From positions 186,001-250,000 of the forward strand of contig CANJRD010000002.1 in assembly GCA_947476695.1 (NCBI GenBank): 64,000 bases of DNA, given 5' to 3'. The stretch comes from Rhodospirillaceae bacterium. GTDB lineage: Bacteria; Pseudomonadota; Alphaproteobacteria; Rhodospirillales; Rhodospirillaceae. Positions 1 to 64,000 of the stretch are shown here, in pieces (position 1 is the stretch's first letter; each line of letters starts with the position of its first letter). The notes beneath the pieces are model-generated. The model saw only the letters and a list, made by a program, of their open reading frames with translations. It had not been told where the DNA came from and ran no database searches. A program made the translations under genes and the position numbers.

Positions 1-14
1 TCCGAGGCGCCGCA

Positions 15-224
15 ATGCAACTGGTTTTGAATATTCTTCTGGCCGCGACGATGGTCGCCGTGGTGGGTGTTTTGTTCACCGGCTTGGCGGGCTTCGCGAA
101 AGGCGGCGAATTCGATCGCAAGTACGGCAACAAGCTTATGCGTCTCCGGGTCGGCACCCAGGCGTTGGCCGTCAGTCTGCTGCTGCTGCTTCTGCTGCTG
201 CGCAATCTCGACAGCGGCGGTTGA
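15..224 (+). CDS. HIG1-domain twin-transmembrane small protein
   Basis: A 69-residue protein with two hydrophobic segments (about residues 4-26 and 46-62) joined by a short charged loop containing FDRKYGNKLMRLRV. This pattern matches the HIG1 / twin-transmembrane small proteins that alphaproteobacteria share with mitochondrial respiratory supercomplex factors; a role in supporting cytochrome oxidase in the inner membrane is family knowledge, not visible here. A GAGG Shine-Dalgarno sits 7 bases before the ATG. The gene begins almost at the window edge, so its upstream neighbour is unknown. The downstream gene is convergent, 12 bp away. Confidence 0.75.
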   Translation: MQLVLNILLAATMVAVVGVLFTGLAGFAKGGEFDRKYGNKLMRLRVGTQALAVSLLLLLLLLRNLDSGG

Positions 225-236
225 GCCGCCGTCGCC

Positions 237-1097
237 TCAGCCGAAGTTCGGCCGTTCGGGGCGATACATCAGCTTGTTGGCTTTCTCGAATTCCTCAATG
301 CCACCGATCAGTTCGCGGCGGCGTAGACGCGCAGACTGCACCTGGGCGGGCGTGATGGTGGTCTTCTGCAGGCTACCGTCGGCCGCCATTTCCGCTACAC
401 GATCGAGGAACGACTTGTGCGTCGTCGTCTCCAGGATGTCGGCGCAGAAGTTCATGAAGTAGGCGAGACGCACCTGATTCTGCGGGGTCGGATGATAGAT
501 CGACATCGAGAAGGCGCCCGTCTTGCGGTCGTGACGCTCCAGGATCGAGGCGCGATGGTACTGCGGGCCGGGACTCAAGGTGAAGGACGTCTGGCTGTCG
601 TGCTCGACCACATAGTCGTCGAGCGCCCCCAGCACGTTCGAGGCCGTCTCCGAGACCATATCGTCCGTCACTTCGACGCCCACCGCCAGGGTCTCAAGTT
701 CGCGGATCGCGGCGTTGTCTTCGCGGCTGGTGAAAACCTCCTGGCCGGCGATGTGGACGGAAGCCCAATTCGCCTGGTTATAGTCGCGCTCGTATTTCGG
801 CACGCGGCGCATCCAGGTGCCGTGCCAATCGACGTTGCCGCCATCGATCAGCACGTTCGCGTCGCGTCGAATTTCGTCGAGAGCGCCGGCCGTCATCCGC
901 ATGGTGCCCTGAATGTTCTGGCCGCGCACGACGACCCAAATGGTCGACAGCTTCGTCTTCACCGGAATGGTGATGCGGTTGGACCGCAATTCCATGACGG
1001 GCTCTTCGCGCCGACCTTCGTCGTCGTCTATCGTTTCCATGAAACGGTAGACGATGGATTTCTCGCGATAGAGTGTGATGTTGCCGATCTCAATCAT
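237..1097 (-). CDS. Conserved-looking hypothetical protein, 286 aa
   Basis: I do not recognise this protein. It has no signal peptide or membrane segment. It contains WHGTWMRRVPKYERDYNQA (about residues 91-110), a region of charged helices, and a His/Tyr-bearing stretch PGPQYHRASILERHDRK near residue 178. The C-terminal 60 residues look helical. Its start lies 5 bp after the stop of the N-formylglutamate amidohydrolase gene on the same strand, so the two are almost certainly co-transcribed. A soluble accessory role in the same pathway is a guess from operon position only. Confidence 0.7.
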   Translation of the reverse strand: MIEIGNITLYREKSIVYRFMETIDDDEGRREEPVMELRSNRITIPVKTKLSTIWVVVRGQNIQGTMRMTAGALDEIRRDANVLIDGGNVDWHGTWMRRVPKYERDYNQANWASVHIAGQEVFTSREDNAAIRELETLAVGVEVTDDMVSETASNVLGALDDYVVEHDSQTSFTLSPGPQYHRASILERHDRKTGAFSMSIYHPTPQNQVRLAYFMNFCADILETTTHKSFLDRVAEMAADGSLQKTTITPAQVQSARLRRRELIGGIEEFEKANKLMYRPERPNFG

Positions 1098-1102
1098 TCA
1101 AA

Positions 1103-2023
1103 TCATTCGGCGCTGAGGCGCTGGTATTCCAGCTCTCCGCTCCGTTCCCCCGCATAAGCGATCAGGCGCCCAATCAAGTGGCGCACATTTTGTTTAAGAC
1201 GCGCGAACGAGGCCCGACGCTGAAGCGTCGTCTCGTCCATGTAAAGATTGCGATTGATCTCGATCTGCAGCGCATGGATGCCGTTGGCCGGGTCGCCATA
1301 GTGCTGCGTTGTATACCCTCCGGCGTATGGATTGTTGCGCACGACCTGATAGCCGGCCGCGGCAAGCTCCGCGGCGGCCGTATCGATCAGGCTGTGATGA
1401 CAGGATAGGCCGTTACGGTCGCCCAGCACGATATCGATCGGGCGGACGCCGCCGTCGAGGTCCATCGGCAGGCCGGACGACGGCATGGAATGACAATCGA
1501 TCAGGATCGCGAAGCCAAAGCGCTCTCGCGCCCGGGCGACAAGGCTGCGCAGGTTTTGATGGTACGGCTTGTGAACGCCGCTGATTCGCCGTTCCGCTTC
1601 CGCGAACGACAGCTTCTTCCGATAGATTTCCCGCCGGGCGCCAACCACGCGGGCAATCGTGCCCAAGCCGGCGGCGACGCGGGCCGAGCTGGTGTTCACG
1701 AACGCCGGCAGCGGGTGCTCGAACATGTCCGGGTCCAGCTCGTAGGGCTCGCGGTTCACGTCTACGTAAGCGCGGGGGTAGAGGGTGCGCAGCAGGGGTG
1801 CCCCGAATTCCGGGGAATCGCCGAACAGCTCGTCAACGTAGCAGTCCTCGGATTTACGTAGGGTACCCAGTTCGAGAGACGAGGTTTCGATGAAATCCCG
1901 TGGGTAATAGGCGCCGGAATGGGGTGAGGCGAAGACCACTGGGGTCAGCGCGCCGGAGGGCTCCAGCCGCTCCACGGGGGATGGCGGAGGAGCCTCTTCC
2001 GATAGAGAAGGGGGGAACCGCAT
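1103..2023 (-). CDS. N-formylglutamate amidohydrolase family protein
   Basis: Predicted to hydrolyse N-formyl-L-glutamate (last step of one histidine-degradation route) or a related N-acyl amino acid. Family hallmarks are visible: FASPHSGAYYP near the N-terminus, DVNREPYELDP, FAILIDCHSMPS (a metal-binding DCHS motif), and IHALQIEINRNLYMDE near the C-terminus. I chose the internal ATG giving MRFPPSLSEE; a longer reading from 2059 adds 12 non-conserved residues. No other histidine-utilisation gene is in view, so substrate choice is open. The partner gene downstream on the same strand is an unknown protein. Confidence 0.85.
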   Translation of the reverse strand: MRFPPSLSEEAPPPSPVERLEPSGALTPVVFASPHSGAYYPRDFIETSSLELGTLRKSEDCYVDELFGDSPEFGAPLLRTLYPRAYVDVNREPYELDPDMFEHPLPAFVNTSSARVAAGLGTIARVVGARREIYRKKLSFAEAERRISGVHKPYHQNLRSLVARARERFGFAILIDCHSMPSSGLPMDLDGGVRPIDIVLGDRNGLSCHHSLIDTAAAELAAAGYQVVRNNPYAGGYTTQHYGDPANGIHALQIEINRNLYMDETTLQRRASFARLKQNVRHLIGRLIAYAGERSGELEYQRLSAE

Positions 2024-2227
2024 GAAACTAGCCGCCACGGACGCCGAAAACCCACACACACCAAGCCCACGGCCCGGTGGAAGCCTCTATAACCCAGGGA
2101 GTTTAGTGGCCCGGAGCGGGGTCGCAAAACCAATTCCTCTCAAGAAGTGTTTTTGCCAGGACCAACACTTGCCAAGCCGGTCGCGAGCCTTTAAACACCC
2201 GCCTTGCGCAAATTCTCGCGCCAGGAT

Positions 2228-2302
2228 GGGCGATTAGCTCAGCGGTAGAGCACACCCTTGACATGGGTGGGGCCACAGGTTCGATCCCTGTATCGCCCAC
2301 CA
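2228..2302 (+). tRNA. tRNA-Val (anticodon GAC)
   Basis: The cloverleaf folds by eye: acceptor GGGCGAT pairs with ATCGCCC, the D-arm is GCTC-AGCGGTA-GAGC, the anticodon stem CACCC/GGGTG encloses loop TTGACAT giving anticodon GAC, and the T-arm is ACAGG-TTCGATC-CCTGT. The 3' CCA is encoded in the DNA (2300-2302). It decodes GUC/GUU valine codons. Confidence 0.97.
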
Positions 2303-2636
2303 TCCTCCCGAAGTCGTTATGAAGGTCCCGGATATCGGGACCCGCCGCCGTGAGAAGGGCAGCAGCATCTCGAGCCAACCCCGGTGGGGGCAAAGTCGAG
2401 AGCGGCCTGTGTGGTTCGACGGGCCGCCGCTATCAAAACACCAAAGTGCCGGGCGAAGAACGAGGCGATGTCTTTTTTCTTTGTCGTTTCAAGGTGACAC
2501 GGGCCAAGCTCCCAATGGCAGGGGCTGTGCGATGGAGGAGATGCGCTTGTCGCGCGAGACTTTGGAGGCCGCACGAACGTGGCGCGAGAGCATCCTTGCC
2601 CCACGTTCTTCCAGCGAGCCGGGTGGCCGGTCTGAT
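2303..2636. other. Intergenic stretch after tRNA-Val, no gene seen
   Basis: No convincing coding region is present. An inverted repeat GGTCCCG-GATAT-CGGGACC lies at 2324-2342, 22 bp after the tRNA. It lacks a following T-run, so it may aid 3' processing or termination but is not a standard intrinsic terminator. A longer reading of the response regulator from 2532 is possible but adds residues with no receiver-domain character. Confidence 0.5.
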
Positions 2637-3011
2637 ATGACCCTCCCGAAAATCATGATCGTGGAAGACAACCTCATCCTCGCTTTGGAGATGGAGGACA
2701 CGTTGCGCGATGCCGGCTTCGACGTGATTGGCGTTGCCGCCTCTGCCGATCAAGCTTTGACACTCGCCAATGAGCATCGTCCGGCGCTCGCGATCATGGA
2801 TATCCGCCTGCCCGGAAAACGCGACGGTATCGATGCGGCGATCGCGTTGCGTGAGACCTATGGAATCCGTTCGGTGTTCGCGTCGGCGCACAGTGCGCCG
2901 GACATGCGCGAGCGCGCGACCGCCGCGCAGCCGGCGGGTTGGGTGACCAAGCCTTACGCCATGTCACAATTGGTCGAGATCATTCGCCAAGTGCTGGGCA
3001 CGCGGGCGTAA
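2637..3011 (+). CDS. Stand-alone response regulator receiver protein
   Basis: A 124-residue single receiver domain with no output domain. The acidic pocket is at VEDN (residues 9-12), the phospho-acceptor is Asp55 in LAIMDIRLPG, the switch Ser/Thr region is FASAHS (81-86), and the conserved Lys105 lies in VTKPY. It would act by protein-protein contact in a phosphorelay, as such CheY/DivK-like proteins do in alphaproteobacteria. No histidine kinase is adjacent. The start places the domain at residue 4; an upstream ATG at 2532 in the same frame gives a 35-residue longer form. Confidence 0.85.
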   Translation: MTLPKIMIVEDNLILALEMEDTLRDAGFDVIGVAASADQALTLANEHRPALAIMDIRLPGKRDGIDAAIALRETYGIRSVFASAHSAPDMRERATAAQPAGWVTKPYAMSQLVEIIRQVLGTRA

Positions 3012-3032
3012 GGGCGAGTGGCTGGAGGCATC

Positions 3033-3755
3033 ATGAAAATTCTTTCGATCATCCTCGCTGCGATCATCGCCGCGCCGCTTGTGGCGACGGCGCAAGTGCA
3101 GGACATGCTGCCGACCAAAGGCGAGGCATCATTCGTGCGTAAGTCAGATCTCGACTTGCTCAATCTTCTGCCGCCGCCCCCCAAGCCGGGATCCGCCCGT
3201 GAGAAAGCCGATCTCGCGGAATTACGCCGCCTGCAGGATGCTCGCACGCCCGAACGCGTGAAGATCGCGGAAGAGGATGCGCCGGAAAATGCCTTCGCGG
3301 TCCTGCGCGGCGATCTCGGCGCGGGTTTCACCGCGGATAAAGTGCCCAAGACGGCGAAGTTACTTCAGGCGGTGGTGACAGACGAGGGACTCATTCTCGA
3401 CTCAGTGAAGGACTTGTGGGGACGTCGTCGACCCTATTGGATCGATGCCGGTATCAATCCCTGTTTCGAGAAGCGGACGACCCCGTCATACCCGAGCAAT
3501 CACGCGACCCTCGGCTATCTCACGGCGATGGTCCTCAGTTCGATGCTGCCCGAGAAGCGTGCGACGTTGTTCAGCAGTGCCGCGCGTTATGCCGAAAGCC
3601 GCCTGATCTGCGGCGTGCATTATCCGAGCGACGTCGAGGTGTCGAAAACGACCGCCGCCCTGCTCGCGCTCAAAATCCAAAGCAATCCGGCCTATCAAAG
3701 AGAACTGCCAGCGGTGAGGGCCGAGCTGCGTTCGGCGCTTGGATTGGCCCCTTAG
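3033..3755 (+). CDS. Class A (PhoN-type) acid phosphatase, periplasmic
   Basis: A 240-residue PAP2-superfamily phosphomonoesterase. The three signature blocks are KDLWGRRRP (K-x6-RP), PSNHATLG (usually PSGH) and SRLICGVHYPSD (SR-x5-H-x3-D), supplying the phosphate-binding residues, the catalytic His nucleophile and the charge-relay Asp. The N-terminus MKILSIILAAIIAAP is a cleavable signal peptide, so it works in the periplasm on phosphate esters. GGAGG lies 8 bases before this ATG, favouring it over an in-frame GTG at 3018. It is 21 bp after the receiver gene; a functional link is not evident. Confidence 0.9.
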   Translation: MKILSIILAAIIAAPLVATAQVQDMLPTKGEASFVRKSDLDLLNLLPPPPKPGSAREKADLAELRRLQDARTPERVKIAEEDAPENAFAVLRGDLGAGFTADKVPKTAKLLQAVVTDEGLILDSVKDLWGRRRPYWIDAGINPCFEKRTTPSYPSNHATLGYLTAMVLSSMLPEKRATLFSSAARYAESRLICGVHYPSDVEVSKTTAALLALKIQSNPAYQRELPAVRAELRSALGLAP

Positions 3756-3761
3756 TCTGTC

Positions 3762-4028
3762 GTTGCTCATCGCCTGTACTAACAGCAAAGCGATAACGAT
3801 CAGCGCCGATGATGGCCGTTCGCTAGCCGAACTGCATTGTCGAACATCACATCGTCCGTACCCGTGGCAATCGGAAGTGGCGCGCGCACTTTCGCCTTCG
3901 ATCCGAAGACCCGCAGAATCTATTTGCCGACGGCTAAGCTTTTTCAACCTAAGCGCGGCGACCGGCCGCCGGAACCGGAACCCGGCACTTTCGGCATCTT
4001 GGTTGCCGGCTTGCCCGCGCGGAATTGA
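3762..4028 (+). pseudogene. Decayed YncE-like beta-propeller gene fragment
   Basis: Two pieces in different frames resemble one protein. Frame 1 (about 3762-3836) reads LLIACTNSKAITISADDGRS then LAEL, like an inner blade of YncE/YVTN beta-propellers. The frame beginning near 3837 reads GARTFAFDPKTRRIYLPTAK and ends PGTFGILVAG, the usual C-terminal ending of that family. The central blades and the N-terminus are missing and the frames do not match, so this looks like internal deletion plus frameshift. No start codon with a ribosome site is present. Family assignment is from memory of the motif pattern. Confidence 0.6.
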
Positions 4029-4202
4029 CGTACTGCCCGCAGTCTGAGCCAGTTAAAACATAGGGGCAAAAATTCCCCGATCAGAGCGGCGAAGCGCTGG
4101 GAAAACGCGCCCACACCTGCTACAGCGCAACAGGTGAGTGGATGTCATTTTGCATCGATTTTGCAGCTATAATTCAGCTGTTCAACGATATGCAGAGATG
4201 TG

Positions 4203-5513
4203 ATGGCCGTGGGATCGTTGGCGTTTCGTCAAACTCTGGATTGGCTCGCGCGGACGAAGCTGCGCGATCGCCAGGACGTGCTCACCAAGGCCCGCATCGT
4301 TCTTCTCGATACGCTCGCCTGCGCCGTCGCAGGCCTGCAGGAGGCTGAGCCGGCGGCGCTCGCGCAACGCCGCGCGCTGAGCAGTCCGGGCGCCATCTCA
4401 TGGCCGGGCAGCCCGCGCATGGCGCCGGACTCGCTCGCATTCGTCGGCGCGATAGCGGCTTGCTGGCATGAGGCTTGCGAGGGCTTGGCGCGGGCGCATG
4501 GTCGTCCCGGCTTGCACGCGGCCCCGGTGGCCTTCGCCCTAGGACGCGGGCAGAACGCGACGCTCGGCGACATTCTGGAATCCCTCGTCTGGGGTTACGA
4601 GATCGGCGGTCGGGCCGGTGAGGCGATGCGCATTCGCGCAGGTCTGCACGTCGACGGCACCTGGGGCCTTTTCGCCAGTACGGCGGCAGCCGCGCGCATG
4701 TTCGGGCTCGATGTTGCTCATACGGAACAGGCGCTGGCCACCGCGGCCTGCCAAGTGCCGACATCACTTTACGCGCCGGTCGCCGCCGGCCGCACCGCGC
4801 GCAACACGTATGTGGGTCATGCCGCGATGCTTGGCATTCACCTCGCCGAGGCGGCCGCCGCGGGGATAACCGCGCCGACAGAAGCGTTCGAATTGGCTGG
4901 CCGTGCGCTGGCGGGGGACAGCAAGATCGATAGCTGGGAATGGGCACCGACCGGCGAGTTCGTCATCCTCGAAGGCTACATCAAGCCGTTCGCCGCAGTG
5001 CGACACGTTCACTATGGCGCGAGTTGCGCCATGGCGCGGTATGCGAAAACAGCGACGACAGATGCCATTCAAGGTCTGACGCTGCGCACCTATGCCGAGG
5101 CTCTGACCTATTGCGGCAATCGCGCACCGCGTACGCCGATCCAGGCACAGTTCAGCCTGACGCATGGCACCGCGTTCGCGCTGCAGGCCGGTACGCTGGG
5201 TCCGGAAGCCTACGACGCAAAGGTATTTTCTAGTCCCGAACAGAAGCGCCTCGAAGCGCTGATCGAACTTGTCGCCGATCCGGCCATCACCGACCGTGGC
5301 GCGAGCCTGGAAGTCCGCACAACCACGGGTGTTGAGAAGTATCAGGTGAGTTCAGTGCCAGGCGACCCGGATCAACCGCTGACCCCGGACGACGTTCGGC
5401 ACAAAGCAATCACGTATATGTCGGGATCCCTCGGGGATATTATTGCGTCCCAAATCGCCGGAGCGATTCTCGACGGGCCTCTCGACGCGCCACTTACTTT
5501 GCCATCGCTCTAG
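4203..5513 (+). CDS. MmgE/PrpD family protein
   Basis: A 436-residue member of the MmgE/PrpD fold, which includes 2-methylcitrate dehydratase and cis-aconitate decarboxylase. Family-like blocks include RIVLLDTLACAVAGL, FVGAIAACWHEACEGL, ESLVWGYEIGGRAGEAM, LHVDGTWGLFASTAAAARMF and YIKPFAAVRHVHYG. No prpB or prpC is nearby, so a dehydratase or decarboxylase on another carboxylic acid is more likely than methylcitrate metabolism. A GTG directly before the ATG is an equally possible start. It is followed 18 bp later by a racemase-fold enzyme, probably in the same operon and pathway. Confidence 0.85.
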   Translation: MAVGSLAFRQTLDWLARTKLRDRQDVLTKARIVLLDTLACAVAGLQEAEPAALAQRRALSSPGAISWPGSPRMAPDSLAFVGAIAACWHEACEGLARAHGRPGLHAAPVAFALGRGQNATLGDILESLVWGYEIGGRAGEAMRIRAGLHVDGTWGLFASTAAAARMFGLDVAHTEQALATAACQVPTSLYAPVAAGRTARNTYVGHAAMLGIHLAEAAAAGITAPTEAFELAGRALAGDSKIDSWEWAPTGEFVILEGYIKPFAAVRHVHYGASCAMARYAKTATTDAIQGLTLRTYAEALTYCGNRAPRTPIQAQFSLTHGTAFALQAGTLGPEAYDAKVFSSPEQKRLEALIELVADPAITDRGASLEVRTTTGVEKYQVSSVPGDPDQPLTPDDVRHKAITYMSGSLGDIIASQIAGAILDGPLDAPLTLPSL

Positions 5514-5531
5514 ACCGTTCAAGGAACTTAC

Positions 5532-6326
5532 ATGCCACATCCGTTCGCGACCCGTCCGCGTGATGCCCTGGGGTACCGCGCCGTCATCGGCGTCCTGGCG
5601 CCGTTCACCAACACGATCGTTCAGGCGGAGTACGACGACTTCCGCCCCGTCGGTGTGTCGAACCACATGGGACGCATCGAGCAGCTGGCGATCAAACCGA
5701 TCACAGATGACGAAGCGGGATACGCCTTCGTGCGCGAGCGCCTGGCACGCGATACAGAGCACGTGAAGATCGGCATCGATCAGGTCCTGCCGGCGGAACC
5801 GCATTCGATCATCATCGGTCACTCGATCGATTCTTTCCGCGGCGGCGTCAACGGCGCGGACAAGATGAAAAAGGAACTCAGCGAGTACGCCAAGGGTGTG
5901 CCGGTGTATTTGCCGGCGCACGCGTTCCTCGAGGCGTTGAAGGCGCTGGGCATTCCGCCGGGTAAGCGCTTGTCGGCCGTCACGCCGTACTTCCCGCCGG
6001 GCGACGAACAGGTCGCGGAGTTCTTCAAGGATGCGGGCTACGACCTTGTGCGCATCATCGGTATGAAGCGGGGGCGCGGTGTCGAGATCGCGGCGACGAC
6101 CATGCCGGATGTAATGCAGGTGCTGAAGCAGCTGGAAGCCGACAAGCCGGATGTCATCGTGCAGCCGGGAACCAACATGGCGACGGCGCGCTTCTCGGCG
6201 GAAGCGTCCGCTTGGCTGGGTATTCCGGTCATCTCCTGCAACACGGCGACCTACTGGCACACGCTGCGCAGCATGGGGATCATGGACCAGATGGATGGCT
6301 TCGGGACGTTGTTCTCCGAACACTAG
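5532..6326 (+). CDS. Asp/Glu racemase-fold enzyme, maleate isomerase-like
   Basis: A 264-residue protein with the overall plan of maleate cis-trans isomerase / arylmalonate decarboxylase relatives: GYRAVIGVLAPFTNT at the N-terminus, IIIGHSIDSFRGG at the first active-site loop, and VQPGTNMATARF plus NTATYWHTLRSMGI near the C-terminus. In classical members Cys residues sit in both loops; here they are His97 and Gly213 by my alignment, and the only nearby Cys is Cys236. The chemistry is therefore uncertain. It follows the MmgE/PrpD gene by 18 bp, which suggests joint processing of a small dicarboxylate or malonate-like compound. Confidence 0.75.
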   Translation: MPHPFATRPRDALGYRAVIGVLAPFTNTIVQAEYDDFRPVGVSNHMGRIEQLAIKPITDDEAGYAFVRERLARDTEHVKIGIDQVLPAEPHSIIIGHSIDSFRGGVNGADKMKKELSEYAKGVPVYLPAHAFLEALKALGIPPGKRLSAVTPYFPPGDEQVAEFFKDAGYDLVRIIGMKRGRGVEIAATTMPDVMQVLKQLEADKPDVIVQPGTNMATARFSAEASAWLGIPVISCNTATYWHTLRSMGIMDQMDGFGTLFSEH

Positions 6327-6332
6327 CCGCAG

Positions 6333-6554
6333 TTACGCGGCCGTGGCCTGTTCGCTCCAGGTCACGAGCTTCCGTCCGCGGTTCCAAAGTTCATAGCCCT
6401 GTGGACGGCTCGGAACGCTGCTGAGCGTCAAGAGCTCGCTGGCGCGGTCGATCGCCGTCGCAAGACTGGTGGCCTCGATCACTTCAGCGACGAGGGCAGA
6501 GCCTTCGGTGCCGAGCATCATGCAGATGTAGATGGACGTCCGCGCTTGATACAT
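6333..6554 (-). CDS. Small hypothetical protein, 73 aa
   Basis: An unrecognised 73-residue soluble protein, MYQARTSIYICMML... with a central helix-rich region (VIEATSLATAIDRASELL) and a C-terminal GYELWNRGRKLVTWSE. It ends 6 bp from the convergent racemase-fold gene. GAGAAGG lies upstream of its ATG at a usable distance, which supports it being translated. The function is unknown. Confidence 0.55.
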   Translation of the reverse strand: MYQARTSIYICMMLGTEGSALVAEVIEATSLATAIDRASELLTLSSVPSRPQGYELWNRGRKLVTWSEQATAA

Positions 6555-6679
6555 TGGCCGACCTTCTCCTCATTGGTGCCGAGAAGGCAATGCTAGACAA
6601 CCCGTAGGGTGCGTGTTGCGACCTTACGGGGCGTCCTGTGACAATGTTAGGCCAGACCCAATCCGTAGGTGATTGGCGC

Positions 6680-7846
6680 CTATTCAGCGGCCAGTTTTAC
6701 GACAGAAACGCCTTTCCGGCCGGTGAGGCAGGGGAACAACGGCATGCGGATGTTGTAGTTCCGCAGTCGCGGCGGGGTTTCGAGAGGAACCGAGTCGAAG
6801 GCAACTTCGTCCGTCGGCCAGCCCGCGTCGCGCCCCAGCTGCGCGAGATCGGCTGCGCGATAATAGCCGCCGAAGTTCTCATTGTTGTTGGTCACTTCCC
6901 ATTCCGCCAGGAACGCGTCGATCGGCGAGAGTTCGCCGAGGCGGGGGTTGTCCATGTGAAGCATCGTGCCGCCAGCGGCGAGGATGCGGCGCGTTTCGCC
7001 GAAGATGCGCGGCGCGGCGCGCGTGGACGTCTCGTGCATGATGATATGCGAGCACACCACATCGAAGAAGCCGTCCGGGAAATTGGTCGCTTCGGCATTT
7101 TGTTGGCTGAAGTGCACGGCGATCCCCATGCCTTCGGCACGGGCGTGGGCGTAGCGCAGGACCGGCGCCGCGACGTCGATGGCGTAAACCTCGGCATCGG
7201 GAAAGGCGCGCTTCCAGGCCAGCGTCGAGTGCCCGACGGTGCAGCCCATGTCGAGAATGCGCTTGGGATTCGCGTTGGGCACCAGCTGCTTGTAGTAGGC
7301 AATCAGCGAGCGTCCGAACATCTCCATCTCCGGCCCAAGCGAGCCCATCGAATAGATGTGTACGCCGCGATCGTAGATCGCGCCTTCCGCCACATCGTCG
7401 GCGGTGAACTCGGAATGATAGCCGCCCGGCTGCAAATGAATGTCGTAGGCGGTGTGATACGCCGGAATCTTCAGCGACGGATCGAGCGTCAGCGATCCGC
7501 CGACTTTGCCGTCGACCGACTTCGCGGCGGAGATCAACTCCGGCAACTGGCGCTCGACGCTGTCGATCACGCTGTCGAAGCCCAGTTCCTGTGTGTGGCG
7601 CTGCATCAGGCTATAGATCTGATATGACGGATTTTCCGTCATCGCGGCGCGGACCTCGAAACGGTCCTTCGGCTTGCGGCCGTTTTTCTTCACGAAGGCG
7701 GGTTCGACGACCTTGCTGTAGACCGCTGAGTTGGCAGGCGCGATCTTGCCGGCGAGATGGCTACGGATCGCCATCGCATAATTCTGGCGCGCCTCCTCGT
7801 CATGGGTGCGCTTGATCAGCATGGGGTGTTGAAGTTGTCCGCCCAT
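6680..7846 (-). CDS. Class I SAM-dependent methyltransferase (copy B)
   Basis: A 388-residue protein with a Rossmann methyltransferase domain in its C-terminal half: motif I is RILDMGCTVGHSTLAWKR, the acidic end of strand 2 is VYAIDVAAP, motif IV is FDVVCSHIIMHE, and motif VI is ILAAGGTMLHMD. About 180 residues precede it, including HLQPGGYHSEFTADDV. The same architecture and the HL-PGGY block occur in the adjacent gene on the same strand, so the pair is a tandem duplication. GGGGAGA before the ATG is a good ribosome site. The substrate is unknown; the MFS transporter and MmgE/PrpD neighbours suggest small-molecule metabolism. Confidence 0.85.
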   Translation of the reverse strand: MGGQLQHPMLIKRTHDEEARQNYAMAIRSHLAGKIAPANSAVYSKVVEPAFVKKNGRKPKDRFEVRAAMTENPSYQIYSLMQRHTQELGFDSVIDSVERQLPELISAAKSVDGKVGGSLTLDPSLKIPAYHTAYDIHLQPGGYHSEFTADDVAEGAIYDRGVHIYSMGSLGPEMEMFGRSLIAYYKQLVPNANPKRILDMGCTVGHSTLAWKRAFPDAEVYAIDVAAPVLRYAHARAEGMGIAVHFSQQNAEATNFPDGFFDVVCSHIIMHETSTRAAPRIFGETRRILAAGGTMLHMDNPRLGELSPIDAFLAEWEVTNNNENFGGYYRAADLAQLGRDAGWPTDEVAFDSVPLETPPRLRNYNIRMPLFPCLTGRKGVSVVKLAAE

Positions 7847-7884
7847 GGTGTTCTCCCCGTCCTGATTGCGGTGCTCGGTTTGTA

Positions 7885-9087
7885 TTACTTGCGCGCGCCG
7901 AAGATGAACCAGCCGCCACGACCGTGCGGCGGCGCCTTGATCTCGCCCTTGAGGAACTGTTCGTACTGTTCGGGCGAGAACACATTCACGTCCGGCACTT
8001 CCAGCTCGAAGGCTTTGCTTGCATCGAAGCCGGCTTCGGTCAGCAGCGCGGTGTAATCCTGGCTGCGGAATGCGCTGTAGAAGGGCTCGTTATTGTAGCG
8101 TGAGTCCCAATCGAACGTGGCGTTCAGCAGATCGGGGCTCGACTTGTGCGGCGGCAATTCCATGTGCGCCACGATGCCGCCGGGCGCGAGAAGGCGATAG
8201 CACTCCTTCAGCACGTTCCTGGTCGCCTGCACCGAAATCTCGTGCAGGAAGAAGCTTGAGACGATCAGATCGAAATAGCCGTCGGGGAAATCGGTCTGCT
8301 CACAGTTCTGTTGGCTGAAGTGCACGTCCACGCCGTCGTGGATCGCCTTCGCATGGCCATAGCGCAAGCTGGGCGCGGCGATGTCGGCGCCGTGCAGTTC
8401 CACGCCCGGGAACAGCTTCCCATAGGCAAACAGGTTCTTGCCTTCCTGCGTCGCCATGTCGAGCACGCGGCGCGGCTTGAAGTCGGTGTAATGACGCTTC
8501 AGGTAAGTGCCGACCGAAACGCCGACCATGCTGAAATCGCGCTTGGTGTTGGCATTCGGACCAGAGATGCGGCGGCCCTGCAGGATCATCGCCTGGCTAA
8601 CGTCATCCGGCGCACGCTCCGACCAGTAACCGCCCGGCGTCAGGTGTGCGTCGAGGCCGGTCATGTACTTTGGAAAAGTCATATCCGGATTCAGACGCAG
8701 CGTTCCTTTGGTGGTGTTGTGGCTGATCGCTTCACGTACAGCGTCGTTGAATGCGGGCGCGGCGCGTTCGATCGCGGGAATGACAGACTGCGGGCCCATC
8801 TCCTGGGCGTTGTAACGGAAGGAGCTGTAGACCTGGAAGAACGTGTTGTCGTGCAACGCGTCCAGAATCTCCTTGCCGTTCGACGGCGCGCGGCCGTGCT
8901 CGCGCATGAACGCGGGTTTCACGTCGCGCTCGTACTCATCCCAAACCTTGAAGCGCAGATTCATCATCGCATGCGCAAGCAGCGTGCCGGTGAAGCGCGT
9001 GCGCGTGTATTCATCATGTGACTGACTGAAGAGCGCGTCCGGATTGGGAACACCGGCTTCTTCCTGGGTCAACTGAGCTTCAGGCAT
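7885..9087 (-). CDS. Class I SAM-dependent methyltransferase (copy A)
   Basis: A 400-residue paralogue of the next gene downstream. The methyltransferase core shows RVLDMATQEGKNLFAYGK (motif I, with the usual Gly-rich loop altered to ATQEG), LHGADIAAP, YFDLIVSSFFLHE and LLAPGGIVAHME. The N-terminal half carries GLDAHLTPGGYWSERAPDDV, matching the paralogue's HLQPGGY block. It is 38 bp upstream of its paralogue and follows the MFS gene, so all three can be one transcript. The motif I difference suggests the two copies have diverged in substrate or activity. Confidence 0.85.
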   Translation of the reverse strand: MPEAQLTQEEAGVPNPDALFSQSHDEYTRTRFTGTLLAHAMMNLRFKVWDEYERDVKPAFMREHGRAPSNGKEILDALHDNTFFQVYSSFRYNAQEMGPQSVIPAIERAAPAFNDAVREAISHNTTKGTLRLNPDMTFPKYMTGLDAHLTPGGYWSERAPDDVSQAMILQGRRISGPNANTKRDFSMVGVSVGTYLKRHYTDFKPRRVLDMATQEGKNLFAYGKLFPGVELHGADIAAPSLRYGHAKAIHDGVDVHFSQQNCEQTDFPDGYFDLIVSSFFLHEISVQATRNVLKECYRLLAPGGIVAHMELPPHKSSPDLLNATFDWDSRYNNEPFYSAFRSQDYTALLTEAGFDASKAFELEVPDVNVFSPEQYEQFLKGEIKAPPHGRGGWFIFGARK

Positions 9088-9132
9088 TGTTTGCTCTCAA
9101 GAACAAAGAGGGGCGCTTGAAGAACCTATATA

Positions 9133-10509
9133 TTACCGCGATTCACTCCAAGCCAGTGCTCGCTGTGCCGCTGCGCGATAGGCGGGACGTCCCAGCGTGA
9201 CCAGCAGTACGCTCAACCCGCCGGCGAGGATGTAAACTGTCACAAGACTCCAGCGCAGTCCGGTGGGGCCGGTGTACACGTTGTCGGACAGGACGCCGAC
9301 CGCATAGGTGCCGGCGCTCAAGGAAATCAAACCACTTAGCAACGTGTAGAACGCGGTGAGCTGGCCGCGCAGCTGGTTGGGCGTGATGTGACTGACACCC
9401 ATCAATGCTGCCGAGGTCGACCAGTTCGAGGTGGTGGCCATCAATAAGTAAGCTGGGATCATTAAATTGGAACTCGGTGCCGAGTACACCAAAGGTCCGA
9501 TGATCATCGACACAAAGCCGTGAACCAGGGCGGCGATCATGGGCGCATCCTGACGGCCCTTGGCGATCCAACGGGCCATCATCCAGCCGACCGTGAAGGC
9601 GCTTGTCGCGCCGACGATGGAGGGAAGAACGAGGAAGTTGCCGACTTCTTCGGGCGTCCACTTGTAGACGCGCAGGATGAACGTCGCCGCCCAGGTGATC
9701 TGAGCATAGATGCACAACACGTTCAGTGAGCAACTCGCCAGCAGCGTGGTGTAGGCGACCCAGTTGATGCGCAAATGCGCGATCAGCGGGGCAAGCGTCA
9801 TTCCGCCGGCCTGGGTTTTCTCGCGCCGTTCGGGTTCACGCACGCTCAGCGCAAATAGGGCCGAGACGGCGAGGCCGGGCACGCCCACGATCAGGAATAC
9901 GATCTGCCAATCGTGCAGCGTGTCAACGAATGCGGGGGAGAAACTGCGGACTATGTCCGACAGCGCTACCGCATGGCCGCCGATCAGGCTGCCGAACATG
10001 GTGCCGCCGGTCCCGCCCAGCAGAAAGACGCCATAGGCCTTGGCGCGGCGTGCCGGCGGCAGGTAGTCGGCGATCAACGATCCTGCGACGGGCAAAACAC
10101 CGGCTTCACCGAGGCCGACGAAAATGCGGCTGATGAACAGCCACTGGAAATCCTTGGCGAAGCCGCAGGCGATGGTCGCCGCGCTCCAGACAAAGATGCT
10201 GAGCGCGAGAAGCAGCGCCCGGTTCGTGCGGTCGGTCACGAAGCCGAGCGCCAGGCCGAACGTCGTATAGCAGATGGCGAAGGCGAGGCCTTGCAGCAGA
10301 CCGATCTGCGCGTCGGTGACGCCGAGGTCGGCTTTGATTGGCTGGACCAGCAGGCTGATGATCGAGCGATCCACAATCGCGAACGTGTAGGCGATGATCA
10401 GCACCACCATCACGTACCAGGCATAGCCCGCGTTGGGCCACGGGGGCTGCGGCGTGTTGGGCTCCATGGCGGCTGCGCTCTCTTCAGTGACGCTGCTCAT
10501 TCGGCTCAT
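9133..10509 (-). CDS. MFS transporter, about 12 membrane segments
   Basis: A major facilitator superfamily permease of about 458 residues. Segments begin at YAWYVMVVLIIAYTFAIVDR; the loop between helices 2 and 3 reads LGFVTDRTNRALLLA, a variant of the G-x-x-x-D-R-x-G-R-R/K motif, and SRIFVGLGEAGVLPV matches helix 4 of the anion/organic acid group. I set the start at the ATG preceded by GGGG; a reading from 10665 adds 52 residues with no membrane character. The gene is divergent from the carboxylesterase and upstream of the two methyltransferases, so it may import or export their substrate. Confidence 0.85.
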   Translation of the reverse strand: MSRMSSVTEESAAAMEPNTPQPPWPNAGYAWYVMVVLIIAYTFAIVDRSIISLLVQPIKADLGVTDAQIGLLQGLAFAICYTTFGLALGFVTDRTNRALLLALSIFVWSAATIACGFAKDFQWLFISRIFVGLGEAGVLPVAGSLIADYLPPARRAKAYGVFLLGGTGGTMFGSLIGGHAVALSDIVRSFSPAFVDTLHDWQIVFLIVGVPGLAVSALFALSVREPERREKTQAGGMTLAPLIAHLRINWVAYTTLLASCSLNVLCIYAQITWAATFILRVYKWTPEEVGNFLVLPSIVGATSAFTVGWMMARWIAKGRQDAPMIAALVHGFVSMIIGPLVYSAPSSNLMIPAYLLMATTSNWSTSAALMGVSHITPNQLRGQLTAFYTLLSGLISLSAGTYAVGVLSDNVYTGPTGLRWSLVTVYILAGGLSVLLVTLGRPAYRAAAQRALAWSESR

Positions 10510-10734
10510 CCCCACGCCACGTACGACCCTGCTGAACGGTGGCATGGTATGGGTATTGAACACATCCGCCCATACCGCATAATTCACGGACCGGGCGATG
10601 TCTCTGATATGGGCTGATATTTCACCGGCTGACCAGTCCATCCGGTGGACAAACTGCCGGTCCACAACGCGCGGCTTTGCTTGTGGCGGCTCCCGGAGCT
10701 TGGCTACGATGGCCCACCCAGGGAGGGAGCCACC

Positions 10735-12327
10735 ATGATCGACCGTCGCGCCTTACTTTCGAACATCGTGATCGGTACCGCCGTCACGACGATGTCTAAT
10801 TCACGTGCATTCGCCGACGAACCGATTGCGCAGACCAATGCGGGCAAGATCCGCGGCGCGGTGGACAACGGCATCTTTGTCTTCAAGGGCGTGCCCTACG
10901 GTGGCGACACAGCCAAGACGCGCTTCAAGGCGCCGACCGCGCCGACGCCGTGGGCGGGTGTGAAAGATTGCCTCGCCGAGGGCCCGATCGCGCCGCAGGT
11001 CGAGAAGAGCCGCGACTACAGCAAGATGAGCGAGGACTGCCTGGTCCTCAATCTGTGGACTCCCGGTTTGAAGGACGGCCGCAAGCGCCCGGTGATGCTG
11101 TGGCTGCACGGCAGCGGCTTCACGGGCGGTTCCAGTCGTGGCGCCTATGGCGCGAACCTCGCCCGTCGGGGCGACGCGGTGGTGATCGCCATCAATCACC
11201 GTGTTGGTGTGATGGGCTTCCTGTATCTCGCCGAACTGGACAAGGAGTTCGCAGACTCCGGTAACGCCGGCATGCTCGACATTATCCGCTCGCTGCAGTG
11301 GGTGAAGGAGAACATCGAGAACTTCGGCGGCGATCCGAAGAACGTCACCGTGTTCGGCTGCTCGGGCGGCGGCGCCAAGCAGGACATCCTGCTGGGCATG
11401 ACTCCGGCGAAGGGCCTGTATCACAAGTCGATCATCCAGAGCGGCGGCTCCGATCTGCGCACCAAGACGCGCGCGCAGGGCATCGAGGCGATGGAATCCT
11501 ATCTGAAGGAGATCAAGCTTTCGCCCGCGCAGGTTCGGGATCTGCTCAAAAGGCCGATGCCGGACATCATCAACGGCCTGCGGCGTGACTCGGTCAATCC
11601 GAACAACGACCAAGGCATCCAGCGTTACTTCTCGCCGGTCGTCGACGGCAAGAATCTACCGCGCGACAGCTTCATCCCGGACGCGTCGCCGGTCTGCGAA
11701 GACGTCGCGCTGATCGTTGGCAACGGCAAGTGGGAATACACCTCGCTGATCGGTGGCCCGAATCCGAAGCTGTTCGAGGCCGGATGGGACGAAGTGACGG
11801 TGGAACTCGGTAAGCAGTTCGTCGAGTTCGAGCTGCCGCACGATCCGAAGATGGTCTTGGCGGAATACCGCAAGATGTATTCGCAGATGTCGGCACCGGA
11901 TGCTTTCTTCCTGGCGGTGACGGATTCCAAATTCTTCATCGGTTCGCAGATGCAGGCCCAGCGCAAAGCCGCGCAGCGTGCTGCGGTCTACAACTATCAA
12001 GTCACCTGGGTCCCGCCGTCGAAGGATGGACACCTCAAAGCGCCGCACGGGATCGAAGTGCCGTTGGTGTTCGACAGCGTCAAGGAAACCCCAGGCCAGA
12101 CCGGCGGCGGCGCGGAAGCGCAAAAGCTGGCCGATCAGATGGCCCCGGCTTGGGCGGCCTTCGCCCATACCGGCGATCCCAACCACAAGGGCATTCCGCA
12201 CTGGGGCAAGTTCGACACCAAGACCTATACGACCATGTACTTCGACACGCAGTCGAAGGCCGGCAACGATGCCGACCACGACCGCCGTGTGTTCTGGGAA
12301 AGCCTGCAGCGTAACGTGCACGCCTAG
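10735..12327 (+). CDS. Type B carboxylesterase, Tat-exported
   Basis: A 530-residue alpha/beta-hydrolase of the carboxylesterase/cholinesterase family. The N-terminus MIDRRALLSNIVIGTAV is a twin-arginine signal, implying periplasmic action after folding. EDCLVLNLWTP and WLHGSGFTGGSS form the oxyanion region, the nucleophile is Ser210 in FGCSGGGAKQ (the usual GESAGG is altered to GCSGGG), and the catalytic His is in KAPHGIEVPLVF. AGGGAGGGAG just before the ATG fixes the start. It probably cleaves an ester substrate whose products are handled by the adjacent MFS, methyltransferase and MmgE/PrpD genes; this is inference from position. Confidence 0.9.
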   Translation: MIDRRALLSNIVIGTAVTTMSNSRAFADEPIAQTNAGKIRGAVDNGIFVFKGVPYGGDTAKTRFKAPTAPTPWAGVKDCLAEGPIAPQVEKSRDYSKMSEDCLVLNLWTPGLKDGRKRPVMLWLHGSGFTGGSSRGAYGANLARRGDAVVIAINHRVGVMGFLYLAELDKEFADSGNAGMLDIIRSLQWVKENIENFGGDPKNVTVFGCSGGGAKQDILLGMTPAKGLYHKSIIQSGGSDLRTKTRAQGIEAMESYLKEIKLSPAQVRDLLKRPMPDIINGLRRDSVNPNNDQGIQRYFSPVVDGKNLPRDSFIPDASPVCEDVALIVGNGKWEYTSLIGGPNPKLFEAGWDEVTVELGKQFVEFELPHDPKMVLAEYRKMYSQMSAPDAFFLAVTDSKFFIGSQMQAQRKAAQRAAVYNYQVTWVPPSKDGHLKAPHGIEVPLVFDSVKETPGQTGGGAEAQKLADQMAPAWAAFAHTGDPNHKGIPHWGKFDTKTYTTMYFDTQSKAGNDADHDRRVFWESLQRNVHA

Positions 12328-12348
12328 GTTTTCCGGCTAAGCCAGATT

Positions 12349-12384
12349 CGGGCGTGTTCACGCGTTAAATCGTGAACGCGCCCG
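12349..12384 (+). terminator. Strong stem-loop after the carboxylesterase
   Basis: A 14-bp stem, CGGGCGTGTTCACG paired with CGTGAACGCGCCCG (one G-T position), encloses the loop CGTTAAAT. It lies 22 bp after the carboxylesterase stop. The tail AGCTATATTT is only moderately T-rich, so termination efficiency is uncertain. Confidence 0.55.
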
Positions 12385-12430
12385 AGCTATATTTGCGGCC
12401 TGCCAGCTGTTGATGTAGGAAACTGGCCTC

Positions 12431-13078
12431 ATGGTATTCGACACCCGCCGCCAGCTGCCCAGCCGCCGAATCTTCAACGTCTCTCGCGAGATGCCGAAGA
12501 ACCCGTACCTGCCGCGGCAGCGTCTCTACGCGCGCGTCGGACGCCTGATGTTGATCTGGCTGTGGGCGAAGCGGATGTGGCGCTATCTCGCGCCGGAGAC
12601 GATCAAGACGCCGGAGCAGGAAGCCGACGCCTACATCGCGAACCTGCGCGCCGCGTCGCTCGACGATGTGGCGGCCGTGCTCTCGGCGGCGCTGATCGCG
12701 CGCAAGACGCTCGACACGACGCGTTTGGTCGAAACGCCTTTCCCGAACGACGACTTCGACGGTAATAGCGAACTCGACGAGGCGGCCCGCGACCGGTTGG
12801 CGGCCTATGCGGATGAACTGCGGCGCTTTCAGGCCACCTGCGCCACCTCCGGGATGACGCTCGGGCATTCCGTCGCGAAGGGACTGGATACCTGGATCCT
12901 CACCGCGCGTGCGTTGGCGATGCCGCACATGCTCGAAAAGGGGCGTGAAGCCTGGACTCTGCTGAAAAAGGGCGACGACCGCCTGGAGAATTCTTTCCGC
13001 TTCATGATCCGCCGCGAGATCACCGACGTGGAGCGCGAGTATCTCGCTTATCGCCCGGCCGCGCTGACCAAGCCCTAG
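12431..13078 (+). CDS. Hypothetical protein, 215 aa
   Basis: An unrecognised protein with a basic N-terminus, a possible amphipathic or membrane-associating stretch RLMLIWLWAKRMW (about residues 38-50), then mostly helical sequence with an Arg-rich C-terminus FRFMIRREITDVEREYLAYR. No catalytic motif was recognised. It is the only gene between the carboxylesterase and a convergent secreted protein. An internal start at MPKNPYLPRQ would remove 20 residues. Confidence 0.6.
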   Translation: MVFDTRRQLPSRRIFNVSREMPKNPYLPRQRLYARVGRLMLIWLWAKRMWRYLAPETIKTPEQEADAYIANLRAASLDDVAAVLSAALIARKTLDTTRLVETPFPNDDFDGNSELDEAARDRLAAYADELRRFQATCATSGMTLGHSVAKGLDTWILTARALAMPHMLEKGREAWTLLKKGDDRLENSFRFMIRREITDVEREYLAYRPAALTKP

Positions 13079-13093
13079 TGCGATCGTGCGCGC

Positions 13094-13471
13094 CTACGGC
13101 GACTGACGCCAGGTGCAGGTGCCGGACGCCGGCACGTCCATCGCCATCGCGGCCTTGTCGCAGAGGCTGACGCGCTTCTGGCAGATCATGCCGGCTTTGC
13201 CTTCGATCACCAGCAGGCCATCGGCGATGCCCCATTCGTGCAGCTTTTCGCAGCCGGGAATGTTGCTGGGATAGCGATAGGTAATCTCATCCAGCGGCGA
13301 GACGCTGTGCTCGATCAGCTTCCAGGTATAATTCCGGAACGCGTACGAGAAGCGCATCGTGATCGGATCGGTACGATTGTTGGAGATGCGGATCTCCGCT
13401 TTCTCCTGCGGTGCCTGCGCCATCGCTGGCGCGGCGCATGCCGCAATCATTAAGATTGCAAAGAGCTTCAT
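13094..13471 (-). CDS. Small secreted protein, 125 aa, four or more Cys
   Basis: MKLFAILMIAACAAPAMAQ is a clear signal peptide with an AMA cleavage site. The mature part is about 106 residues with a beta-rich look (IRISNNRTDPITMRFSYAFRN) and cysteines in PGCEKLHEWG, MICQKR, SLCDKA and GTCTWR that could form two disulfides. I do not recognise a named family. A perfect palindrome CTTTACA-A-TGTAAAG lies about 43 bases upstream of the start, between this gene and parE, and may be a repressor site for it. Confidence 0.7.
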   Translation of the reverse strand: MKLFAILMIAACAAPAMAQAPQEKAEIRISNNRTDPITMRFSYAFRNYTWKLIEHSVSPLDEITYRYPSNIPGCEKLHEWGIADGLLVIEGKAGMICQKRVSLCDKAAMAMDVPASGTCTWRQSP

Positions 13472-13513
13472 GCACTCGCCCTCCCCATCGCGCCGGAAGT
13501 GTGCACTCGTCTA

Positions 13514-13528
13514 CTTTACAATGTAAAG
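13514..13528. promoter_or_regulatory. Perfect 15-bp palindrome upstream of the secreted protein gene
   Basis: CTTTACA-A-TGTAAAG is a perfect 7-bp inverted repeat around a single base. It sits in the 68-bp gap between the parE stop and the start of the 125-residue secreted protein, where a promoter would lie. The shape resembles operators bound by dimeric repressors such as TetR-type proteins; the binder is not identifiable from this window. Confidence 0.45.
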
Positions 13529-13539
13529 ATGTAGTGCCG

Positions 13540-15555
13540 CTAAATGTCCAGGTCCGCGGTCGCGAACTGGGCGCGTTCCTGGATGAAGCGGAACCGCTCC
13601 TCCGGTTTACGGCCCATCAGCTGCTCGACGAGTTTCGCGGTGTCGCGCTGTTCGCTCTTGGCGTCGTCGCCGGCGAGCATGACCTTGAGCAGAACCCGTT
13701 TACCCGGGTCCATCGTGGTGTCTTTCAGCATCGACGCCGGCATTTCGCCCAGCCCTTTGAATCGGCTGACATCGACTTTGCCGCGGCTGTCGAAGACGTC
13801 CTTCAGCAACCGGGCTTTGTCGGCATCGTCCATCGCGTAGACGGTCTTGCCCTTCTGACTCAAGCGATACAGCGGCGGCAGGGCGAGGAAGAGATGGCCG
13901 TTAGTGATCAGCTGCGTCATCTCGCGATAGAAGAACGTCATGAGCAAGCTGGCGATATGGGCGCCGTCGACGTCGGCGTCCGTCATGATAATGATCTTCT
14001 CGTAGCGCAGTTTGCTCTCGTCGTAGCGATCACGGATGCCACACCCGAGTGCCTCGATCAGGTCCTGGAGTTCCTGATTGGCGCGCAGTTTCTCGTCGGA
14101 CGCGGACGCCACGTTCAGGATCTTGCCGCGCAAGGGCAGGATGGCCTGCGTCTCGCGACGGCGTGCCTGCTTGGCGGAGCCGCCGGCCGAGTCACCTTCG
14201 ACGATGAACAGTTCGGTGCCCTTGGGCGAGGACTGGGTACAGTCCGTCAGCTTGCCGGGCAGGCGCAGTTTCTTGGTCGCGGATTTCCGCGACATGTCCT
14301 GGTCTTGCTTCTTGCGGATGCGGTCGTTGGCGCGCGCAATCGTCGTTTCAAGCAGCGCGTCGGCATTCGTCGGATGGCCGGACAGCCAGTGATCGAAGTG
14401 ATCCTTCACCACGTTGTCGACCAGACGCTGCGCGTTGACCGACACCAGCTTGTCCTTGGTCTGGCCCTGGAACTGCGGTTCCTTGACGAAGACCGACAGC
14501 ATCATGCAGGCGCCGCCCCAAAGGTCTTCGCCGGTGACGTTGGCGAGGCCCTTGGTCTTGTTCGTCATCTCCGCATAGCCCTTGAGGCTGCGCAGAAGTG
14601 CGGCCTTCAGGCCTTGCTCGTGCGTGCCGCCTTCGGGCGTCGGAATCGTATTGCAGTATGAGTTGAGGAAGCCTTCCTCATCGTCGGGCCAGCAGATCGC
14701 CCACTCGCACTTGCCTTCCTTTTCCGGGAAGTCGGCCTTGCCATCGAAGAAGCCTTCGATCAGGCGCTTGCGACCGGTCATGACCGTCGATAGGTAATCG
14801 ACCAGGCCGTTGGCGAAATGCAGTTCTTCTTCGACCGGGGTTGCGTCGTCGCCCTTGATCAGGCTCGGGTCGCAAGCCCAGCGCACGCGGACGCCTTCGA
14901 ACAGGTAAGCCTTCGAGCGCACCATGCGGTAGACGGTGGCCGGCTTGTAGTGGGCCTCGTCGCCGAAAATCTTGGTGTCGGGCACATAGCGCACGGTCGT
15001 GCCGCGACGGTTCACCGGGCCGACCTTGGTCAGCTTGCTTTTCGCCAGGCCGCGGCTGAAGTCCTGTTTCCACGCGACCTTGTCGCGCGCGACTTCCACG
15101 GTCAGTTCGCTCGAAAGCGCGTTCACCACGCTGATGCCCACGCCGTGCAGACCGCCGGACGTCTGGTAGACCTTGTCGGAGAACTTACCGCCCGAGTGCA
15201 GCGTGGTCATGATGACCTCAAGCGCCGACTGCTTCGGGTACTTCGGATGTGGGTCGATCGGAATGCCGCGGCCGTTGTCGCGTATCGTCACGACATTGCC
15301 GGGCGCGAGCGACACTTCGATGGTGTTCGCATAGCCGGCGACGGCTTCGTCCATCGCGTTGTCCAGCACCTCGGCGATGAGGTGATGCATCGCGCGTTCG
15401 TCGGTGCCGCCGATGTACATGCCGGGGCGACGGCGAACAGGCTCGAGCCCCTCGAGGACTTCGATGTCCTTCGCGGTGTAGTCGCCGCGGCTTTCGGGCT
15501 TCGGCTTCGCGGCTGCCTGCTTCTTGGCGCCGCCGTTCTTGAAGAGATCGGCCAT
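13540..15555 (-). CDS. parE: DNA topoisomerase IV subunit B
   Basis: A 671-residue GHKL ATPase/TOPRIM protein that, with ParC, decatenates daughter chromosomes. Motifs run in order: EVLDNAMDEAVAGYA (ATP/Mg site), IRDNGRGIPIDPHP, SGGLHGVGISVVNALS, TOPRIM block FIVEGDSAGGSAKQARRR with LPLRGKILNV, then IMTDADVDGAHI and the C-terminal RFKGLGEMP. The size and the C-terminal GRKPEERFRFIQERAQF support ParE over the longer GyrB, which normally has about 130 extra residues in proteobacteria. It is a solitary gene on this strand, with parC elsewhere. Confidence 0.95.
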   Translation of the reverse strand: MADLFKNGGAKKQAAAKPKPESRGDYTAKDIEVLEGLEPVRRRPGMYIGGTDERAMHHLIAEVLDNAMDEAVAGYANTIEVSLAPGNVVTIRDNGRGIPIDPHPKYPKQSALEVIMTTLHSGGKFSDKVYQTSGGLHGVGISVVNALSSELTVEVARDKVAWKQDFSRGLAKSKLTKVGPVNRRGTTVRYVPDTKIFGDEAHYKPATVYRMVRSKAYLFEGVRVRWACDPSLIKGDDATPVEEELHFANGLVDYLSTVMTGRKRLIEGFFDGKADFPEKEGKCEWAICWPDDEEGFLNSYCNTIPTPEGGTHEQGLKAALLRSLKGYAEMTNKTKGLANVTGEDLWGGACMMLSVFVKEPQFQGQTKDKLVSVNAQRLVDNVVKDHFDHWLSGHPTNADALLETTIARANDRIRKKQDQDMSRKSATKKLRLPGKLTDCTQSSPKGTELFIVEGDSAGGSAKQARRRETQAILPLRGKILNVASASDEKLRANQELQDLIEALGCGIRDRYDESKLRYEKIIIMTDADVDGAHIASLLMTFFYREMTQLITNGHLFLALPPLYRLSQKGKTVYAMDDADKARLLKDVFDSRGKVDVSRFKGLGEMPASMLKDTTMDPGKRVLLKVMLAGDDAKSEQRDTAKLVEQLMGRKPEERFRFIQERAQFATADLDI

Positions 15556-15689
15556 CGTGGCTTTTGACCGTGGACGTGTTCTATGGTGGGGACAAGTTCG
15601 GGGGGCCTTTTACCGCCGACCCTACGGGCCGGTAAAGTATGGGTTTGGGCCCAAGTTCACAACATCTTGTGTTTTCTGGGAAAAACTGC

Positions 15690-16109
15690 ATGTCCGCGCC
15701 GGAAATCCAGCCTACGGAGCCGCATGGGTCGATTTCGCTGCGGATCATGCCGGCCCCCGCCGACACCAACCACCTCGGCAATATCTTCGGCGGCTGGGTG
15801 CTGTCGCAGATGGACGTGGCCGGCGCGTTGCACGTCACCAACCTGACCAATCAGCGGGTGGTGACGGTGGCGGTCGAGAGCATGAAGTTCCACAAACCGG
15901 TGCAGGTTGGCGACGAAGTCACCTGCTACACCCGGACGGGCCGGGTAGGCCGCACGTCCATGGAAGTCGTGATCGAGACCTGGGTGCGCAAGCAGTACAA
16001 GAAGGGGCCGCTGCTGCACGTCACCAGCGGGACGTTCGTCTACGTCGCCATCGATGAGGCGGGAACGCCGACCCCGATCAAGCTCGACACCGAAGCCGCA
16101 TCACGGTGA
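15690..16109 (+). CDS. Acyl-CoA thioesterase, YciA/hotdog family
   Basis: A 139-residue single hotdog-fold enzyme expected to hydrolyse acyl-CoA to free acid and CoA. The signatures are PADTNHLGNIFGGWVLSQMD (catalytic Asn/His/Gly and the following acidic residue) and ESMKFHKPVQVGDEVTCYT. The start giving MSAPEIQPTEPHGS matches the family's usual N-terminus; the longer reading from 15639 adds 17 residues lying in the promoter region. The 3' end overlaps the convergent acyltransferase gene by 9 bp. Confidence 0.9.
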   Translation: MSAPEIQPTEPHGSISLRIMPAPADTNHLGNIFGGWVLSQMDVAGALHVTNLTNQRVVTVAVESMKFHKPVQVGDEVTCYTRTGRVGRTSMEVVIETWVRKQYKKGPLLHVTSGTFVYVAIDEAGTPTPIKLDTEAASR

Positions 16110-17294
16110 GGCGTTTTCGCGCTTGAACGGGCCGAGTTCCGTCAGCGCTTCCATATCGTCCACCACGGACTGACGTTCCGCTTCGAGGAAGCGGGCGACC
16201 GCGCCCCGCAATCCGGCATCCGCGATCCAGTGCGCGGAGTAGGTCGCGCGCGGCAGATAGCCGCGTTGCAGTTTGTGCTCGCCTTGCGCCCCGGCTTCGA
16301 CCCACGCCAGCTTGTTGGCGATGGCGAAGTCGATGGCGCGGTAGTAGCAGACCTCGAAGTGCAGCATCGGCACGTCGACAATCGTGCCCCAGTTCCGCCC
16401 GTACAGTGTGTCATGGCTGCGGAAGTTGATCGCGCCGCAGACCCAACGGCCGTCTTTGCGTCCCATCATCAGAACGACCGCTTCGCCCATGCGTGCGGAG
16501 AGGAGATCAAAGAAGGATCGCTCCAGATAGGCCGAGCCCCATTTGCGGTCGGATGTGGACTGATAGAATTTGTAGAACGCGTCCCAATGCTCCGACGTGA
16601 TTTCGTCGCCAACCAGCGTCAGGATTTCGATGCCGGCTTCGTTGGCTTTTTCACGTTCCTTGCGGATGTTCTTGCGCTTGCGCGACGATAGGGCCTCGAG
16701 GAAGTCGTCAAAGCTGGCGTAGCCGTCGTTCTTCCAGTGGTACTGCCGGCCCAGGCGCGGCAGCAGGCCCGCCGCGGTCATGACCTCGAACTCGGGCTCC
16801 GTCGGGAAAGTGACGTGCACCGACGAGACCTTGAGTTCGCGCGCCAGTTCGATCATCCCGGCCACCAAGGTGCGGTGAAGGGCAGTGCGCGTTTCCGCCC
16901 GGAGGTCGGGCCGCACCATCAGGCGCGGTCCTGTCACCGGTGTGAACGGCACCGCGCACTGAAGCTTGGGATAGTACCGCCCGCCGGCGCGTTCGTAGGC
17001 CTGGGCCCAGCCCCAGTCGAATACGTACTCCCCGTACGAGTGACCCTTCAGATAGATCGGCGCGCAGCCAAGTACTTGGCCGTCTGCCGCTTCCAGCACC
17101 AGGTGCTGCGGCTTCCAGCCGGCATCGAGGCCGACCGAGTTGGAGTCCTCCAAGGCGCTCAGGAAATCGTGCCGCACGAACGGATTGATCTCCCGGCGGT
17201 CCGTCGCGGCGCAGGCATCCCAGGATTCGGCAGGCACCTTATGGATGCTGCCGACAACCTTCAGGGACAGGTCGGAGAGCGAGGAATCGTTCAT
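16101..17294 (-). CDS. GNAT/FemAB-like acyltransferase (DUF482 type)
   Basis: A 397-residue protein of the family once labelled 'peptidogalycan biosynthesis/recognition' (PF04339). Blocks include NPFVRHDFLSALEDSNSVG, YGEYVFDWGWAQAYERAGG, RYYPKLQCAVPFTPVTGPR, LSSRKRKNIRKEREKA and VEAGAQGEHKLQRGYLP, the last being typical of the acyl/aminoacyl-transfer C-domain. The acceptor is not known. The gene begins within the last codons of the RidA gene (ATGA-type overlap of 4 bp), so the two are translationally coupled. Confidence 0.8.
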   Translation of the reverse strand: MNDSSLSDLSLKVVGSIHKVPAESWDACAATDRREINPFVRHDFLSALEDSNSVGLDAGWKPQHLVLEAADGQVLGCAPIYLKGHSYGEYVFDWGWAQAYERAGGRYYPKLQCAVPFTPVTGPRLMVRPDLRAETRTALHRTLVAGMIELARELKVSSVHVTFPTEPEFEVMTAAGLLPRLGRQYHWKNDGYASFDDFLEALSSRKRKNIRKEREKANEAGIEILTLVGDEITSEHWDAFYKFYQSTSDRKWGSAYLERSFFDLLSARMGEAVVLMMGRKDGRWVCGAINFRSHDTLYGRNWGTIVDVPMLHFEVCYYRAIDFAIANKLAWVEAGAQGEHKLQRGYLPRATYSAHWIADAGLRGAVARFLEAERQSVVDDMEALTELGPFKRENASP

Positions 17295-17758
17295 TCGATC
17301 TCGACGATGGCGTCGACCTCGACACTGCCATTGCGGGGCAGGGAGGGGGCGCCGACGGCGACCCGGGCGTGGACGCCGGCCTCGCCGAAAATCTTGGCGA
17401 ACAGGTCGGAGGCGCCGTTCATGACCTGGGGGTGCTCAAAGAATCCGGGGGCGCAGGCGACGAAGCCGGTAACCTTCACGATCCGCTTCACCCGGTCCAG
17501 GTCGCCATCGCAGGCGGTTCGGACGTGGGCCAGGATGTTCATGGCGCACAGGCGCGCGGCGGCATAGGCCTCGTCCACGCTAACCCCCTGGCCGACGATC
17601 CCGGTCTGGGCGATCTGGCCGTTCTCCATGGGCAGCTGGCCCGCCACGAACACCAGATTGCCGGACCGGACCCAGGGCACGTAATTGGCCGCCGGAGTCG
17701 AGGGCCGGGGCAGGGTGATCCCGAGTGATTTCAGATGCTGGTCGATACGGCCGGCCAT
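17291..17758 (-). CDS. RidA family protein
   Basis: A 155-residue RidA/YjgF-like protein. Canonical RidA destroys reactive 2-aminoacrylate imines made by PLP enzymes. Family features are VRSGNLVFVAGQLPM, IVGQGVSVDEAYAAARLCAMNILA, and the C-terminal VHARVAVGAPSLPRNGSVEVDAIVE, in which the Arg of ARVAVG is the usual imine-binding residue. The start has TAGGAGA at 6-7 bases upstream; a longer reading from 17845 is unsupported. It lies back to back with serA, which feeds serine, a common source of 2-aminoacrylate. Confidence 0.9.
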   Translation of the reverse strand: MAGRIDQHLKSLGITLPRPSTPAANYVPWVRSGNLVFVAGQLPMENGQIAQTGIVGQGVSVDEAYAAARLCAMNILAHVRTACDGDLDRVKRIVKVTGFVACAPGFFEHPQVMNGASDLFAKIFGEAGVHARVAVGAPSLPRNGSVEVDAIVEIE

Positions 17759-17840
17759 GGCTTCTCCTAGGTGTTTAGCGCCTGCCAGGGATGCGGACCG
17801 CGCACTTTCGCGTGCTTGGGCAGGTGTGGTACGAACCGGC

Positions 17841-17871
17841 CTCATCTTATCAAGATCTCATCTTACCAAGA
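17841..17871 (+). repeat. Tandem 15-bp direct repeat ahead of serA
   Basis: CTCATCTTATCAAGA and CTCATCTTACCAAGA are spaced 16 bp apart start to start, with one mismatch, and end 11 bp before the serA GTG. The position covers the ribosome-binding region, which has no good Shine-Dalgarno, so the repeat could be a regulator site or act on translation. No such element is a known serA leader to me. Confidence 0.5.
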
Positions 17872-17882
17872 CAGGCGTCCCT

Positions 17883-19133
17883 GTGGAAAAACTGTCGCTT
17901 CCCAAGAGCCGGATCAAGATCCTGCTGCTTGAAAATGTCCATAAAAGTGCTGTCGAGCTGTTCAAGCGCAACGGGTACACGAACATCGAGTCCGTGCCGG
18001 GCGCCATCGATGCCGACGAGCTGGTCGCCAAGATCAAGAATGTCCACATCATCGGCATTCGGTCGCGGACAAAGCTGACCAAGGACATCCTGACCGCCGC
18101 CCCCAAGCTGCTGACGGTGGGATGCTTCTGCATCGGTACCAATCAGGTCGATCTGAAGTGCGCCAAGAAGCTGGGCATCCCGGTGTTCAACGCGCCGTAC
18201 TCCAACACCCGCTCGGTCGCCGAACTGGTGCTGGCCGAGATCATCATGCTGTTCCGCGGCATTCCGCAGCGCTCCTGGGGCGCGCATGAAGGCGAGTGGG
18301 ACAAGAGCGTGAAGGGCGCCCGCGAAATTCGCGGCAAGACGCTGGGCATCGTCGGCTATGGCCACATCGGTACGCAGCTGTCGATCATCGCCGAGGCGAT
18401 GGGTATGCAGGTGCGCTTCTTTGACGTTATCGAGAAGCTGGCCTTGGGCAACGCGCGTGCGACCGCGTCGCTGGACGAACTGCTGTCCGTGTCGGACGTG
18501 GTGACCCTGCATGTGCCCGAGACGCCGCAGACCAAGAACATGATGACGGCCGCGAAGTTCAAGAAGATGAAGAAGGGCGCCTTCTTCATCAACGCCGCGC
18601 GCGGCACGGTGGTGGAGATCGACAGCCTGGCCGATGCGCTCAAGTCTGGCCATGTGGCGGGTGCGGCGGTCGACGTGTTCCCCAAGGAACCGGCCGATGG
18701 CAACGAGAAGTTCAAGAGCGCCCTGCAGGGGCTGCGGAACGTGATCCTGACGCCGCACATCGGCGGCTCCACCGAAGAGGCGCAAGCCAACATCGGCGGC
18801 GAAGTCGCAGAGAAACTGGTGAAGTACTCCGACAACGGCTCGACGCTGGGTGCGGTGAACTTCCCGGAAGTGCAGCTGCCACCCCAGGAAGACGCCACGC
18901 GCTTCATGCACATCCACCGCGATACGCCGGGTGTCCTGTCGAAGATCACGGACCTGTTCTCGCGCCGGAAGATCAACATCGCCGGTCAGTTCCTGCGCAC
19001 CGATGGCGACATCGGCTACGTGGTGACGGACGTGAAGGGCCGGGTCGAGGCAGGTATGGGTATCCGCAAGGAACTCGAAGCTATCGAAGGCACGGTGCGC
19101 ACGCGCTTCCTTTATGAGGCGCCGCGCGGTTGA
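17883..19133 (+). CDS. serA: D-3-phosphoglycerate dehydrogenase
   Basis: A 416-residue NAD-dependent enzyme for the first step of serine synthesis. It closely follows the E. coli-type short Ser[28 protein letters not shown], Rossmann loop [12 protein letters not shown], catalytic [47 protein letters not shown] (catalytic His), and a C-terminal ACT domain beginning [16 protein letters not shown] that normally binds serine for feedback inhibition. The GTG start is chosen because family similarity begins at [17 protein letters not shown]; a longer reading from 17685 overlaps the divergent ridA gene. The stop is followed at once by an ABC transporter gene. Confidence 0.95.
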
Positions 19134-19135
19134 GC

Positions 19136-20071
19136 ATGTCTCCGGTCCTCTCCATCGCGGGCCTGACGAAGACCTACGATTCAGGCCTTCAGGCGTTGAA
19201 GAAGATCGACCTCGAGATCAACAGGGGCGAGATCTTCGCGCTGCTGGGCCCGAACGGGGCCGGCAAGACGACGCTGATCAACATCGTCTGCGGCATCGTG
19301 CGGCCTAGCACCGGCAAGGTCACCGTCGCTGGGCACGACATCCTGCGCGACTTCCGTGCCACCCGCCAGAAGATCGGACTGGTGCCGCAGGAACTCGCCA
19401 CCAACATGTTCGAGACGGTGCTGACCGAGATGACTTACAGCCGCGGGCTGTTCGGGTATCCGGCAAGTCCGGCGCATCTGGAGAAGGTGCTGCGCGACCT
19501 GTCGCTGTGGGAAAAGCGCAACGACAAGATCATGACGCTGTCGGGCGGCATGAAGCGCCGCGTGATGATCGCCAAGGCTTTGGCTCACGAACCGGAAGTG
19601 CTGTTCCTCGACGAGCCGACGGCCGGTGTGGACGTGGAGCTGCGCCGCGACATGTGGGCGCTGGTGCGCCGCCTGCGCGAGGGCGGGGTGACGGTGATCC
19701 TAACCACGCACTATATCGAGGAAGCCGAAGAGATGGCCGACCGCATCGGTGTCATCACCAAGGGCGAGCTCATCCTGGTCGAGGACAAGGCGACGCTTCT
19801 GAAAAAGCTCGGCAAGAAGCAGCTGACGCTGCACCTACAGGAGCAGTTGAGCGCCGTGCCGATCGAACTCGCCGAATGGAAGGTGCAACTCAGCCCGTCG
19901 GGCTACGAGTTGATATACGTGTTCGACGCGTCGGCCGAGCGCAAAGGCATTTCGTCGCTGTTGCAGCGCATGGGCGATCTCGGCATCGTCTACAAGGACC
20001 TGAACACCGAGCAGAGTTCGCTCGAGGACATCTTCGTCGGCTTGGTCCACGAAAACCGGAGCGGCACATGA
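19136..20071 (+). CDS. ABC transporter ATP-binding protein (ABC-2 export type)
   Basis: A 311-residue ATPase with Walker [16 protein letters not shown]-loop VPQEL, signature [13 protein letters not shown], Walker [13 protein letters not shown] and switch His in [11 protein letters not shown]. The C-terminal 80 residues, ending [15 protein letters not shown], are typical of ABC-2 exporters (NodI/DrrA/YadG-like). The ATG is 2 bp after the serA stop; a TTG at 19130 overlapping serA is an alternative. The permease gene overlaps its end by 4 bp. The substrate is not predictable. Confidence 0.92.
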
Positions 20072-20844
20072 GCGCGCTCGCCTTCAATCGGTACGGCGTC
20101 TGGGCGATCTATCGCTTCGAGTTGCAGCGCTTCGCCCGCACGCTGGTGCAAAGCCTGATCACCCCGGTGATCAGCACGTCGCTGTATTTTGTCGTGTTCG
20201 GCGCGGCCATCGGCTCGCGCATGAGCGACGTCGGCGGTGTCAGCTATGGCGCGTTCATCGTGCCGGGCCTGATCATGCTGACGCTGTTCTCGGAAAGCAT
20301 CTCGAACGGGTCGTTCGGGATTTATATCCAGAAATTCACCGGAACGATCTTCGAGGTGCTGTCGGCGCCCGTGTCGTTCGTCGAGGTCGTCACCGCCTTC
20401 GTCGGTGCGGCAGCCACGAAATCGGTGATTCTGGGTCTTGTGATTCTGGGGACGGCAAAGCTTTTCGTGCCCATCGAAATCCAACATCCGGTCTGGATGC
20501 TGGCGTTCCTGTTCCTGACGTCCAGTTCCTTCAGCCTGCTCGGGTTCATCCTCGGCCTGTGGGCGAAGGGATGGGAGCAGCTGTCGATCGTGCCGATGCT
20601 GATCGTCACGCCGCTCACCTTCCTCGGCGGCGCGTTCTATTCGATCGATATGCTGCCCAAGACATGGCAGACCATCGCGCTGTTCAATCCGGTCGTTTAC
20701 CTGATCAGCGGTTTCCGCTGGAGTTTCTACGGTCAGGCCGATGTTGACGTGGTGGCGAGCCTCGCGGCCACGCTGGCATTCTTCGGGCTCTGCCTATTCA
20801 CCGTCGCCTGGATTTTCCGCACCGGCTACCGGCTGAAAAACTAA
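20068..20844 (+). CDS. ABC-2 type transporter permease
   Basis: A 258-residue membrane protein with about six hydrophobic segments, from [20 protein letters not shown] to the last near residues 225-245. It contains [15 protein letters not shown], and [16 protein letters not shown] followed by [12 protein letters not shown], the usual ABC-2 permease signature (NodJ/YadH-like). ATGA overlap with the ATPase gene shows they form one exporter. It ends 22 bp from a convergent GST gene. Confidence 0.92.
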
Positions 20845-20866
20845 CACCCGCCGGCCTGGACAACGC

Positions 20867-21511
20867 TTAGGCCGACTTGGCTCTCTTCGCATCAACCGCT
20901 TCGAACAGAAGCATTTGATCGGCCTTGGCCTTCTTGAAGGCTGGACGATCGGTAGCGCGGGTCACATAGGCCTCTGTCACCGGCCGGTCGCCGAAGGCGC
21001 GCACAGCCGGCACGCGCAGCACATCCGCCATCAACAGGTCCGCCACCGTGAACCGATTGGCTGCAAGCCAATCCCTCTCGCTTAAGACCCGTTCGATGTG
21101 GCCGAGGCGCTGCGTCATCCAACCCGCCAGCGGGTTGTCCTTATCGCCGGACATATTCAGGAACCACCACGGCACAGTCACCATCTCAATCGAGTTGAGC
21201 GCGGCGATGGTCCACTGAAGTGTCTCCGCTTCGCCTGCGGAATCCCGAGGCATCAACGTGTCGCTTTTGCTGGCCAGATGAAGCAGTGCCGGGCCACTTT
21301 CAAAGATTTCCAGCCCTGTGTCGTCCAGATACGGCACTTGGCCAAATGGTTGGCGCTCTAGGTGATTGGTCTCGCGGCCATCGAACGGGATCGTTCGGAT
21401 GGTATAATCGAGACCCGCTTCTTCGCACGCCCATCTCAGCCTGAGATCCCGCACGAAACCGCGCGGGCCTTGCGGTACCCAGTCGTACGTCCAGATGGCG
21501 AGGTCGCTCAT
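20867..21511 (-). CDS. Glutathione S-transferase family protein
   Basis: A 214-residue GST-fold protein. The N-terminal thioredoxin-like domain has RWACEEAGLDYTIRTIPFDG and the cis-Pro loop FGQVPYLDD, followed by the glutathione-contact ESGPALLHLA. The helical domain carries WLAANRFTVADLLMADVLR, the usual N-capping box region. AAAAAGGAG 8-13 bases upstream marks the start. It is the last gene of a MarR-led operon with a DUF899 protein and a 40-residue micro-ORF, suggesting a detoxification or redox role. Confidence 0.88.
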   Translation of the reverse strand: MSDLAIWTYDWVPQGPRGFVRDLRLRWACEEAGLDYTIRTIPFDGRETNHLERQPFGQVPYLDDTGLEIFESGPALLHLASKSDTLMPRDSAGEAETLQWTIAALNSIEMVTVPWWFLNMSGDKDNPLAGWMTQRLGHIERVLSERDWLAANRFTVADLLMADVLRVPAVRAFGDRPVTEAYVTRATDRPAFKKAKADQMLLFEAVDAKRAKSA

Positions 21512-21527
21512 GGGCAGAGTCTCCTTT

Positions 21528-21650
21528 TTAGGGCTTCTTCGCCCAGGGCTTGTCGTGCTCCAGCATCTTGGTGTTGCCAAGTTCGATAATCGACGGCTCG
21601 ACCGAGGTGTTGTCGGGCGAGTTCTCGAACGCGGTTATGGTGATGGTCAT
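21528..21650 (-). CDS. Putative 40-aa micro-protein in the DUF899-GST operon
   Basis: An open frame MTITITAFENSPDN... ending KPWAKKP lies between the DUF899 and GST genes. Its ATG is one base after the DUF899 stop (TGAAATG), ideal for translational reinitiation, and its stop is 16 bp before the GST start, where the GST ribosome site overlaps the stop codon. No similarity is recognised. It may be a real short protein or a device coupling GST translation. Confidence 0.45.
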   Translation of the reverse strand: MTITITAFENSPDNTSVEPSIIELGNTKMLEHDKPWAKKP

Positions 21651-21651
21651 T

Positions 21652-22341
21652 TCAGTAATCTAACTTCGGATACCATTTAGGATCGCGACCCGCTGGCGTG
21701 AGGTCGAGCATGGTCCACAGCGGCGCGATTTCCGGTGCGCCGCGCGGGTCTTGGTTCGGGTCTTGCGTGCCGCCGAGTTCGCCCGCCCAGAAGTGGCGCA
21801 CCGTATCGCCGTACTTTTTCCAAACGATCAGCGCCGGCCATTCGTCGCCATTGGGCGCGAGGCCTCGATAGTCCCGCGGGAAGTCATCGCCGACGCACTG
21901 ATAGAAGTCGATATTGCGCCAGCCGCGTTCGATCGCGAAGGCGAGCTGCCGCGACACGGGCGAGCGGCCGAGCACCGCGAAAGCGATCTTTTGCTTGAGG
22001 TCACGCAGCGGTGTATCGACCGAGCCAATGAACGATGTGCACATCGGGCAGGGGCGGGCGCGTTGTGGACCGAACATCCAGAAATACGTCACCAGCGTGT
22101 TCTTATCGCCGAACATGTCGGCGAGGCCGATCTGGCGTTCGTCGCGATCCAGGAATGCATAATCCTTTGGAACCGGTCCCAGCGGCAGCTTGCGCCGCAT
22201 GTCGGCAACGGATTCGTTGAGACGCCGCAGTTCAATCTCCTTGGTAAGGAGTTCCGTGCGCGCGACGCCATAGTCCGCGCTTTCGCCCGGATACGGTTTG
22301 CGCGCTGATTTCGCGAGTTCAGCAGCAGGCTTCAGCGACAT
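21652..22341 (-). CDS. DUF899 family thioredoxin-like protein
   Basis: A 229-residue protein of the DUF899 group, which has a thioredoxin-like fold. Family traits visible are ELTKEIELRRLNESVADMRR-type N-terminal helix, LVTYFWMFGPQRARPCPMC (a CPMC redox-type motif), and CTSFIGSVDTPLRDL. The C-terminus holds HFWAGELGG and PLWTMLDLTPAGRDP. The biochemical role of the family is not established. It starts 9 bp after the MarR gene and is followed by the micro-ORF and GST. Confidence 0.82.
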   Translation of the reverse strand: MSLKPAAELAKSARKPYPGESADYGVARTELLTKEIELRRLNESVADMRRKLPLGPVPKDYAFLDRDERQIGLADMFGDKNTLVTYFWMFGPQRARPCPMCTSFIGSVDTPLRDLKQKIAFAVLGRSPVSRQLAFAIERGWRNIDFYQCVGDDFPRDYRGLAPNGDEWPALIVWKKYGDTVRHFWAGELGGTQDPNQDPRGAPEIAPLWTMLDLTPAGRDPKWYPKLDY

Positions 22342-22350
22342 GACGCGCTC

Positions 22351-22785
22351 CTAAGGCTTTGCGGCGAGATCGGCGAGGCCGCGCTTCACGGCCTCTACCG
22401 CTGCGAGTTCCGCTTCGATGCGGCGATGCTCACGCTTCCAGATCGGGACGGCGGCAGCGAGCAGTTTGCTTCCCGCAGCGGTCAGTTTCAGCAAACGCCC
22501 GCGACGGTCGTCCGGGTCCACGAGGACTTTCACCAGCCCGCGGCGTTCCAATGGCTTGAGTGCCGCGGTGAGCGTGGTGCGGTCCATGGCCAAGAGGTCG
22601 GCGACCGACGTGATGCTGGGCGGCATCGGCCTGTTCAGCGACATCAACAGCGAGAACTGTCCGTTGGTGAGATTCAGCTGCCGGAACGCCGCGTCGAAGG
22701 TGCGGGCCAGCGCGCGCGCGGCCCGCTGCGCCGCCAGGCAAAGGCAGTTGTCACGCACATGTAACGTCGTCTCGTAAGTGACCAT
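22351..22785 (-). CDS. MarR family transcriptional regulator
   Basis: A 144-residue winged-helix regulator. The sequence runs CLCLAAQRAARALARTFDAA (dimerisation helix), LTNGQFSLLMSL, the recognition region ITSVADLLAMDRTTLTAALK, and wing LVDPDDRRGRLLKLTAAG, all typical of MarR proteins. The N-terminal CLCLAA cysteines could sense oxidants, as in OhrR-like members; this is speculative. It heads the DUF899-micro-ORF-GST operon and faces a VOC gene; an inverted repeat lies between them. An adjacent GTG at 22788 is an alternative start. Confidence 0.9.
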   Translation of the reverse strand: MVTYETTLHVRDNCLCLAAQRAARALARTFDAAFRQLNLTNGQFSLLMSLNRPMPPSITSVADLLAMDRTTLTAALKPLERRGLVKVLVDPDDRRGRLLKLTAAGSKLLAAAVPIWKREHRRIEAELAAVEAVKRGLADLAAKP

Positions 22786-22793
22786 CACTCAAA

Positions 22794-22811
22794 TATGTTG
22801 ACATCAACGTA
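22794..22811. promoter_or_regulatory. Inverted repeat between marR and the VOC gene (putative MarR operator)
   Basis: TATGTTGA-CA-TCAACGTA has half-sites matching at 7 of 8 positions, the size and form of MarR operators. It starts 9 bases upstream of the marR ATG and lies about 42 bases upstream of the VOC gene start, so one bound dimer could repress both directions. Confidence 0.55.
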
Positions 22812-22852
22812 ATGGGTCAAGTTCAATGTCGCGGCATCAAGGGAGGCGACAC

Positions 22853-23617
22853 ATGCACGGCCAATTCTTCTGGTACGACCTGATCACCACCGACACCAAA
22901 GCGGCGGCCAAGTTCTATGGCGCGGTCGTCGGCTGGCAGACGCAGGATTCCGGAACGCCTGGGCACGACTACACGCTGTTCACGGTCGATGGTGTCGGCC
23001 GGCTCGGGTTGATGAGCCCGCCCAAGGATATGCCTAAGATGCCTCCGGTATGGATGGGCTATATCGCTGTCGACGACGTGGACAAGGCCGCGGCGCAGAT
23101 CAAGACGCTGGGTGGTGCGCTGGGGCGTGAGCCCGTTGAAGTTCCCAACGTCATTAAGTTCGCTCCGGTCAGCGATCCGCAAGGAGTCGGCTTCCTGATC
23201 GCCAAGGGGCTGGTGCACGACGCAATGCCGAAGGTTGCGCCGGGGACGCCGGGCATGATCGGTTGGCACGAACTGTTCGCCGCCGACGGCACGACCGCGC
23301 TCGATTTCTACGAAAAGATGTTCGGCTGGACGAAGTCTGAATCCTTCGACATGGGCGCGATGGGCATCTATCAGCTGTTTAAGACCGGCGGTGAACTGGA
23401 TGCCGGTGGCTGTATGACCAAGCCGCAGGACATGCCCGCGCCGCCGCACTGGGCATACTACATCAACGTGCCCGCCATTCGCGATGCGGCCACGCGCGTC
23501 ACCGACAACGGCGGCAAGATCCTGATGGGTCCGCATCAAGTGCCGGGCGAGCTGTGGATCGTGCAGTGCATGGATCCGCAGGGCGCGGCGTTCAATCTGC
23601 TCGCACCGAAAGAGTAG
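22853..23617 (+). CDS. VOC family protein with two glyoxalase-like domains
   Basis: A 254-residue protein of two tandem VOC modules. The first begins GQFFWYDLITTDTKAAAKFY, the second GMIGWHELFAADGTTALDFY; each continues with a GW motif (VGWQTQDSG and MFGWTKSESF). Such proteins bind a metal and act as dioxygenases, lyases or antibiotic-binding proteins; the specific reaction is unknown. GGGAGG 6 bases upstream of the ATG sets the start. It is divergent from and probably controlled by the neighbouring MarR regulator. Confidence 0.88.
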   Translation: MHGQFFWYDLITTDTKAAAKFYGAVVGWQTQDSGTPGHDYTLFTVDGVGRLGLMSPPKDMPKMPPVWMGYIAVDDVDKAAAQIKTLGGALGREPVEVPNVIKFAPVSDPQGVGFLIAKGLVHDAMPKVAPGTPGMIGWHELFAADGTTALDFYEKMFGWTKSESFDMGAMGIYQLFKTGGELDAGGCMTKPQDMPAPPHWAYYINVPAIRDAATRVTDNGGKILMGPHQVPGELWIVQCMDPQGAAFNLLAPKE

Positions 23618-23634
23618 CTAACGCCGAGCGCGGC

Positions 23635-24363
23635 TTAGTTCAGGGAGAACTCGACCGGGACGACCAGATCGATCGGATCGCCGCGTACTTCGGGCGGCGG
23701 CGCGGGCAGGGGGGTGGCGCGCTTGAGCAGCGCGACACTTTCTTCGTCGAGCATCGCCGCGCCGGACGACTTCGACAGAACGACCGACAGCACATTGCCG
23801 GTGCGATCCATGGTGAAGCGGATCAGGGCAACGCCTTCGCGATGCTTCTGGCGCGCAAGTGCCGGATAGCGCTTGTGATGCGCCAGGTGGCGTAAAAGAC
23901 TCTGCTGATAGTTCATGACGACGGCGCCGGTATTGCTTCCGCTGCCGGTCGCGGGCGCTTGCGCTTTGTCTTGCGGCTTCGGCGGCGTCACGGTGATCGC
24001 GCGTTCGGGCGGCGGCGCCAGGGTTATCGTTACTTCCGGCTGGATCACTTGCGGCGGCTGCGTGAACTTTGGCGGCGGTGGCGGCGGCTGATTGGGAATG
24101 ACCGTCGCTTCCTTCAGGTCGAGCACCATGATCGCCTCGGGCAGCGGCGTGCTCTTGCCGAAATCGATGTAGTGCAGGGCGGCGAACAGCCCGATCTGCA
24201 TCGCCACGATGCCGACGAGGATGCCAGCGCGCATGAGAAGCGGGCGCTGACGTCGCGTGTGTTCTGACCCGCCGTAAGCGCCCCGCGCATAAGCGAAGTT
24301 AGGGGCGAAGGCCGTCTCAAGGCCTACCTCGGGGGTCGGCAGGGTCTCGGAAAGGGCATTCAT
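23635..24363 (-). CDS. tonB: TonB family energy transducer
   Basis: About 242 residues. One membrane anchor (about residues 44-66, GILVGIVAMQIGLFAALHY) is followed by a Pro-rich periplasmic spacer with NQPPPPPPKF and APPPERAITVTPPKP, then a C-terminal TonB domain: HKRYPALARQKHREGVALI (the YP motif) and TMDRTGNVLSVVLSKSSG. It couples the proton motive force from ExbBD to outer-membrane receptors. An ATG two codons upstream (24369) is also possible. It is divergent from the siderophore receptor, which it probably energises. Confidence 0.9.
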   Translation of the reverse strand: MNALSETLPTPEVGLETAFAPNFAYARGAYGGSEHTRRQRPLLMRAGILVGIVAMQIGLFAALHYIDFGKSTPLPEAIMVLDLKEATVIPNQPPPPPPKFTQPPQVIQPEVTITLAPPPERAITVTPPKPQDKAQAPATGSGSNTGAVVMNYQQSLLRHLAHHKRYPALARQKHREGVALIRFTMDRTGNVLSVVLSKSSGAAMLDEESVALLKRATPLPAPPPEVRGDPIDLVVPVEFSLN

Positions 24364-24420
24364 CGTCATTCCCGCTCTGCGCCTGGAAAGGCGCCGTAAT
24401 CACCGCAATAAACCGCAAAC

Positions 24421-24433
24421 GCGATTCATTCGC
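24421..24433. promoter_or_regulatory. Fur-box-like inverted repeat between tonB and the receptor
   Basis: GCGA-TTCAT-TCGC is a perfect 4-bp inverted repeat in an AT-richer patch in the 145-bp gap between divergent iron-uptake genes. Its GAAT-A-ATTC-like core (read on the other strand GCGAATGAATCGC) resembles alphaproteobacterial Fur sites. The match is short and could be chance. Confidence 0.35.
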
Positions 24434-24508
24434 AATAGCGCTTGCACTCTTGCTTGCCAGGTATTAAGAATAACTCGCAATCGCAACACAAGGGGTTTTG
24501 AGAAAACG

Positions 24509-26920
24509 ATGCTTTTCACGATGGATTCACGATCTGAGGCCGCAGCGCGGAAGAAGCTGCTTATTTTGGCCGGCGCTTCCGCCAGCGTTCTGATGACGGC
24601 CATGGCCGCTTCGGCGCAGGAGCAGCAGGGCGCGGGCCCGCTGACGCTCGGTCCGGTGCGCGTTGAGGACGACGCCGAGCGCAATCGTAATGCGCTGAAC
24701 AAAGCGCCGCCGGTATCGACGATGCCGTCCGCCAGCATTCAGGACACACCACAGGCGGTGAACGTCGTCGATTCTCAGACGATGAAAGCGCAAGGCACGA
24801 CCACGTTGGGTGAAGCGTTGCGCAACGTGCCGGGCATCACCATCGCCATCGGCGAAGGTGGTCAGCTTTCCGGCGACCAGTTCAAGATTCGTGGCTTTGA
24901 CGCGAAGGACGACGTCTATCTCGACGGCCTGCGCGACTTCGCCGCCTACACCCGCGATAGCTTCAACTATGAGGAAGTTCAGGTGCTGAAGGGGCCGTCC
25001 GGCCTGATGTACGGACGCGGCACGACTGGCGGCGCCATCAACACAGTCTCGAAGACGGCGTTCCTCGGCAACTGCGGCAGTCTGCGCATACAGGGCGGCA
25101 ACAGCTCCAATCTGCGCGGCACGGCGGACTATAACTATCAGCTGTCGGACAACGCCGCGATTCGCGTCAACGCGATGTACACCAACACCGGCACCGTGGA
25201 TCGAGACATGGTCTACTCGCACCGTTGGGGCATCGCGCCGACGTTCTCGCTCGGCCTGAATACCGACACGCTTTTCACCCTCTCGTACATGCACCAGACC
25301 TCGAACAACCGGCCGGATTACGGTTTGCCAGTGGCGGTACCGTCGAACAGTCTGTACGCGCTGCCGGTCAGCGAATACGGCATCCCGCGTAGCAACTTCC
25401 TGCAATTCCGCACTGATGCCGACCGCAACACGGCCGACATCGTCACCGCGAAGATCAGCCACACCGCCAACGACTGGCTGACTTTCTCCAACGATGCGCG
25501 CGTGGCGGTCTACTCGCGCTACTTCCAGTACACCACGGTGGATCGTTGCGACACGACGGTCGCGACGAATTTCTGCGCCAACGTCGTGACCGGCCCGAAC
25601 TTCGCCGCAGCGCTCAGCGGTATCGGCGGCGGCGGTCCATACCAGCAAGACAGTTGGGGCGTGCAGGATACGTTTAACGCCAACATGAACTTCCATCTCG
25701 GCGAAATGCGCACGCAAGTGATCGCCGGCATGGACGTCTCCTATCAAAGCGCGGATCGCACGATCTACGCCTACACGCTGCCGACGACGGCGCAGTTCAA
25801 TTACCTGCTTGGCGATCGCACGGCGGCGCGCACCAACATCGGCATCAGTTTGCTGAACCCGACCAACAGCCCGCCGCCGGGCTACAACGTAATCCTGCCG
25901 ACGGCGGCAAACGTCGCCGGTACGAACGCCACGGCGGCTACGGTTGCCAATTCGCTGGCAACGGCAACGGATCTCGGATTCTTTGCCACGGCACGTGTGT
26001 GGTTCAACGAAGCGTGGTCGGTCATTGGCGGCGTTCGCGTCGACGACTACACGGCAAAATTCACGCAGACCACCGTCGGCGGCGTGACATCCAAGTTCCG
26101 CTCGCCGACGACGATCGCAAATCCGCGCGGCAGCTTGGTCTACGAACCGACCGAACAGACAACGGCGTACTTCTCGTACGGCAAGTCGGCTGTGCCGCAG
26201 GGAACGTCTGTTGTGGGCGCGTCGACGCCCATCAGCGCCGCCAACCAGTCGCTGGCCCCGGAAAAGAGCGAGACGTTCGAGCTGGGTGCGAAGCAGCAAT
26301 TGTTCGACGGTGGCCTCGGCCTGTCGGCATCGCTGTTCCAGGTCAACAAGGCCAATGCTGTGCAGACCGATCCGGCCAGCGGCAACATCATCCTGCAGTC
26401 GGGTCAGAAGCAACGCGTGCGCGGCTTTGAATTCTCGGCGACCGGCGCGGTCAGCGAAGATCTTAACGTCATGGCGGCCTACACCTACCTCGACCCAATT
26501 ATCACCGACGACCTGACCTGCGGCACCACGGCGCCCATCGTCTGCCGTCCGAATGTGTTCACGATCGGCAAGCAGATCAACTTCGTGCCAAAGCATGCGG
26601 CGTCGGTGTGGGTCGATTACAAACTCACGGTGATCGCCAAAGGTCTGACGATCGGCGGCGGGATCATCTACCAGAGCAAGCTGTTCAACGCTTACGCCTT
26701 CAACGGCACTGCGCCGAACCTCACCAGCCTCCTGCGCATCGCGACCATTCCCGAAACGGTGCAGCTGGATGTTGTGGCAGCCTATCGCTTCGGCCGCTAT
26801 GCGCTGCAGTTCAACGTGAACAACCTGACGAACCGATTGAACTATTCGCAGTCCTTCGGTAACCGTGGCACCCCTGCGCCGGGGCGGACTTTCCTCGTCG
26901 CTTTGGAAGCCAGTTTCTAA
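24509..26920 (+). CDS. TonB-dependent siderophore receptor
   Basis: An 803-residue outer-membrane receptor for a ferric siderophore. After a signal peptide ending near AMAASAQ, the plug begins with [18 protein letters not shown] and [14 protein letters not shown], continues with [17 protein letters not shown] and [17 protein letters not shown] (typical of the Fiu/FcuA/FhuA class), and the barrel ends with NNLTNRLNY and a terminal aromatic residue. The following piuC-type gene points to a catecholate-type receptor, as with Fiu-YbiX. It is probably iron repressed from the shared tonB region. Confidence 0.93.
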
Positions 26921-26928
26921 GGACTCCG

Positions 26929-27615
26929 ATGCTCGTTCAAATACCCAATCTGCTTTCCGCCACGGAGGTCGCGCAATGCCGCGACGCCCTCGCGAAAGCC
27001 GATTGGGTGGATGGGAAGGTGACGGCCGGCGAGCAGTCGGCCGAAACCAAACGCAATCTCCAGATTGCCGAAAATTCTCCCGTGGCCCGGTCGCTGGGGG
27101 ATTTAATTTTGTCGAAGCTCGGCCGCAACGCCTTGTTCACCTCGGCCTCGCTGGCCATGCGCGTCTTTCCGCCGCTGTTCAATCGTTATGAAAGCGGCAT
27201 GGATTTCGGCACGCATATCGACAATGCCATCCGTTTCGTGACCGGCGCCAACCCGCCGATCCGGGTGCGCACCGATATGTCGGCGACGCTGTTCCTCACC
27301 GATCCGGCGGATTACGACGGCGGCGAAATCGTTGTGCTCGATACGTTCGGCGAGCATCGGGTGAAGCTGGCTGCGGGCGATATGATTCTGTATTCGGCCA
27401 CCAGCCGTCACCACGTCACGCCGGTGACGCGCGGTAGCCGCTGGTCGTCGTTTTTCTGGGTTCAAAGCATGGTGCGGGACGAGGCCGCGCGCACGATGCT
27501 TTTCGATTTGGACACCGCGATCCAGGGCTTGCGCAAACAGGTCGGCGACACGACGGAAGTCGTCAATCTCACGGGTCTCTATCACAACCTTCTTCGTCGT
27601 TGGGCTGAGTCATGA
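26929..27615 (+). CDS. Fe(2+)/2-oxoglutarate-dependent PKHD hydroxylase, PiuC/YbiX type
   Basis: A 228-residue dioxygenase. The iron ligands are the HID of [10 protein letters not shown] (H-x-D) and the His in [13 protein letters not shown], whose Arg would bind 2-oxoglutarate; [16 protein letters not shown] forms the strand between. The family sits next to TonB-dependent catecholate receptors in many Gram-negatives and is linked to iron uptake, but its substrate is not settled. It starts 8 bp after the receptor gene and overlaps the PepSY gene by 4 bp (ATGA). Confidence 0.9.
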
Positions 27616-28733
27616 ATACTGCGAAGCGTCTGTTTGGAACTCTCCATCTGTGGTGCGGCGTCGCGTTCGGCATTCCCGCCGCGATCCTCGGTGTGACCGG
27701 CATTTGGTTGATGGTCGTGCATCCGCTGCCGCTGGTGGTCGAGCAGGAGCCGGTGACAAGCGGTGTCGACGCCTTGATCGCCATCGCGCAAGGCGCGGCG
27801 CCCGAAGGCGCGGTGCCGCAGCAGTACGCAGCGCCGGCGAAAGCGGGTGAGCCGATTACGGTACGCTTCGCGCCACCGCGTGGCATTGAAGGTCCGCGTG
27901 GTGGCATTCCCATTCAGGTTGACCCGACCACGGGAAAGGTGATTCCGCAGGACACCACGCCGCGCTCGCCGGTCGAACGCATCATGCACGACCTGCACGG
28001 CAGTCTGATGATCGGCGGTCGCGAAGGTCGCCAGGTCGTCGGCTGGGCCGGCATCGTCATGGGCGTGCTCGGCTTCTCGGGATTGATCATCTGGCTGCCA
28101 CGTAAAGGACAGTGGAAGCGCGCCTTCCTGATCAGCACGAGCGGTTCGACGCGCAAAATCCTTCACGACCTCCACGGTGCCGCCGGTATCTGGGGGCTGA
28201 TCGTGTTCATGGTCGTCACCATCACTGGCGTGCTCATCGTCTATCCGATCGGCGGTCGCCCGGCTGGCCCACCGGGCATGCAGCGCGGAGGCGAGCAAGG
28301 TGAACAGGCCGCGGGTATCGAGCAGCTGCAGGTCGACGCCGCCATCGCCCTCGTGCGCGCCGAACACCCCGACATCGTTGTGCGGAACGTCGCGCTGCCA
28401 CGCACGACGGCCGACACCTATCGTCTCAACCTCGGTCTGCGCGGCGAAGATCGCAACGATTTGCCGTCCGTCGCTACCGTCGACAGCGGCGTGACCAGGA
28501 TCGTCGATTTCCGCTCCCCCGATCAGCTCTCGTCCAACGAGAAGATTGCGCAGTGGGCGCGCGCCCTGCACATGGGCCGTGGCGGCGGCTGGACGTGGTG
28601 GTGGTTGGTGACCGTCTCGGGCGTGTTGCCGGTGATCTTTTGCGTCAGCGGCATTTGGATGTGGTTGCTTAAGCGCCGTAACAAGTCCGCTGTACGGGCT
28701 CAGGCCTCTGAATCCCCTGTGGCTGCCGAATAG
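27612..28733 (+). CDS. PepSY domain membrane protein (iron-uptake-linked)
   Basis: A 373-residue protein of the PepSY-associated transmembrane family. Membrane segments lie at about residues 15-37 ([19 protein letters not shown]), 140-160, 190-212 and 325-350 ([19 protein letters not shown]). Conserved His residues occur in [22 protein letters not shown] and [12 protein letters not shown], consistent with haem or metal binding. Relatives are proposed ferric-siderophore reductases. Its operon with the receptor and PiuC supports release of iron after import. Confidence 0.88.
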
Positions 28734-28803
28734 CCATCCGCGGCACAATTCGGCCTAGCGGTCTGTTCTTTCTCCGTGCAGTCGAGCATGCAGAGGGAAA
28801 ATC

Positions 28804-29331
28804 ATGGCTAAGACCAAAAAGATGGACGCGATCGCCTTGCTGAAGGCCGATCACCGGAAAGTAGAAGATCTATTCGAGAAGTACGAGAAGTCGCGCGGCC
28901 GTAAGGCTGATATCGCGAAGAAAATCTGCATGGAGTTGATCGTCCACACCCTCATCGAAGAGGAAATCTTCTATCCGGCCTGCCGCGAAGCGGGCGTGGA
29001 AGATGATATGATGGACGAAGCTTCCGTCGAGCATGACGGCGCGAAGGTCCTGATCGCGGAACTCGAAGCCGGCAAGCCGGACGACGCGTTCTACGACGCG
29101 AAGGTCAAGGTGCTCTCGGAAGAGATCAAGCACCACGTCAAGGAAGAGGAAAAGGCCGGCGGCGTGTTTTCGCAGCTGCGCAAGACCGACGTCGACTTAA
29201 TGGCGCTTGGCGAGCAGATGGCGGCTCGCAAGACCGAACTACTGGCCGAGATGGACGAAGACAATCTGCCGGCGCCGATCACCCTGACCATGACGGGTGC
29301 GCCGCTGGAACGCGGCCAATTGCCGAGCTAA
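28804..29331 (+). CDS. Hemerythrin HHE-domain protein
   Basis: A 175-residue four-helix protein with the HHE pattern: ALLKADHRKVEDLFEKYE, LIVHTLIEEEIFYPA, VEHDGAKVLIAELE and IKHHVKEEEK supply His and Glu ligands for a di-iron or single-iron centre. Related small proteins sense or protect from oxygen, NO or iron stress. The C-terminal 45 residues after the domain are a variable tail. It follows the iron-uptake genes by 70 bp and ends 5 bp from the convergent nucleotidyltransferase-like gene. Confidence 0.88.
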   Translation: MAKTKKMDAIALLKADHRKVEDLFEKYEKSRGRKADIAKKICMELIVHTLIEEEIFYPACREAGVEDDMMDEASVEHDGAKVLIAELEAGKPDDAFYDAKVKVLSEEIKHHVKEEEKAGGVFSQLRKTDVDLMALGEQMAARKTELLAEMDEDNLPAPITLTMTGAPLERGQLPS

Positions 29332-29335
29332 TGAG

Positions 29336-30325
29336 CTAGGGTGCTGTCGCCGTTTTTTTGAACAGCGGCAGCACCTTCAGCGGCCGTTCGCCCGGTACGG
29401 GGAACGGCACACCCAAAGCCTGACGCCATTCGACAGCCGCCTCAACGAGGCGGCTTTCCTTGAGATGGTGTTCGGCTAGTGTCGCACGCCAATAGGCGGC
29501 TTTCGCCTTACCGCGCCACGCATCGCCCAAGTCCATCATCGAACGACCGCCCGGCGGCCGCACGGTCGTTCCGGCGCGGCTGCGCATCCAGGCCCAGAAC
29601 TCCGTCAGCGCCTTGTCGAGCGCATACGCGCGGGGACCGCTGGCATAGAATTCCTGCACCAGCATCTCCAGGCCGAACGACGAGATCATGACATCTTGGT
29701 GGCGTCGCCAGGACTTCAGCGCGGCGAGCAGCAAGCGAGGGCGACCGCCGTAGAGGCTGTCGGACAAGCGCAATGTCGCCGCCTCGGCGATGGGATTGGT
29801 GACGGCCCAGCCCGACGCGCGCTCGAGCGTGGCCGCGCCCGGCATCAGGAAGCCGCCGTCCTGCAGGCGGGCCGGCCACACCTTCACCGCCGTCGTGCCG
29901 CGCACGACGATGATTCCGGATTGATCCGGGGCAATCGCTGCCGCACCGAACTGCTGGTGCAGGACCGCCTGCACGATCTTCAACGCATCCGCCGAACGCG
30001 GTGTCGTGAAGCGGGCGGGCAGGGCGTACAGCACGTCCACCATTGAAATCGGAGCGATGGCCGTGCGCTTGCCGACCGAACCGGAAATCACATGGTCGAC
30101 GATGTCGGCCGTCGCTTTCGGATCGAGCGTTGCGCGCAACGCCGCCGCGACCTCCACGCCGATCAGGCGCGCTTCGGCATAGGCGGCGGGCGTCGGCACG
30201 AGCCGGCGCAGGAACGCGCCGAAGCAGCCGTCCAGGCAGGCCGTGCCGGTCGCGGCGGGCGGGAAACCCGCCACGCGCACGGGGTCAGCGGATGGATTGA
30301 TCGCGAGGGCGGCGGGAAGGGTCAC
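29336..30325 (-). CDS. SMODS/CD-NTase-like nucleotidyltransferase, probably inactive
   Basis: A 329-residue protein with the plan of SMODS (PF18144) oligonucleotide synthetases: [19 protein letters not shown] helix, GSVGKRTAI loop, [11 protein letters not shown] strand, [14 protein letters not shown] strand, [15 protein letters not shown], and [14 protein letters not shown] with [16 protein letters not shown]. In active members the middle strand carries D-x-D and the next one an acid before hP; here they read Met95-x-Asp97 and Lys148, so two of three catalytic acids appear lost. The GTG start overlaps the nrdJ stop (GTGA), so translation is coupled to ribonucleotide reductase. No CBASS effector is adjacent. 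A longer form from 30358 would sit inside nrdJ. Confidence 0.75.
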
Positions 30326-33300
30326 GAGCAGCCCGATGTGGTGCCGCAGGTTTCGCACTTCATGCAGGTGCCGTTCCGCACCAGCGTAAAGTTACCGCAC
30401 TCGCCGCAATTATCGCCCTCGTAGCCCTTCAGGCGCGCGACCCGCACCGCGCTGGTGCGCGATTCCGTCACTTCGGTAACGCGGCGGGTGACTTGTACTT
30501 CCTCCGCCACGGCGGTCTGCCCCATGGAGATAGGGCCATTGCTTTGCAGGGCCGACGCCACGGACGCGCCGACGGCACTGGTCTGCTGGCTGGCATTCGA
30601 TCCGCCACGCGCACCGGGCTTGATGAAGTACAGGTTCGACTGGCGAATGAAGCCCTGGCTGACCGTCTTCTCGGCAATGCGAAGCAGTTTCTCGGACTCG
30701 CCGTCGCCCATCGCGTCGGGCAGCATGTCGTGCGGCGCGGCGTGCGCCAGGTCGTTGCGGCCGAGATAGGAGATCGCGAGTTCGCGGAAGATGTAGTCGA
30801 GGATCGACGTCGCCATCTTCACCGATGAATTGCCCTCGACCGGCCCTGCCGGGTCGAAGCGTGTGAAGGTGAAGGCGTCGACGTATTCCTCGAGCGGCAC
30901 GCCGTACTGCAGGCCGATGGAGATCGCGATGGCGAAGTTGTTCATCAGGCTGCGGAAGGCCGCGCCTTCCTTGTGCATGTCGATGAAGATTTCGCCGAGA
31001 TGGCCGTCGTCGTATTCGCCGGTGCGCAGATAGACCTTGTGACCGCCGACCATCGCCTTCTGGGTGTAACCCTTGCGGCGATCAGGGAGACGCTCGCGCT
31101 CGCGTTGCACTACGCGTTCGATGATACGCTCAGCGACGATCTCGGCGCGCGCCGCAGCGGGCGCCTGCTGGATCTGCTGCACGACCTCGACCTCTTCGTC
31201 CGCAAGGTCGTCATCATCGAGGATCGAACTGGCCAACGGTTGTGACAACTTGGAGCCGTCGCGATACAGCGCGTTGGCCTTCAGGCCGAGCTTCCACGAC
31301 GTCATGTAGGCGTTCTTGCAGTCGGCGATGGAGGCTTCGCCCGGCATGTTGATCGTTTTGGAGATCGCGCCGGAAATGAACGGCTGCGCCGCCGCCATCA
31401 TGCCGATATGGCTCGAGACGGAGAGGGAGCGCGTGCCAATGCGGCCGCAAGGATTGGCGCAATCGAACACCGCCAGATGCTCGGCCTTGATGTGCGGCGC
31501 ACCTTCGACGGTCATCGCGCCGCAGACATAGGTATTGGCCGCTGCAATGTCGGCTTTGCTGAAGCCGAGTGCTTCAAGCATGTTGAATCCCGGATGGTCC
31601 AGCTGCTCCTCGGTCATGCCGAGTTTGCCCAGGCAGAACTCGTCGCCCAGGGTGTAGCGGTTGAATACGAACTTGATGTCGAAGGCGCTGCCGAGCGCGG
31701 TTTCGATAGTCTCCAGCGCTTCAGCGGTGAAGCCGCGATCTTCCAGCGCCGGCGCATTGACGCCGGGCGCGCCCTTCAGGGTCGCGCGGCCGACGGCGTA
31801 AGCGATGACGTCGGCAATCTGGCTTTGGCTGTAGCCGAGTGTTTTGAGTGCGAGCGGCACGATGCGGTTGATGATCTTGAAGTAACCGCCGCCGGCCAGT
31901 GTCTTGAATTTCACCAGCGCGAAATCGGGTTCGATACCGGTGGTGTCGCAGTCCATCAGCAATCCGATGGTGCCGGTCGGCGCGATCACGCTGACCTGGG
32001 CGTTGCGGAAACCGTCTTTCGTACCGGCCTCCAGCGCGCGATCCCACGCACGCTTGGCGGCGCTCACCAAAGCCGAGTCCGGGCAGCCGGCCGCGTCGAG
32101 CGGAACGGGCGCGATGGCCAGTCCTTCGTAGCCGTCGCGGTGGCCGTAAGCGGCGCGGCGATGATTGCGGATTACGCGCAGCATCTCGTCGGCGTTCTCG
32201 GCGTAGCCCGGGAAGGCGCCGAGCTGTTCGGCGAGTTCTGCCGAGGTCGCATAAGATTCGCCCGTCATCAGCGCCGTCACGGCGGCGCAAAGCGCGCGGC
32301 CTTCGGTGCTGTCATAGGAATGGCCGTTCGCCATCAACAGCGCGCCGAGGTTGGCGTAGCCAAGCCCCAGTGTGCGGTAGGCGTAGGACAATTCCGCGAT
32401 TTCCTTCGACGGGAACTGCGCCATCAGCACCGAGATTTCGAGCGTGATGGTCCACAGACGGACAGCGTGCGTGAATCCCTCGATGTCGAGAGAACCATCA
32501 TCCTTGCGGAACGTCATCAGGTTCAGCGAGGCGAGGTTGCAGGCCGTGTTGTCGAGGAACATGTACTCGGAGCACGGATTGGACGCATTGATGCGCCCGC
32601 CCTTGGGGCAGGTGTGCCAGGCGTTGATGGTGCTGTCGAACTGCAAACCGGGATCGGCGCACTGCCAGGCCGCTTCGCCGATGGAATCCCACAGCGCGCG
32701 GGCCTTCACCGTCTTGGACACGCCGCCCAGGCGCTTCGTTAGGTTCCAGTCGCCGTCGCGCTCGACCGCCTGTAGGAACGCATCGGTCACGCGCACGCTG
32801 TTGTTTGCGTTCTGGCCGGAGACGGTGGCGTAGGCTTCGGAATCCCAATCGGTGTCGAGCACCGGGATGTCCATGCCGGTGAAGCCCTGCTTGGCGAGCA
32901 GTATCGCGCGCTGAACCATGTTCTCCGGGATCAGCACCTCCTTGGCGGCCTTCACGGCGCGGCGCAGGGCGCGGTTCGTCTTCGCGTCGAAACGCGCATC
33001 GTCGTCCGCACCGTCCCACTCACGGCAAGCGCGCATGATCGCGTTGAGGTGCCGGTCGGCCAGGCGCGAGCCCGCGACCATCGCCGCAACCTTATGTTCC
33101 TCGCGCACCTTCCACGAGATGAACTCTTCGATGTCAGGATGATCGACATCGACGATCACCATCTTCGCCGCGCGGCGTGTAGTACCGCCGGACTTGATCG
33201 CGCCGGCGGAACGGTCGCCGATCTTCAGCCAGCTCATCAGGCCCGACGACTTGCCGCCGCCGGACAGACGCTCGTTCGCGCCGCGCAGGTTGGAGAAGTT

Positions 33301-33999
33301 CGTGCCGGTGCCGGAGCCATATTTGAACAGGCGCGCTTCGCGGACCCAGAGGTCCATGATGCCACCGTCGCTGACGAGGTCGTCGCTCACCGATTGGATA
33401 AAGCAGGCGTGCGGCTGCGGATGCTCGTACGAGCTGGCAGACGGCACGAGCTGACCGGTCTTGAAGTCGACGTAGTAGTGACCCTGCGACGGGCCGTCGA
33501 TGCCGTACGCCCAGTGCAGACCGGTGTTGAACCACTGCGGCGAATTCGGCGCGGCCATCTGCCGCGCGAGCATCGCACGCATTTCGTCGTAGTAGGCGCG
33601 GGCGTCTGATTCGGCGTCGAAGTAACCGCCCTTCCAGCCCCAATAGGTCCAGCAGCCGGCGAGGCGGTCGAACACCTGGCGGGCGTCCGTCTCGCCGCCG
33701 AAGCGAACCTCCTCGGGCATTTCGTCCAGCAAGGCGCGGTCAGGGACCTTGTGCCACAGGAATTCCGGTACGTCGGCTTCCGCCAGCGGCATCAGGGCCG
33801 CAGGCACCCCTGCGCGGCGGAAGTACTTCTGCGCCAGGATGTCGCAGGCAACCTGCGACCAGCCCACGGGCACCAGCATGCCGTCCTGCGCGAACACGAC
33901 CCCGCCGTCCGGGTTGCGGATCTCGCTCGCCATCTCGCGGAAATCCAGGCCCTCGTACGGGCCGGCGCTCTCAGTCGTGAACCGTCGCGAAATACGCAT
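30322..33999 (-). CDS. nrdJ: Class II (adenosylcobalamin-dependent) ribonucleoside-diphosphate reductase
   Basis: A 1225-residue enzyme that makes deoxyribonucleotides using coenzyme B12, independent of oxygen. Visible are [48 protein letters not shown] (active-site Cys) and [21 protein letters not shown]-terminal [18 protein letters not shown] zinc-ribbon carries the redox cysteines that end TSGCS. The length fits the long alphaproteobacterial NrdJ. No intein is seen. I found no cobalamin riboswitch in the 200 bp upstream; a 12-bp palindrome lies there instead. The downstream nucleotidyltransferase-like gene overlaps its stop. Confidence 0.95.
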
Positions 34000-34041
34000 C
34001 TCTCTGACCCCAAAATTCCCAGGCAGATCAATGTCATAGCC

Positions 34042-34053
34042 ACCATATATGGT
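34042..34053. promoter_or_regulatory. Perfect palindrome upstream of nrdJ
   Basis: ACCATATATGGT lies 43 bp upstream of the nrdJ start, in the divergent gap with the NDUFA12 gene. NrdR boxes are AT-centred palindromes at such positions, but the core here (CATATATG) departs from the usual CWATATWG and no second copy at about 31 bp is evident, so NrdR binding is only a possibility. Confidence 0.35.
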
Positions 34054-34200
34054 ATTGCGACCTCCCCGGGCGACTAGATTAAGGGGTGGTTTGGGAAAAC
34101 GCCAGAGGTTAACGCTATGAATAGTGGGGTCAGCGGCCTAGCGCTGCGGGCCGAAAATGGTATTGTGCCCAGCGATTTAGCCGGCGGGAGACAAGGCGTT

Positions 34201-34551
34201 ATGACGTTCGGGACATGGCTGCACACGAAGCTCCATGGGCAGCGCGTGGGCGAAGATGCCTACGGCAACGTTTACTACAAGTCCAACAAGGTCCGATCCG
34301 GCGGCCGGCAGGAGCGCTGGGTCATCTACAAGGGCGAGGCTGAAGCCTCCAAGGTTCCACCGGAGTGGCATGGCTGGCTGCATCACACCGTCGACGCGCC
34401 GCTTGAGACGTCGAAGCAAGGCTGGATCAAGCCGCACCAGCAGAACCTCACTGGCACCAATCAAGCCTACCTGCCGCCCGGCCATGACGCGCGCGGCGGT
34501 CAGCGCGAGAAAGCCACCGGCGACTATCAGGCCTGGACGCCTGAGTCGTAA
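34201..34551 (+). CDS. Complex I accessory subunit NDUFA12-like protein
   Basis: A 116-residue homologue of mitochondrial NDUFA12 (17.2 kDa subunit), an accessory or assembly component of NADH:ubiquinone oxidoreductase on the matrix/cytoplasmic arm. Features are LHGQRVGEDAYGNVYYKS, ERWVIYKGEAEASKVPPEWH and GWLHHTVDAP, then the conserved HQQNLTGTNQAYLPPGHD. The ATG with AAGG at 8 bases is preferred over a longer reading from 34117. Its position ahead of MCE, DUF2155 and aat genes is a common alphaproteobacterial arrangement. Confidence 0.93.
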   Translation: MTFGTWLHTKLHGQRVGEDAYGNVYYKSNKVRSGGRQERWVIYKGEAEASKVPPEWHGWLHHTVDAPLETSKQGWIKPHQQNLTGTNQAYLPPGHDARGGQREKATGDYQAWTPES

Positions 34552-34569
34552 TCTCAGCGAGCTTTAGCC

Positions 34570-35043
34570 ATGTCCCGTGCCGAGCGACGCGAGTACGCGG
34601 TTGGGATTTTGGCCACGCTTGTGATTCTGGCGGTTCTGAGCTTCACCGCGATGTCGAACCGCCGCCGCGCCGAAGGCGCGGACACGGCGTTCCATGTGAC
34701 GGCGGAATTCGGCCGCGCAGACGGCGTCAGCGTCGGTAGCCCGGTACGGATCGCCGGCATGGAAATTGGCAAGGTCGCCCGCATGACGCTGGACCCGCGC
34801 TTTCGCGCCTTAATCACGCTCGAGTTCCCGCGCGGGGTCGATCTGCCGGATGACAGCGCCGCCTCGATCCAGACCGACGGTCTGTTCGGCCAGAAGTTCA
34901 TCGAAGTGCAGCCGGGCGGTTCCGAGACGCTCCTGAAGTCCGGCGGACGCATTTCCTATGCGCAGGATTCCGTGATTCTCGAAGACCTCATCGCCACCAT
35001 CGTCGCGCGCGCTAAAGCCAGTCGCGCAGGGACATCGCCATGA
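34570..35043 (+). CDS. mlaD: MlaD-like MCE family protein (first copy)
   Basis: A 157-residue protein with one N-terminal membrane anchor (AVGILATLVILAVLSFTAM) and a single MCE domain: FHVTAEFGRADGVSVGSPVR then IAGMEIGKVARMTLD. MlaD forms hexameric rings in the Mla system, which returns phospholipids from outer to inner membrane. It overlaps a second MCE gene by 4 bp (ATGA). The other Mla genes are not in this window. Confidence 0.87.
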   Translation: MSRAERREYAVGILATLVILAVLSFTAMSNRRRAEGADTAFHVTAEFGRADGVSVGSPVRIAGMEIGKVARMTLDPRFRALITLEFPRGVDLPDDSAASIQTDGLFGQKFIEVQPGGSETLLKSGGRISYAQDSVILEDLIATIVARAKASRAGTSP

Positions 35044-35537
35044 AGCGCAATCCCATCGAAACGGTGCTTGGCGCGGTGGTGCTGCTGGTCGCGGGGATGT
35101 TCCTCGCATTCGCCTATTCGACAGCGAGCATCAAGTCGGTGGCCGGCGGCTATCAAGTCACGGCGGACTTCCTGAAAGTCGGCGGCCTGACTCGCGGCAG
35201 CGATGTGCGCATGAGCGGGATCACGATCGGCAGGGTGTCCGATCAACAGCTCGACCCGCAAAGCTTCACCGCGCGCGTCGTGATGACCATTCGCAGCGAC
35301 GTCAAGCTGCCCACCGATACTGAAGCCGCCATCGTTGGCGACGGTCTGATGGGCGGCAAGTACGTCAACTTGGTGCCGGGACAGGCGAGCGATCGCATCC
35401 CCGCCGGCGGTAAGATCGTGCGCGCGCGCGATTTCCAATCTCTCGAAGATCTTGTCGGCCAGATCATCTTCCTGGCGACTCAAGACCCCAGCAAGCCGGC
35501 AGATACCACCGCCCTGCCGCAGGATGCCCCGCAGTGA
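35040..35537 (+). CDS. mlaD: MlaD-like MCE family protein (second copy)
   Basis: A 165-residue MCE protein with an N-terminal anchor (ETVLGAVVLLVAGMFLAFAY) and domain motifs YQVTADFLKVGGLTRGSDV and RMSGITIGRVSDQQLD, close to canonical MlaD. GDGLMGGKYVNLVPG is the conserved end of the domain. It overlaps both neighbours by 4 bp, so the two MCE proteins and the DUF2155 protein are made from coupled reading frames; the two MCE copies might form a mixed ring. Confidence 0.88.
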   Translation: MKRNPIETVLGAVVLLVAGMFLAFAYSTASIKSVAGGYQVTADFLKVGGLTRGSDVRMSGITIGRVSDQQLDPQSFTARVVMTIRSDVKLPTDTEAAIVGDGLMGGKYVNLVPGQASDRIPAGGKIVRARDFQSLEDLVGQIIFLATQDPSKPADTTALPQDAPQ

Positions 35538-35929
35538 AGTACGTCGTCGCGCTGTTAGCCTTGTGGCCCGCCATTGTGTCGGCCACCGACTTGCCGATGG
35601 ATACGATTGTGCTCGATGCGCTCGACAAGGTGACGGGGCGTGTGAACACAATTCGCGGTCCCGTCGGCCAGACGCTGAGCTTCGGCCGCTTGAATATCAC
35701 GGCGCGCACCTGTCTCGCGCGACCGCCTGAGGAAACGCCCGAAAATTCGGCATTTCTTGAGATCACCGAGACGCAGCTGAAGAGCAAGACTCAGCCTGAA
35801 AGCACTAAGCAGGTTTTCTCCGGCTGGATGTTTTCATCCAATCCGGCGATCTCGGCGATGGATCACCCAGTGTATGACGTGTGGGTGCTGGCCTGCGAGT
35901 TCGACAAGAAGCCTTCCACTTCGCCCTGA
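35534..35929 (+). CDS. DUF2155 family periplasmic protein
   Basis: A 131-residue protein with an N-terminal signal (YVVALLALWPAIVSA) and the DUF2155 pattern: TIVLDALDKVTGRVNTI, FGRLNITARTCLARPPEETP, QVFSGWMFSSNPAISAMDHP and VYDVWVLAC. The two cysteines may pair. GTG start overlaps the MCE gene stop. Its 3' 67 bp overlap the convergent aat gene, an unusually long convergent overlap. Function of the family is not known; genomic linkage suggests an envelope or complex I related role. Confidence 0.88.
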   Translation: MKYVVALLALWPAIVSATDLPMDTIVLDALDKVTGRVNTIRGPVGQTLSFGRLNITARTCLARPPEETPENSAFLEITETQLKSKTQPESTKQVFSGWMFSSNPAISAMDHPVYDVWVLACEFDKKPSTSP

Positions 35930-36534
35930 GTCAGGGCGGGGCCCCAGTCGGCACTCTGCGCGAGCGCCGACGACAACAAGCCGAGATATTCCTTCTGGCT
36001 GATCTCGACCGTGCCGAAGCGGGCGAGGTGATCGGTGATGAACTGCGTATCGAGCAGATTGAACCTGCCGCGGCGCAGGATGCCGACGAGATTCACCAGC
36101 CCGACCTTGGAGGCATCGGTGACACGGCTGAACATGCTTTCGCCGAAGAACGCTGAACCCATTGCCAGTCCGTAGAGGCCGCCGGCGAGTTCACCGTCCC
36201 GCCAAACCTCGACGCTATGCGCCAGGCCGGCATGGTGCAGCTCGGTGAACAGTTCCACGATCTGTTCGTTGATCCAGGTGTCCGGGCGGACGGAGGTCGT
36301 CTCCGCGCAGCCTTCGAGGACCTGCGTGAAAGCGCGGTCCACGGTGACGGTGAACAGGCCCTTGCGGATGGTCTTCTTCAGCGAGCGGGGGATGTGGAGG
36401 CCGCCGAGCGGCAGTACGCCGCGCAGCTTGGGCTGGACCCAGAACACCGTCCGGTCCTCACGCGACTTGGCCATGGGAAAAACCCCATACGCGTAAGCCT
36501 TGAGCAGGAGTTCGGAAGTCAGTTGTTCCGTCAT
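35863..36534 (-). CDS. aat: Leucyl/phenylalanyl-tRNA--protein transferase
   Basis: A 223-residue cytosolic enzyme that adds Leu or Phe from aminoacyl-tRNA to N-terminal Arg/Lys of proteins, marking them for ClpS-ClpAP. Motifs include LLLKAYAYGVFPMA, VFWVQPKLRGVLPL, TWINEQIVELFTELH, HSVEVWRDGELAGGLYG, FFGESMFSRVTDASK and LLDTQFITDHLARFG. It lies downstream of accC on the same strand and overlaps the DUF2155 gene by 67 bp on the opposite strand. Confidence 0.95.
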   Translation of the reverse strand: MTEQLTSELLLKAYAYGVFPMAKSREDRTVFWVQPKLRGVLPLGGLHIPRSLKKTIRKGLFTVTVDRAFTQVLEGCAETTSVRPDTWINEQIVELFTELHHAGLAHSVEVWRDGELAGGLYGLAMGSAFFGESMFSRVTDASKVGLVNLVGILRRGRFNLLDTQFITDHLARFGTVEISQKEYLGLLSSALAQSADWGPALTQGEVEGFLSNSQASTHTSYTG

Positions 36535-36574
36535 CGGCGCGCCTTCGATAATCGCTGGCGCGCCCCGTGGATAC

Positions 36575-37933
<1,359 letters not shown>

Positions 37934-37952
37934 TTTTTATTCGATCAGGGGG

Positions 37953-38489
37953 TTATTCAATGATCGCGAGCACTTCGCCGTATTCCACCGGCGCGTTGTT
38001 CTCGGCGACCAACCGTGTGAGCTTGCCGGCGCGCGGCGCTTTCACGGGGTTGAAGGTCTTCATCGCTTCGATCAGCACCAATGTCTGGCCTTCGCTGACA
38101 TTGTCACCAACCTTCACGAACGGCGCGGCGCCGGGTTCGGAGGCGTAGTAGACGACGCCGACCATCGGGGACTTCACCGCGCCCGGATGGGACGCGAGAT
38201 CGGTAGGCGATGCCGGCGCAGCTGCGGCAGGCGCGCCAGGTGCGGCGGCGGGCGCAGCGGTATAAGACGGCGCGGCAGCTACGACGGTCTGCTGCAAGGT
38301 GCGCGCGACGCGGATGCGCGTGCCACCGGACTCGTATTCGATCTCGCTCAACCCCGTGTCGTTGAGGATGTCGGCGAGTTGCTTCACCTGATCGCTATTA
38401 ATTTGCGTCATCGTCTTTGAGACCTTGTCCATAGCTGGGCCGGCGGGCGCGTTCGACGGCCGTGGCGTATTAGATTTTGCTTTTGTCAC
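37953..38489 (-). CDS. accB: Biotin carboxyl carrier protein of acetyl-CoA carboxylase
   Basis: A 178-residue carrier. The N-terminal helix ([12 protein letters not shown]-like, here [19 protein letters not shown]) is followed by an Ala/Pro-rich flexible linker (residues about 75-105) and the biotinyl domain [20 protein letters not shown]; biotin attaches to the Lys in [13 protein letters not shown], where TFN replaces the common LMN. Start overlaps the aroQ stop by 4 bp (ATGA). A shorter start at 38432 (MDKVSKTM...) would remove an unstructured Pro-rich leader. Confidence 0.94.
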
Positions 38490-38944
38490 GCTGATTTCTT
38501 TCGCGCGAGCTCGGCCATCGCATCGATGGCGAGCAGGTAACCTTGGGCCCCCAGGCCGCAGATCACACCGGTGGCAACCCGGCTGATATAGGACTGGTGG
38601 CGGAATTCTTCACGACGGAAGATGTTCGAGATGTGCACTTCGATCACCGGCTGATCGGCCGCGGCGAGGGCGTCCATGATCGCGACCGATGTGTGTGTGT
38701 AGCCGCCGGCATTGATGATGATGCCGTCGGCCTTGCCGCGTGCCTGCTGGATCCAGTCGATGATCTCGCCCTCGGCGTTGCTCTGGCGGAAGTCGAGTGC
38801 CAGGCCGTGTTCCTTGGCCTTGGCGGTCGCGGCGGTCTTGATGTCGTCGAGCGTTGTCCGGCCATAGATCTCCGGTTCACGCGCGCCGAGCATGTTCAGA
38901 TTAGGTCCGTTGATGATCAGGATACTGCGCGCCAAAGGCCCCAA
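38486..38944 (-). CDS. aroQ: Type II 3-dehydroquinate dehydratase
   Basis: A 152-residue dodecameric enzyme of the shikimate pathway. Family blocks are [18 protein letters not shown] (catalytic Tyr in the flexible loop), [36 protein letters not shown] (His/Thr/Ser of the active site) and [19 protein letters not shown]. The start is a TTG with GGGG upstream; another TTG three codons later is equally possible and no in-frame ATG exists ahead of the conserved core. Confidence 0.95.
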
Positions 38945-39072
38945 CCCATTCCCCGCCGGAAAACGAGGGTCAGGGATATACCAGGGTTTCTGTTAGGGCA
39001 ACCTTTCCGGCGCAGATTTCCCTCTTGCGCTTTGACATTGCTTGATATTTTGACCCCTACGGGTGTAGGTCA

Positions 39073-39111
39073 GGCCTCAAGGGCCCCCTGGGCGTCACGG
39101 CCTCCAGGGCC
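39073..39111 (+). repeat. GC-rich direct repeats in the thiSG leader
   Basis: GGCCTCAAGGGCC (39073-39085) and GGCCTCCAGGGCC (39099-39111) are near-identical and each is nearly palindromic. Just upstream (39051-39072) TGACCCCTA and TAGGTCA can form a bulged stem. This is the 200-bp leader of the thiazole synthase gene, where a TPP riboswitch might be expected, but the TPP consensus is not present. Confidence 0.35.
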
Positions 39112-39160
39112 TATCCTGCCGACCTCTCCAGCAACGGGCCTTTGCGGCCTCAAACCCGAC

Positions 39161-40150
39161 ATGCAAATCATCCTGAACGGCGAACCTCGATCTCTGTCCG
39201 GCGCGACCACGGTTGCAGGCCTGTTGGCCGAACTTGGCGTCGACCGGCGCAAGGTCGCGGTCGAGCGCAATCTGGAGATCGTGCCGAAGTCGGCCTTCGA
39301 CAGCACCGCGCTGGGCGAGGGAGATCGAATTGAAATCGTGCATTTTATTGGTGGCGGAATGGATGACGCGCGCATGGTGGATGACGACAGCTTCATGATC
39401 TCGGGCCGGAAGTTCACTTCCCGCCTGATCGTCGGGACCGGCAAGTACAAGGACTTCGAGGAAACCGCGCGGGCGATCGATGCGTCGGGTGCCGAGATCG
39501 TCACCGTCGCGGTGCGCCGCGTGAACCTGTCCGATCCGTCCCAGCCCATGCTGGTCGATTACGTCGACCCCAAGCGCTACACCTTCCTCCCGAACACAGC
39601 CGGCTGCTACACGGCCAACGACGCTGTGCGGACGCTGCGCCTCGCGCGCGAGGCCGGCGGCTGGAATCTGGTGAAGCTCGAAGTGCTGGGCGATCAGAAA
39701 ACGCTGTATCCGAACATGGTCGAGACGCTCGCCGCAGCGGAAGCGCTGATCAAGGACGGCTTTGAGGTGATGGTTTATTGCAGCGACGATCCCATCATGG
39801 CGCAAAAGCTCGAGGATCTCGGCTGCTGCGCCATCATGCCCCTGGGATCGCTGATCGGGTCCGGTCTGGGCATCCAGAACCCGATCAACATCCGTCTGAT
39901 CATCGAGCAGGCGAAGGTGCCTGTGCTGGTGGATGCGGGTGTCGGCACAGCGTCGGATGCGGCTGAAGCGATGGAACTCGGGTGCGACGGCGTTCTGATG
40001 AACACCGCGATCGCCCATGCCAAGGATCCGATCCTGATGGCGCGCGCGATGAAGGCGGCCGTGGAAGCGGGACGTCTGTGCTATCGCGCCGGCCGCATGC
40101 CGAAAAAGCTGTACGCCGATCCCTCGTCGCCGCTGGGCGGCTTGATCTGA
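39161..40150 (+). CDS. thiG: Fused sulfur carrier ThiS / thiazole synthase ThiG
   Basis: A 329-residue fusion. Residues 1-66 are ThiS ([20 protein letters not shown] ... IVHFIGGG, with the Gly-Gly that is thiocarboxylated); residues 67-329 are ThiG, with [35 protein letters not shown] (Schiff-base Lys), [39 protein letters not shown] and the C-terminal [16 protein letters not shown]. ThiG builds the thiamine thiazole from DXP, dehydroglycine and ThiS-COSH. ThiG's first residue is a Met codon preceded by GGTGGCGG, so separate ThiG could also be initiated inside the gene. Confidence 0.93.
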
Positions 40151-40241
40151 CGCTGGGCAAGAATTGCCGGTTCCGCGCAGAAAGTGCCGGTGCCGGCGTT
40201 CAAACTGTCTTCTAAGCCATTAGAAAACAACCGTTTTGAGT

Positions 40242-40258
40242 TGGCATCGGTCTTGCTT
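40242..40258 (+). promoter_or_regulatory. Sigma-54 promoter for flgE
   Basis: TGGCATCGGTCTTGCTT matches the -24/-12 RpoN consensus TGGCAC-N5-TTGCW at all key positions, with correct GG-GC spacing. It lies about 63 bp before the flgE ATG. Hook genes in alphaproteobacteria are commonly class III/IV sigma-54 genes activated by FlbD-like regulators bound further up. Confidence 0.8.
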
Positions 40259-40320
40259 CACTTGAGCTGACGCTACCCGTGTGTGCTCAACACCGGGAAG
40301 ACCAGTTTGGAGTGAGCGCG

Positions 40321-41595
40321 ATGAGTTTGCAGGGCACGCTGAATACGGCGGTTCAGGGCATGAATACCGAAGCGCATGCGCTATCGGTGCTGTCGACCAA
40401 TATCGCGAACGTCGCCACGACCGGTTACAAGACCGAGCGTACCGACTTCGAGACGATCCTCAATCACATCAGCCCGAACGGCTCGAAGTTCTTGTCCGTG
40501 CGGCCGGTCGATACGCGCATGGTCTCCAAGCAGGGTCAGATCTCGACCACGCAGGGCACATACGATCTCGCGTTGAATGGCCGCGGGTTCATGATCACGA
40601 ACACGATCCAGGACGGCACCGGAATTTGGCAATACACCCGCGATGGGTCTTTGCAGGGCAAGGCGATCGAGCTTGCAACCACGACCAACGGCACGACGCA
40701 GTACGATCAAGGCACGCTGCTGACGACCACCGGTGGCGCCTATGTGATGGGATGGCCGGCCAACGCTGACGGCACGTTCACCGAGACACCGTCGTTGTCG
40801 TCGCTGCAGCCGATCATGTTCCAGACCAATTCGACGCTGCCGTCGAAGCAGACCGACAATATTCAGCTGCAGGCGAACGTCTCGAGCGGCAATGCGACGA
40901 CGGGCAATCGGCAGACCGTCACCGTGCCGTTCATCGACTCCGAAGGGAATTCGCGCACGATCACGATGGGTATGACCCAGACGCTCGACGCCGGTTGGGA
41001 TCTCGATTTCACCGCGTCGCAGGATGCCTTGGTCTCGTCCGACATATACAACGCGACCTTCGACAGTCAGGCGAAGTTGAACAGTCCACAGGATGGCCTC
41101 ATCACGCTGACCGTCCAGGACCCGAACGGTCCGCAGACGATCGCACTCGATCTTTCGGGTATGACGGACTACGCAGGTCAGGGCACGCTCACGGTGCAGA
41201 ACGTTCATCAGGACGGCTACATCGAAGGTCGCCTGAATAATACGTATTTCAATTCCGAAGGCGTGCTGCTGGGCAGCTACACCAATGGCGAGTTGAAGAA
41301 CCTCTACAAGTTGCCGGTCGCGACTTTCGCGGCGGAGAACAAACTGCAGGCGATGCCCGGAAACTATTTCGTGCAGACGGACGAGTCCGGCAGCCTGTTC
41401 GTACGCGGCCTGGACATCGGCGGCACGTCGACGGGCGGTACGGCCTTTGTCGCCGGCGCGCTGGAGCGCTCGACGGTCGATCTGGCTGATCAATTTTCAC
41501 GGATGATTATTACGCAGCGCGCTTATTCGAGTAACGCCCAGGTGCTGCGGACGGCCGACGAAATGACGATGGCCGCGCGCGATCTGAAGCGCTAA
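40321..41595 (+). CDS. flgE: Flagellar hook protein FlgE
   Basis: A 424-residue hook subunit. The N-terminus MSLQGTLNTAVQGMNTEAHA with LSTNIANVATTGYKTERTDF is the rod/hook D0 motif, DLALNGRGFMITN is the hook-type GxGFF block, and the C-terminus SRMIITQRAYSSNAQVLRTA with DEMTMAARDLKR matches the D0 C-helix. The central region is the variable hook D1/D2. A sigma-54 promoter lies upstream and no other flagellar gene is in the window, so it is a solitary flagellar locus. Confidence 0.92.
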   Translation: MSLQGTLNTAVQGMNTEAHALSVLSTNIANVATTGYKTERTDFETILNHISPNGSKFLSVRPVDTRMVSKQGQISTTQGTYDLALNGRGFMITNTIQDGTGIWQYTRDGSLQGKAIELATTTNGTTQYDQGTLLTTTGGAYVMGWPANADGTFTETPSLSSLQPIMFQTNSTLPSKQTDNIQLQANVSSGNATTGNRQTVTVPFIDSEGNSRTITMGMTQTLDAGWDLDFTASQDALVSSDIYNATFDSQAKLNSPQDGLITLTVQDPNGPQTIALDLSGMTDYAGQGTLTVQNVHQDGYIEGRLNNTYFNSEGVLLGSYTNGELKNLYKLPVATFAAENKLQAMPGNYFVQTDESGSLFVRGLDIGGTSTGGTAFVAGALERSTVDLADQFSRMIITQRAYSSNAQVLRTADEMTMAARDLKR

Positions 41596-41600
41596 GCGGC

Positions 41601-42197
41601 TTAGGCCGCCGGGCGTTTGCGCAGCAACAGTTTCTCGCGATAGACGTCGTAAATCGACACGCCTGCGGTCGAGGCGATTTCGCGCGCGCTCATACCTGTT
41701 TCGGCCAGAAGCACGCGGATGAACTCGCGGCGATCGCGGAACGCCTGCTTGTTGGGGCGGCGGAAAATCTCGCGGGCTTTGGCGGCCGCGGCGCGTTCCT
41801 CGGCATCGAGACCGCGTTTGACCGCTTCCGCGAGCGCCGCTTCGTGTCGCTGTTTTTCGGCCTGGAGCTTGCTTTCATCGGCAGCCCATCCGCCTCGGAT
41901 TCCGAAGCGGTTATAGACGCGGGCGTTACGCGGATCGCGGTGCAGGTTCGGGGCGCGCACCGCCGCACCGAAGTCGGACGGGAATCCGGACGCGCGCCGC
42001 TGCGGGCGGGGACGTGGCGGCGCTTCTTCCTCGGCCTCGGTCATGCCCGCGGCTTCGCGCAACGACATGCCGTGCGTGGCCGCGAGACGCGTCGCGGCCG
42101 CTAGCGCGGCGTCGCGCTCCCCCGCGAACGTTGAGGAATGGGCGACCTCCAGCAGCTTGCGAAATCGCAGCCGCTCCTTGGCCGAAAAATCTTCCAA
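41601..42197 (-). CDS. DUF2786-like N-terminus plus C-terminal helix-turn-helix protein
   Basis: A 198-residue basic protein. The start RLRFRKLLEVAHSSTFAGER with ATRLAATHGMSLREA resembles the DUF2786-type module seen in phage-like and regulatory proteins. A low-complexity linker (EEEAPPRPRPQRR) follows, then VLLAETGMSAREIASTAGVS and IYDVYREKLLLRKR, a helix-turn-helix like those in resolvases and small regulators. It would bind DNA; target unknown. It lies 28 bp downstream of the DsbA-like gene on the same strand. Confidence 0.65.
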   Translation of the reverse strand: MEDFSAKERLRFRKLLEVAHSSTFAGERDAALAAATRLAATHGMSLREAAGMTEAEEEAPPRPRPQRRASGFPSDFGAAVRAPNLHRDPRNARVYNRFGIRGGWAADESKLQAEKQRHEAALAEAVKRGLDAEERAAAAKAREIFRRPNKQAFRDRREFIRVLLAETGMSAREIASTAGVSIYDVYREKLLLRKRPAA

Positions 42198-42225
42198 AAC
42201 TCACCCTGTCCTAGATCGCCGTCGC

Positions 42226-42975
42226 TTACGACTTACGCGCTTCCGTGATCAGCTTCTTGAGTTCGTCCTTGCTGATCGCGCCGGGGACGAAGGTGGTGCC
42301 GATGACGAGCGCCGGCGTGCCGTTGACCTGAAGTTCCTTGCCGAGGTCTTCGTTCCTCTGAATGACCTTCTGGATGTCGTCGGACTTCATGTCCTTTTCC
42401 AGTCGTGCAATGTCGAGGCCGACATCCTTGGCGGTCTTCATGATCGCGTCTTCGGTCAGTGCGCCCTTGTGGCCCATCAGCGCGATGTGGAACTCGGAAT
42501 ATTTGTTCTGTTTCACGGCGGCGAGCGCGGCCTTAGAAGCTACGACGGAGCTGGGACCCAGGATCGGGAATTCCTTCATCACGACCCTGATGTTGCCGTC
42601 GGCCTTCACCGTCTCGAGCAGGGACGGGAACAGCGACTTGCAGTAGCCGCAGTTGTAATCAAAGAACTCGACCAGCGTGATGTTGCCCTTCGGGTTGCCG
42701 ATCACGGTGCCTTCCGGCGAGGCCTGTAATTCCTTCGACTTGGACGCGATCAGCGCCTTCTGCTTGTCGGCCTGGGCCTTCTCGTCGCGATCCTGCAGGA
42801 CCTTCACCACTTCGGTGATCACGTCCGGATTTTGCACGAGATAGTCGTGGACCAGCTTCTTCATCTCTTCGCGCTGGGCCGGCGTGAAGGCGCTCTTGGC
42901 GTCTTCACCCGCAACGGCGGCGCCGGCGGCGAGCAACGCGGCGGCAAAGGCGATCGATACGGCGGAGCGAATCAT
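42226..42975 (-). CDS. DsbA-family thiol:disulfide oxidoreductase
   Basis: A 249-residue periplasmic thioredoxin-fold protein. The signal peptide ends around AGAAVAG; a helical N-terminal region (about residues 28-95) precedes the catalytic domain with VEFFDYNCGYCKSLFP (CGYC active site) and the cis-Pro loop VNGTPALVIGTTFVPG. The N-terminal helical extension is typical of Com1/ScsC-like proteins that may oligomerise and isomerise disulfides. Good ribosome site AAGGA before the ATG. It follows the BepA-like protease gene by 23 bp; both act in envelope quality control. Confidence 0.9.
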   Translation of the reverse strand: MIRSAVSIAFAAALLAAGAAVAGEDAKSAFTPAQREEMKKLVHDYLVQNPDVITEVVKVLQDRDEKAQADKQKALIASKSKELQASPEGTVIGNPKGNITLVEFFDYNCGYCKSLFPSLLETVKADGNIRVVMKEFPILGPSSVVASKAALAAVKQNKYSEFHIALMGHKGALTEDAIMKTAKDVGLDIARLEKDMKSDDIQKVIQRNEDLGKELQVNGTPALVIGTTFVPGAISKDELKKLITEARKS

Positions 42976-42998
42976 GGGACGTGTTCCTTCTTGAGGGC

Positions 42999-44393
42999 CT
43001 AAAGCGGCCCGCGGCGGCGTTTGGCCAGATAGTCTTGAAGCTGGTTCTGGGCAGCGACCCGGATATCCTGCAGGCGATACCAAGTCGGCGTGTCCTTTTC
43101 GAGCAGTTTTTCGGCCTCTTTGCTATAGCGGATCACGTCCTGGAACTGGCCGCTCAGCAAAGCCCGCTCGGAGGCGGCATAGGCCGATAGCCCCGGTTGG
43201 TCACTTTGCAGGTAGGACTTGGCCAGCAGGTCCCAGGACCACGTATCCTCCGGGTCGATCGCCAGGGCCGAGGTTAAGGCTTTCTGTGCCTCGGGGGCAT
43301 ATTCGGCCTTGCCGCTCTCGACCATCGCATGGGCCATCGCGACCTGGTTCAGCGGGGCGTTGGGCAGCAGCGTGGTCGACATCCGGTAGGCCTCGACCGC
43401 GGCGTCCATCTTGCCTGTTTCCAGGTTCATCTGGCCCTTCAGCTCCCAGAAGTAGGGATCCTTGGGGTATTCGGCAATCAGGCCGTCGATCAGCGGGATG
43501 GCGATGTTGGTCTGGCCACGCCGGAAATAGGCCGTCGCACGGGCGTAGCGGGCTTCGACACTTTTGTCGCTATCCGGATAGCGCGCCAGCGTGGCGATCT
43601 GTGGCTTCAGGAACGAAAACAGCTTCGCGACCATGCGGCGGTGCTGCGCCTCGATCGCTGGATCGAGCGGCTTGCTGGTGTAGGGCGACTTCTGCAGGGC
43701 TTCTTCGATCGCCCCCATACGCGTGCGGGTGAGGGGATGCGACCGCATATAGGGGTCCTGCCGCTCCACGCTGAGCAGTTCCTCGCCCTCGATGCGGTGG
43801 AAGAAGTCATAGAGCCCCTGCGGCGACTGCTTCGTTTCCTCCATCGCCTTGATGGCGAATTGGTCGGCGCTGCTTTCCTGATCGCGGCTATAGGACAACA
43901 ACTGACGCAGGGCCGTGCCCTGGCCGCCCATCGCGACGGCCATGCCGACCTCCGGGTTCTTCGCTAGTACGCCAGCCGCAACGCCCAGCAACGTGGTGAG
44001 CAGGGCCGTGGTGTTGGCCTTGGCCATGCCTTCGTCGAACCGCACCGCGTGGCCGCCGACGATGTGGCCGGTTTCGTGGGCCATCACGCCGATGACTTCG
44101 TTCGAGTTCCGCGCCGCCATCAACAGTCCGGTGTGGATGAACATGTTGTTGCCGTTGGTGACGAAAGCGTTCAGCGAGTCATCCTGGATCAGGCGGATCG
44201 TCACCGTATTCGGATCGAGTCCGCCGGCGATGAACACCGGCCGGCCATAGGCCATCAGCAGGTTCTCGATCTCGGTATCGCGGATGATGGAGAGGCCTTG
44301 CGCGAGGGCCGGCATAGCGGTGCCGATCAACGCCGCCGCGACGAGCAGGGCGCTCGCGCACCAGTGGGTCAGGATCGAAAGAGATCGTTTCAT
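42999..44393 (-). CDS. M48 metalloprotease with TPR repeats, BepA-like
   Basis: A 464-residue periplasmic protease/chaperone for outer-membrane protein assembly. After a signal peptide (ending AMPALAQ), the zinc site is VIGVMAHETGHIVGGHAV (HExxH), and the third ligand is in YSRDQESSADQFAI. The region SHPLTRTRMGAIEEAL is the usual active-site loop. TPR repeats fill the C-terminal 180 residues (for example PYFWELKGQMNLETGKMDAA). Upstream of the DsbA-like gene in the same direction. Confidence 0.93.
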   Translation of the reverse strand: MKRSLSILTHWCASALLVAAALIGTAMPALAQGLSIIRDTEIENLLMAYGRPVFIAGGLDPNTVTIRLIQDDSLNAFVTNGNNMFIHTGLLMAARNSNEVIGVMAHETGHIVGGHAVRFDEGMAKANTTALLTTLLGVAAGVLAKNPEVGMAVAMGGQGTALRQLLSYSRDQESSADQFAIKAMEETKQSPQGLYDFFHRIEGEELLSVERQDPYMRSHPLTRTRMGAIEEALQKSPYTSKPLDPAIEAQHRRMVAKLFSFLKPQIATLARYPDSDKSVEARYARATAYFRRGQTNIAIPLIDGLIAEYPKDPYFWELKGQMNLETGKMDAAVEAYRMSTTLLPNAPLNQVAMAHAMVESGKAEYAPEAQKALTSALAIDPEDTWSWDLLAKSYLQSDQPGLSAYAASERALLSGQFQDVIRYSKEAEKLLEKDTPTWYRLQDIRVAAQNQLQDYLAKRRRGPL

Positions 44394-44567
44394 CGCTGTC
44401 GGCCAATCCGGGGGGAGCGGAGAGCAATAGCCACCAAAGTTATCGCATCCACAGACCCCCTACCTAACCGGAAAATATGTCTCTCTAACGATTGAATTAT
44501 TTCGGCTTTGTAACGTGCCGGGCCGTGGGCGAGGGGCTCAGGCGGCTCGCCGCTTGCGTGTGGCTTT

Positions 44568-46340
44568 TTAGGGCAAATTGAGTGGCCACGAACCGGGAAG
44601 CTTGCAGGCAAACTTACCGTCGATGATTCCGTATGCCGAAATGTTGTCGCCTGCGCGGGTATAGCCGCGCCAGCCGAACTGATCGGTACCGGCATTCGGC
44701 ATGGTCATGCGGATGTCGACCCGGGGCAGGCCCGTCGTCGCCAGGCCCACGATGCGGCCGGTTGTGTCGGCGAGCACGATGCGGTCGAACGGCCGTCCGT
44801 CGGCAACTGACCATCCCCATCCTTCGACTTTTGCGCCGCCATTGACGCCGTCGATCGACGCTGTCTCGAACCATCCGGTGCAGGTTTCCGGGGGACGAAC
44901 GGTCGCGACCGATTGAATGGGTTGCCCTAGGGCGGCGTACCAGCGGCTCGCGAACAAGGAGAGTTTTTTGGCCGACAGGTATTGCATGGTCCCGAGAACG
45001 ACATCCGCATCGGCCCGTGCAAGCGACAACGTCGGCGGATCGATGACACCGGTGAGGAGAGAGTCGGTTCCGATCTGACGAACCACGCCGCCATTCTTGG
45101 CCGCCTTACCGAGGGTGCGTTGCTCGGCGGCCAGGGCTACGACGATACAGGCGCTAAGTGCTGCGGCGAGTCCGATCCACACTTCGCGCCGTAAGCGCGC
45201 ACGGGCCGCAACGCCGAACGCCATCAGCAAGAGGCAGGCCCAGATCAGCAAGCGAACGGAGTAGTAGCGACCGCTCATCGCCTGATCGATCCCAAGATTG
45301 TAACGGCCTAAAGCTGTGATCAACGCCTGGCCGCCGCTGACGGCAACGATGCCGAGCAGCGCGATATTGGCTATGGCGGGTGAGGGCGCGCGCGCGGCGG
45401 GGATGAGGAGGCCTGTTCTCCACAAGCGGAAGATCACGGTGAGGAGAATTGCCAACACGCCGACGCCGATGACGGCGCTGATCGTGACGCCCCGCAGATC
45501 GCCGGGCGTCGACATCGAGCCCAGATAGACGGCGATGTACATCAAGACTGTGCCGGGATGCGCGAGTGCCTCCAGCGGCTTTCCATGCTCGCCGATCTGC
45601 GTGTAGCCATGCAGATAGACGAAGATGCTGACGGCGGCTGCAACCGTCACGGCGGCCAGCACCCGCTTGGGCCATCGCACCAGATATCCGCCCACGATCA
45701 AGACCAGTGGCGTGAAGATTCCGCTGGCCAGACACAGCATCGAGCCCCATGACGCGAGTGCTGCGCCGCCGACCCACAAGCTGAAGGCGCGGCGATCCGC
45801 ATCGATACGCGCGGACCGGTCCATGCAATAGAACGCAAGCGCCGTGAAGAACGGCTGGCCGAGGAAGCAGGTCTGGAACGGGAAGGCGAGGTTGTCGATC
45901 TGCGTGACGGAGAAGAACAGCGCGATCACCACGGCAAGCGCGAATGCCCGCCACGCGCGTGCATCCGAAAGCGGCGCCATCGCGCGAAGGCCCAGCACGA
46001 AGACAATCGCCGCTGTCCCGATCTGGAACAACCAGATGCAGACGAGATCGAAATAACCCTGTCCGCTGAACCACGCGTAGTCGAGCAGAGAGATCAGTCG
46101 CGGGATGAGGATGCGGTGTTCATTATGCTGCTCCCAAAGATGAGGCAGGAAATTCGGTTGCTCGGAAAACTGAGCCAGGAACACGATGGCCCACTGATCG
46201 AGCAGCGGGATGACCTCGAAGGTTTGCGAAGTCCAGTACAGAGTCGTCGCGAGAATATAGAGCGCGAGCGCGCCGGCTATGCCGGCCAGTGCCCACGTTA
46301 CGGTCGACGTATTCCGCCGCTCGAAGTCTGACGTTGTCAT
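44568..46340 (-). CDS. Large multi-pass membrane protein, glycosyltransferase-like
   Basis: About 590 residues, with roughly 11-12 hydrophobic segments from residue 16 to 410 and a 170-residue extracytoplasmic C-terminus. An early loop IPLLDQWAIVFLAQF with LPHLWEQHNEHRILIPRLIS has the acidic/His residues seen in GT-C type enzymes. The C-terminus has WGWSVADGRPFDRIVLAD. Function is likely transfer of a lipid-linked sugar, judged with the neighbouring GT2 gene; not certain. A GTG five codons upstream (46355) is an alternative start, 3 bp after the GT2 stop. Confidence 0.7.
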   Translation of the reverse strand: MTTSDFERRNTSTVTWALAGIAGALALYILATTLYWTSQTFEVIPLLDQWAIVFLAQFSEQPNFLPHLWEQHNEHRILIPRLISLLDYAWFSGQGYFDLVCIWLFQIGTAAIVFVLGLRAMAPLSDARAWRAFALAVVIALFFSVTQIDNLAFPFQTCFLGQPFFTALAFYCMDRSARIDADRRAFSLWVGGAALASWGSMLCLASGIFTPLVLIVGGYLVRWPKRVLAAVTVAAAVSIFVYLHGYTQIGEHGKPLEALAHPGTVLMYIAVYLGSMSTPGDLRGVTISAVIGVGVLAILLTVIFRLWRTGLLIPAARAPSPAIANIALLGIVAVSGGQALITALGRYNLGIDQAMSGRYYSVRLLIWACLLLMAFGVAARARLRREVWIGLAAALSACIVVALAAEQRTLGKAAKNGGVVRQIGTDSLLTGVIDPPTLSLARADADVVLGTMQYLSAKKLSLFASRWYAALGQPIQSVATVRPPETCTGWFETASIDGVNGGAKVEGWGWSVADGRPFDRIVLADTTGRIVGLATTGLPRVDIRMTMPNAGTDQFGWRGYTRAGDNISAYGIIDGKFACKLPGSWPLNLP

Positions 46341-46358
46341 GGGAATGTTGCGCACCGC

Positions 46359-47180
46359 TTACCGGTGCCAGACCTGCAGCTGTGTCGCGCGGACTTCCGG
46401 CGAACTACGCAGGTCGCCACGGCCGAGGTACTTCTCCAGCAGGCAGTACAATAGGATGAAGAAGTAGCGTGATCCCATTTCACGGATCTTGAATTTGGAC
46501 ACGCCTTCTTTGCGGTTCATCCAGCTGTTCGGCAACACCGCATAGCGATATCCACGCACGATTGCCTTCAAGGGCAGTTCGACGGTCAGGTTGAACTCAC
46601 GCGCGAGCAGCGGCTGAAGCCCCGCGATCACTTCGCGGCGGTAGAGTTTGAAGGCATTCGAGATGTCGTTGCAAGCAATGCGGAACAGCATCTGGATGAG
46701 CTTGTTGCCGAACCTATTCAGGACCAGTTTGACGAGGGGATAGTCGACGGTGCGGCCGCCGCGCACGAAGCGCGATCCGTAGACGCAATCGTAACCCTCA
46801 TTGAGCCGGCTGTAGAACGATACCAGATCGTTGGCTGAGTCGGACCCGTCGGCCATCATGAGCGCCACCGCATCGCCGCGAAATTCCGCTAGCCCTCGAC
46901 GCACGGCATAGCCGAACCCGTTGGGCGGATCGTTGTTGACGTAACGCACCGACGGATGACGTGCAGACAGCTCGACCAAAATCTTCTCGGTTCGATCGCG
47001 GCCATTGTCGTTGATGATGAGAATTTCGTGGCGGATGTCAGCCCGCTGCAAGGTTTGAACAAGGTCCTCGACCGTTTCGCCGATGTGACCTTCCTCGTTG
47101 TGCGCTGGGATAACGACGGACAGCAGCCCGGCGACGCGGGCGCTTTCCCATTCCGCTAATGTCTGGACTTCAACCGGCAT
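46359..47180 (-). CDS. Glycosyltransferase family 2 (polyprenyl-phosphate sugar synthase-like)
   Basis: About 273 residues. The GT-A core has SVVIPAHNEEGHIGETVEDL, ILIINDNGRDRTEK, GFGYAVRRGLAEFRGDAVALM and the nucleotide/metal motif MMADGSDSANDL, with C-terminal ISNAFKLYRREVIAGL. Similar proteins make polyprenyl-phosphate sugars for membrane GT-C enzymes, which fits the downstream membrane protein. No C-terminal membrane pair typical of some relatives is obvious. The ATG with AGG at 7 bases is preferred; a TTG at 47261 adds 27 residues. Confidence 0.85.
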   Translation of the reverse strand: MPVEVQTLAEWESARVAGLLSVVIPAHNEEGHIGETVEDLVQTLQRADIRHEILIINDNGRDRTEKILVELSARHPSVRYVNNDPPNGFGYAVRRGLAEFRGDAVALMMADGSDSANDLVSFYSRLNEGYDCVYGSRFVRGGRTVDYPLVKLVLNRFGNKLIQMLFRIACNDISNAFKLYRREVIAGLQPLLAREFNLTVELPLKAIVRGYRYAVLPNSWMNRKEGVSKFKIREMGSRYFFILLYCLLEKYLGRGDLRSSPEVRATQLQVWHR

Positions 47181-47598
47181 AGAGACCTGTGGCGACGTCG
47201 CGCCAACCTGTTCACTGCGCGTGTTGGTTCCAATGTGATAGCCTCGCGAAAGTTTTTGCAACCCCAGATAAACGATGAAGAATACGGGCCTATCAAAGGG
47301 TTAGGATGGTTCTCCGTTAGCGAAGACCTCAACCGAGTAGTGGATGACACGGGGTGGGGCTGCCATGAGAAACCGTGCCGGCCTGTTCCATAACCCTGCG
47401 GAACGAGATCGGCGCGGAAGTCCTGCGCTAGGATATGTGCTGACATTGGTCGACCTCCGTGATTTGTGGTTCGTTTCGGACTTGAGCGGATACCGCGTGC
47501 TTCACAAGCTGAAAAAGACTTTCCGCATGAAGCTGACGCACGGCTGTTGGGAAAAATTCTCAGTTGGGAAGATTTCTCAATCGCGTGGATATCGCTCG
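47181..47598. other. Divergent intergenic region between GT2 and GGT-like genes
   Basis: About 418 bp without a convincing gene. Both flanking genes have uncertain starts and could extend into it (TTG at 47261 leftward; an ATG at 47527 or the frame from 47344 rightward). No strong repeat, RNA or operator was recognised. Confidence 0.4.
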
Positions 47599-48735
47599 GT
47601 GCGTTCCGATTTATTGGGGATCAGCAGCGCTGTCTTCGCGCTGATAACGCTATGCGGATGCGGTCAGGATATGCCGCCGATCCGCTTGCAGATGGGCATG
47701 GGTGATCCTGCGCCGGCGCCGTCCCTGAGGGGCTTGATTGCCGCCGGCGAGCCGGAGGCGGTGCTGGCCGCAAAAGACATCATGACCGTGCGCGGCAACG
47801 CCGCGGACGCGAGCGCCGCGCTGGCGATGACACTGTCTGTTACGCTGCCGTCGCGCGCGGGGCTCACCGCCGGCGGCGAATGCTTGGTGCGCGATCCGTC
47901 GTGGCGTGAGGTGCTAGTGCTGTCGTTCGGTGGTCGCGATGCCGACCGTCGCGCTCCGACGCTGGCGCGCGGCATGTTTGCCCTCCAAGCGCGTTTTGGA
48001 AAACGGCCCTGGGCGCAGGTCATCGCGCCCGCCGAGAAACGCGCGCGGTTCGGCGTGATGGTGTCGCGTGCGCTCGCCAACGATCTTGCGACTTCCGGTT
48101 CAATCTTGATCGAAAACCGCGCGGCATTCCTTCAGTTCAGTTCGCCGCGACGTCAATTGCTGGCAATAGGCGAGAGGCTGCAGCAGCCGCAACTTGCCGC
48201 GACCCTTGGCGAGATGCGCGCGCGCGGGCCGCAAGTTGTGACGGAGGCGCCGGCTTGGACGCCTGTCACGCTGCGCGACCAGGGTGGGGTGGCTGTGTTT
48301 CGGCATGACTCCGTAGCTGCAGCGGGCGGGGTCGGCACCGCATTCACGGTCGCCGATGCCAATGGGCTGTTGGTGAGCTGCGTGATCTCGATGGGCGCGC
48401 CCTTCGGCGATGGGCGTATCGTCGCCGACACTGGTTTCACGGGCAGCACGCGGCCTTCCGGCGGCAGTCTCGCCTTCGTTATGAATGGTGATACCGGCGA
48501 GCCTCGTGCGGCGGTGGCCGGGCCTGCGGCAAGGGTCGCGGCTTTTACGGAATCCGCAGCCCTAGGCCGCAAACGTCTTGCAGACATCAAGGCGACGGTG
48601 GGGGCGGGACCCGGCGCTTTGCCGGTCGCCGCCTGGGCTTGTCCGTCGGGCTTGCAGAGTGATGGGCGCGCATGCGAGTCCTTCACCCAGCCCGACAGCG
48701 CCGGTTACGCGTTGGTCGTTCTGCCGGAAGACTGA
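47599..48735 (+). CDS. Divergent gamma-glutamyltransferase-like lipoprotein
   Basis: About 378 residues. The N-terminus from this GTG reads VRSDLLGISSAVFALITLCG then CGQ, a lipoprotein signal with an L-C-G-C lipobox. The body resembles gamma-glutamyltransferase: EAVLAAKDIMTVRGNAADAS then TLSVTLPSRAGLTAGGECLV, and VGTAFTVADANGLLVSCVIS near residue 245. In GGT the maturation nucleophile is the first Thr of TTHxSVxD; here the aligned segment is GTAFTVAD, so the nucleophile and His appear changed. It is much shorter than typical GGT (about 560). The aminotransferase gene follows by 10 bp. Confidence 0.6.
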   Translation: MRSDLLGISSAVFALITLCGCGQDMPPIRLQMGMGDPAPAPSLRGLIAAGEPEAVLAAKDIMTVRGNAADASAALAMTLSVTLPSRAGLTAGGECLVRDPSWREVLVLSFGGRDADRRAPTLARGMFALQARFGKRPWAQVIAPAEKRARFGVMVSRALANDLATSGSILIENRAAFLQFSSPRRQLLAIGERLQQPQLAATLGEMRARGPQVVTEAPAWTPVTLRDQGGVAVFRHDSVAAAGGVGTAFTVADANGLLVSCVISMGAPFGDGRIVADTGFTGSTRPSGGSLAFVMNGDTGEPRAAVAGPAARVAAFTESAALGRKRLADIKATVGAGPGALPVAAWACPSGLQSDGRACESFTQPDSAGYALVVLPED

Positions 48736-48745
48736 AGGTATTCTC

Positions 48746-49894
48746 ATGACGATCAAGTTGGCTAAGCGTGGCCTGATTCCCCCGTTCATCGTGATGGACG
48801 TGATGCGTGACGCCAATCGGCTCGAGGCCGAGGGCAAACGCATCCTGCATATGGAAGCGGGGCAGCCGTCGACCGGCATTCCGAAGAAAGCCGCCGCGCG
48901 CGTGCGCGACATCGTCGACCAGCAGGCGCATGGTTATACCGTCAGCCACGGCATCCCGGAACTGCGCCAGCGTATCGCCGATCACTATCGCGACTGGTAC
49001 GGCGTGAAGGTCGATGCCGATCAGGTCTTCGTCACCACGGGATCGTCGGGTGGGTTCATGCTCGCGTTTCTCGCGGCATTCGCGGCGGGCGATCGGGTGG
49101 CGTTGGCCTCACCCGGTTATCCGGCGTATCGCCATATCCTCACGGCGCTCGATGTCGTGCCTGAGTTGATCGAGGTCGGCGCCGACACGCGGTACCAGCC
49201 GACGGTCGATCATTTGAAGCGCATGGCGCAGCTGCCTGACGGCTTGATCGTCGCAAGCCCTTCGAATCCCACAGGCACGGTGATCCCGCGTGCGGATTTC
49301 CTTGAGCTGCAAGCTTTCTGCGAGCAGCACGGCATCCGTTTGATCTCCGATGAGATCTATCACGGCTTGAGCTATGGCCTGGAGGTCACGACCGCAGCCG
49401 CCAATCTCGGTACCGGGATCGTGGTGAACAGCTTCTCCAAGTACTTCAGCATGACCGGCTGGCGTCTCGGCTGGATGATCGTGCCGAAGGACCTGATGCG
49501 ACCACTGGAATGCGTCGCGCAGAACCTGTTCATCTCGGCGCCGACATTGTCGCAATGGGCGGGTGTGTTCGTATTCGACTGCCACGATGAACTTAAGGCC
49601 AACGTCGCGAAGTACGCGGCGAACCGCGAACTGCTGCTGAAGCGTCTGCCGTCGCTTGGCTTCAACAAGTTCGCGCCTGCCGACGGCGCGTTTTACATCT
49701 ACGCCGATGTCGCGCAGCACACGAACGACTCAGAAGCCTATTGCCGCCGCATCCTGCACGAGGCCGGTGTGGCCTGTACGCCCGGAGTCGACTTCGATCC
49801 GGTGAACGGCCGTCACTTCATGCGTTTCTCGTTCGCAGGCTCGACCGCCGACATGGCCGAGGCTTGCGATCGCCTGGAGGCGTGGAAGCGCTGA
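48746..49894 (+). CDS. Class I/II pyridoxal-phosphate aminotransferase
   Basis: A 382-residue fold-type I PLP enzyme. It has HMEAGQPSTGIPKKAAARV, VTTGSSGGFMLAFLAAFAAG (PLP phosphate site), SPSNPTGTVIPRADFLEL, LISDEIYHGLSY (Asp for the PLP nitrogen), the Lys in VNSFSKYFSMTGWRLGWMI, and a C-terminal HFMRFSFAGS with the carboxylate-binding Arg. The substrate is probably an alpha-amino acid such as aspartate or an aromatic/branched one. It shares an operon with the GGT-like gene. Confidence 0.92.
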   Translation: MTIKLAKRGLIPPFIVMDVMRDANRLEAEGKRILHMEAGQPSTGIPKKAAARVRDIVDQQAHGYTVSHGIPELRQRIADHYRDWYGVKVDADQVFVTTGSSGGFMLAFLAAFAAGDRVALASPGYPAYRHILTALDVVPELIEVGADTRYQPTVDHLKRMAQLPDGLIVASPSNPTGTVIPRADFLELQAFCEQHGIRLISDEIYHGLSYGLEVTTAAANLGTGIVVNSFSKYFSMTGWRLGWMIVPKDLMRPLECVAQNLFISAPTLSQWAGVFVFDCHDELKANVAKYAANRELLLKRLPSLGFNKFAPADGAFYIYADVAQHTNDSEAYCRRILHEAGVACTPGVDFDPVNGRHFMRFSFAGSTADMAEACDRLEAWKR

Positions 49895-49920
49895 TCGCTT
49901 AGAGGCGCATAAAAGAAAAA

Positions 49921-49949
49921 GGGGCCGAATAGCTTCGGCCCCTTTTTTT
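49921..49949. terminator. Bidirectional intrinsic terminator between aminotransferase and rne
   Basis: GGGGCCGAA-TAGC-TTCGGCCCC forms a 9-bp stem followed by seven T's on the plus strand and preceded by AAAAGAAAAA, which gives a T-run on the minus strand. It can terminate both convergent transcripts (aminotransferase and rne). Confidence 0.92.
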
Positions 49950-52900
49950 ATTCGGTCTTGCCGCCGGGTTGCTGCCACCAGCCCTTGCGAGGCGGTCCAG
50001 CCGGCGCTTCCTCAACGGGAGGCGGCGGCGGAGGCGGAGGCGGAGGCGGAGCAGCCACGACCGGCGGGGCCGGCGGCGGCACCACGACCGGCGGCGGAGG
50101 CGGTGGCGCGAACGGCTGCGGCGCCGCTTCGACGCGCGTTTCCGTCACGATCCGTGCTTCGGCCTGTTGCTGCTCATTACGGCGACCAAACAGGCCACGG
50201 AAGAATCCCTTACGCTCACCGGTCCCTTGCGGCTCGGCGTTGTCCTGCACGTCCGACGGGGTGTCGACACGCGCCGGTTCGTAGCTTTCATCCGGATGGA
50301 CATTGGATGCGGCCGGGTGCGTGCGATCCGCCGGGAAGGGCGTATCGAGCGCGCCGATCTGCGGCTCGCCGTCCGGCGAGGCGCTGTTGCCTTCGCGAGG
50401 TTCGCCGTTCTCGCCGCCACGCCGACGACGGCGTCCGCCGCGGCGACCGCGCCGGCGTCCACGACGACCTTCGCCATCCGGACCACCTTCGCCCTGCTGT
50501 TCGGGACGGCCATTCTCGTTTTCGCTGGGACCGTTGACGTCATCGACGGCCTCGGAGGCTGCGCCGGGACCTTCTTCGCTGGCCTGCGGCGCGACGCCTT
50601 CAGCCTGCTGTTGCGGCTGCGGCGGGGCATCGCCACGCCCGCCGCGACGGCGGCGACGGCGGCGCTTGCGTCCACCTTCGCCATCGCTTTCGCCCTGGCT
50701 TTGACTCTGGCCTTGGCCCTGACCTTGGCGATTACGGTCGCGATCGCGATCGCGGTCACGGTTGCCGTGGCGCTGGCCGTCGCCGCGCTTTTCGCGGGTC
50801 TGTTCCGGTGCCTCGTCCTCGGCCTCATCTTCTTCGATATCGTCGGCTTCGTCGATTTCGATCGACGGCGTCGGGAGTTCACGCAACGCGGGCGCGCCTG
50901 AGACTTCGCCTTGCTCATCCGGGCGGCGCTCGGCCTTCACGCGATCGACCCGCAGGTTCGGCGCAACCAGGCTGCTGTCACCTAGGATGAAGACCTTGAA
51001 CCCGTAGCGCGTCTCGGCCGAGGCCAGCATCTCGCGCTTGTAGTTCAGGAGGTAGATCGCGACTTCCGGATTGCAGGTCACGGTCACTTCGCTCGAGCGA
51101 CGGCGCACACCTTCTTCTTCGATCATGCGCAGCGTATGCACGGCGGCGGACTCCGTGGACCGGAGCAAGCCGGTGCCGGCGCAGTGATGGCAGACGCGGA
51201 AGTTGGTCTCGATCAGGCTCGGACGCAGACGTTGGCGGGAGAGTTCCAGCAGACCGAAGTGGCTGATACGCCCCACCTGTATGCGGGCGCGGTCGACCTT
51301 CAGCGCGTCTTTTAGTTTGCGTTCAACCGCATGGTTGTTGCGGTTGTCTTCCATGTCGATGAAATCGATGACCACCAGGCCGGCGAGATCGCGCAGGCGC
51401 AGCTGGCGGGCGATTTCCTCGGCCGCTTCCATGTTGGTCTTGTAGGCGGTCTCTTCGATGTGACGTTCGCGCGTGGCGCGGCCGGAGTTCACGTCGATGG
51501 CAACCAGCGCTTCGGTCTGGCCGAACACGATCGAACCGCCGGAGCGCAATTGCACCATCGGGCTGTTGATCGATTCCATCTGGCTTTCCACCTGATAGCG
51601 GTGGAACAGCGAGGTGGTTGAGTCATCCTTGTAGCGTTGGACTTTCTTGGCATGGCTCGGCGTGAGCATGCGCATGAAGTCTTTCGCGGTCTTGTAACCT
51701 TCGTCGCCGTCGACCCAGACTTCTTCGATGTCGCGGCTATAGATGTCGCGGATCGCGCGTTTGATCAGGCTAGCCTCTTCATGGATCAACGACGGCGCGC
51801 GCGACTGCATCGTCACTTCGCGGATGTTGTTCCAGGTGCGCTGCAAGTACTCGTAGTCGCGCTTGATTTCGGGCTTGCTGCGTTCAGAACCGGCGGTGCG
51901 CAGGATCACGGCCATGTTCCGCGGCAGGTCGAGTTCGCCGACGATCTGCTTCAGACGGCGGCGATCCTGGGCGGAGGTGATCTTGCGCGACACCCCGCCG
52001 CCACGGGCGGAGTTCGGCATCAGCACGCAGTAGCGGCCGGCGAGCGACAGATAGGTCGTCAGCGCCGCGCCTTTGTTGCCGCGCTCTTCCTTCACGACCT
52101 GTACCAGCATGATCTGCAGGCGCTTGATCACTTCCTGAATCTTGTAGTGGCGCGAGGCAACGAAGCGGCGACGCTGCTTGTCGTTCTCTTCTTCTTCCTC
52201 GTCTTCCTCGGGGTCTTCGCCGCCGATGGTCTCGACGTGCGGCTTCGTCTCGGCGACGGCGGTCGTGCCTTCGTCGTTGATTTCGGTCGGAGCGGCCGGG
52301 GCTTCGCTTTCGGACTGCGCCGCGACATCGGCGTCTTGAGAGGTCGCGGGTTCTGCAGCCGGTGCTTCGTCTTCGGCGTCTTCGTCGTCGCTCGAGATCG
52401 GGGCGGAGATCGCCGGCGGGATGAAGGCGAGGGGGAGTGTATCCGCGTGCGCGTCATCCCCGTGATCATCGTCGTGGTTATGATCGTCGGCGTGATGATC
52501 GTGAGCGTGGTGATCGTGGTCGGGCTGGGCCGGCGCGTCGGCATGGTCGTGATCGTGTGCGTGATCCGACGAAGCGCTTGGCTCTTCGGACGACGGCGTC
52601 TGGTTTGCTTCGCCTTCCGGTAGCGGCGTTCCGGCAGCAGCGGCCGCGTCGCGGGCCTGACGCCGTTGATGGCGCTCGCGCTCGCGGCGATCTTCTTCCT
52701 CTTCGTGACGCGCGGCTTCGGCCATCAGCCGTTCGCGGTCGGCGACCGGGATCTGATAATAGTCCGGATGGATTTCAGCGAAGGCGAGGAAGCCGTGGCG
52801 GTTACCGCCGTAGTCGACGAACGCAGCCTGCAGCGAGGGTTCGACTCTGACGACTTTCGCCAGGTAGATGTTGCCCTTGATCTGCTTTTTGGTTGATGTC

Positions 52901-52992
52901 TCTAAATCGAATTCGTCAAGCCGGGTTCCGTCCAGAACCACGACCCGGGTCTCTTCCGGGTGCGTGGCATCGATCAACATTCTCTTGACCAT
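49948..52992 (-). CDS. rne: Ribonuclease E
   Basis: A 1014-residue endonuclease and degradosome scaffold. The N-terminal MVKRMLIDATHPEETRVVVL opens the S1/RNase H-like region; the S1 domain is split by a long insertion (about residues 110-275) with a His/Asp-rich tract at 143-182 and an acidic run EDPEEDEEEEEN. The catalytic region has DVNSGRATRERHIEETAYK, VVIDFIDMEDNRNN, and the Zn-link VCHHCAGTGLLRS. The C-terminal third is disordered: basic RRRRRRRGGRGD, an Arg/Gly-rich stretch, Pro-runs and a terminal RKGWWQQPGG matching the PNPase-binding GWW tail known from Caulobacter. The start gives the conserved N-terminus. Confidence 0.95.
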   Translation of the reverse strand: MVKRMLIDATHPEETRVVVLDGTRLDEFDLETSTKKQIKGNIYLAKVVRVEPSLQAAFVDYGGNRHGFLAFAEIHPDYYQIPVADRERLMAEAARHEEEEDRRERERHQRRQARDAAAAAGTPLPEGEANQTPSSEEPSASSDHAHDHDHADAPAQPDHDHHAHDHHADDHNHDDDHGDDAHADTLPLAFIPPAISAPISSDDEDAEDEAPAAEPATSQDADVAAQSESEAPAAPTEINDEGTTAVAETKPHVETIGGEDPEEDEEEEENDKQRRRFVASRHYKIQEVIKRLQIMLVQVVKEERGNKGAALTTYLSLAGRYCVLMPNSARGGGVSRKITSAQDRRRLKQIVGELDLPRNMAVILRTAGSERSKPEIKRDYEYLQRTWNNIREVTMQSRAPSLIHEEASLIKRAIRDIYSRDIEEVWVDGDEGYKTAKDFMRMLTPSHAKKVQRYKDDSTTSLFHRYQVESQMESINSPMVQLRSGGSIVFGQTEALVAIDVNSGRATRERHIEETAYKTNMEAAEEIARQLRLRDLAGLVVIDFIDMEDNRNNHAVERKLKDALKVDRARIQVGRISHFGLLELSRQRLRPSLIETNFRVCHHCAGTGLLRSTESAAVHTLRMIEEEGVRRRSSEVTVTCNPEVAIYLLNYKREMLASAETRYGFKVFILGDSSLVAPNLRVDRVKAERRPDEQGEVSGAPALRELPTPSIEIDEADDIEEDEAEDEAPEQTREKRGDGQRHGNRDRDRDRDRNRQGQGQGQSQSQGESDGEGGRKRRRRRRRGGRGDAPPQPQQQAEGVAPQASEEGPGAASEAVDDVNGPSENENGRPEQQGEGGPDGEGRRGRRRGRRGGRRRRRGGENGEPREGNSASPDGEPQIGALDTPFPADRTHPAASNVHPDESYEPARVDTPSDVQDNAEPQGTGERKGFFRGLFGRRNEQQQAEARIVTETRVEAAPQPFAPPPPPPVVVPPPAPPVVAAPPPPPPPPPPPVEEAPAGPPRKGWWQQPGGKTE

Positions 52993-53575
52993 GTGAGGCA
53001 ATTCTCCGAGGTGCCGCGGGCGCGCGTGCGCAATCCGGCAGCCCGTCGCGCGCCGATACATGATCGGCGGCGTGGGCGGGATTGGGCGCCTGTCCGCGGG
53101 TAAGGTTGAAAGGGGTTGAAGTCAGCGCGAGGTCACGCGCTTTCACGACGACCGCCTCAAATCCCGCCGCGGCCAGTGCGGCGCGAGCGCCGACCTGTCC
53201 TTGATGGTGGGAAATGTGAGTGGCGGAAAGCACGCCGGACCTCGTTTCAATTGTGACCGAAGGACATTAAGTCCCCCGGCAGTCGGCAGGGCGGGTAAAC
53301 GCCCCAGTTATGTCGCGGCCCGGAGGCTCGCCTAATATCCCGGTGGGATGTGGGGAGCGACGGCGCGGGGGCTCGGAAGTTATCCGTAAGCGCAACGCGC
53401 CGGTTCCATGGCGACTGCCGAGGATAGCCGCAACGCGGAATCCCCCACAACGTCAAATTCCTTCTATTCCGCAGATGGGTGCTTAATCTTTGCGCGACTC
53501 GGAGTTTCGGTTGCATCGACTCGGGAATTCGTGATAGGTTTGAATGAGTCAAGGTATTTTCTAGCAAACGTTGCA
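52993..53575. other. Divergent region between rne and the amidase gene
   Basis: About 580 bp with no supported gene. It should hold the rne promoter and a long 5' leader; RNase E regulates its own mRNA through the leader in E. coli, so a structured leader is possible here, but I could not identify the conserved hairpin. The amidase start is uncertain and could lie upstream in this region (in-frame ATG at 53408). Overlapping short frames look like shadows. Confidence 0.4.
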
Positions 53576-54808
53576 ATGACCCAGGGGCAGGGGAAGCCAC
53601 AGGAAGGCGAAGCGGGGCTCCCGGAAACGGGAGCCAGGGCCGATCGTCGCCTTGTGCTCGCATCCGCGATGGCCGCGGCCTTGTGGCCGACGCTGGCCCG
53701 AGCGGCGACGACGGCGCAGTCCGTCCGCATGCACGATCACAATACGCATACCCGCTTGGTGGTGGAATTTACGGGCGCGCTCGATTTTAAGATCAAGCGC
53801 ATCGCCGATCCCTACCGATTGGTAATCGAAGTGCCCGGCCTAGCGTGGTCCGGGCCCGAGCAGGCCGAAGGCGCCGGCCTCATCTCTCGCGTACAGTATG
53901 GCCGCCAAGGCACTGCCACATCGAATTTTTCAGTCGACCTGAAAGGGCCCGTGAAGGTCGCGCACGCTTTCGTGCTGCCGCCCACTGGCGCCACGCCGAC
54001 GCGGCTCGTGATCGACGTCGAGCCCGCCACACGCGAAGTGTTCCTTGCTGGTGCAGAGCCCGTATCGAGCAAGCAAGTCGCGCAATCGAAGACAAAGATT
54101 GAGCCGGTTCGTAAGAAGATTGTCGCCATCGACCCAGGTCACGGCGGCATCGATCCCGGCGCCATCGGCTTCAGCGGCATCTATGAGAAGGACATCACCC
54201 TTGCCGCCGCGCGACAGCTCAAGCAGCGTCTTGAGGGCACGGGTCGTTATAAGGCGGTCCTAACGCGCCAGGACGACAGTTCTCTCGCGTTACGGCAGCG
54301 CACCGAGATCGCGCGCCGGGCCCCGGCGGACATTTTCGTCTCCCTGCATGCGGATTCCATTCGCGATCCCGGCGTGCGCGGCCTTTCGGTTTACACGCTG
54401 TCGGAGAAGGCGTCGGACGCGGAAGCCGAGGCTCTGGCAACTAAAGAGAACCAGGCCGACACCATCATCGGCATGGACCTGAGCAACGAGACGGTCGAGG
54501 TGCGCAACATCCTCGTCGACTTGGCCGGCCGCGAAAGCCGAAACCTGGCGACCCATCTGGCGGGCCGATTGATCGGCGAGCTGCAGCGCGACGTCAAATT
54601 GCTGGAGCACACGCACAGGTTCGCCGGTTTCGCGGTGCTCAAGTCGCCCGACATGCCGTCGCTGTTGATCGAGATGGGCTATCTGTCCAATCGCCTGGAT
54701 GAAAGCGCCCTCAAGAGCGAAAGCTATCGCGGCAAGCTGATGGCGGCGGTTGTGCGCGGGCTAGATCAATATTTTGCCCCGACCCAGGTCGCCCGCCAGA
54801 CGACCTAG
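53576..54808 (+). CDS. N-acetylmuramoyl-L-alanine amidase with AMIN domain
   Basis: About 410 residues, AmiC-like. The N-terminus has ADRRLVLASAMAAALWPTLA, a twin-arginine-like signal, then an AMIN domain (about residues 50-160) and an Amidase_3 catalytic domain: AIDPGHGGIDPGAIG and IYEKDITLAAARQLK (zinc His and Glu), FVSLHADSIRD (zinc His) and LIEMGYLSNR (catalytic Glu). It hydrolyses the amide between MurNAc and L-Ala to split daughter cells. The start is uncertain; none has a clear ribosome site. Upstream of PBP1A as in many alphaproteobacteria. Confidence 0.92.
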   Translation: MTQGQGKPQEGEAGLPETGARADRRLVLASAMAAALWPTLARAATTAQSVRMHDHNTHTRLVVEFTGALDFKIKRIADPYRLVIEVPGLAWSGPEQAEGAGLISRVQYGRQGTATSNFSVDLKGPVKVAHAFVLPPTGATPTRLVIDVEPATREVFLAGAEPVSSKQVAQSKTKIEPVRKKIVAIDPGHGGIDPGAIGFSGIYEKDITLAAARQLKQRLEGTGRYKAVLTRQDDSSLALRQRTEIARRAPADIFVSLHADSIRDPGVRGLSVYTLSEKASDAEAEALATKENQADTIIGMDLSNETVEVRNILVDLAGRESRNLATHLAGRLIGELQRDVKLLEHTHRFAGFAVLKSPDMPSLLIEMGYLSNRLDESALKSESYRGKLMAAVVRGLDQYFAPTQVARQTT

Positions 54809-54934
54809 CGGCCCTGAAAACGCCACCTTTCGCTACTATACGGGGGACTTAGTGCCCCCTTGGTATTGCCCTCATGGGCGGGGACGCTCATAAACCGGTC
54901 GCGTCCGACTGCCCGGGCGCCGCAAAGGTAAACG

Positions 54935-57502
54935 ATGGACGCGAACACCCCGGCCGAGAAGGCCAAGGCCCTCAAGTCACGCGTAAAGACGTCAATCCAG
55001 AAGGCGTCGAAATGGAAGCTGGTGGCCGCCGGCTTCGCCGGGTTGGCCTTCCTCGGGATTGCCGGCGGGGTCGCTACGGTCTTCATGCTTTGGAAGTTCG
55101 GTCAGGATTTACCTGACTACCGTGCGCTGGCGAATTACGCGCCGCCCCTCATGACCCGCGTTTACGCCACGGACGGCAAGGTGCTGCAGGAATACGCGGT
55201 CGAGGGCCGCGTGTTCGTGCCGCTAGATGCGATCCCGCAGCGCGTCGTCGACGCCTTCATCGCGGCCGAGGACCAAAACTTCTATGCCCATCACGGGATC
55301 GATCCCATGGGCATCGCACGCGCCGTGTTCACCGCCGTCGAAGAGCGTCTGCAAGGCAGCGACCGGCGCATGAAGGGGGCGTCCACCATCACCCAGCAGG
55401 TCGCGCAGAATTTCCTGCTCGGCAAGGAATACAAATTCAGCCGCAAGATCCGCGAGGCGATCCTGTCGGTCCGCATGGAGCAGGAGTTCACGAAGGAGCA
55501 CATCCTCGAGCTCTATCTGAACCAGATTTATCTCGGCTACGGCTCCTATGGTGTGGCCGCGGCGTCCGTGAACTACTTCAACAAGTCGCTTGATGAGCTG
55601 AGCCTTTCCGAAGTCGCCTTCCTGGCCGCGTTGCCGAAAGCGCCGAACAACTACAACCCCCAGCGCCGCCCCGAGGCCGCGCGCGATCGCCGCGACTACG
55701 TCGTCAACCGCATGGTGGAAGACGGCTACGCCACCGCCGCCGAAGCCAAACAGGCGAAGCAGGAGCCGATCACCGTCCGCACGCGTGACGAAACGCAGAA
55801 GATCGTTGGCGGCGAGTACTTCGCCGAGGAAGTGCGCCGCGAGATCGCGGGCCGCTATGGTGACACCGCGCTCTATCAGGGCGGATTGACGGTGCGCACG
55901 TCGCTCGATCCGTTCCTGCAGGCCACATCCGACAAAGTCTTGCGCGAAGGCCTGATCCGCTATGACCGCCGCCATGGATGGCGCGGTCCTGTGACGCATG
56001 TCGAAGGCAAAGGCTCGGCTGCCCTGAAGGAAGTGCCGGCCCCGGCGGGGATGCCGGAAACCTGGCAACTCGCGCTGGTCGAGGAGGTCGCGAACGACCG
56101 TCTCGCCATCGTCCTCGGCGACGGCACGAAGGGCACGATCCCGATGCCGGAGCTGACCTGGGCGCGCAAGTGGCTGCCCGAGCAACAGCGCGGCGCGGCT
56201 ATCACCAAAGCCAGCCAGGTCGCCGCGGTCGGCGACGTCATCATGGTCTCGAACGAGAAGCGCCCGGATGTGAACGATCCGAACAGCGCGCTGATCGAGA
56301 AGCAATACCTGCCGCAAGGCACCTACGGTCTGCGCCAGATTCCGCAGGTCGAGGGCGCGTTGGTGGCGATGGATCCACATACTGGCCGCGTGCTCGCGCT
56401 GACGGGCGGGTTCGCCTTCGCCCGCTCGCAGTTCGATCGCGCCACCCAGGCGTTGCGTCAGCCGGGTTCCGCCTTCAAGCCTTTCGTCTATCTCACGGCG
56501 ATGGAGAACGGGTACTCGCCCTCCACGCTGGTGCTCGATGCGCCTTTCGTCATGGATCAGGGACCGGGCCTGCCGAAGTGGAAGCCGCATAACTACGAAG
56601 AAGGCGAGTACCTGGGCCTGGCGACGCTCCGCATCGGCCTTGAGAAGTCGCACAATCTGATGACGGTGCGCCTGGCGCAGGCCCTCGGCATGGACAAGGT
56701 TGCCGACACGGCGAAGAACTTTGGCATCGTCGATAAGCTAGACCCCTTCCTCGCGAACTCGCTTGGCGCGCAAGATACGACCCCGCTGCGCCTGACCACG
56801 GCGTATGCCGAGATCGTCAACGGTGGGAAGAAGCTGACGCCGACCCTGATCGACCGCGTGCAGGATCGCACCGGTAAGACGGTCTATCGTTTTGACGCTC
56901 GCGCCTGCGCGGACTGCAACAACGTGCTGTGGAACGGTCAGGAACCGCCGGTGCTGCCCGACAATCGCGAACAGCTGTCGGACCCAGCCAGCCTCTATCA
57001 GATCGTCCACATGCTTGAAGGCGTCGTCGAGCGCGGTACCGGGGCTGGCGTGGCCGTCGTGCGCAAGCCGCTCGCCGGCAAGACGGGTACCTCGAACGAC
57101 ATCGAGAGTGTGTGGTTCATGGGCTTCTCGCCGGACCTGGTGGTCGGCGTCTTCGTCGGCTTCGACGAGCCGCGCACGCTCGGCTTCCATGAACAGGGCG
57201 CGACGGTGTCGGGGCCGATCTTCCGCGACTTCATGCTGACCGCGCTGAAGGACAAGCCGGCGACCCCCTTCCGCGTACCGGAAGGAGTCAGTTTCGTGCG
57301 AATCAACCACGACACTGGCAAGCCTGCGGAGCCAGGCGATCGCGTCGTTATCCTGGAAGCGTTCAAGGACGGCGCATCGCCGTTCGATCCGCAGACGACC
57401 ATCCTGGGCGAGGGCGAGAACGCGGTCTATGCGGCCGGCGGCGCGCCCGCGGGTATGGAAGTCAACACCCCCGCCCAGCCACGCGCGGGCGGGCTTTACT
57501 AA
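54935..57502 (+). CDS. mrcA: Penicillin-binding protein 1A
   Basis: An 855-residue bifunctional class A PBP. An N-terminal anchor (about residues 29-53) is followed by the glycosyltransferase domain with FIAAEDQNFYAHHGID, KGASTITQQVAQNF and LELYLNQIYLGYGSYGVAAA, then an OB-like insertion, then the transpeptidase with QPGSAFKPFVYLTAM (SxxK nucleophile), EKSHNLMTVRLAQ (SxN) and LAGKTGTSND (KTG). It polymerises and crosslinks peptidoglycan. A 125-bp gap separates it from the amidase gene. Confidence 0.95.
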   Translation: MDANTPAEKAKALKSRVKTSIQKASKWKLVAAGFAGLAFLGIAGGVATVFMLWKFGQDLPDYRALANYAPPLMTRVYATDGKVLQEYAVEGRVFVPLDAIPQRVVDAFIAAEDQNFYAHHGIDPMGIARAVFTAVEERLQGSDRRMKGASTITQQVAQNFLLGKEYKFSRKIREAILSVRMEQEFTKEHILELYLNQIYLGYGSYGVAAASVNYFNKSLDELSLSEVAFLAALPKAPNNYNPQRRPEAARDRRDYVVNRMVEDGYATAAEAKQAKQEPITVRTRDETQKIVGGEYFAEEVRREIAGRYGDTALYQGGLTVRTSLDPFLQATSDKVLREGLIRYDRRHGWRGPVTHVEGKGSAALKEVPAPAGMPETWQLALVEEVANDRLAIVLGDGTKGTIPMPELTWARKWLPEQQRGAAITKASQVAAVGDVIMVSNEKRPDVNDPNSALIEKQYLPQGTYGLRQIPQVEGALVAMDPHTGRVLALTGGFAFARSQFDRATQALRQPGSAFKPFVYLTAMENGYSPSTLVLDAPFVMDQGPGLPKWKPHNYEEGEYLGLATLRIGLEKSHNLMTVRLAQALGMDKVADTAKNFGIVDKLDPFLANSLGAQDTTPLRLTTAYAEIVNGGKKLTPTLIDRVQDRTGKTVYRFDARACADCNNVLWNGQEPPVLPDNREQLSDPASLYQIVHMLEGVVERGTGAGVAVVRKPLAGKTGTSNDIESVWFMGFSPDLVVGVFVGFDEPRTLGFHEQGATVSGPIFRDFMLTALKDKPATPFRVPEGVSFVRINHDTGKPAEPGDRVVILEAFKDGASPFDPQTTILGEGENAVYAAGGAPAGMEVNTPAQPRAGGLY

Positions 57503-57603
57503 CGCGCCCATGACGCTGTAGGCGAACCGCCGCCCCCACAACCTCCGTGGACAACGGGTGAGGACCGTCCATAATCCCCGTCCCACAAGGGCGGGAGGCC
57601 ATC

Positions 57604-58515
57604 ATGGAACGGAAGAAATTACCCGCGGAAGCGGTCGACCTTTATTCGCAATTCATTCACGGCGAAATCGGCCGTCGTGATTTTCTCGACGGTGTGAAGA
57701 AATTCGCAGTCGGTGGTCTGACCACCACGGCGATCGTCGAGGCGCTGATGCCCAACTACGCTTTGGGCCAGCAGATCCGCAAGGACGACGAGCGCATCAA
57801 GGTGAGCTACGAGACGGTCCCGTCACCGGACGGGCATGGCTACATCAAGGGCTATTTCGTCCGTCCGTTCAGCCAGGACACCCGTACGGCGACGCCGACC
57901 AAGTTGCCCGGCGTTATCGTCATCCACGAGAACCGTGGCTTGAACCCACATACGGAAGACGTCGCGCGGCGCTTCGCGCTTGAGAACTTTATCGCCTTCG
58001 CGCCGGATGCGCTGTCGCCGGTTGGCGGCTATCCGGGTGACGATTTCAGGGGCGGCGAGCTGTTCGCCAAGCAAGACGCCGCCAAGCGGACCCAAGACTT
58101 CGTCGCAGCGGCGCGGTGGCTGAAGGCGCGTCCCGAATGCTCGGGCAAGATCGCCTCGACCGGCTTCTGCTTCGGCGGCGGCTTGTCGAACACGCTGGCC
58201 ACGATCCTTGGCCCCGATCTTGCCGCGGCCGCGCCGTTCTATGGCGCCGCGGCTAAGCCGGAAGACGTGCCGAAGATCAAGGCGGCGATCCTCATCCATC
58301 ACGGTGCCTTGGATAAGAACCTGATGGCCAACTATCCGGCGCAGGAAGCTGAGCTGAAGAAGAACAAGATCAAGTACGAGGGTCGGATCTATCCGAATTC
58401 CGTGCACGGCTTCTTCAACGACGCCACACCGGAACGCTATAACAAGGTCACGGCGGAAGAGGCCTGGACGCGCACCATCGCCTGGTTCAACCAGCACACG
58501 CGCGATCAGGCGTAA
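57604..58515 (+). CDS. Dienelactone hydrolase-like protein, probably Tat-exported
   Basis: A 303-residue alpha/beta hydrolase. A region near residue 23 reads EIGRRDFLDGVKKFAVGG and TTTAIVEAL, resembling a Tat signal placed after about 20 residues. The hydrolase core has GVIVIHENRGLNPHTEDV, KIASTGFCFGGGLSNTLAT with Cys as nucleophile (the dienelactone hydrolase hallmark), ILIHHGALDKN (Asp) and YPNSVHGFFND (His). Substrate unknown; such exported members are often labelled carboxymethylenebutenolidase. A strong terminator follows. Confidence 0.88.
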   Translation: MERKKLPAEAVDLYSQFIHGEIGRRDFLDGVKKFAVGGLTTTAIVEALMPNYALGQQIRKDDERIKVSYETVPSPDGHGYIKGYFVRPFSQDTRTATPTKLPGVIVIHENRGLNPHTEDVARRFALENFIAFAPDALSPVGGYPGDDFRGGELFAKQDAAKRTQDFVAAARWLKARPECSGKIASTGFCFGGGLSNTLATILGPDLAAAAPFYGAAAKPEDVPKIKAAILIHHGALDKNLMANYPAQEAELKKNKIKYEGRIYPNSVHGFFNDATPERYNKVTAEEAWTRTIAWFNQHTRDQA

Positions 58516-58530
58516 ATATCAAGCAAGTAG

Positions 58531-58565
58531 GGAGCCACAGGCGCGTGCCTGTGGCTCCTTTTTTT
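58531..58565 (+). terminator. Intrinsic terminator after the dienelactone hydrolase gene
   Basis: A perfect 12-bp stem GGAGCCACAGGC / GCCTGTGGCTCC with loop GCGT is followed by seven T's. It begins 15 bp after the stop codon and separates the gene from prfB. Confidence 0.95.
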
Positions 58566-58637
58566 GCGCGGCCTACTTGAGAAGCCCGCGATTCTTCCGT
58601 ACATAATCCGCGCCTCCGTATCAGCAGGTCCACAGTC

Positions 58638-59760
58638 ATGCGCGCCGACATCGAGTCCAAGGTCAACGAGATCAAGCGCTCGCTGGATTTGCTGCGGAGG
58701 CATCTTTGACTGGGATCGCGCGCTTTACCGCCTCGATGAACTGAACGCGAAGGCCGAAGACCCCAATCTCTGGAATAAGTCGTCCGAAGCGCAAAAGCTG
58801 ATGCGCGAACGCACGCAGCTCGATTCCGCCATCAGCGGAACGAAGCGGCTTGAGCGTGAACTGGACGACGCCGTCACGCTGTCCGAACTTGCCGACGAAG
58901 AAGGCGATGAGAAGGCGCTTGAGGAAGCGCGCGCCGCGCTGGCCGACGTGCTGGCGCGCGTGAAGGCCCAGGAACTCGAAAGCCTGCTGTCCGGCGAAGC
59001 CGACGGCAATGACTGCTATCTCGAAATCCACGCCGGCCAGGGCGGCACCGAGGCCCAAGACTGGGCCGAGATGATGGCGCGCATGTACAGCCGCTGGGCC
59101 GAGAAGAAGGGCTACAAGGTCGAGTACCTCGAAGAGAGCGCGGGCGATGGTCCGGGCATCAAGTCCGTCACGTTCCGCATGTCGGGCAACAACGCCTACG
59201 GCTGGCTGAAGACCGAGAGCGGCGTGCACCGTCTGGTGCGTATCTCGCCGTTTGATTCGAACGCGCGCCGCCACACCACCTTTGCGTCGGTCTGGGTCTA
59301 TCCGGTCGTCGATGATTCGATTCAAGTCGAGATCAATGAGAAGGACTGCCGGATCGATACTTATCGTTCCTCGGGCGCCGGCGGTCAGCACGTCAACAAG
59401 ACGGACTCCGCGGTGCGTATCACGCACAACCCGACCAACATCGTCGTGCAGTGTCAGAACGAACGTTCGCAGCACCAGAACCGTGCGAAATGCTGGGAGA
59501 TGTTGCGGGCGCGTCTCTATGAGCTCGAGTTGGAGAAGCGGGAGGCTAAGCTCCAGCAGCAGGAAGCCGCCAAGACGGACAACGGCTGGGGACACCAGAT
59601 CCGCTCCTACGTCTTGCAGCCCTATCAGCTGGTGAAAGACCTGCGCACCGAAGTCGAAACGTCGGACACGCAGGGCGTGCTCGATGGCGATCTCGACAAG
59701 TTCATGGCAGCGTCTCTCGCGGCGCGCATCAAGACCGGCGGCGACGTCCTACAAAACTAG
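58638..59760 (+). CDS. prfB: Peptide chain release factor 2 with programmed +1 frameshift
   Basis: RF2 ends translation at UGA and UAA. The first frame, [20 protein letters not shown] then RHL, stops at TGA (58707-58709). The sequence CGGAGG-CAT-CTT-TGA-C is the classical RF2 slip site: an internal Shine-Dalgarno, CTT slippery codon and in-frame TGA followed by C. Reading resumes at 58708 as [15 protein letters not shown]. The full protein is 373 residues from join(58638..58706, 58708..59760). Downstream are [11 protein letters not shown] with SPF (stop-codon recognition) and [15 protein letters not shown] with GGQ (peptide hydrolysis). Low RF2 promotes the shift, giving autoregulation. Confidence 0.96.
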
Positions 59761-59773
59761 ACAGTTCAGCTGA

Positions 59774-60553
59774 CTAAAGCCAGGGCGCGAGATACTTCTC
59801 GCCCATGCCGGCCTGACTGCGCGCTTCCATGTTGAAGGGGCCTTTCAGCGTGCCGATGAATCGATCCGCGATGATGTCGCGGAACGTGGCGTGTGGGTCG
59901 CATCCCTCCCGCGCGCAGACGAACTCGAACCAGCGCACGCCAATACCAATGTGGCCGATCTCGTCGCGATAGATCGTGTCGAGAACGTCGGCGGTTTCCG
60001 GGTCGCCGGCGCGGCGGAATTTCTCCGCCGTTTGCGGGGTCACGTCGACGCCGCGCGCTTCCAGCGTCAGCGGCACGAGCACCAACCGCGCGGCGAGGTC
60101 GTCGGTGGTCTTGGTAGCGGCTTCCCACAGGCTGTCATGCGCGGGGAGGTCGCCATACATCGTTCCAATCGCGGCGAGGCGGTCGACCAGCAGACCGAAG
60201 TGCCGGGCCTCCTCGTCGGCGACACGGACCCAATCGTCCGTGAAGGCGCGCGGCAAGCCGTCACCGAAGCGCGCGATGATGTCCCAGGCGAGGTCGATAG
60301 CGTTGAACTCGATATGCGCCAGCGCATGGATCAGCGCGATGCGCCCTTTCGGGCCAGTCGAGCGCTTGGGCATCTGCCCGGGCGAAAGCAGTTCCGGGCG
60401 CGCCGGACGCGCAGGGCGATCTGGTGGAGCGCAGGTGCCAAGCACCATCGCACCGCCGCGCCACGTTGCGGCGGCCTCGGCGGTCAGGCGTTGCTTGTCG
60501 GCAGGGTCCGCGGCGGTGAGCACCCCCACCGCCGCTTCTGAAAGCGAAATCAC
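59774..60553 (-). CDS. Ferritin-like DUF455 family protein
   Basis: A 259-residue all-helical protein of the DUF455 family. Metal-ligand-like motifs are HALAHIEFNAIDLAWD, VADEEARHFGLLVDRL and YRDEIGHIGIGVRWF, the E/H pattern of ferritin-like di-iron proteins; CDPHATFRDIIADRF follows. Reaction unknown. Its GTG start overlaps the bcp stop (GTGA) so it is the third gene of the glnE-bcp operon, which suggests a peroxide/iron stress link with Bcp. Confidence 0.85.
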   Translation of the reverse strand: MISLSEAAVGVLTAADPADKQRLTAEAAATWRGGAMVLGTCAPPDRPARPARPELLSPGQMPKRSTGPKGRIALIHALAHIEFNAIDLAWDIIARFGDGLPRAFTDDWVRVADEEARHFGLLVDRLAAIGTMYGDLPAHDSLWEAATKTTDDLAARLVLVPLTLEARGVDVTPQTAEKFRRAGDPETADVLDTIYRDEIGHIGIGVRWFEFVCAREGCDPHATFRDIIADRFIGTLKGPFNMEARSQAGMGEKYLAPWL

Positions 60554-61155
60554 AACCCGGCAATGGCCTTGCTGAGGTCATCGTAGTGCGTCGGCACTCT
60601 TACTTTGCGCCATTCGCCGCGCACGATACCTTTCTCGTCGATCAGGAATGTGGAGCGTTCGATGCCCATGAAGCTGCGGCCATACAGGCTTTTCTGAGTC
60701 CAGACACCGTACTTCTCGCAGACGGCGGTGTTCTCGTCCGAAGCCAGAAGGAAATTCAGGTCGTACTTCGCCTTGAAGCGATTGTGCTTCTCGACGCTGT
60801 CCTTGGAGACCCCGATGACGACGGTGTTGGCTTTGGCCAGGTCCTTCATGCCGTCCCGTAAGGCGCAGGCCTGGGCGGTGCAGCCAGGGGTGTCGTCCTT
60901 CGGATAGAAGTACAGCAGCACGCGCTTGCCCTTGAACTCGCTGAGCGAGATCGTCCGGCCGTCGCCGGTCGGCATGGTGAAGGCGGGCGCCGGCTTGCCG
61001 ACGAGGGACCCAACCCGCGCCGCGGGAGCTTTCGAAGCGGACGTTTTTTTTGCGGGTTTGGCGGTCTTTTTGACAGCCTTCTTCACAACCTTAGGGGTGG
61101 CTTTCTTCGGCGCTTTCGCGGCCACTTTCGTCGTCGCCTTGCGTTTCGTAGCCAT
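60550..61155 (-). CDS. bcp: Thiol peroxidase Bcp with histone-H1-like basic tail
   Basis: About 201 residues. The peroxiredoxin domain starts near residue 50: GKPAPAFTMPTGDGRTISLS, LLYFYPKDDTPGCTAQACAL (peroxidatic Cys in TPGC and a second Cys five residues on), GVSKDSVEKHNRFKAKY and KSLYGRSFMGIERSTFLID. It reduces peroxides with thioredoxin. The first 47 residues are unusual: Lys/Ala/Pro-rich, with 17 Lys or Arg in repeats like KKAVKKTAKPAKKT, as in histone H1-like proteins. This ATG has AGGAG at 9 bases; an ATG two codons upstream overlaps the glnE stop. Confidence 0.92.
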   Translation of the reverse strand: MATKRKATTKVAAKAPKKATPKVVKKAVKKTAKPAKKTSASKAPAARVGSLVGKPAPAFTMPTGDGRTISLSEFKGKRVLLYFYPKDDTPGCTAQACALRDGMKDLAKANTVVIGVSKDSVEKHNRFKAKYDLNFLLASDENTAVCEKYGVWTQKSLYGRSFMGIERSTFLIDEKGIVRGEWRKVRVPTHYDDLSKAIAGL

Positions 61156-61157
61156 CG

Positions 61158-64000
61158 TCATTCGCTCCTATCGACGATCGTCTGTTGGAACAAAGTGGAG
61201 ATTTGCGCGGCGGTATCCTTCATCAGCGCTTCGAGCGCCTCGAATGTCGGAACCTCAGCGACCACCGTGAGCTTGTTCTTCAGGCCCAACGACAAATCGG
61301 ATGGTGCGTCGTCCGCCAACGACAGGCGTAGCATCACCTGCAGGCGCAACCAAAGCAACAGGCCGGCGATCAGTTTTGCGGCGTCTTCCCCGTCGATATG
61401 TCCGGCGGCGCGTAGCGCCTCGACCACCGCCACCATGCCGCGATCCGCGGCGCGAAGGCCGCTGCGACTGTGCAGGACGTGGAACTGCACGAGGAATTCG
61501 GCATCGATCATGCCGCCTGGGCGATGCTTCAGATCCCAAGCGTTGTCTCCCGGGTGTTCCTTCCGCATGCGGGCGCGCATGTCACCGATTTCCTGGCGCA
61601 GCGTGTTCGGATCGCGCGCGCGTTTCAGGGTGTCGAGAATGACGGCATCGAGGCGGGCGGTGAGGTTCTCCGGCCCATAGACAACGCGGGCGCGGGTGAG
61701 CGCCATGTGCTCCCACGTCCAGGACTTGTCGCGGTGATAATTGGCGAAGCCGTCATAGGGCGCGGCAAGCGGGCCTTTATCACCGTCCGGCCTCAGGCGG
61801 TGGTCGACGCTATAGAGCGCACCTTCCCGTGTGAGGGCTGTAAGGGCCGTGGTCAGGCGCTGCACGAAACGGATGTAGTAAACCGGCGCCGACAGCGATT
61901 TCGGCCCGCCTACCGACAGGGCTTCGGGTTCGTGGTCGTACACCACCACGATGTCGAGGTCCGATGTCGGCGTCAGTTCGTGGCTGCCGAGCTTTCCGTA
62001 AGCGACAATGGCGATGGCTCCGCCCGGCACCGTTCCATACTGGCGTACGAAGTCGGCTTCAACGTGGGGGGTGAGACTGTTCAATACTGCGACGGCGGCA
62101 TCGCTGAATTTCGCAGCGGCGACTTCAGGCGTGACGCGACCGCGAAGCAGTTGGACGCCGATACGGAACCGCTGGTCGTTCGCCCAGCGGCGTGTGAGAT
62201 CGAGGATTTCCTCGAATGCCGTGCCGCTGGTGAGTGCCGCCGCGAGATCGGTTCGCATGCCTTCGATGTCGGGCAGGGACGCGTAGAACTCCGGTTCCAG
62301 AACGTAGTCGAGCAGGGCGGTGTTGCGCGTGACCATCTCGGCGAGGCGCGGTGCGTCGCCCATAATCTCGGCGACCAGATCCATCAGCTCGGGGTTCGCA
62401 TGGAACGTCGACAACAGCTGAACCCCGCTGGAAAGCTGCGCCAGGGTTTGATCGAAGCGGATCAAGGCGACGTCCGGCTGAGTCGTCTTGCCGAACGCAG
62501 TCAGCAGCGGCGGAATCAGTTCCGTCAGCAGTTGACGGGCTCGGTCGCTGCGCATCGCTCGATAGCGGCCATGATGCCAGGCCCGCACGGCCGCCGCGGC
62601 GGCCGACGGGTTTTGGAACCCGAGACGCCGCAAGGTCTCCATCGTGTCGGAATCGTCCTCGGTGCCGGTGAAGACGAGATTGCCGCCAACCGCCAGGCTG
62701 GGCGCATCCTCGAACAACGCGGCGTAGTGAGTCTCCACGGTGCGCAGCGCCGCTCCCATGTCCGCCGCGAAGCTCTCGCAATCGGGATATCCGAGAAATG
62801 CCGCGAGTTCGGCCAGAGGCCCTGGCTGGGACGGCAACGTCTGCGTCTGCTCATCGGCGATCATCTGCAGTCGATGCTCGACTTTACGAAGATAGCGATA
62901 GGCGACGGTCAAGTCGTCGCGCGCTTCATCGGTGATGAAGCCCAGCTTCTGCAAGGTCTCGAGTGCGCCCAGGGTTGTCTGAATGCGCGCTTCGGGAATG
63001 CGTCCGCCCCAGATGAGCTGCTGGGTCTGGACGAAGAATTCGATCTCGCGAATGCCGCCGCGACCGACCTTGATGTTGTGCCCGGCAATGGCAACCTGGC
63101 TGCCGCCCTTGTGGGCGTATATCTGGCGCTTGATCGAGTGGATGTCCTGCAACGCATAGAAGTCGAGCGACTTGCGCCAGATGAAGGGCTTCAGTCCATC
63201 CAGGAATTCCCGCGCCGCGCCACCGTCGCCGGCGATGAAGCGGGCCTTGATCAAGGCCGCGCGTTCCCAATTCTGACCGTAGTTTTCATAGTAGCTTTGC
63301 GCGGCTTCGCGGCTGACGGCGATGCTGGTCGAGGCGGGGTCGGGCCGCAGCCGCAGATCGGTGCGGAACACATAGCCGTCGGCCGTGCGCTCTTGCAGGA
63401 TGCGCACTAACGACTTCGTGAGGTCGACCGCGAATTCCTGCGGCGATTTTTTACCGACGTAGGGCAGGCGATCCGCGTCGAACAGTACGAACAGGTCGAT
63501 GTCAGACGAATAATTCAGCTCGTGCGCGCCGAGCTTGCCGACCCCCAGCACGACATAACCGCTCTGCGCCGGATCGGCCGACGTGAGACGTCCGAGGTTG
63601 AGGGCGTCCTGCATCGCACCCGCCACAGCTTTGCGGACGCAGAGGTCAGCGAACCCGGACAATGCGACCACGACTTGGTCAACGTTCCATTGCGCGGTGA
63701 TGTCCGCGATCCCAATCGCGAGAGCGGCGCGGGCTTTCGCACGACGCAGGCGGAGCATCAGTGCCTGAATATCGCCATCATCGACATGCGTGATGAGATT
63801 CGCTTGCGCCCCGTCCAGGGCCGCGCGTGGCCCGCTCTGGACAAACAGCCTTAGGATGTCCGGGTGTTCGGTCAGCAACCGCCCCAGGAACGGACTGTTC
63901 GCGAAAATGCCGTCCAACAGCGGGGTCAACTGCGGGTCGTTATCGGCCGCCGCGACGAACGTAGCCTCCGCCGGCATGCGCTGCGCGGCTTCTGCGGCCC
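61158..64000 (-). CDS. glnE: Glutamine synthetase adenylyltransferase/deadenylase (partial at 5' end)
   Basis: The frame is open to the right window edge, so the gene start lies outside; about 947 codons are visible. Two nucleotidyltransferase domains occur: the N-terminal with LGAHELNYSSDIDLFVLFD and the C-terminal with LGSHELTPTSDLDIVVVYD, each followed by Arg-rich DLRLRPDP or DHRLRPDGDKG. Other family blocks are KVGRGGIREIEFFVQTQQL and KHRPGGMIDAEFLVQFH. The enzyme adenylylates or deadenylylates GlnA in response to PII. Its stop overlaps an upstream bcp ATG; a downstream operon with bcp and DUF455 is clear. Confidence 0.95.
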   Translation of the reverse strand, partial: AAEAAQRMPAEATFVAAADNDPQLTPLLDGIFANSPFLGRLLTEHPDILRLFVQSGPRAALDGAQANLITHVDDGDIQALMLRLRRAKARAALAIGIADITAQWNVDQVVVALSGFADLCVRKAVAGAMQDALNLGRLTSADPAQSGYVVLGVGKLGAHELNYSSDIDLFVLFDADRLPYVGKKSPQEFAVDLTKSLVRILQERTADGYVFRTDLRLRPDPASTSIAVSREAAQSYYENYGQNWERAALIKARFIAGDGGAAREFLDGLKPFIWRKSLDFYALQDIHSIKRQIYAHKGGSQVAIAGHNIKVGRGGIREIEFFVQTQQLIWGGRIPEARIQTTLGALETLQKLGFITDEARDDLTVAYRYLRKVEHRLQMIADEQTQTLPSQPGPLAELAAFLGYPDCESFAADMGAALRTVETHYAALFEDAPSLAVGGNLVFTGTEDDSDTMETLRRLGFQNPSAAAAAVRAWHHGRYRAMRSDRARQLLTELIPPLLTAFGKTTQPDVALIRFDQTLAQLSSGVQLLSTFHANPELMDLVAEIMGDAPRLAEMVTRNTALLDYVLEPEFYASLPDIEGMRTDLAAALTSGTAFEEILDLTRRWANDQRFRIGVQLLRGRVTPEVAAAKFSDAAVAVLNSLTPHVEADFVRQYGTVPGGAIAIVAYGKLGSHELTPTSDLDIVVVYDHEPEALSVGGPKSLSAPVYYIRFVQRLTTALTALTREGALYSVDHRLRPDGDKGPLAAPYDGFANYHRDKSWTWEHMALTRARVVYGPENLTARLDAVILDTLKRARDPNTLRQEIGDMRARMRKEHPGDNAWDLKHRPGGMIDAEFLVQFHVLHSRSGLRAADRGMVAVVEALRAAGHIDGEDAAKLIAGLLLWLRLQVMLRLSLADDAPSDLSLGLKNKLTVVAEVPTFEALEALMKDTAAQISTLFQQTIVDRSE

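Follow-up and report, generated by a model that had tools for sequence, protein, structure and literature searches.

A Bcp/PrxQ peroxiredoxin with a lysine- and alanine-rich N-terminal tail, a candidate polycationic tether, in a clade of Rhodospirillaceae

The bcp locus and the peroxiredoxin core

The window, by which we mean the whole 64,000-nucleotide stretch of DNA analysed, carries a bcp/prxQ gene between glnE and a gene for a DUF455 protein, all on the minus strand (Table 1). The ATG at 61155 is the likelier of the two possible bcp starts because of its spacing from the AGGAG sequence, nine bases as against only three for the ATG at 61161. The preliminary description had placed a basic tail on the minus-strand reading frame from 61155 to 61015, and its coordinates, strand and composition (15 Lys and 2 Arg) were found to be right. 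It had also raised the possibility that translation starts after the tail. From codon 25 to codon 60 there is no ATG, GTG or TTG, and therefore translation cannot begin just behind the tail; two in-frame GTGs lie within the tail itself, at codons 11 and 24.

Table 1. Features of the bcp locus, in window coordinates
Feature	Position	Strand	Remarks
DUF455 protein, downstream neighbour	59774..60553	-	GTG start overlaps bcp stop
bcp/prxQ CDS	60550..61155	-	201 aa counted from ATG at 61155; NCBIfam PRK09437 above cut-off
AhpC-TSA peroxiredoxin core	60619..61002	-	residues 52-179 of 201-aa form; Pfam PF00578; model matches Bcp/PrxQ structures
Cys97	60865..60867	-	+5 from Cys92, within CTAQAC
Cys92 in TPGC	60880..60882	-	invariant in 49-sequence alignment
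Lys/Ala/Pro/Thr-rich N-terminal tail	61015..61155	-	residues 1-47; reads MATKRKATTKVAAKAPKKATPKVVKKAVKKTAKPAKKTSASKAPAAR
glnE, upstream neighbour	61158..63977	-	stop overlaps first possible bcp start
Alternative in-frame ATG	61161	-	six bases upstream of 61155 ATG; overlaps glnE stop as ATGA; 203 codons
AGGAG, ribosome-binding-like sequence	61165..61169	-	9 bases before 61155 ATG, 3 before 61161 ATG

Only peroxiredoxin-type domains matched the protein in Pfam and NCBIfam, with no HU domain or other DNA-binding body among the matches. The Pfam AhpC-TSA match (E 2.3e-41) covered residues 54-181 of the 203-residue form, and the NCBIfam profile for thioredoxin-dependent thiol peroxidase (PRK09437) scored 162.3 bits against a cut-off of 140. 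The residues P85, T89, C92 and R167 of the PxxxTxxC + Arg pattern were invariant in 49 sequences, and we take them to be the catalytic-motif residues, Cys92 presumably being the peroxidatic Cys. The second Cys, five residues past the first as in the 2-Cys PrxQ type, is where PrxQ enzymes usually have their resolving Cys and may serve as such.

The predicted fold of the core, with pLDDT mostly above 90, matched Bcp/PrxQ chains (best E 2.9e-20); the best structural matches were 9a4d_B, an integrative AckA-Bcp model, followed by 5enu and 5ima. E. coli Bcp, Xanthomonas PrxQ and the Burkholderia protein 5enu share with the window protein the modelled fold, the NCBIfam equivalog, the TPGC motif and the Cys at +5. 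The solved Bcp/PrxQ chains differ in that they have about 160 residues and align from residue 53-55, whereas the window protein adds 47-49 basic residues. Judged from its sequence, the gene product is a Bcp/PrxQ peroxiredoxin of the ordinary kind that is extended at the N-terminus, and peroxidase activity would be expected of it. Two further proteins of the genome gave peroxiredoxin-like matches, one AhpC-like and without a tail and the other with an apparent signal peptide; therefore, no cytosolic Bcp other than the tailed one was found in this genome.

The N-terminal tail and its distribution

The 15 Lys and 2 Arg of residues 1-47 are accompanied by no acidic and no aromatic residue, and the tail is fused directly to the core, so that the Lys-Ala-Pro-Thr pattern joined to a TPGC peroxiredoxin was as first described. 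The net charge was +17 for the 49-residue extension and +6 for the core. The AlphaFold2 model, built from the 49-sequence alignment, had block means of pLDDT of 88-98 in the core and 51-67 in residues 1-50, and the tail was modelled without secondary structure. The prediction is thus of a core of standard fold preceded by a disordered tail, as had been anticipated.

No known family could be assigned to the tail. Searched alone against Pfam, histone H1-like families included, it had no match at E up to 10, in a search in which the HMMER filters drop most matches above an E of about 0.1. Expansion of a DNA repeat was rejected, since Tandem Repeats Finder gave no repeat in the window's tail and the Lys codons are mixed.

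Lys/Ala tails as a general habit of this genome were also rejected: the tail as a protein query against its own genome, at E up to 10, found only itself, and few pattern sites were rich in Lys and Ala. The KKxxKK codon pattern, which gives an incomplete listing of basic tails, occurred at 25 sites, compared with 17 for a reversed control. The Lys/Ala-rich sites were those of Bcp, a PmbA/TldE protein, an L30-like protein and a 23-residue peptide. The PmbA/TldE protein (L254, 1411-3030; contig C9 near 53,730) has an N-terminal tail of about 115 residues that is rich in Lys and Ala and matches Pfam HC2 weakly (19.4 bits, cut-off 40). In the alignments with the proteins of the two congeners, its first aligned residues are 113 and 116, and the tail was not seen there. 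Between Bcp and PmbA/TldE, it is only the Bcp tail that is retained over genera, as far as the alignments indicate. The L30-like protein (L270; contig C8 near 147,570), which we presume from its sequence to be ribosomal protein L30, is extended at its N terminus by ~60 residues rich in Lys and Ala; unlike the Bcp tail, this extension includes acidic residues. The tiny open reading frame MAAKKKAAKKVAKKKAKKKAKKK (L250, 1498-1569 on the minus strand; contig C2 near 137,000) has AGGGG upstream of its ATG and possibly encodes a 23-residue H1-like peptide.

The family search covered 73 genomes, of which 58 matched at E <= 1e-30; two of the 15 without a match belong to genus g19. The rule for scoring a tail took in the start codon, a ribosome-binding-like site and the composition; 22 of the 58 family loci read were tailed. 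By genus, the tailed loci were 3/3 in the window's own genus (g1), 17/17 in g19, 1/1 in g20, 1/4 in g5 and 0/33 in the other genera. The starts of two of these proteins in the g1, g19 and g20 group, L090 and L103, were set longer by hand than the rule gave. The composition rule was loosened from 25% to 20% Lys+Arg, with acidic residues tolerated at no more than 8.5%; L016 and L152 count as tailed only under this looser form.

A FastTree phylogeny was built on 237 distinct cores, the tail being excluded; these were the 247 matched loci minus three duplicates, one short core and six identical proteins. All 21 Bcp loci of g1, g19 and g20 are tailed and form one clade with a support of 99, and the sister group of this clade consists of six tailless proteins (support of the parent node, 91). 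The 237-protein tree required at least nine changes of state for 33 tailed proteins, a count that cannot separate gain from loss. The tailed proteins outside the clade were found in eight separate places, including records of Bdellovibrionales and Ca. Chrysopegis. In a class-wide sample of 109 loci from 108 genomes, taken as the best-scoring rows of a search that matched 277 of 385 genomes, five were tailed (four by the stricter first rule). This 5/109 is perhaps slightly high, because four rows (G399, G346, G449 and G322) were skipped for later ones, among them the tailed G200. Nine of the 80 named loci were tailed, three of the nine being duplicates of clade members.

These loci indicate that the tail is not a quirk of one genome. 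Close relatives without the tail would have spoken against the preliminary description, and all 21 clade loci read keep it, with a composition conserved as that description would lead one to expect. The statement that a typical Bcp begins at the conserved PAPAF region fits most of the relatives read, although it does not extend to the basic N-terminal tails scattered in other lineages. Two observations concern individual records. The tailed clade members L100, L102 and L103 have TTGC or TAGC instead of TPGC, and L103 is without the Cys at +5. The record of L008, titled Candidatus Marinimicrobia, is probably mislabelled or contaminated, because its Bcp tail is identical to that of L098 from the window's family.

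The gene neighbourhood was read at 56 of the 247 loci. It was found that glnE is upstream of bcp in 21/21 clade loci, with the end of the match within 84 bases in 20 and at 508 in L085, and that DUF455 is downstream in 19/21; in the two exceptions, L093 stops at the contig edge and L096 has none in 1.5 kb. The tailless family members L104-L112 had glnE in 9/9 and DUF455 in 4/9. Because bcp follows glnE in tailed and tailless relatives alike, the tail looks like an addition to an orthologue in place, and a paralogue or a fusion with a neighbouring gene was rejected.

Charge and lysine codons of the tail

Tail length in the 21 clade members ranges from 24 to 61 residues, and the 910 residues taken together consist of 37% K, 28% A, 8.5% P, 6.8% V, 6.7% T, 4.1% S and 2.3% R. 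Among the 910 residues there were two Asp, no Glu and no W, F, Y or C, the absence of Glu being independent of any alignment. The net charge of the tails ranged from +10 to +26, and 20 of the 21 proteins begin with M-A-x-Lys/Arg. The clade tails have no hydrophobic stretch (the highest 15-residue mean hydropathy was 0.22), and a signal peptide was rejected for the want of such a stretch.

The Lys codons of the clade tails comprise 150 AAA and 187 AAG. When the tails of eight sister pairs were compared, the Lys codons differed silently (AAA/AAG) 49 times among 100 K-K columns, with two K/R changes and no K/E change, in pairwise alignments of low-complexity tails that are biased toward K-K matches. 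Silent, K/R and K/E changes are all A/G transitions, and under 1:1:1 rates these numbers have a p of about 2e-21. Changes between A and T (16) and between A and V (14) were common in the same tails. The cores of these eight pairs, taken as a control, had 30 silent, six K/R, two K/E and two K/D changes, with 101 K-K columns; therefore, Lys is kept in the core too, yet acidic replacements happen there.

Lysines of the tail were also paired with Ala (11), Pro (5), Thr (3) and other residues, partly owing to register shifts, which argues that charge density rather than each Lys is kept. In an ungapped comparison of residues 2-12 there were no acidic changes and 11 K/A differences, and thus single Lys positions do move. 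Because silent Lys changes are abundant, K/R changes rare, K/E changes absent and Ala swaps common, the codon comparison argues that the positive charge of the tail is under selection while its sequence drifts. The tails favour Lys over Arg more strongly than charge alone can explain.

The clade also has, on the whole, more basic cores, with a median net charge of +5 compared to +1 for the 201 loci with an extension of under eight residues. The cores of the window's two congeners had only +1 and 0.

Proposed role of the tail

The enzyme is of an ordinary kind, and Lys/Ala tails have precedents among DNA-binding proteins. According to PMC5676037, mycobacterial HupB requires its PAKK/KAAK tails to bind DNA stably, and in Streptomyces topoisomerase I lysine repeats make the hold on DNA more stable. 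These tails are C-terminal and on proteins that bind DNA anyway, whereas that of Bcp is N-terminal and on a metabolic antioxidant enzyme. A Lys/Ala-rich basic tail that is predicted to be disordered is common to Bcp and nucleoid proteins of the HupB kind, but the HU-type body is absent from Bcp. With the histone H1-like Hc1/Hc2 proteins the tail shares its Lys/Ala-rich composition, without a match to the HC1/HC2 profiles.

Among peroxiredoxins, the Bcp/PrxQ relative Dot5 (nTPx) of yeast is nuclear and basic in its N-terminal part. It differs in being eukaryotic; its structure 2a4v was among the sequence matches of the window protein. The nuclear peroxiredoxin PfnPrx of Plasmodium falciparum presumably uses a basic extension as well. 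It is Bcp-type and classed as 1-Cys in PMC3337327, and the title of a paper cited there describes it as associated genome-wide with chromatin. PfnPrx differs from the bacterial protein in being eukaryotic, in its 1-Cys class and in its location in the nucleus rather than a nucleoid.

In our proposal, the gene product would be a thioredoxin-dependent Bcp/PrxQ peroxiredoxin bearing a disordered polycationic N-terminal tether, retained through selection for its lysines and not for an exact sequence. The tether would bind nucleic acid in a loose, reversible, electrostatic and sequence-independent manner, nucleoid DNA in the first place and RNA in the second, and would thereby raise the local concentration of the enzyme such that peroxides are destroyed near the molecules that they damage. 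We consider the chances of this reading, a tether to nucleic acid that guards locally against peroxide, to be evenly balanced. Nucleic acid as the ligand and local protection as the benefit are what we infer from the precedents, and it is those of HupB and topoisomerase I and of the Plasmodium Bcp-type protein that favour a nucleic acid tether, with DNA over RNA. The occurrence of basic tails on Bcp in several separate branches of the tree is consistent with the proposal, as are the Lys/Ala tails that PmbA/TldE and, in partly acidic form, the L30-like protein bear in this genome. Against it stand the lack of a Pfam match for the tail alone, the basicity of the clade cores that the window's congeners (+1 and 0) do not share, and the long PmbA/TldE tail that was not seen in the congener alignments, which indicates that such tails can come and go.

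It had been suggested initially that the tail could bind DNA, RNA or polyphosphate. Binding of this kind is plausible by the HupB and Plasmodium analogies, while the analogies do not tell the polyanions apart. Lysine-rich tails would equally suit ribosomes, polyphosphate and anionic membranes, and the main rival explanation is accordingly that the tail is a polycation for a polyanion other than nucleoid DNA, namely polyphosphate, ribosomes or the anionic phospholipid of the inner membrane, and places the enzyme there and not on the nucleoid. The conservation of charge and not of a long motif agrees with this, as does the Lys/Ala-rich N terminus of the L30-like protein in the same genome; on the other hand, among polyanions DNA and RNA are the most plentiful, and the tails lack the hydrophobic stretch that insertion into a membrane would use. 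We regard this explanation as rather unlikely, although it is the strongest of the rivals.

A role in solubility, expression or turnover, in which the tail would be an entropic bristle or a translation-friendly start with no specific ligand, is improbable. It would account for the start being the most regular part of the tail and for the variation of length from 24 to 61 residues, but it would not forbid Glu, which is missing from all 910 residues despite 337 Lys codons one transition away and did not replace Lys in any of the eight sister pairs. A non-adaptive low-complexity expansion that chanced to be in frame is strongly disfavoured, and we think it very improbable. Tails do come and go, as in g5, where one of four loci is tailed, and in PmbA; however, the Bcp tail is present in 21/21 loci across cores down to 59% identical, is free of tandem repeats with mixed AAA and AAG codons, and shows next to no non-silent A/G change at Lys codons, the p of about 2e-21 assuming equal codon positions. 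The last alternative, a mis-called start with the true N terminus at or near the core, has almost nothing to recommend it and was rejected on the codon scan and the starts of relatives: in-frame GTGs exist within the tail, and the start rule favours ribosome-binding-like sites so that the called starts of relatives are no independent proof, but a start at codon 24 would still keep half of the tail, none is available from there to codon 60, 20 of the 21 clade proteins read from ATG share their beginning, and Lys is selected in the stretch preceding the core.

Returning to the nucleic acid tether, a wider form of the proposal is that bacteria have repeatedly evolved a nucleoid-tethered peroxiredoxin, convergent with the chromatin Bcp of Plasmodium, in which a selected, lysine-rich H1-like tail makes a general scavenger of peroxide a DNA guard on the spot, perhaps tuned by acetylation of lysines; we offer this only tentatively and think it may well prove wrong. 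The literature searched, open-licence papers only and thus weak evidence of absence, yielded no bacterial Bcp with a selected Lys/Ala tail, no lysine-rich DNA-binding extension of a peroxiredoxin and, judged by titles and the opening of abstracts, no paper on a DNA-bound bacterial peroxiredoxin. A term search of the Deinococcus PrxQ paper (PMC6590489) found no 'DNA binding'. If the tail does tether the enzyme to DNA, bacteria would position peroxide detoxification spatially, on the nucleoid, and would not depend solely on enzymes that diffuse together with proteins that coat DNA, Dps for example. Even with another polyanion as the ligand, the tail would be a retained charge-only feature on a housekeeping antioxidant enzyme.

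The same enzyme behind glnE, with the tail and without it in sister groups, constitutes a natural experiment. An in-frame GlnE match was found in two of the 34 loci with at least 80 open upstream codons, the upstream stretches being mostly too short to exclude further read-through loci. In these two, L049, where 1000 codons are open ahead of the core, and L125, where 294 are open before the stretch is cut off, the glnE frame is open into bcp with no stop, which suggests a GlnE-Bcp fusion or translational coupling in these genomes.
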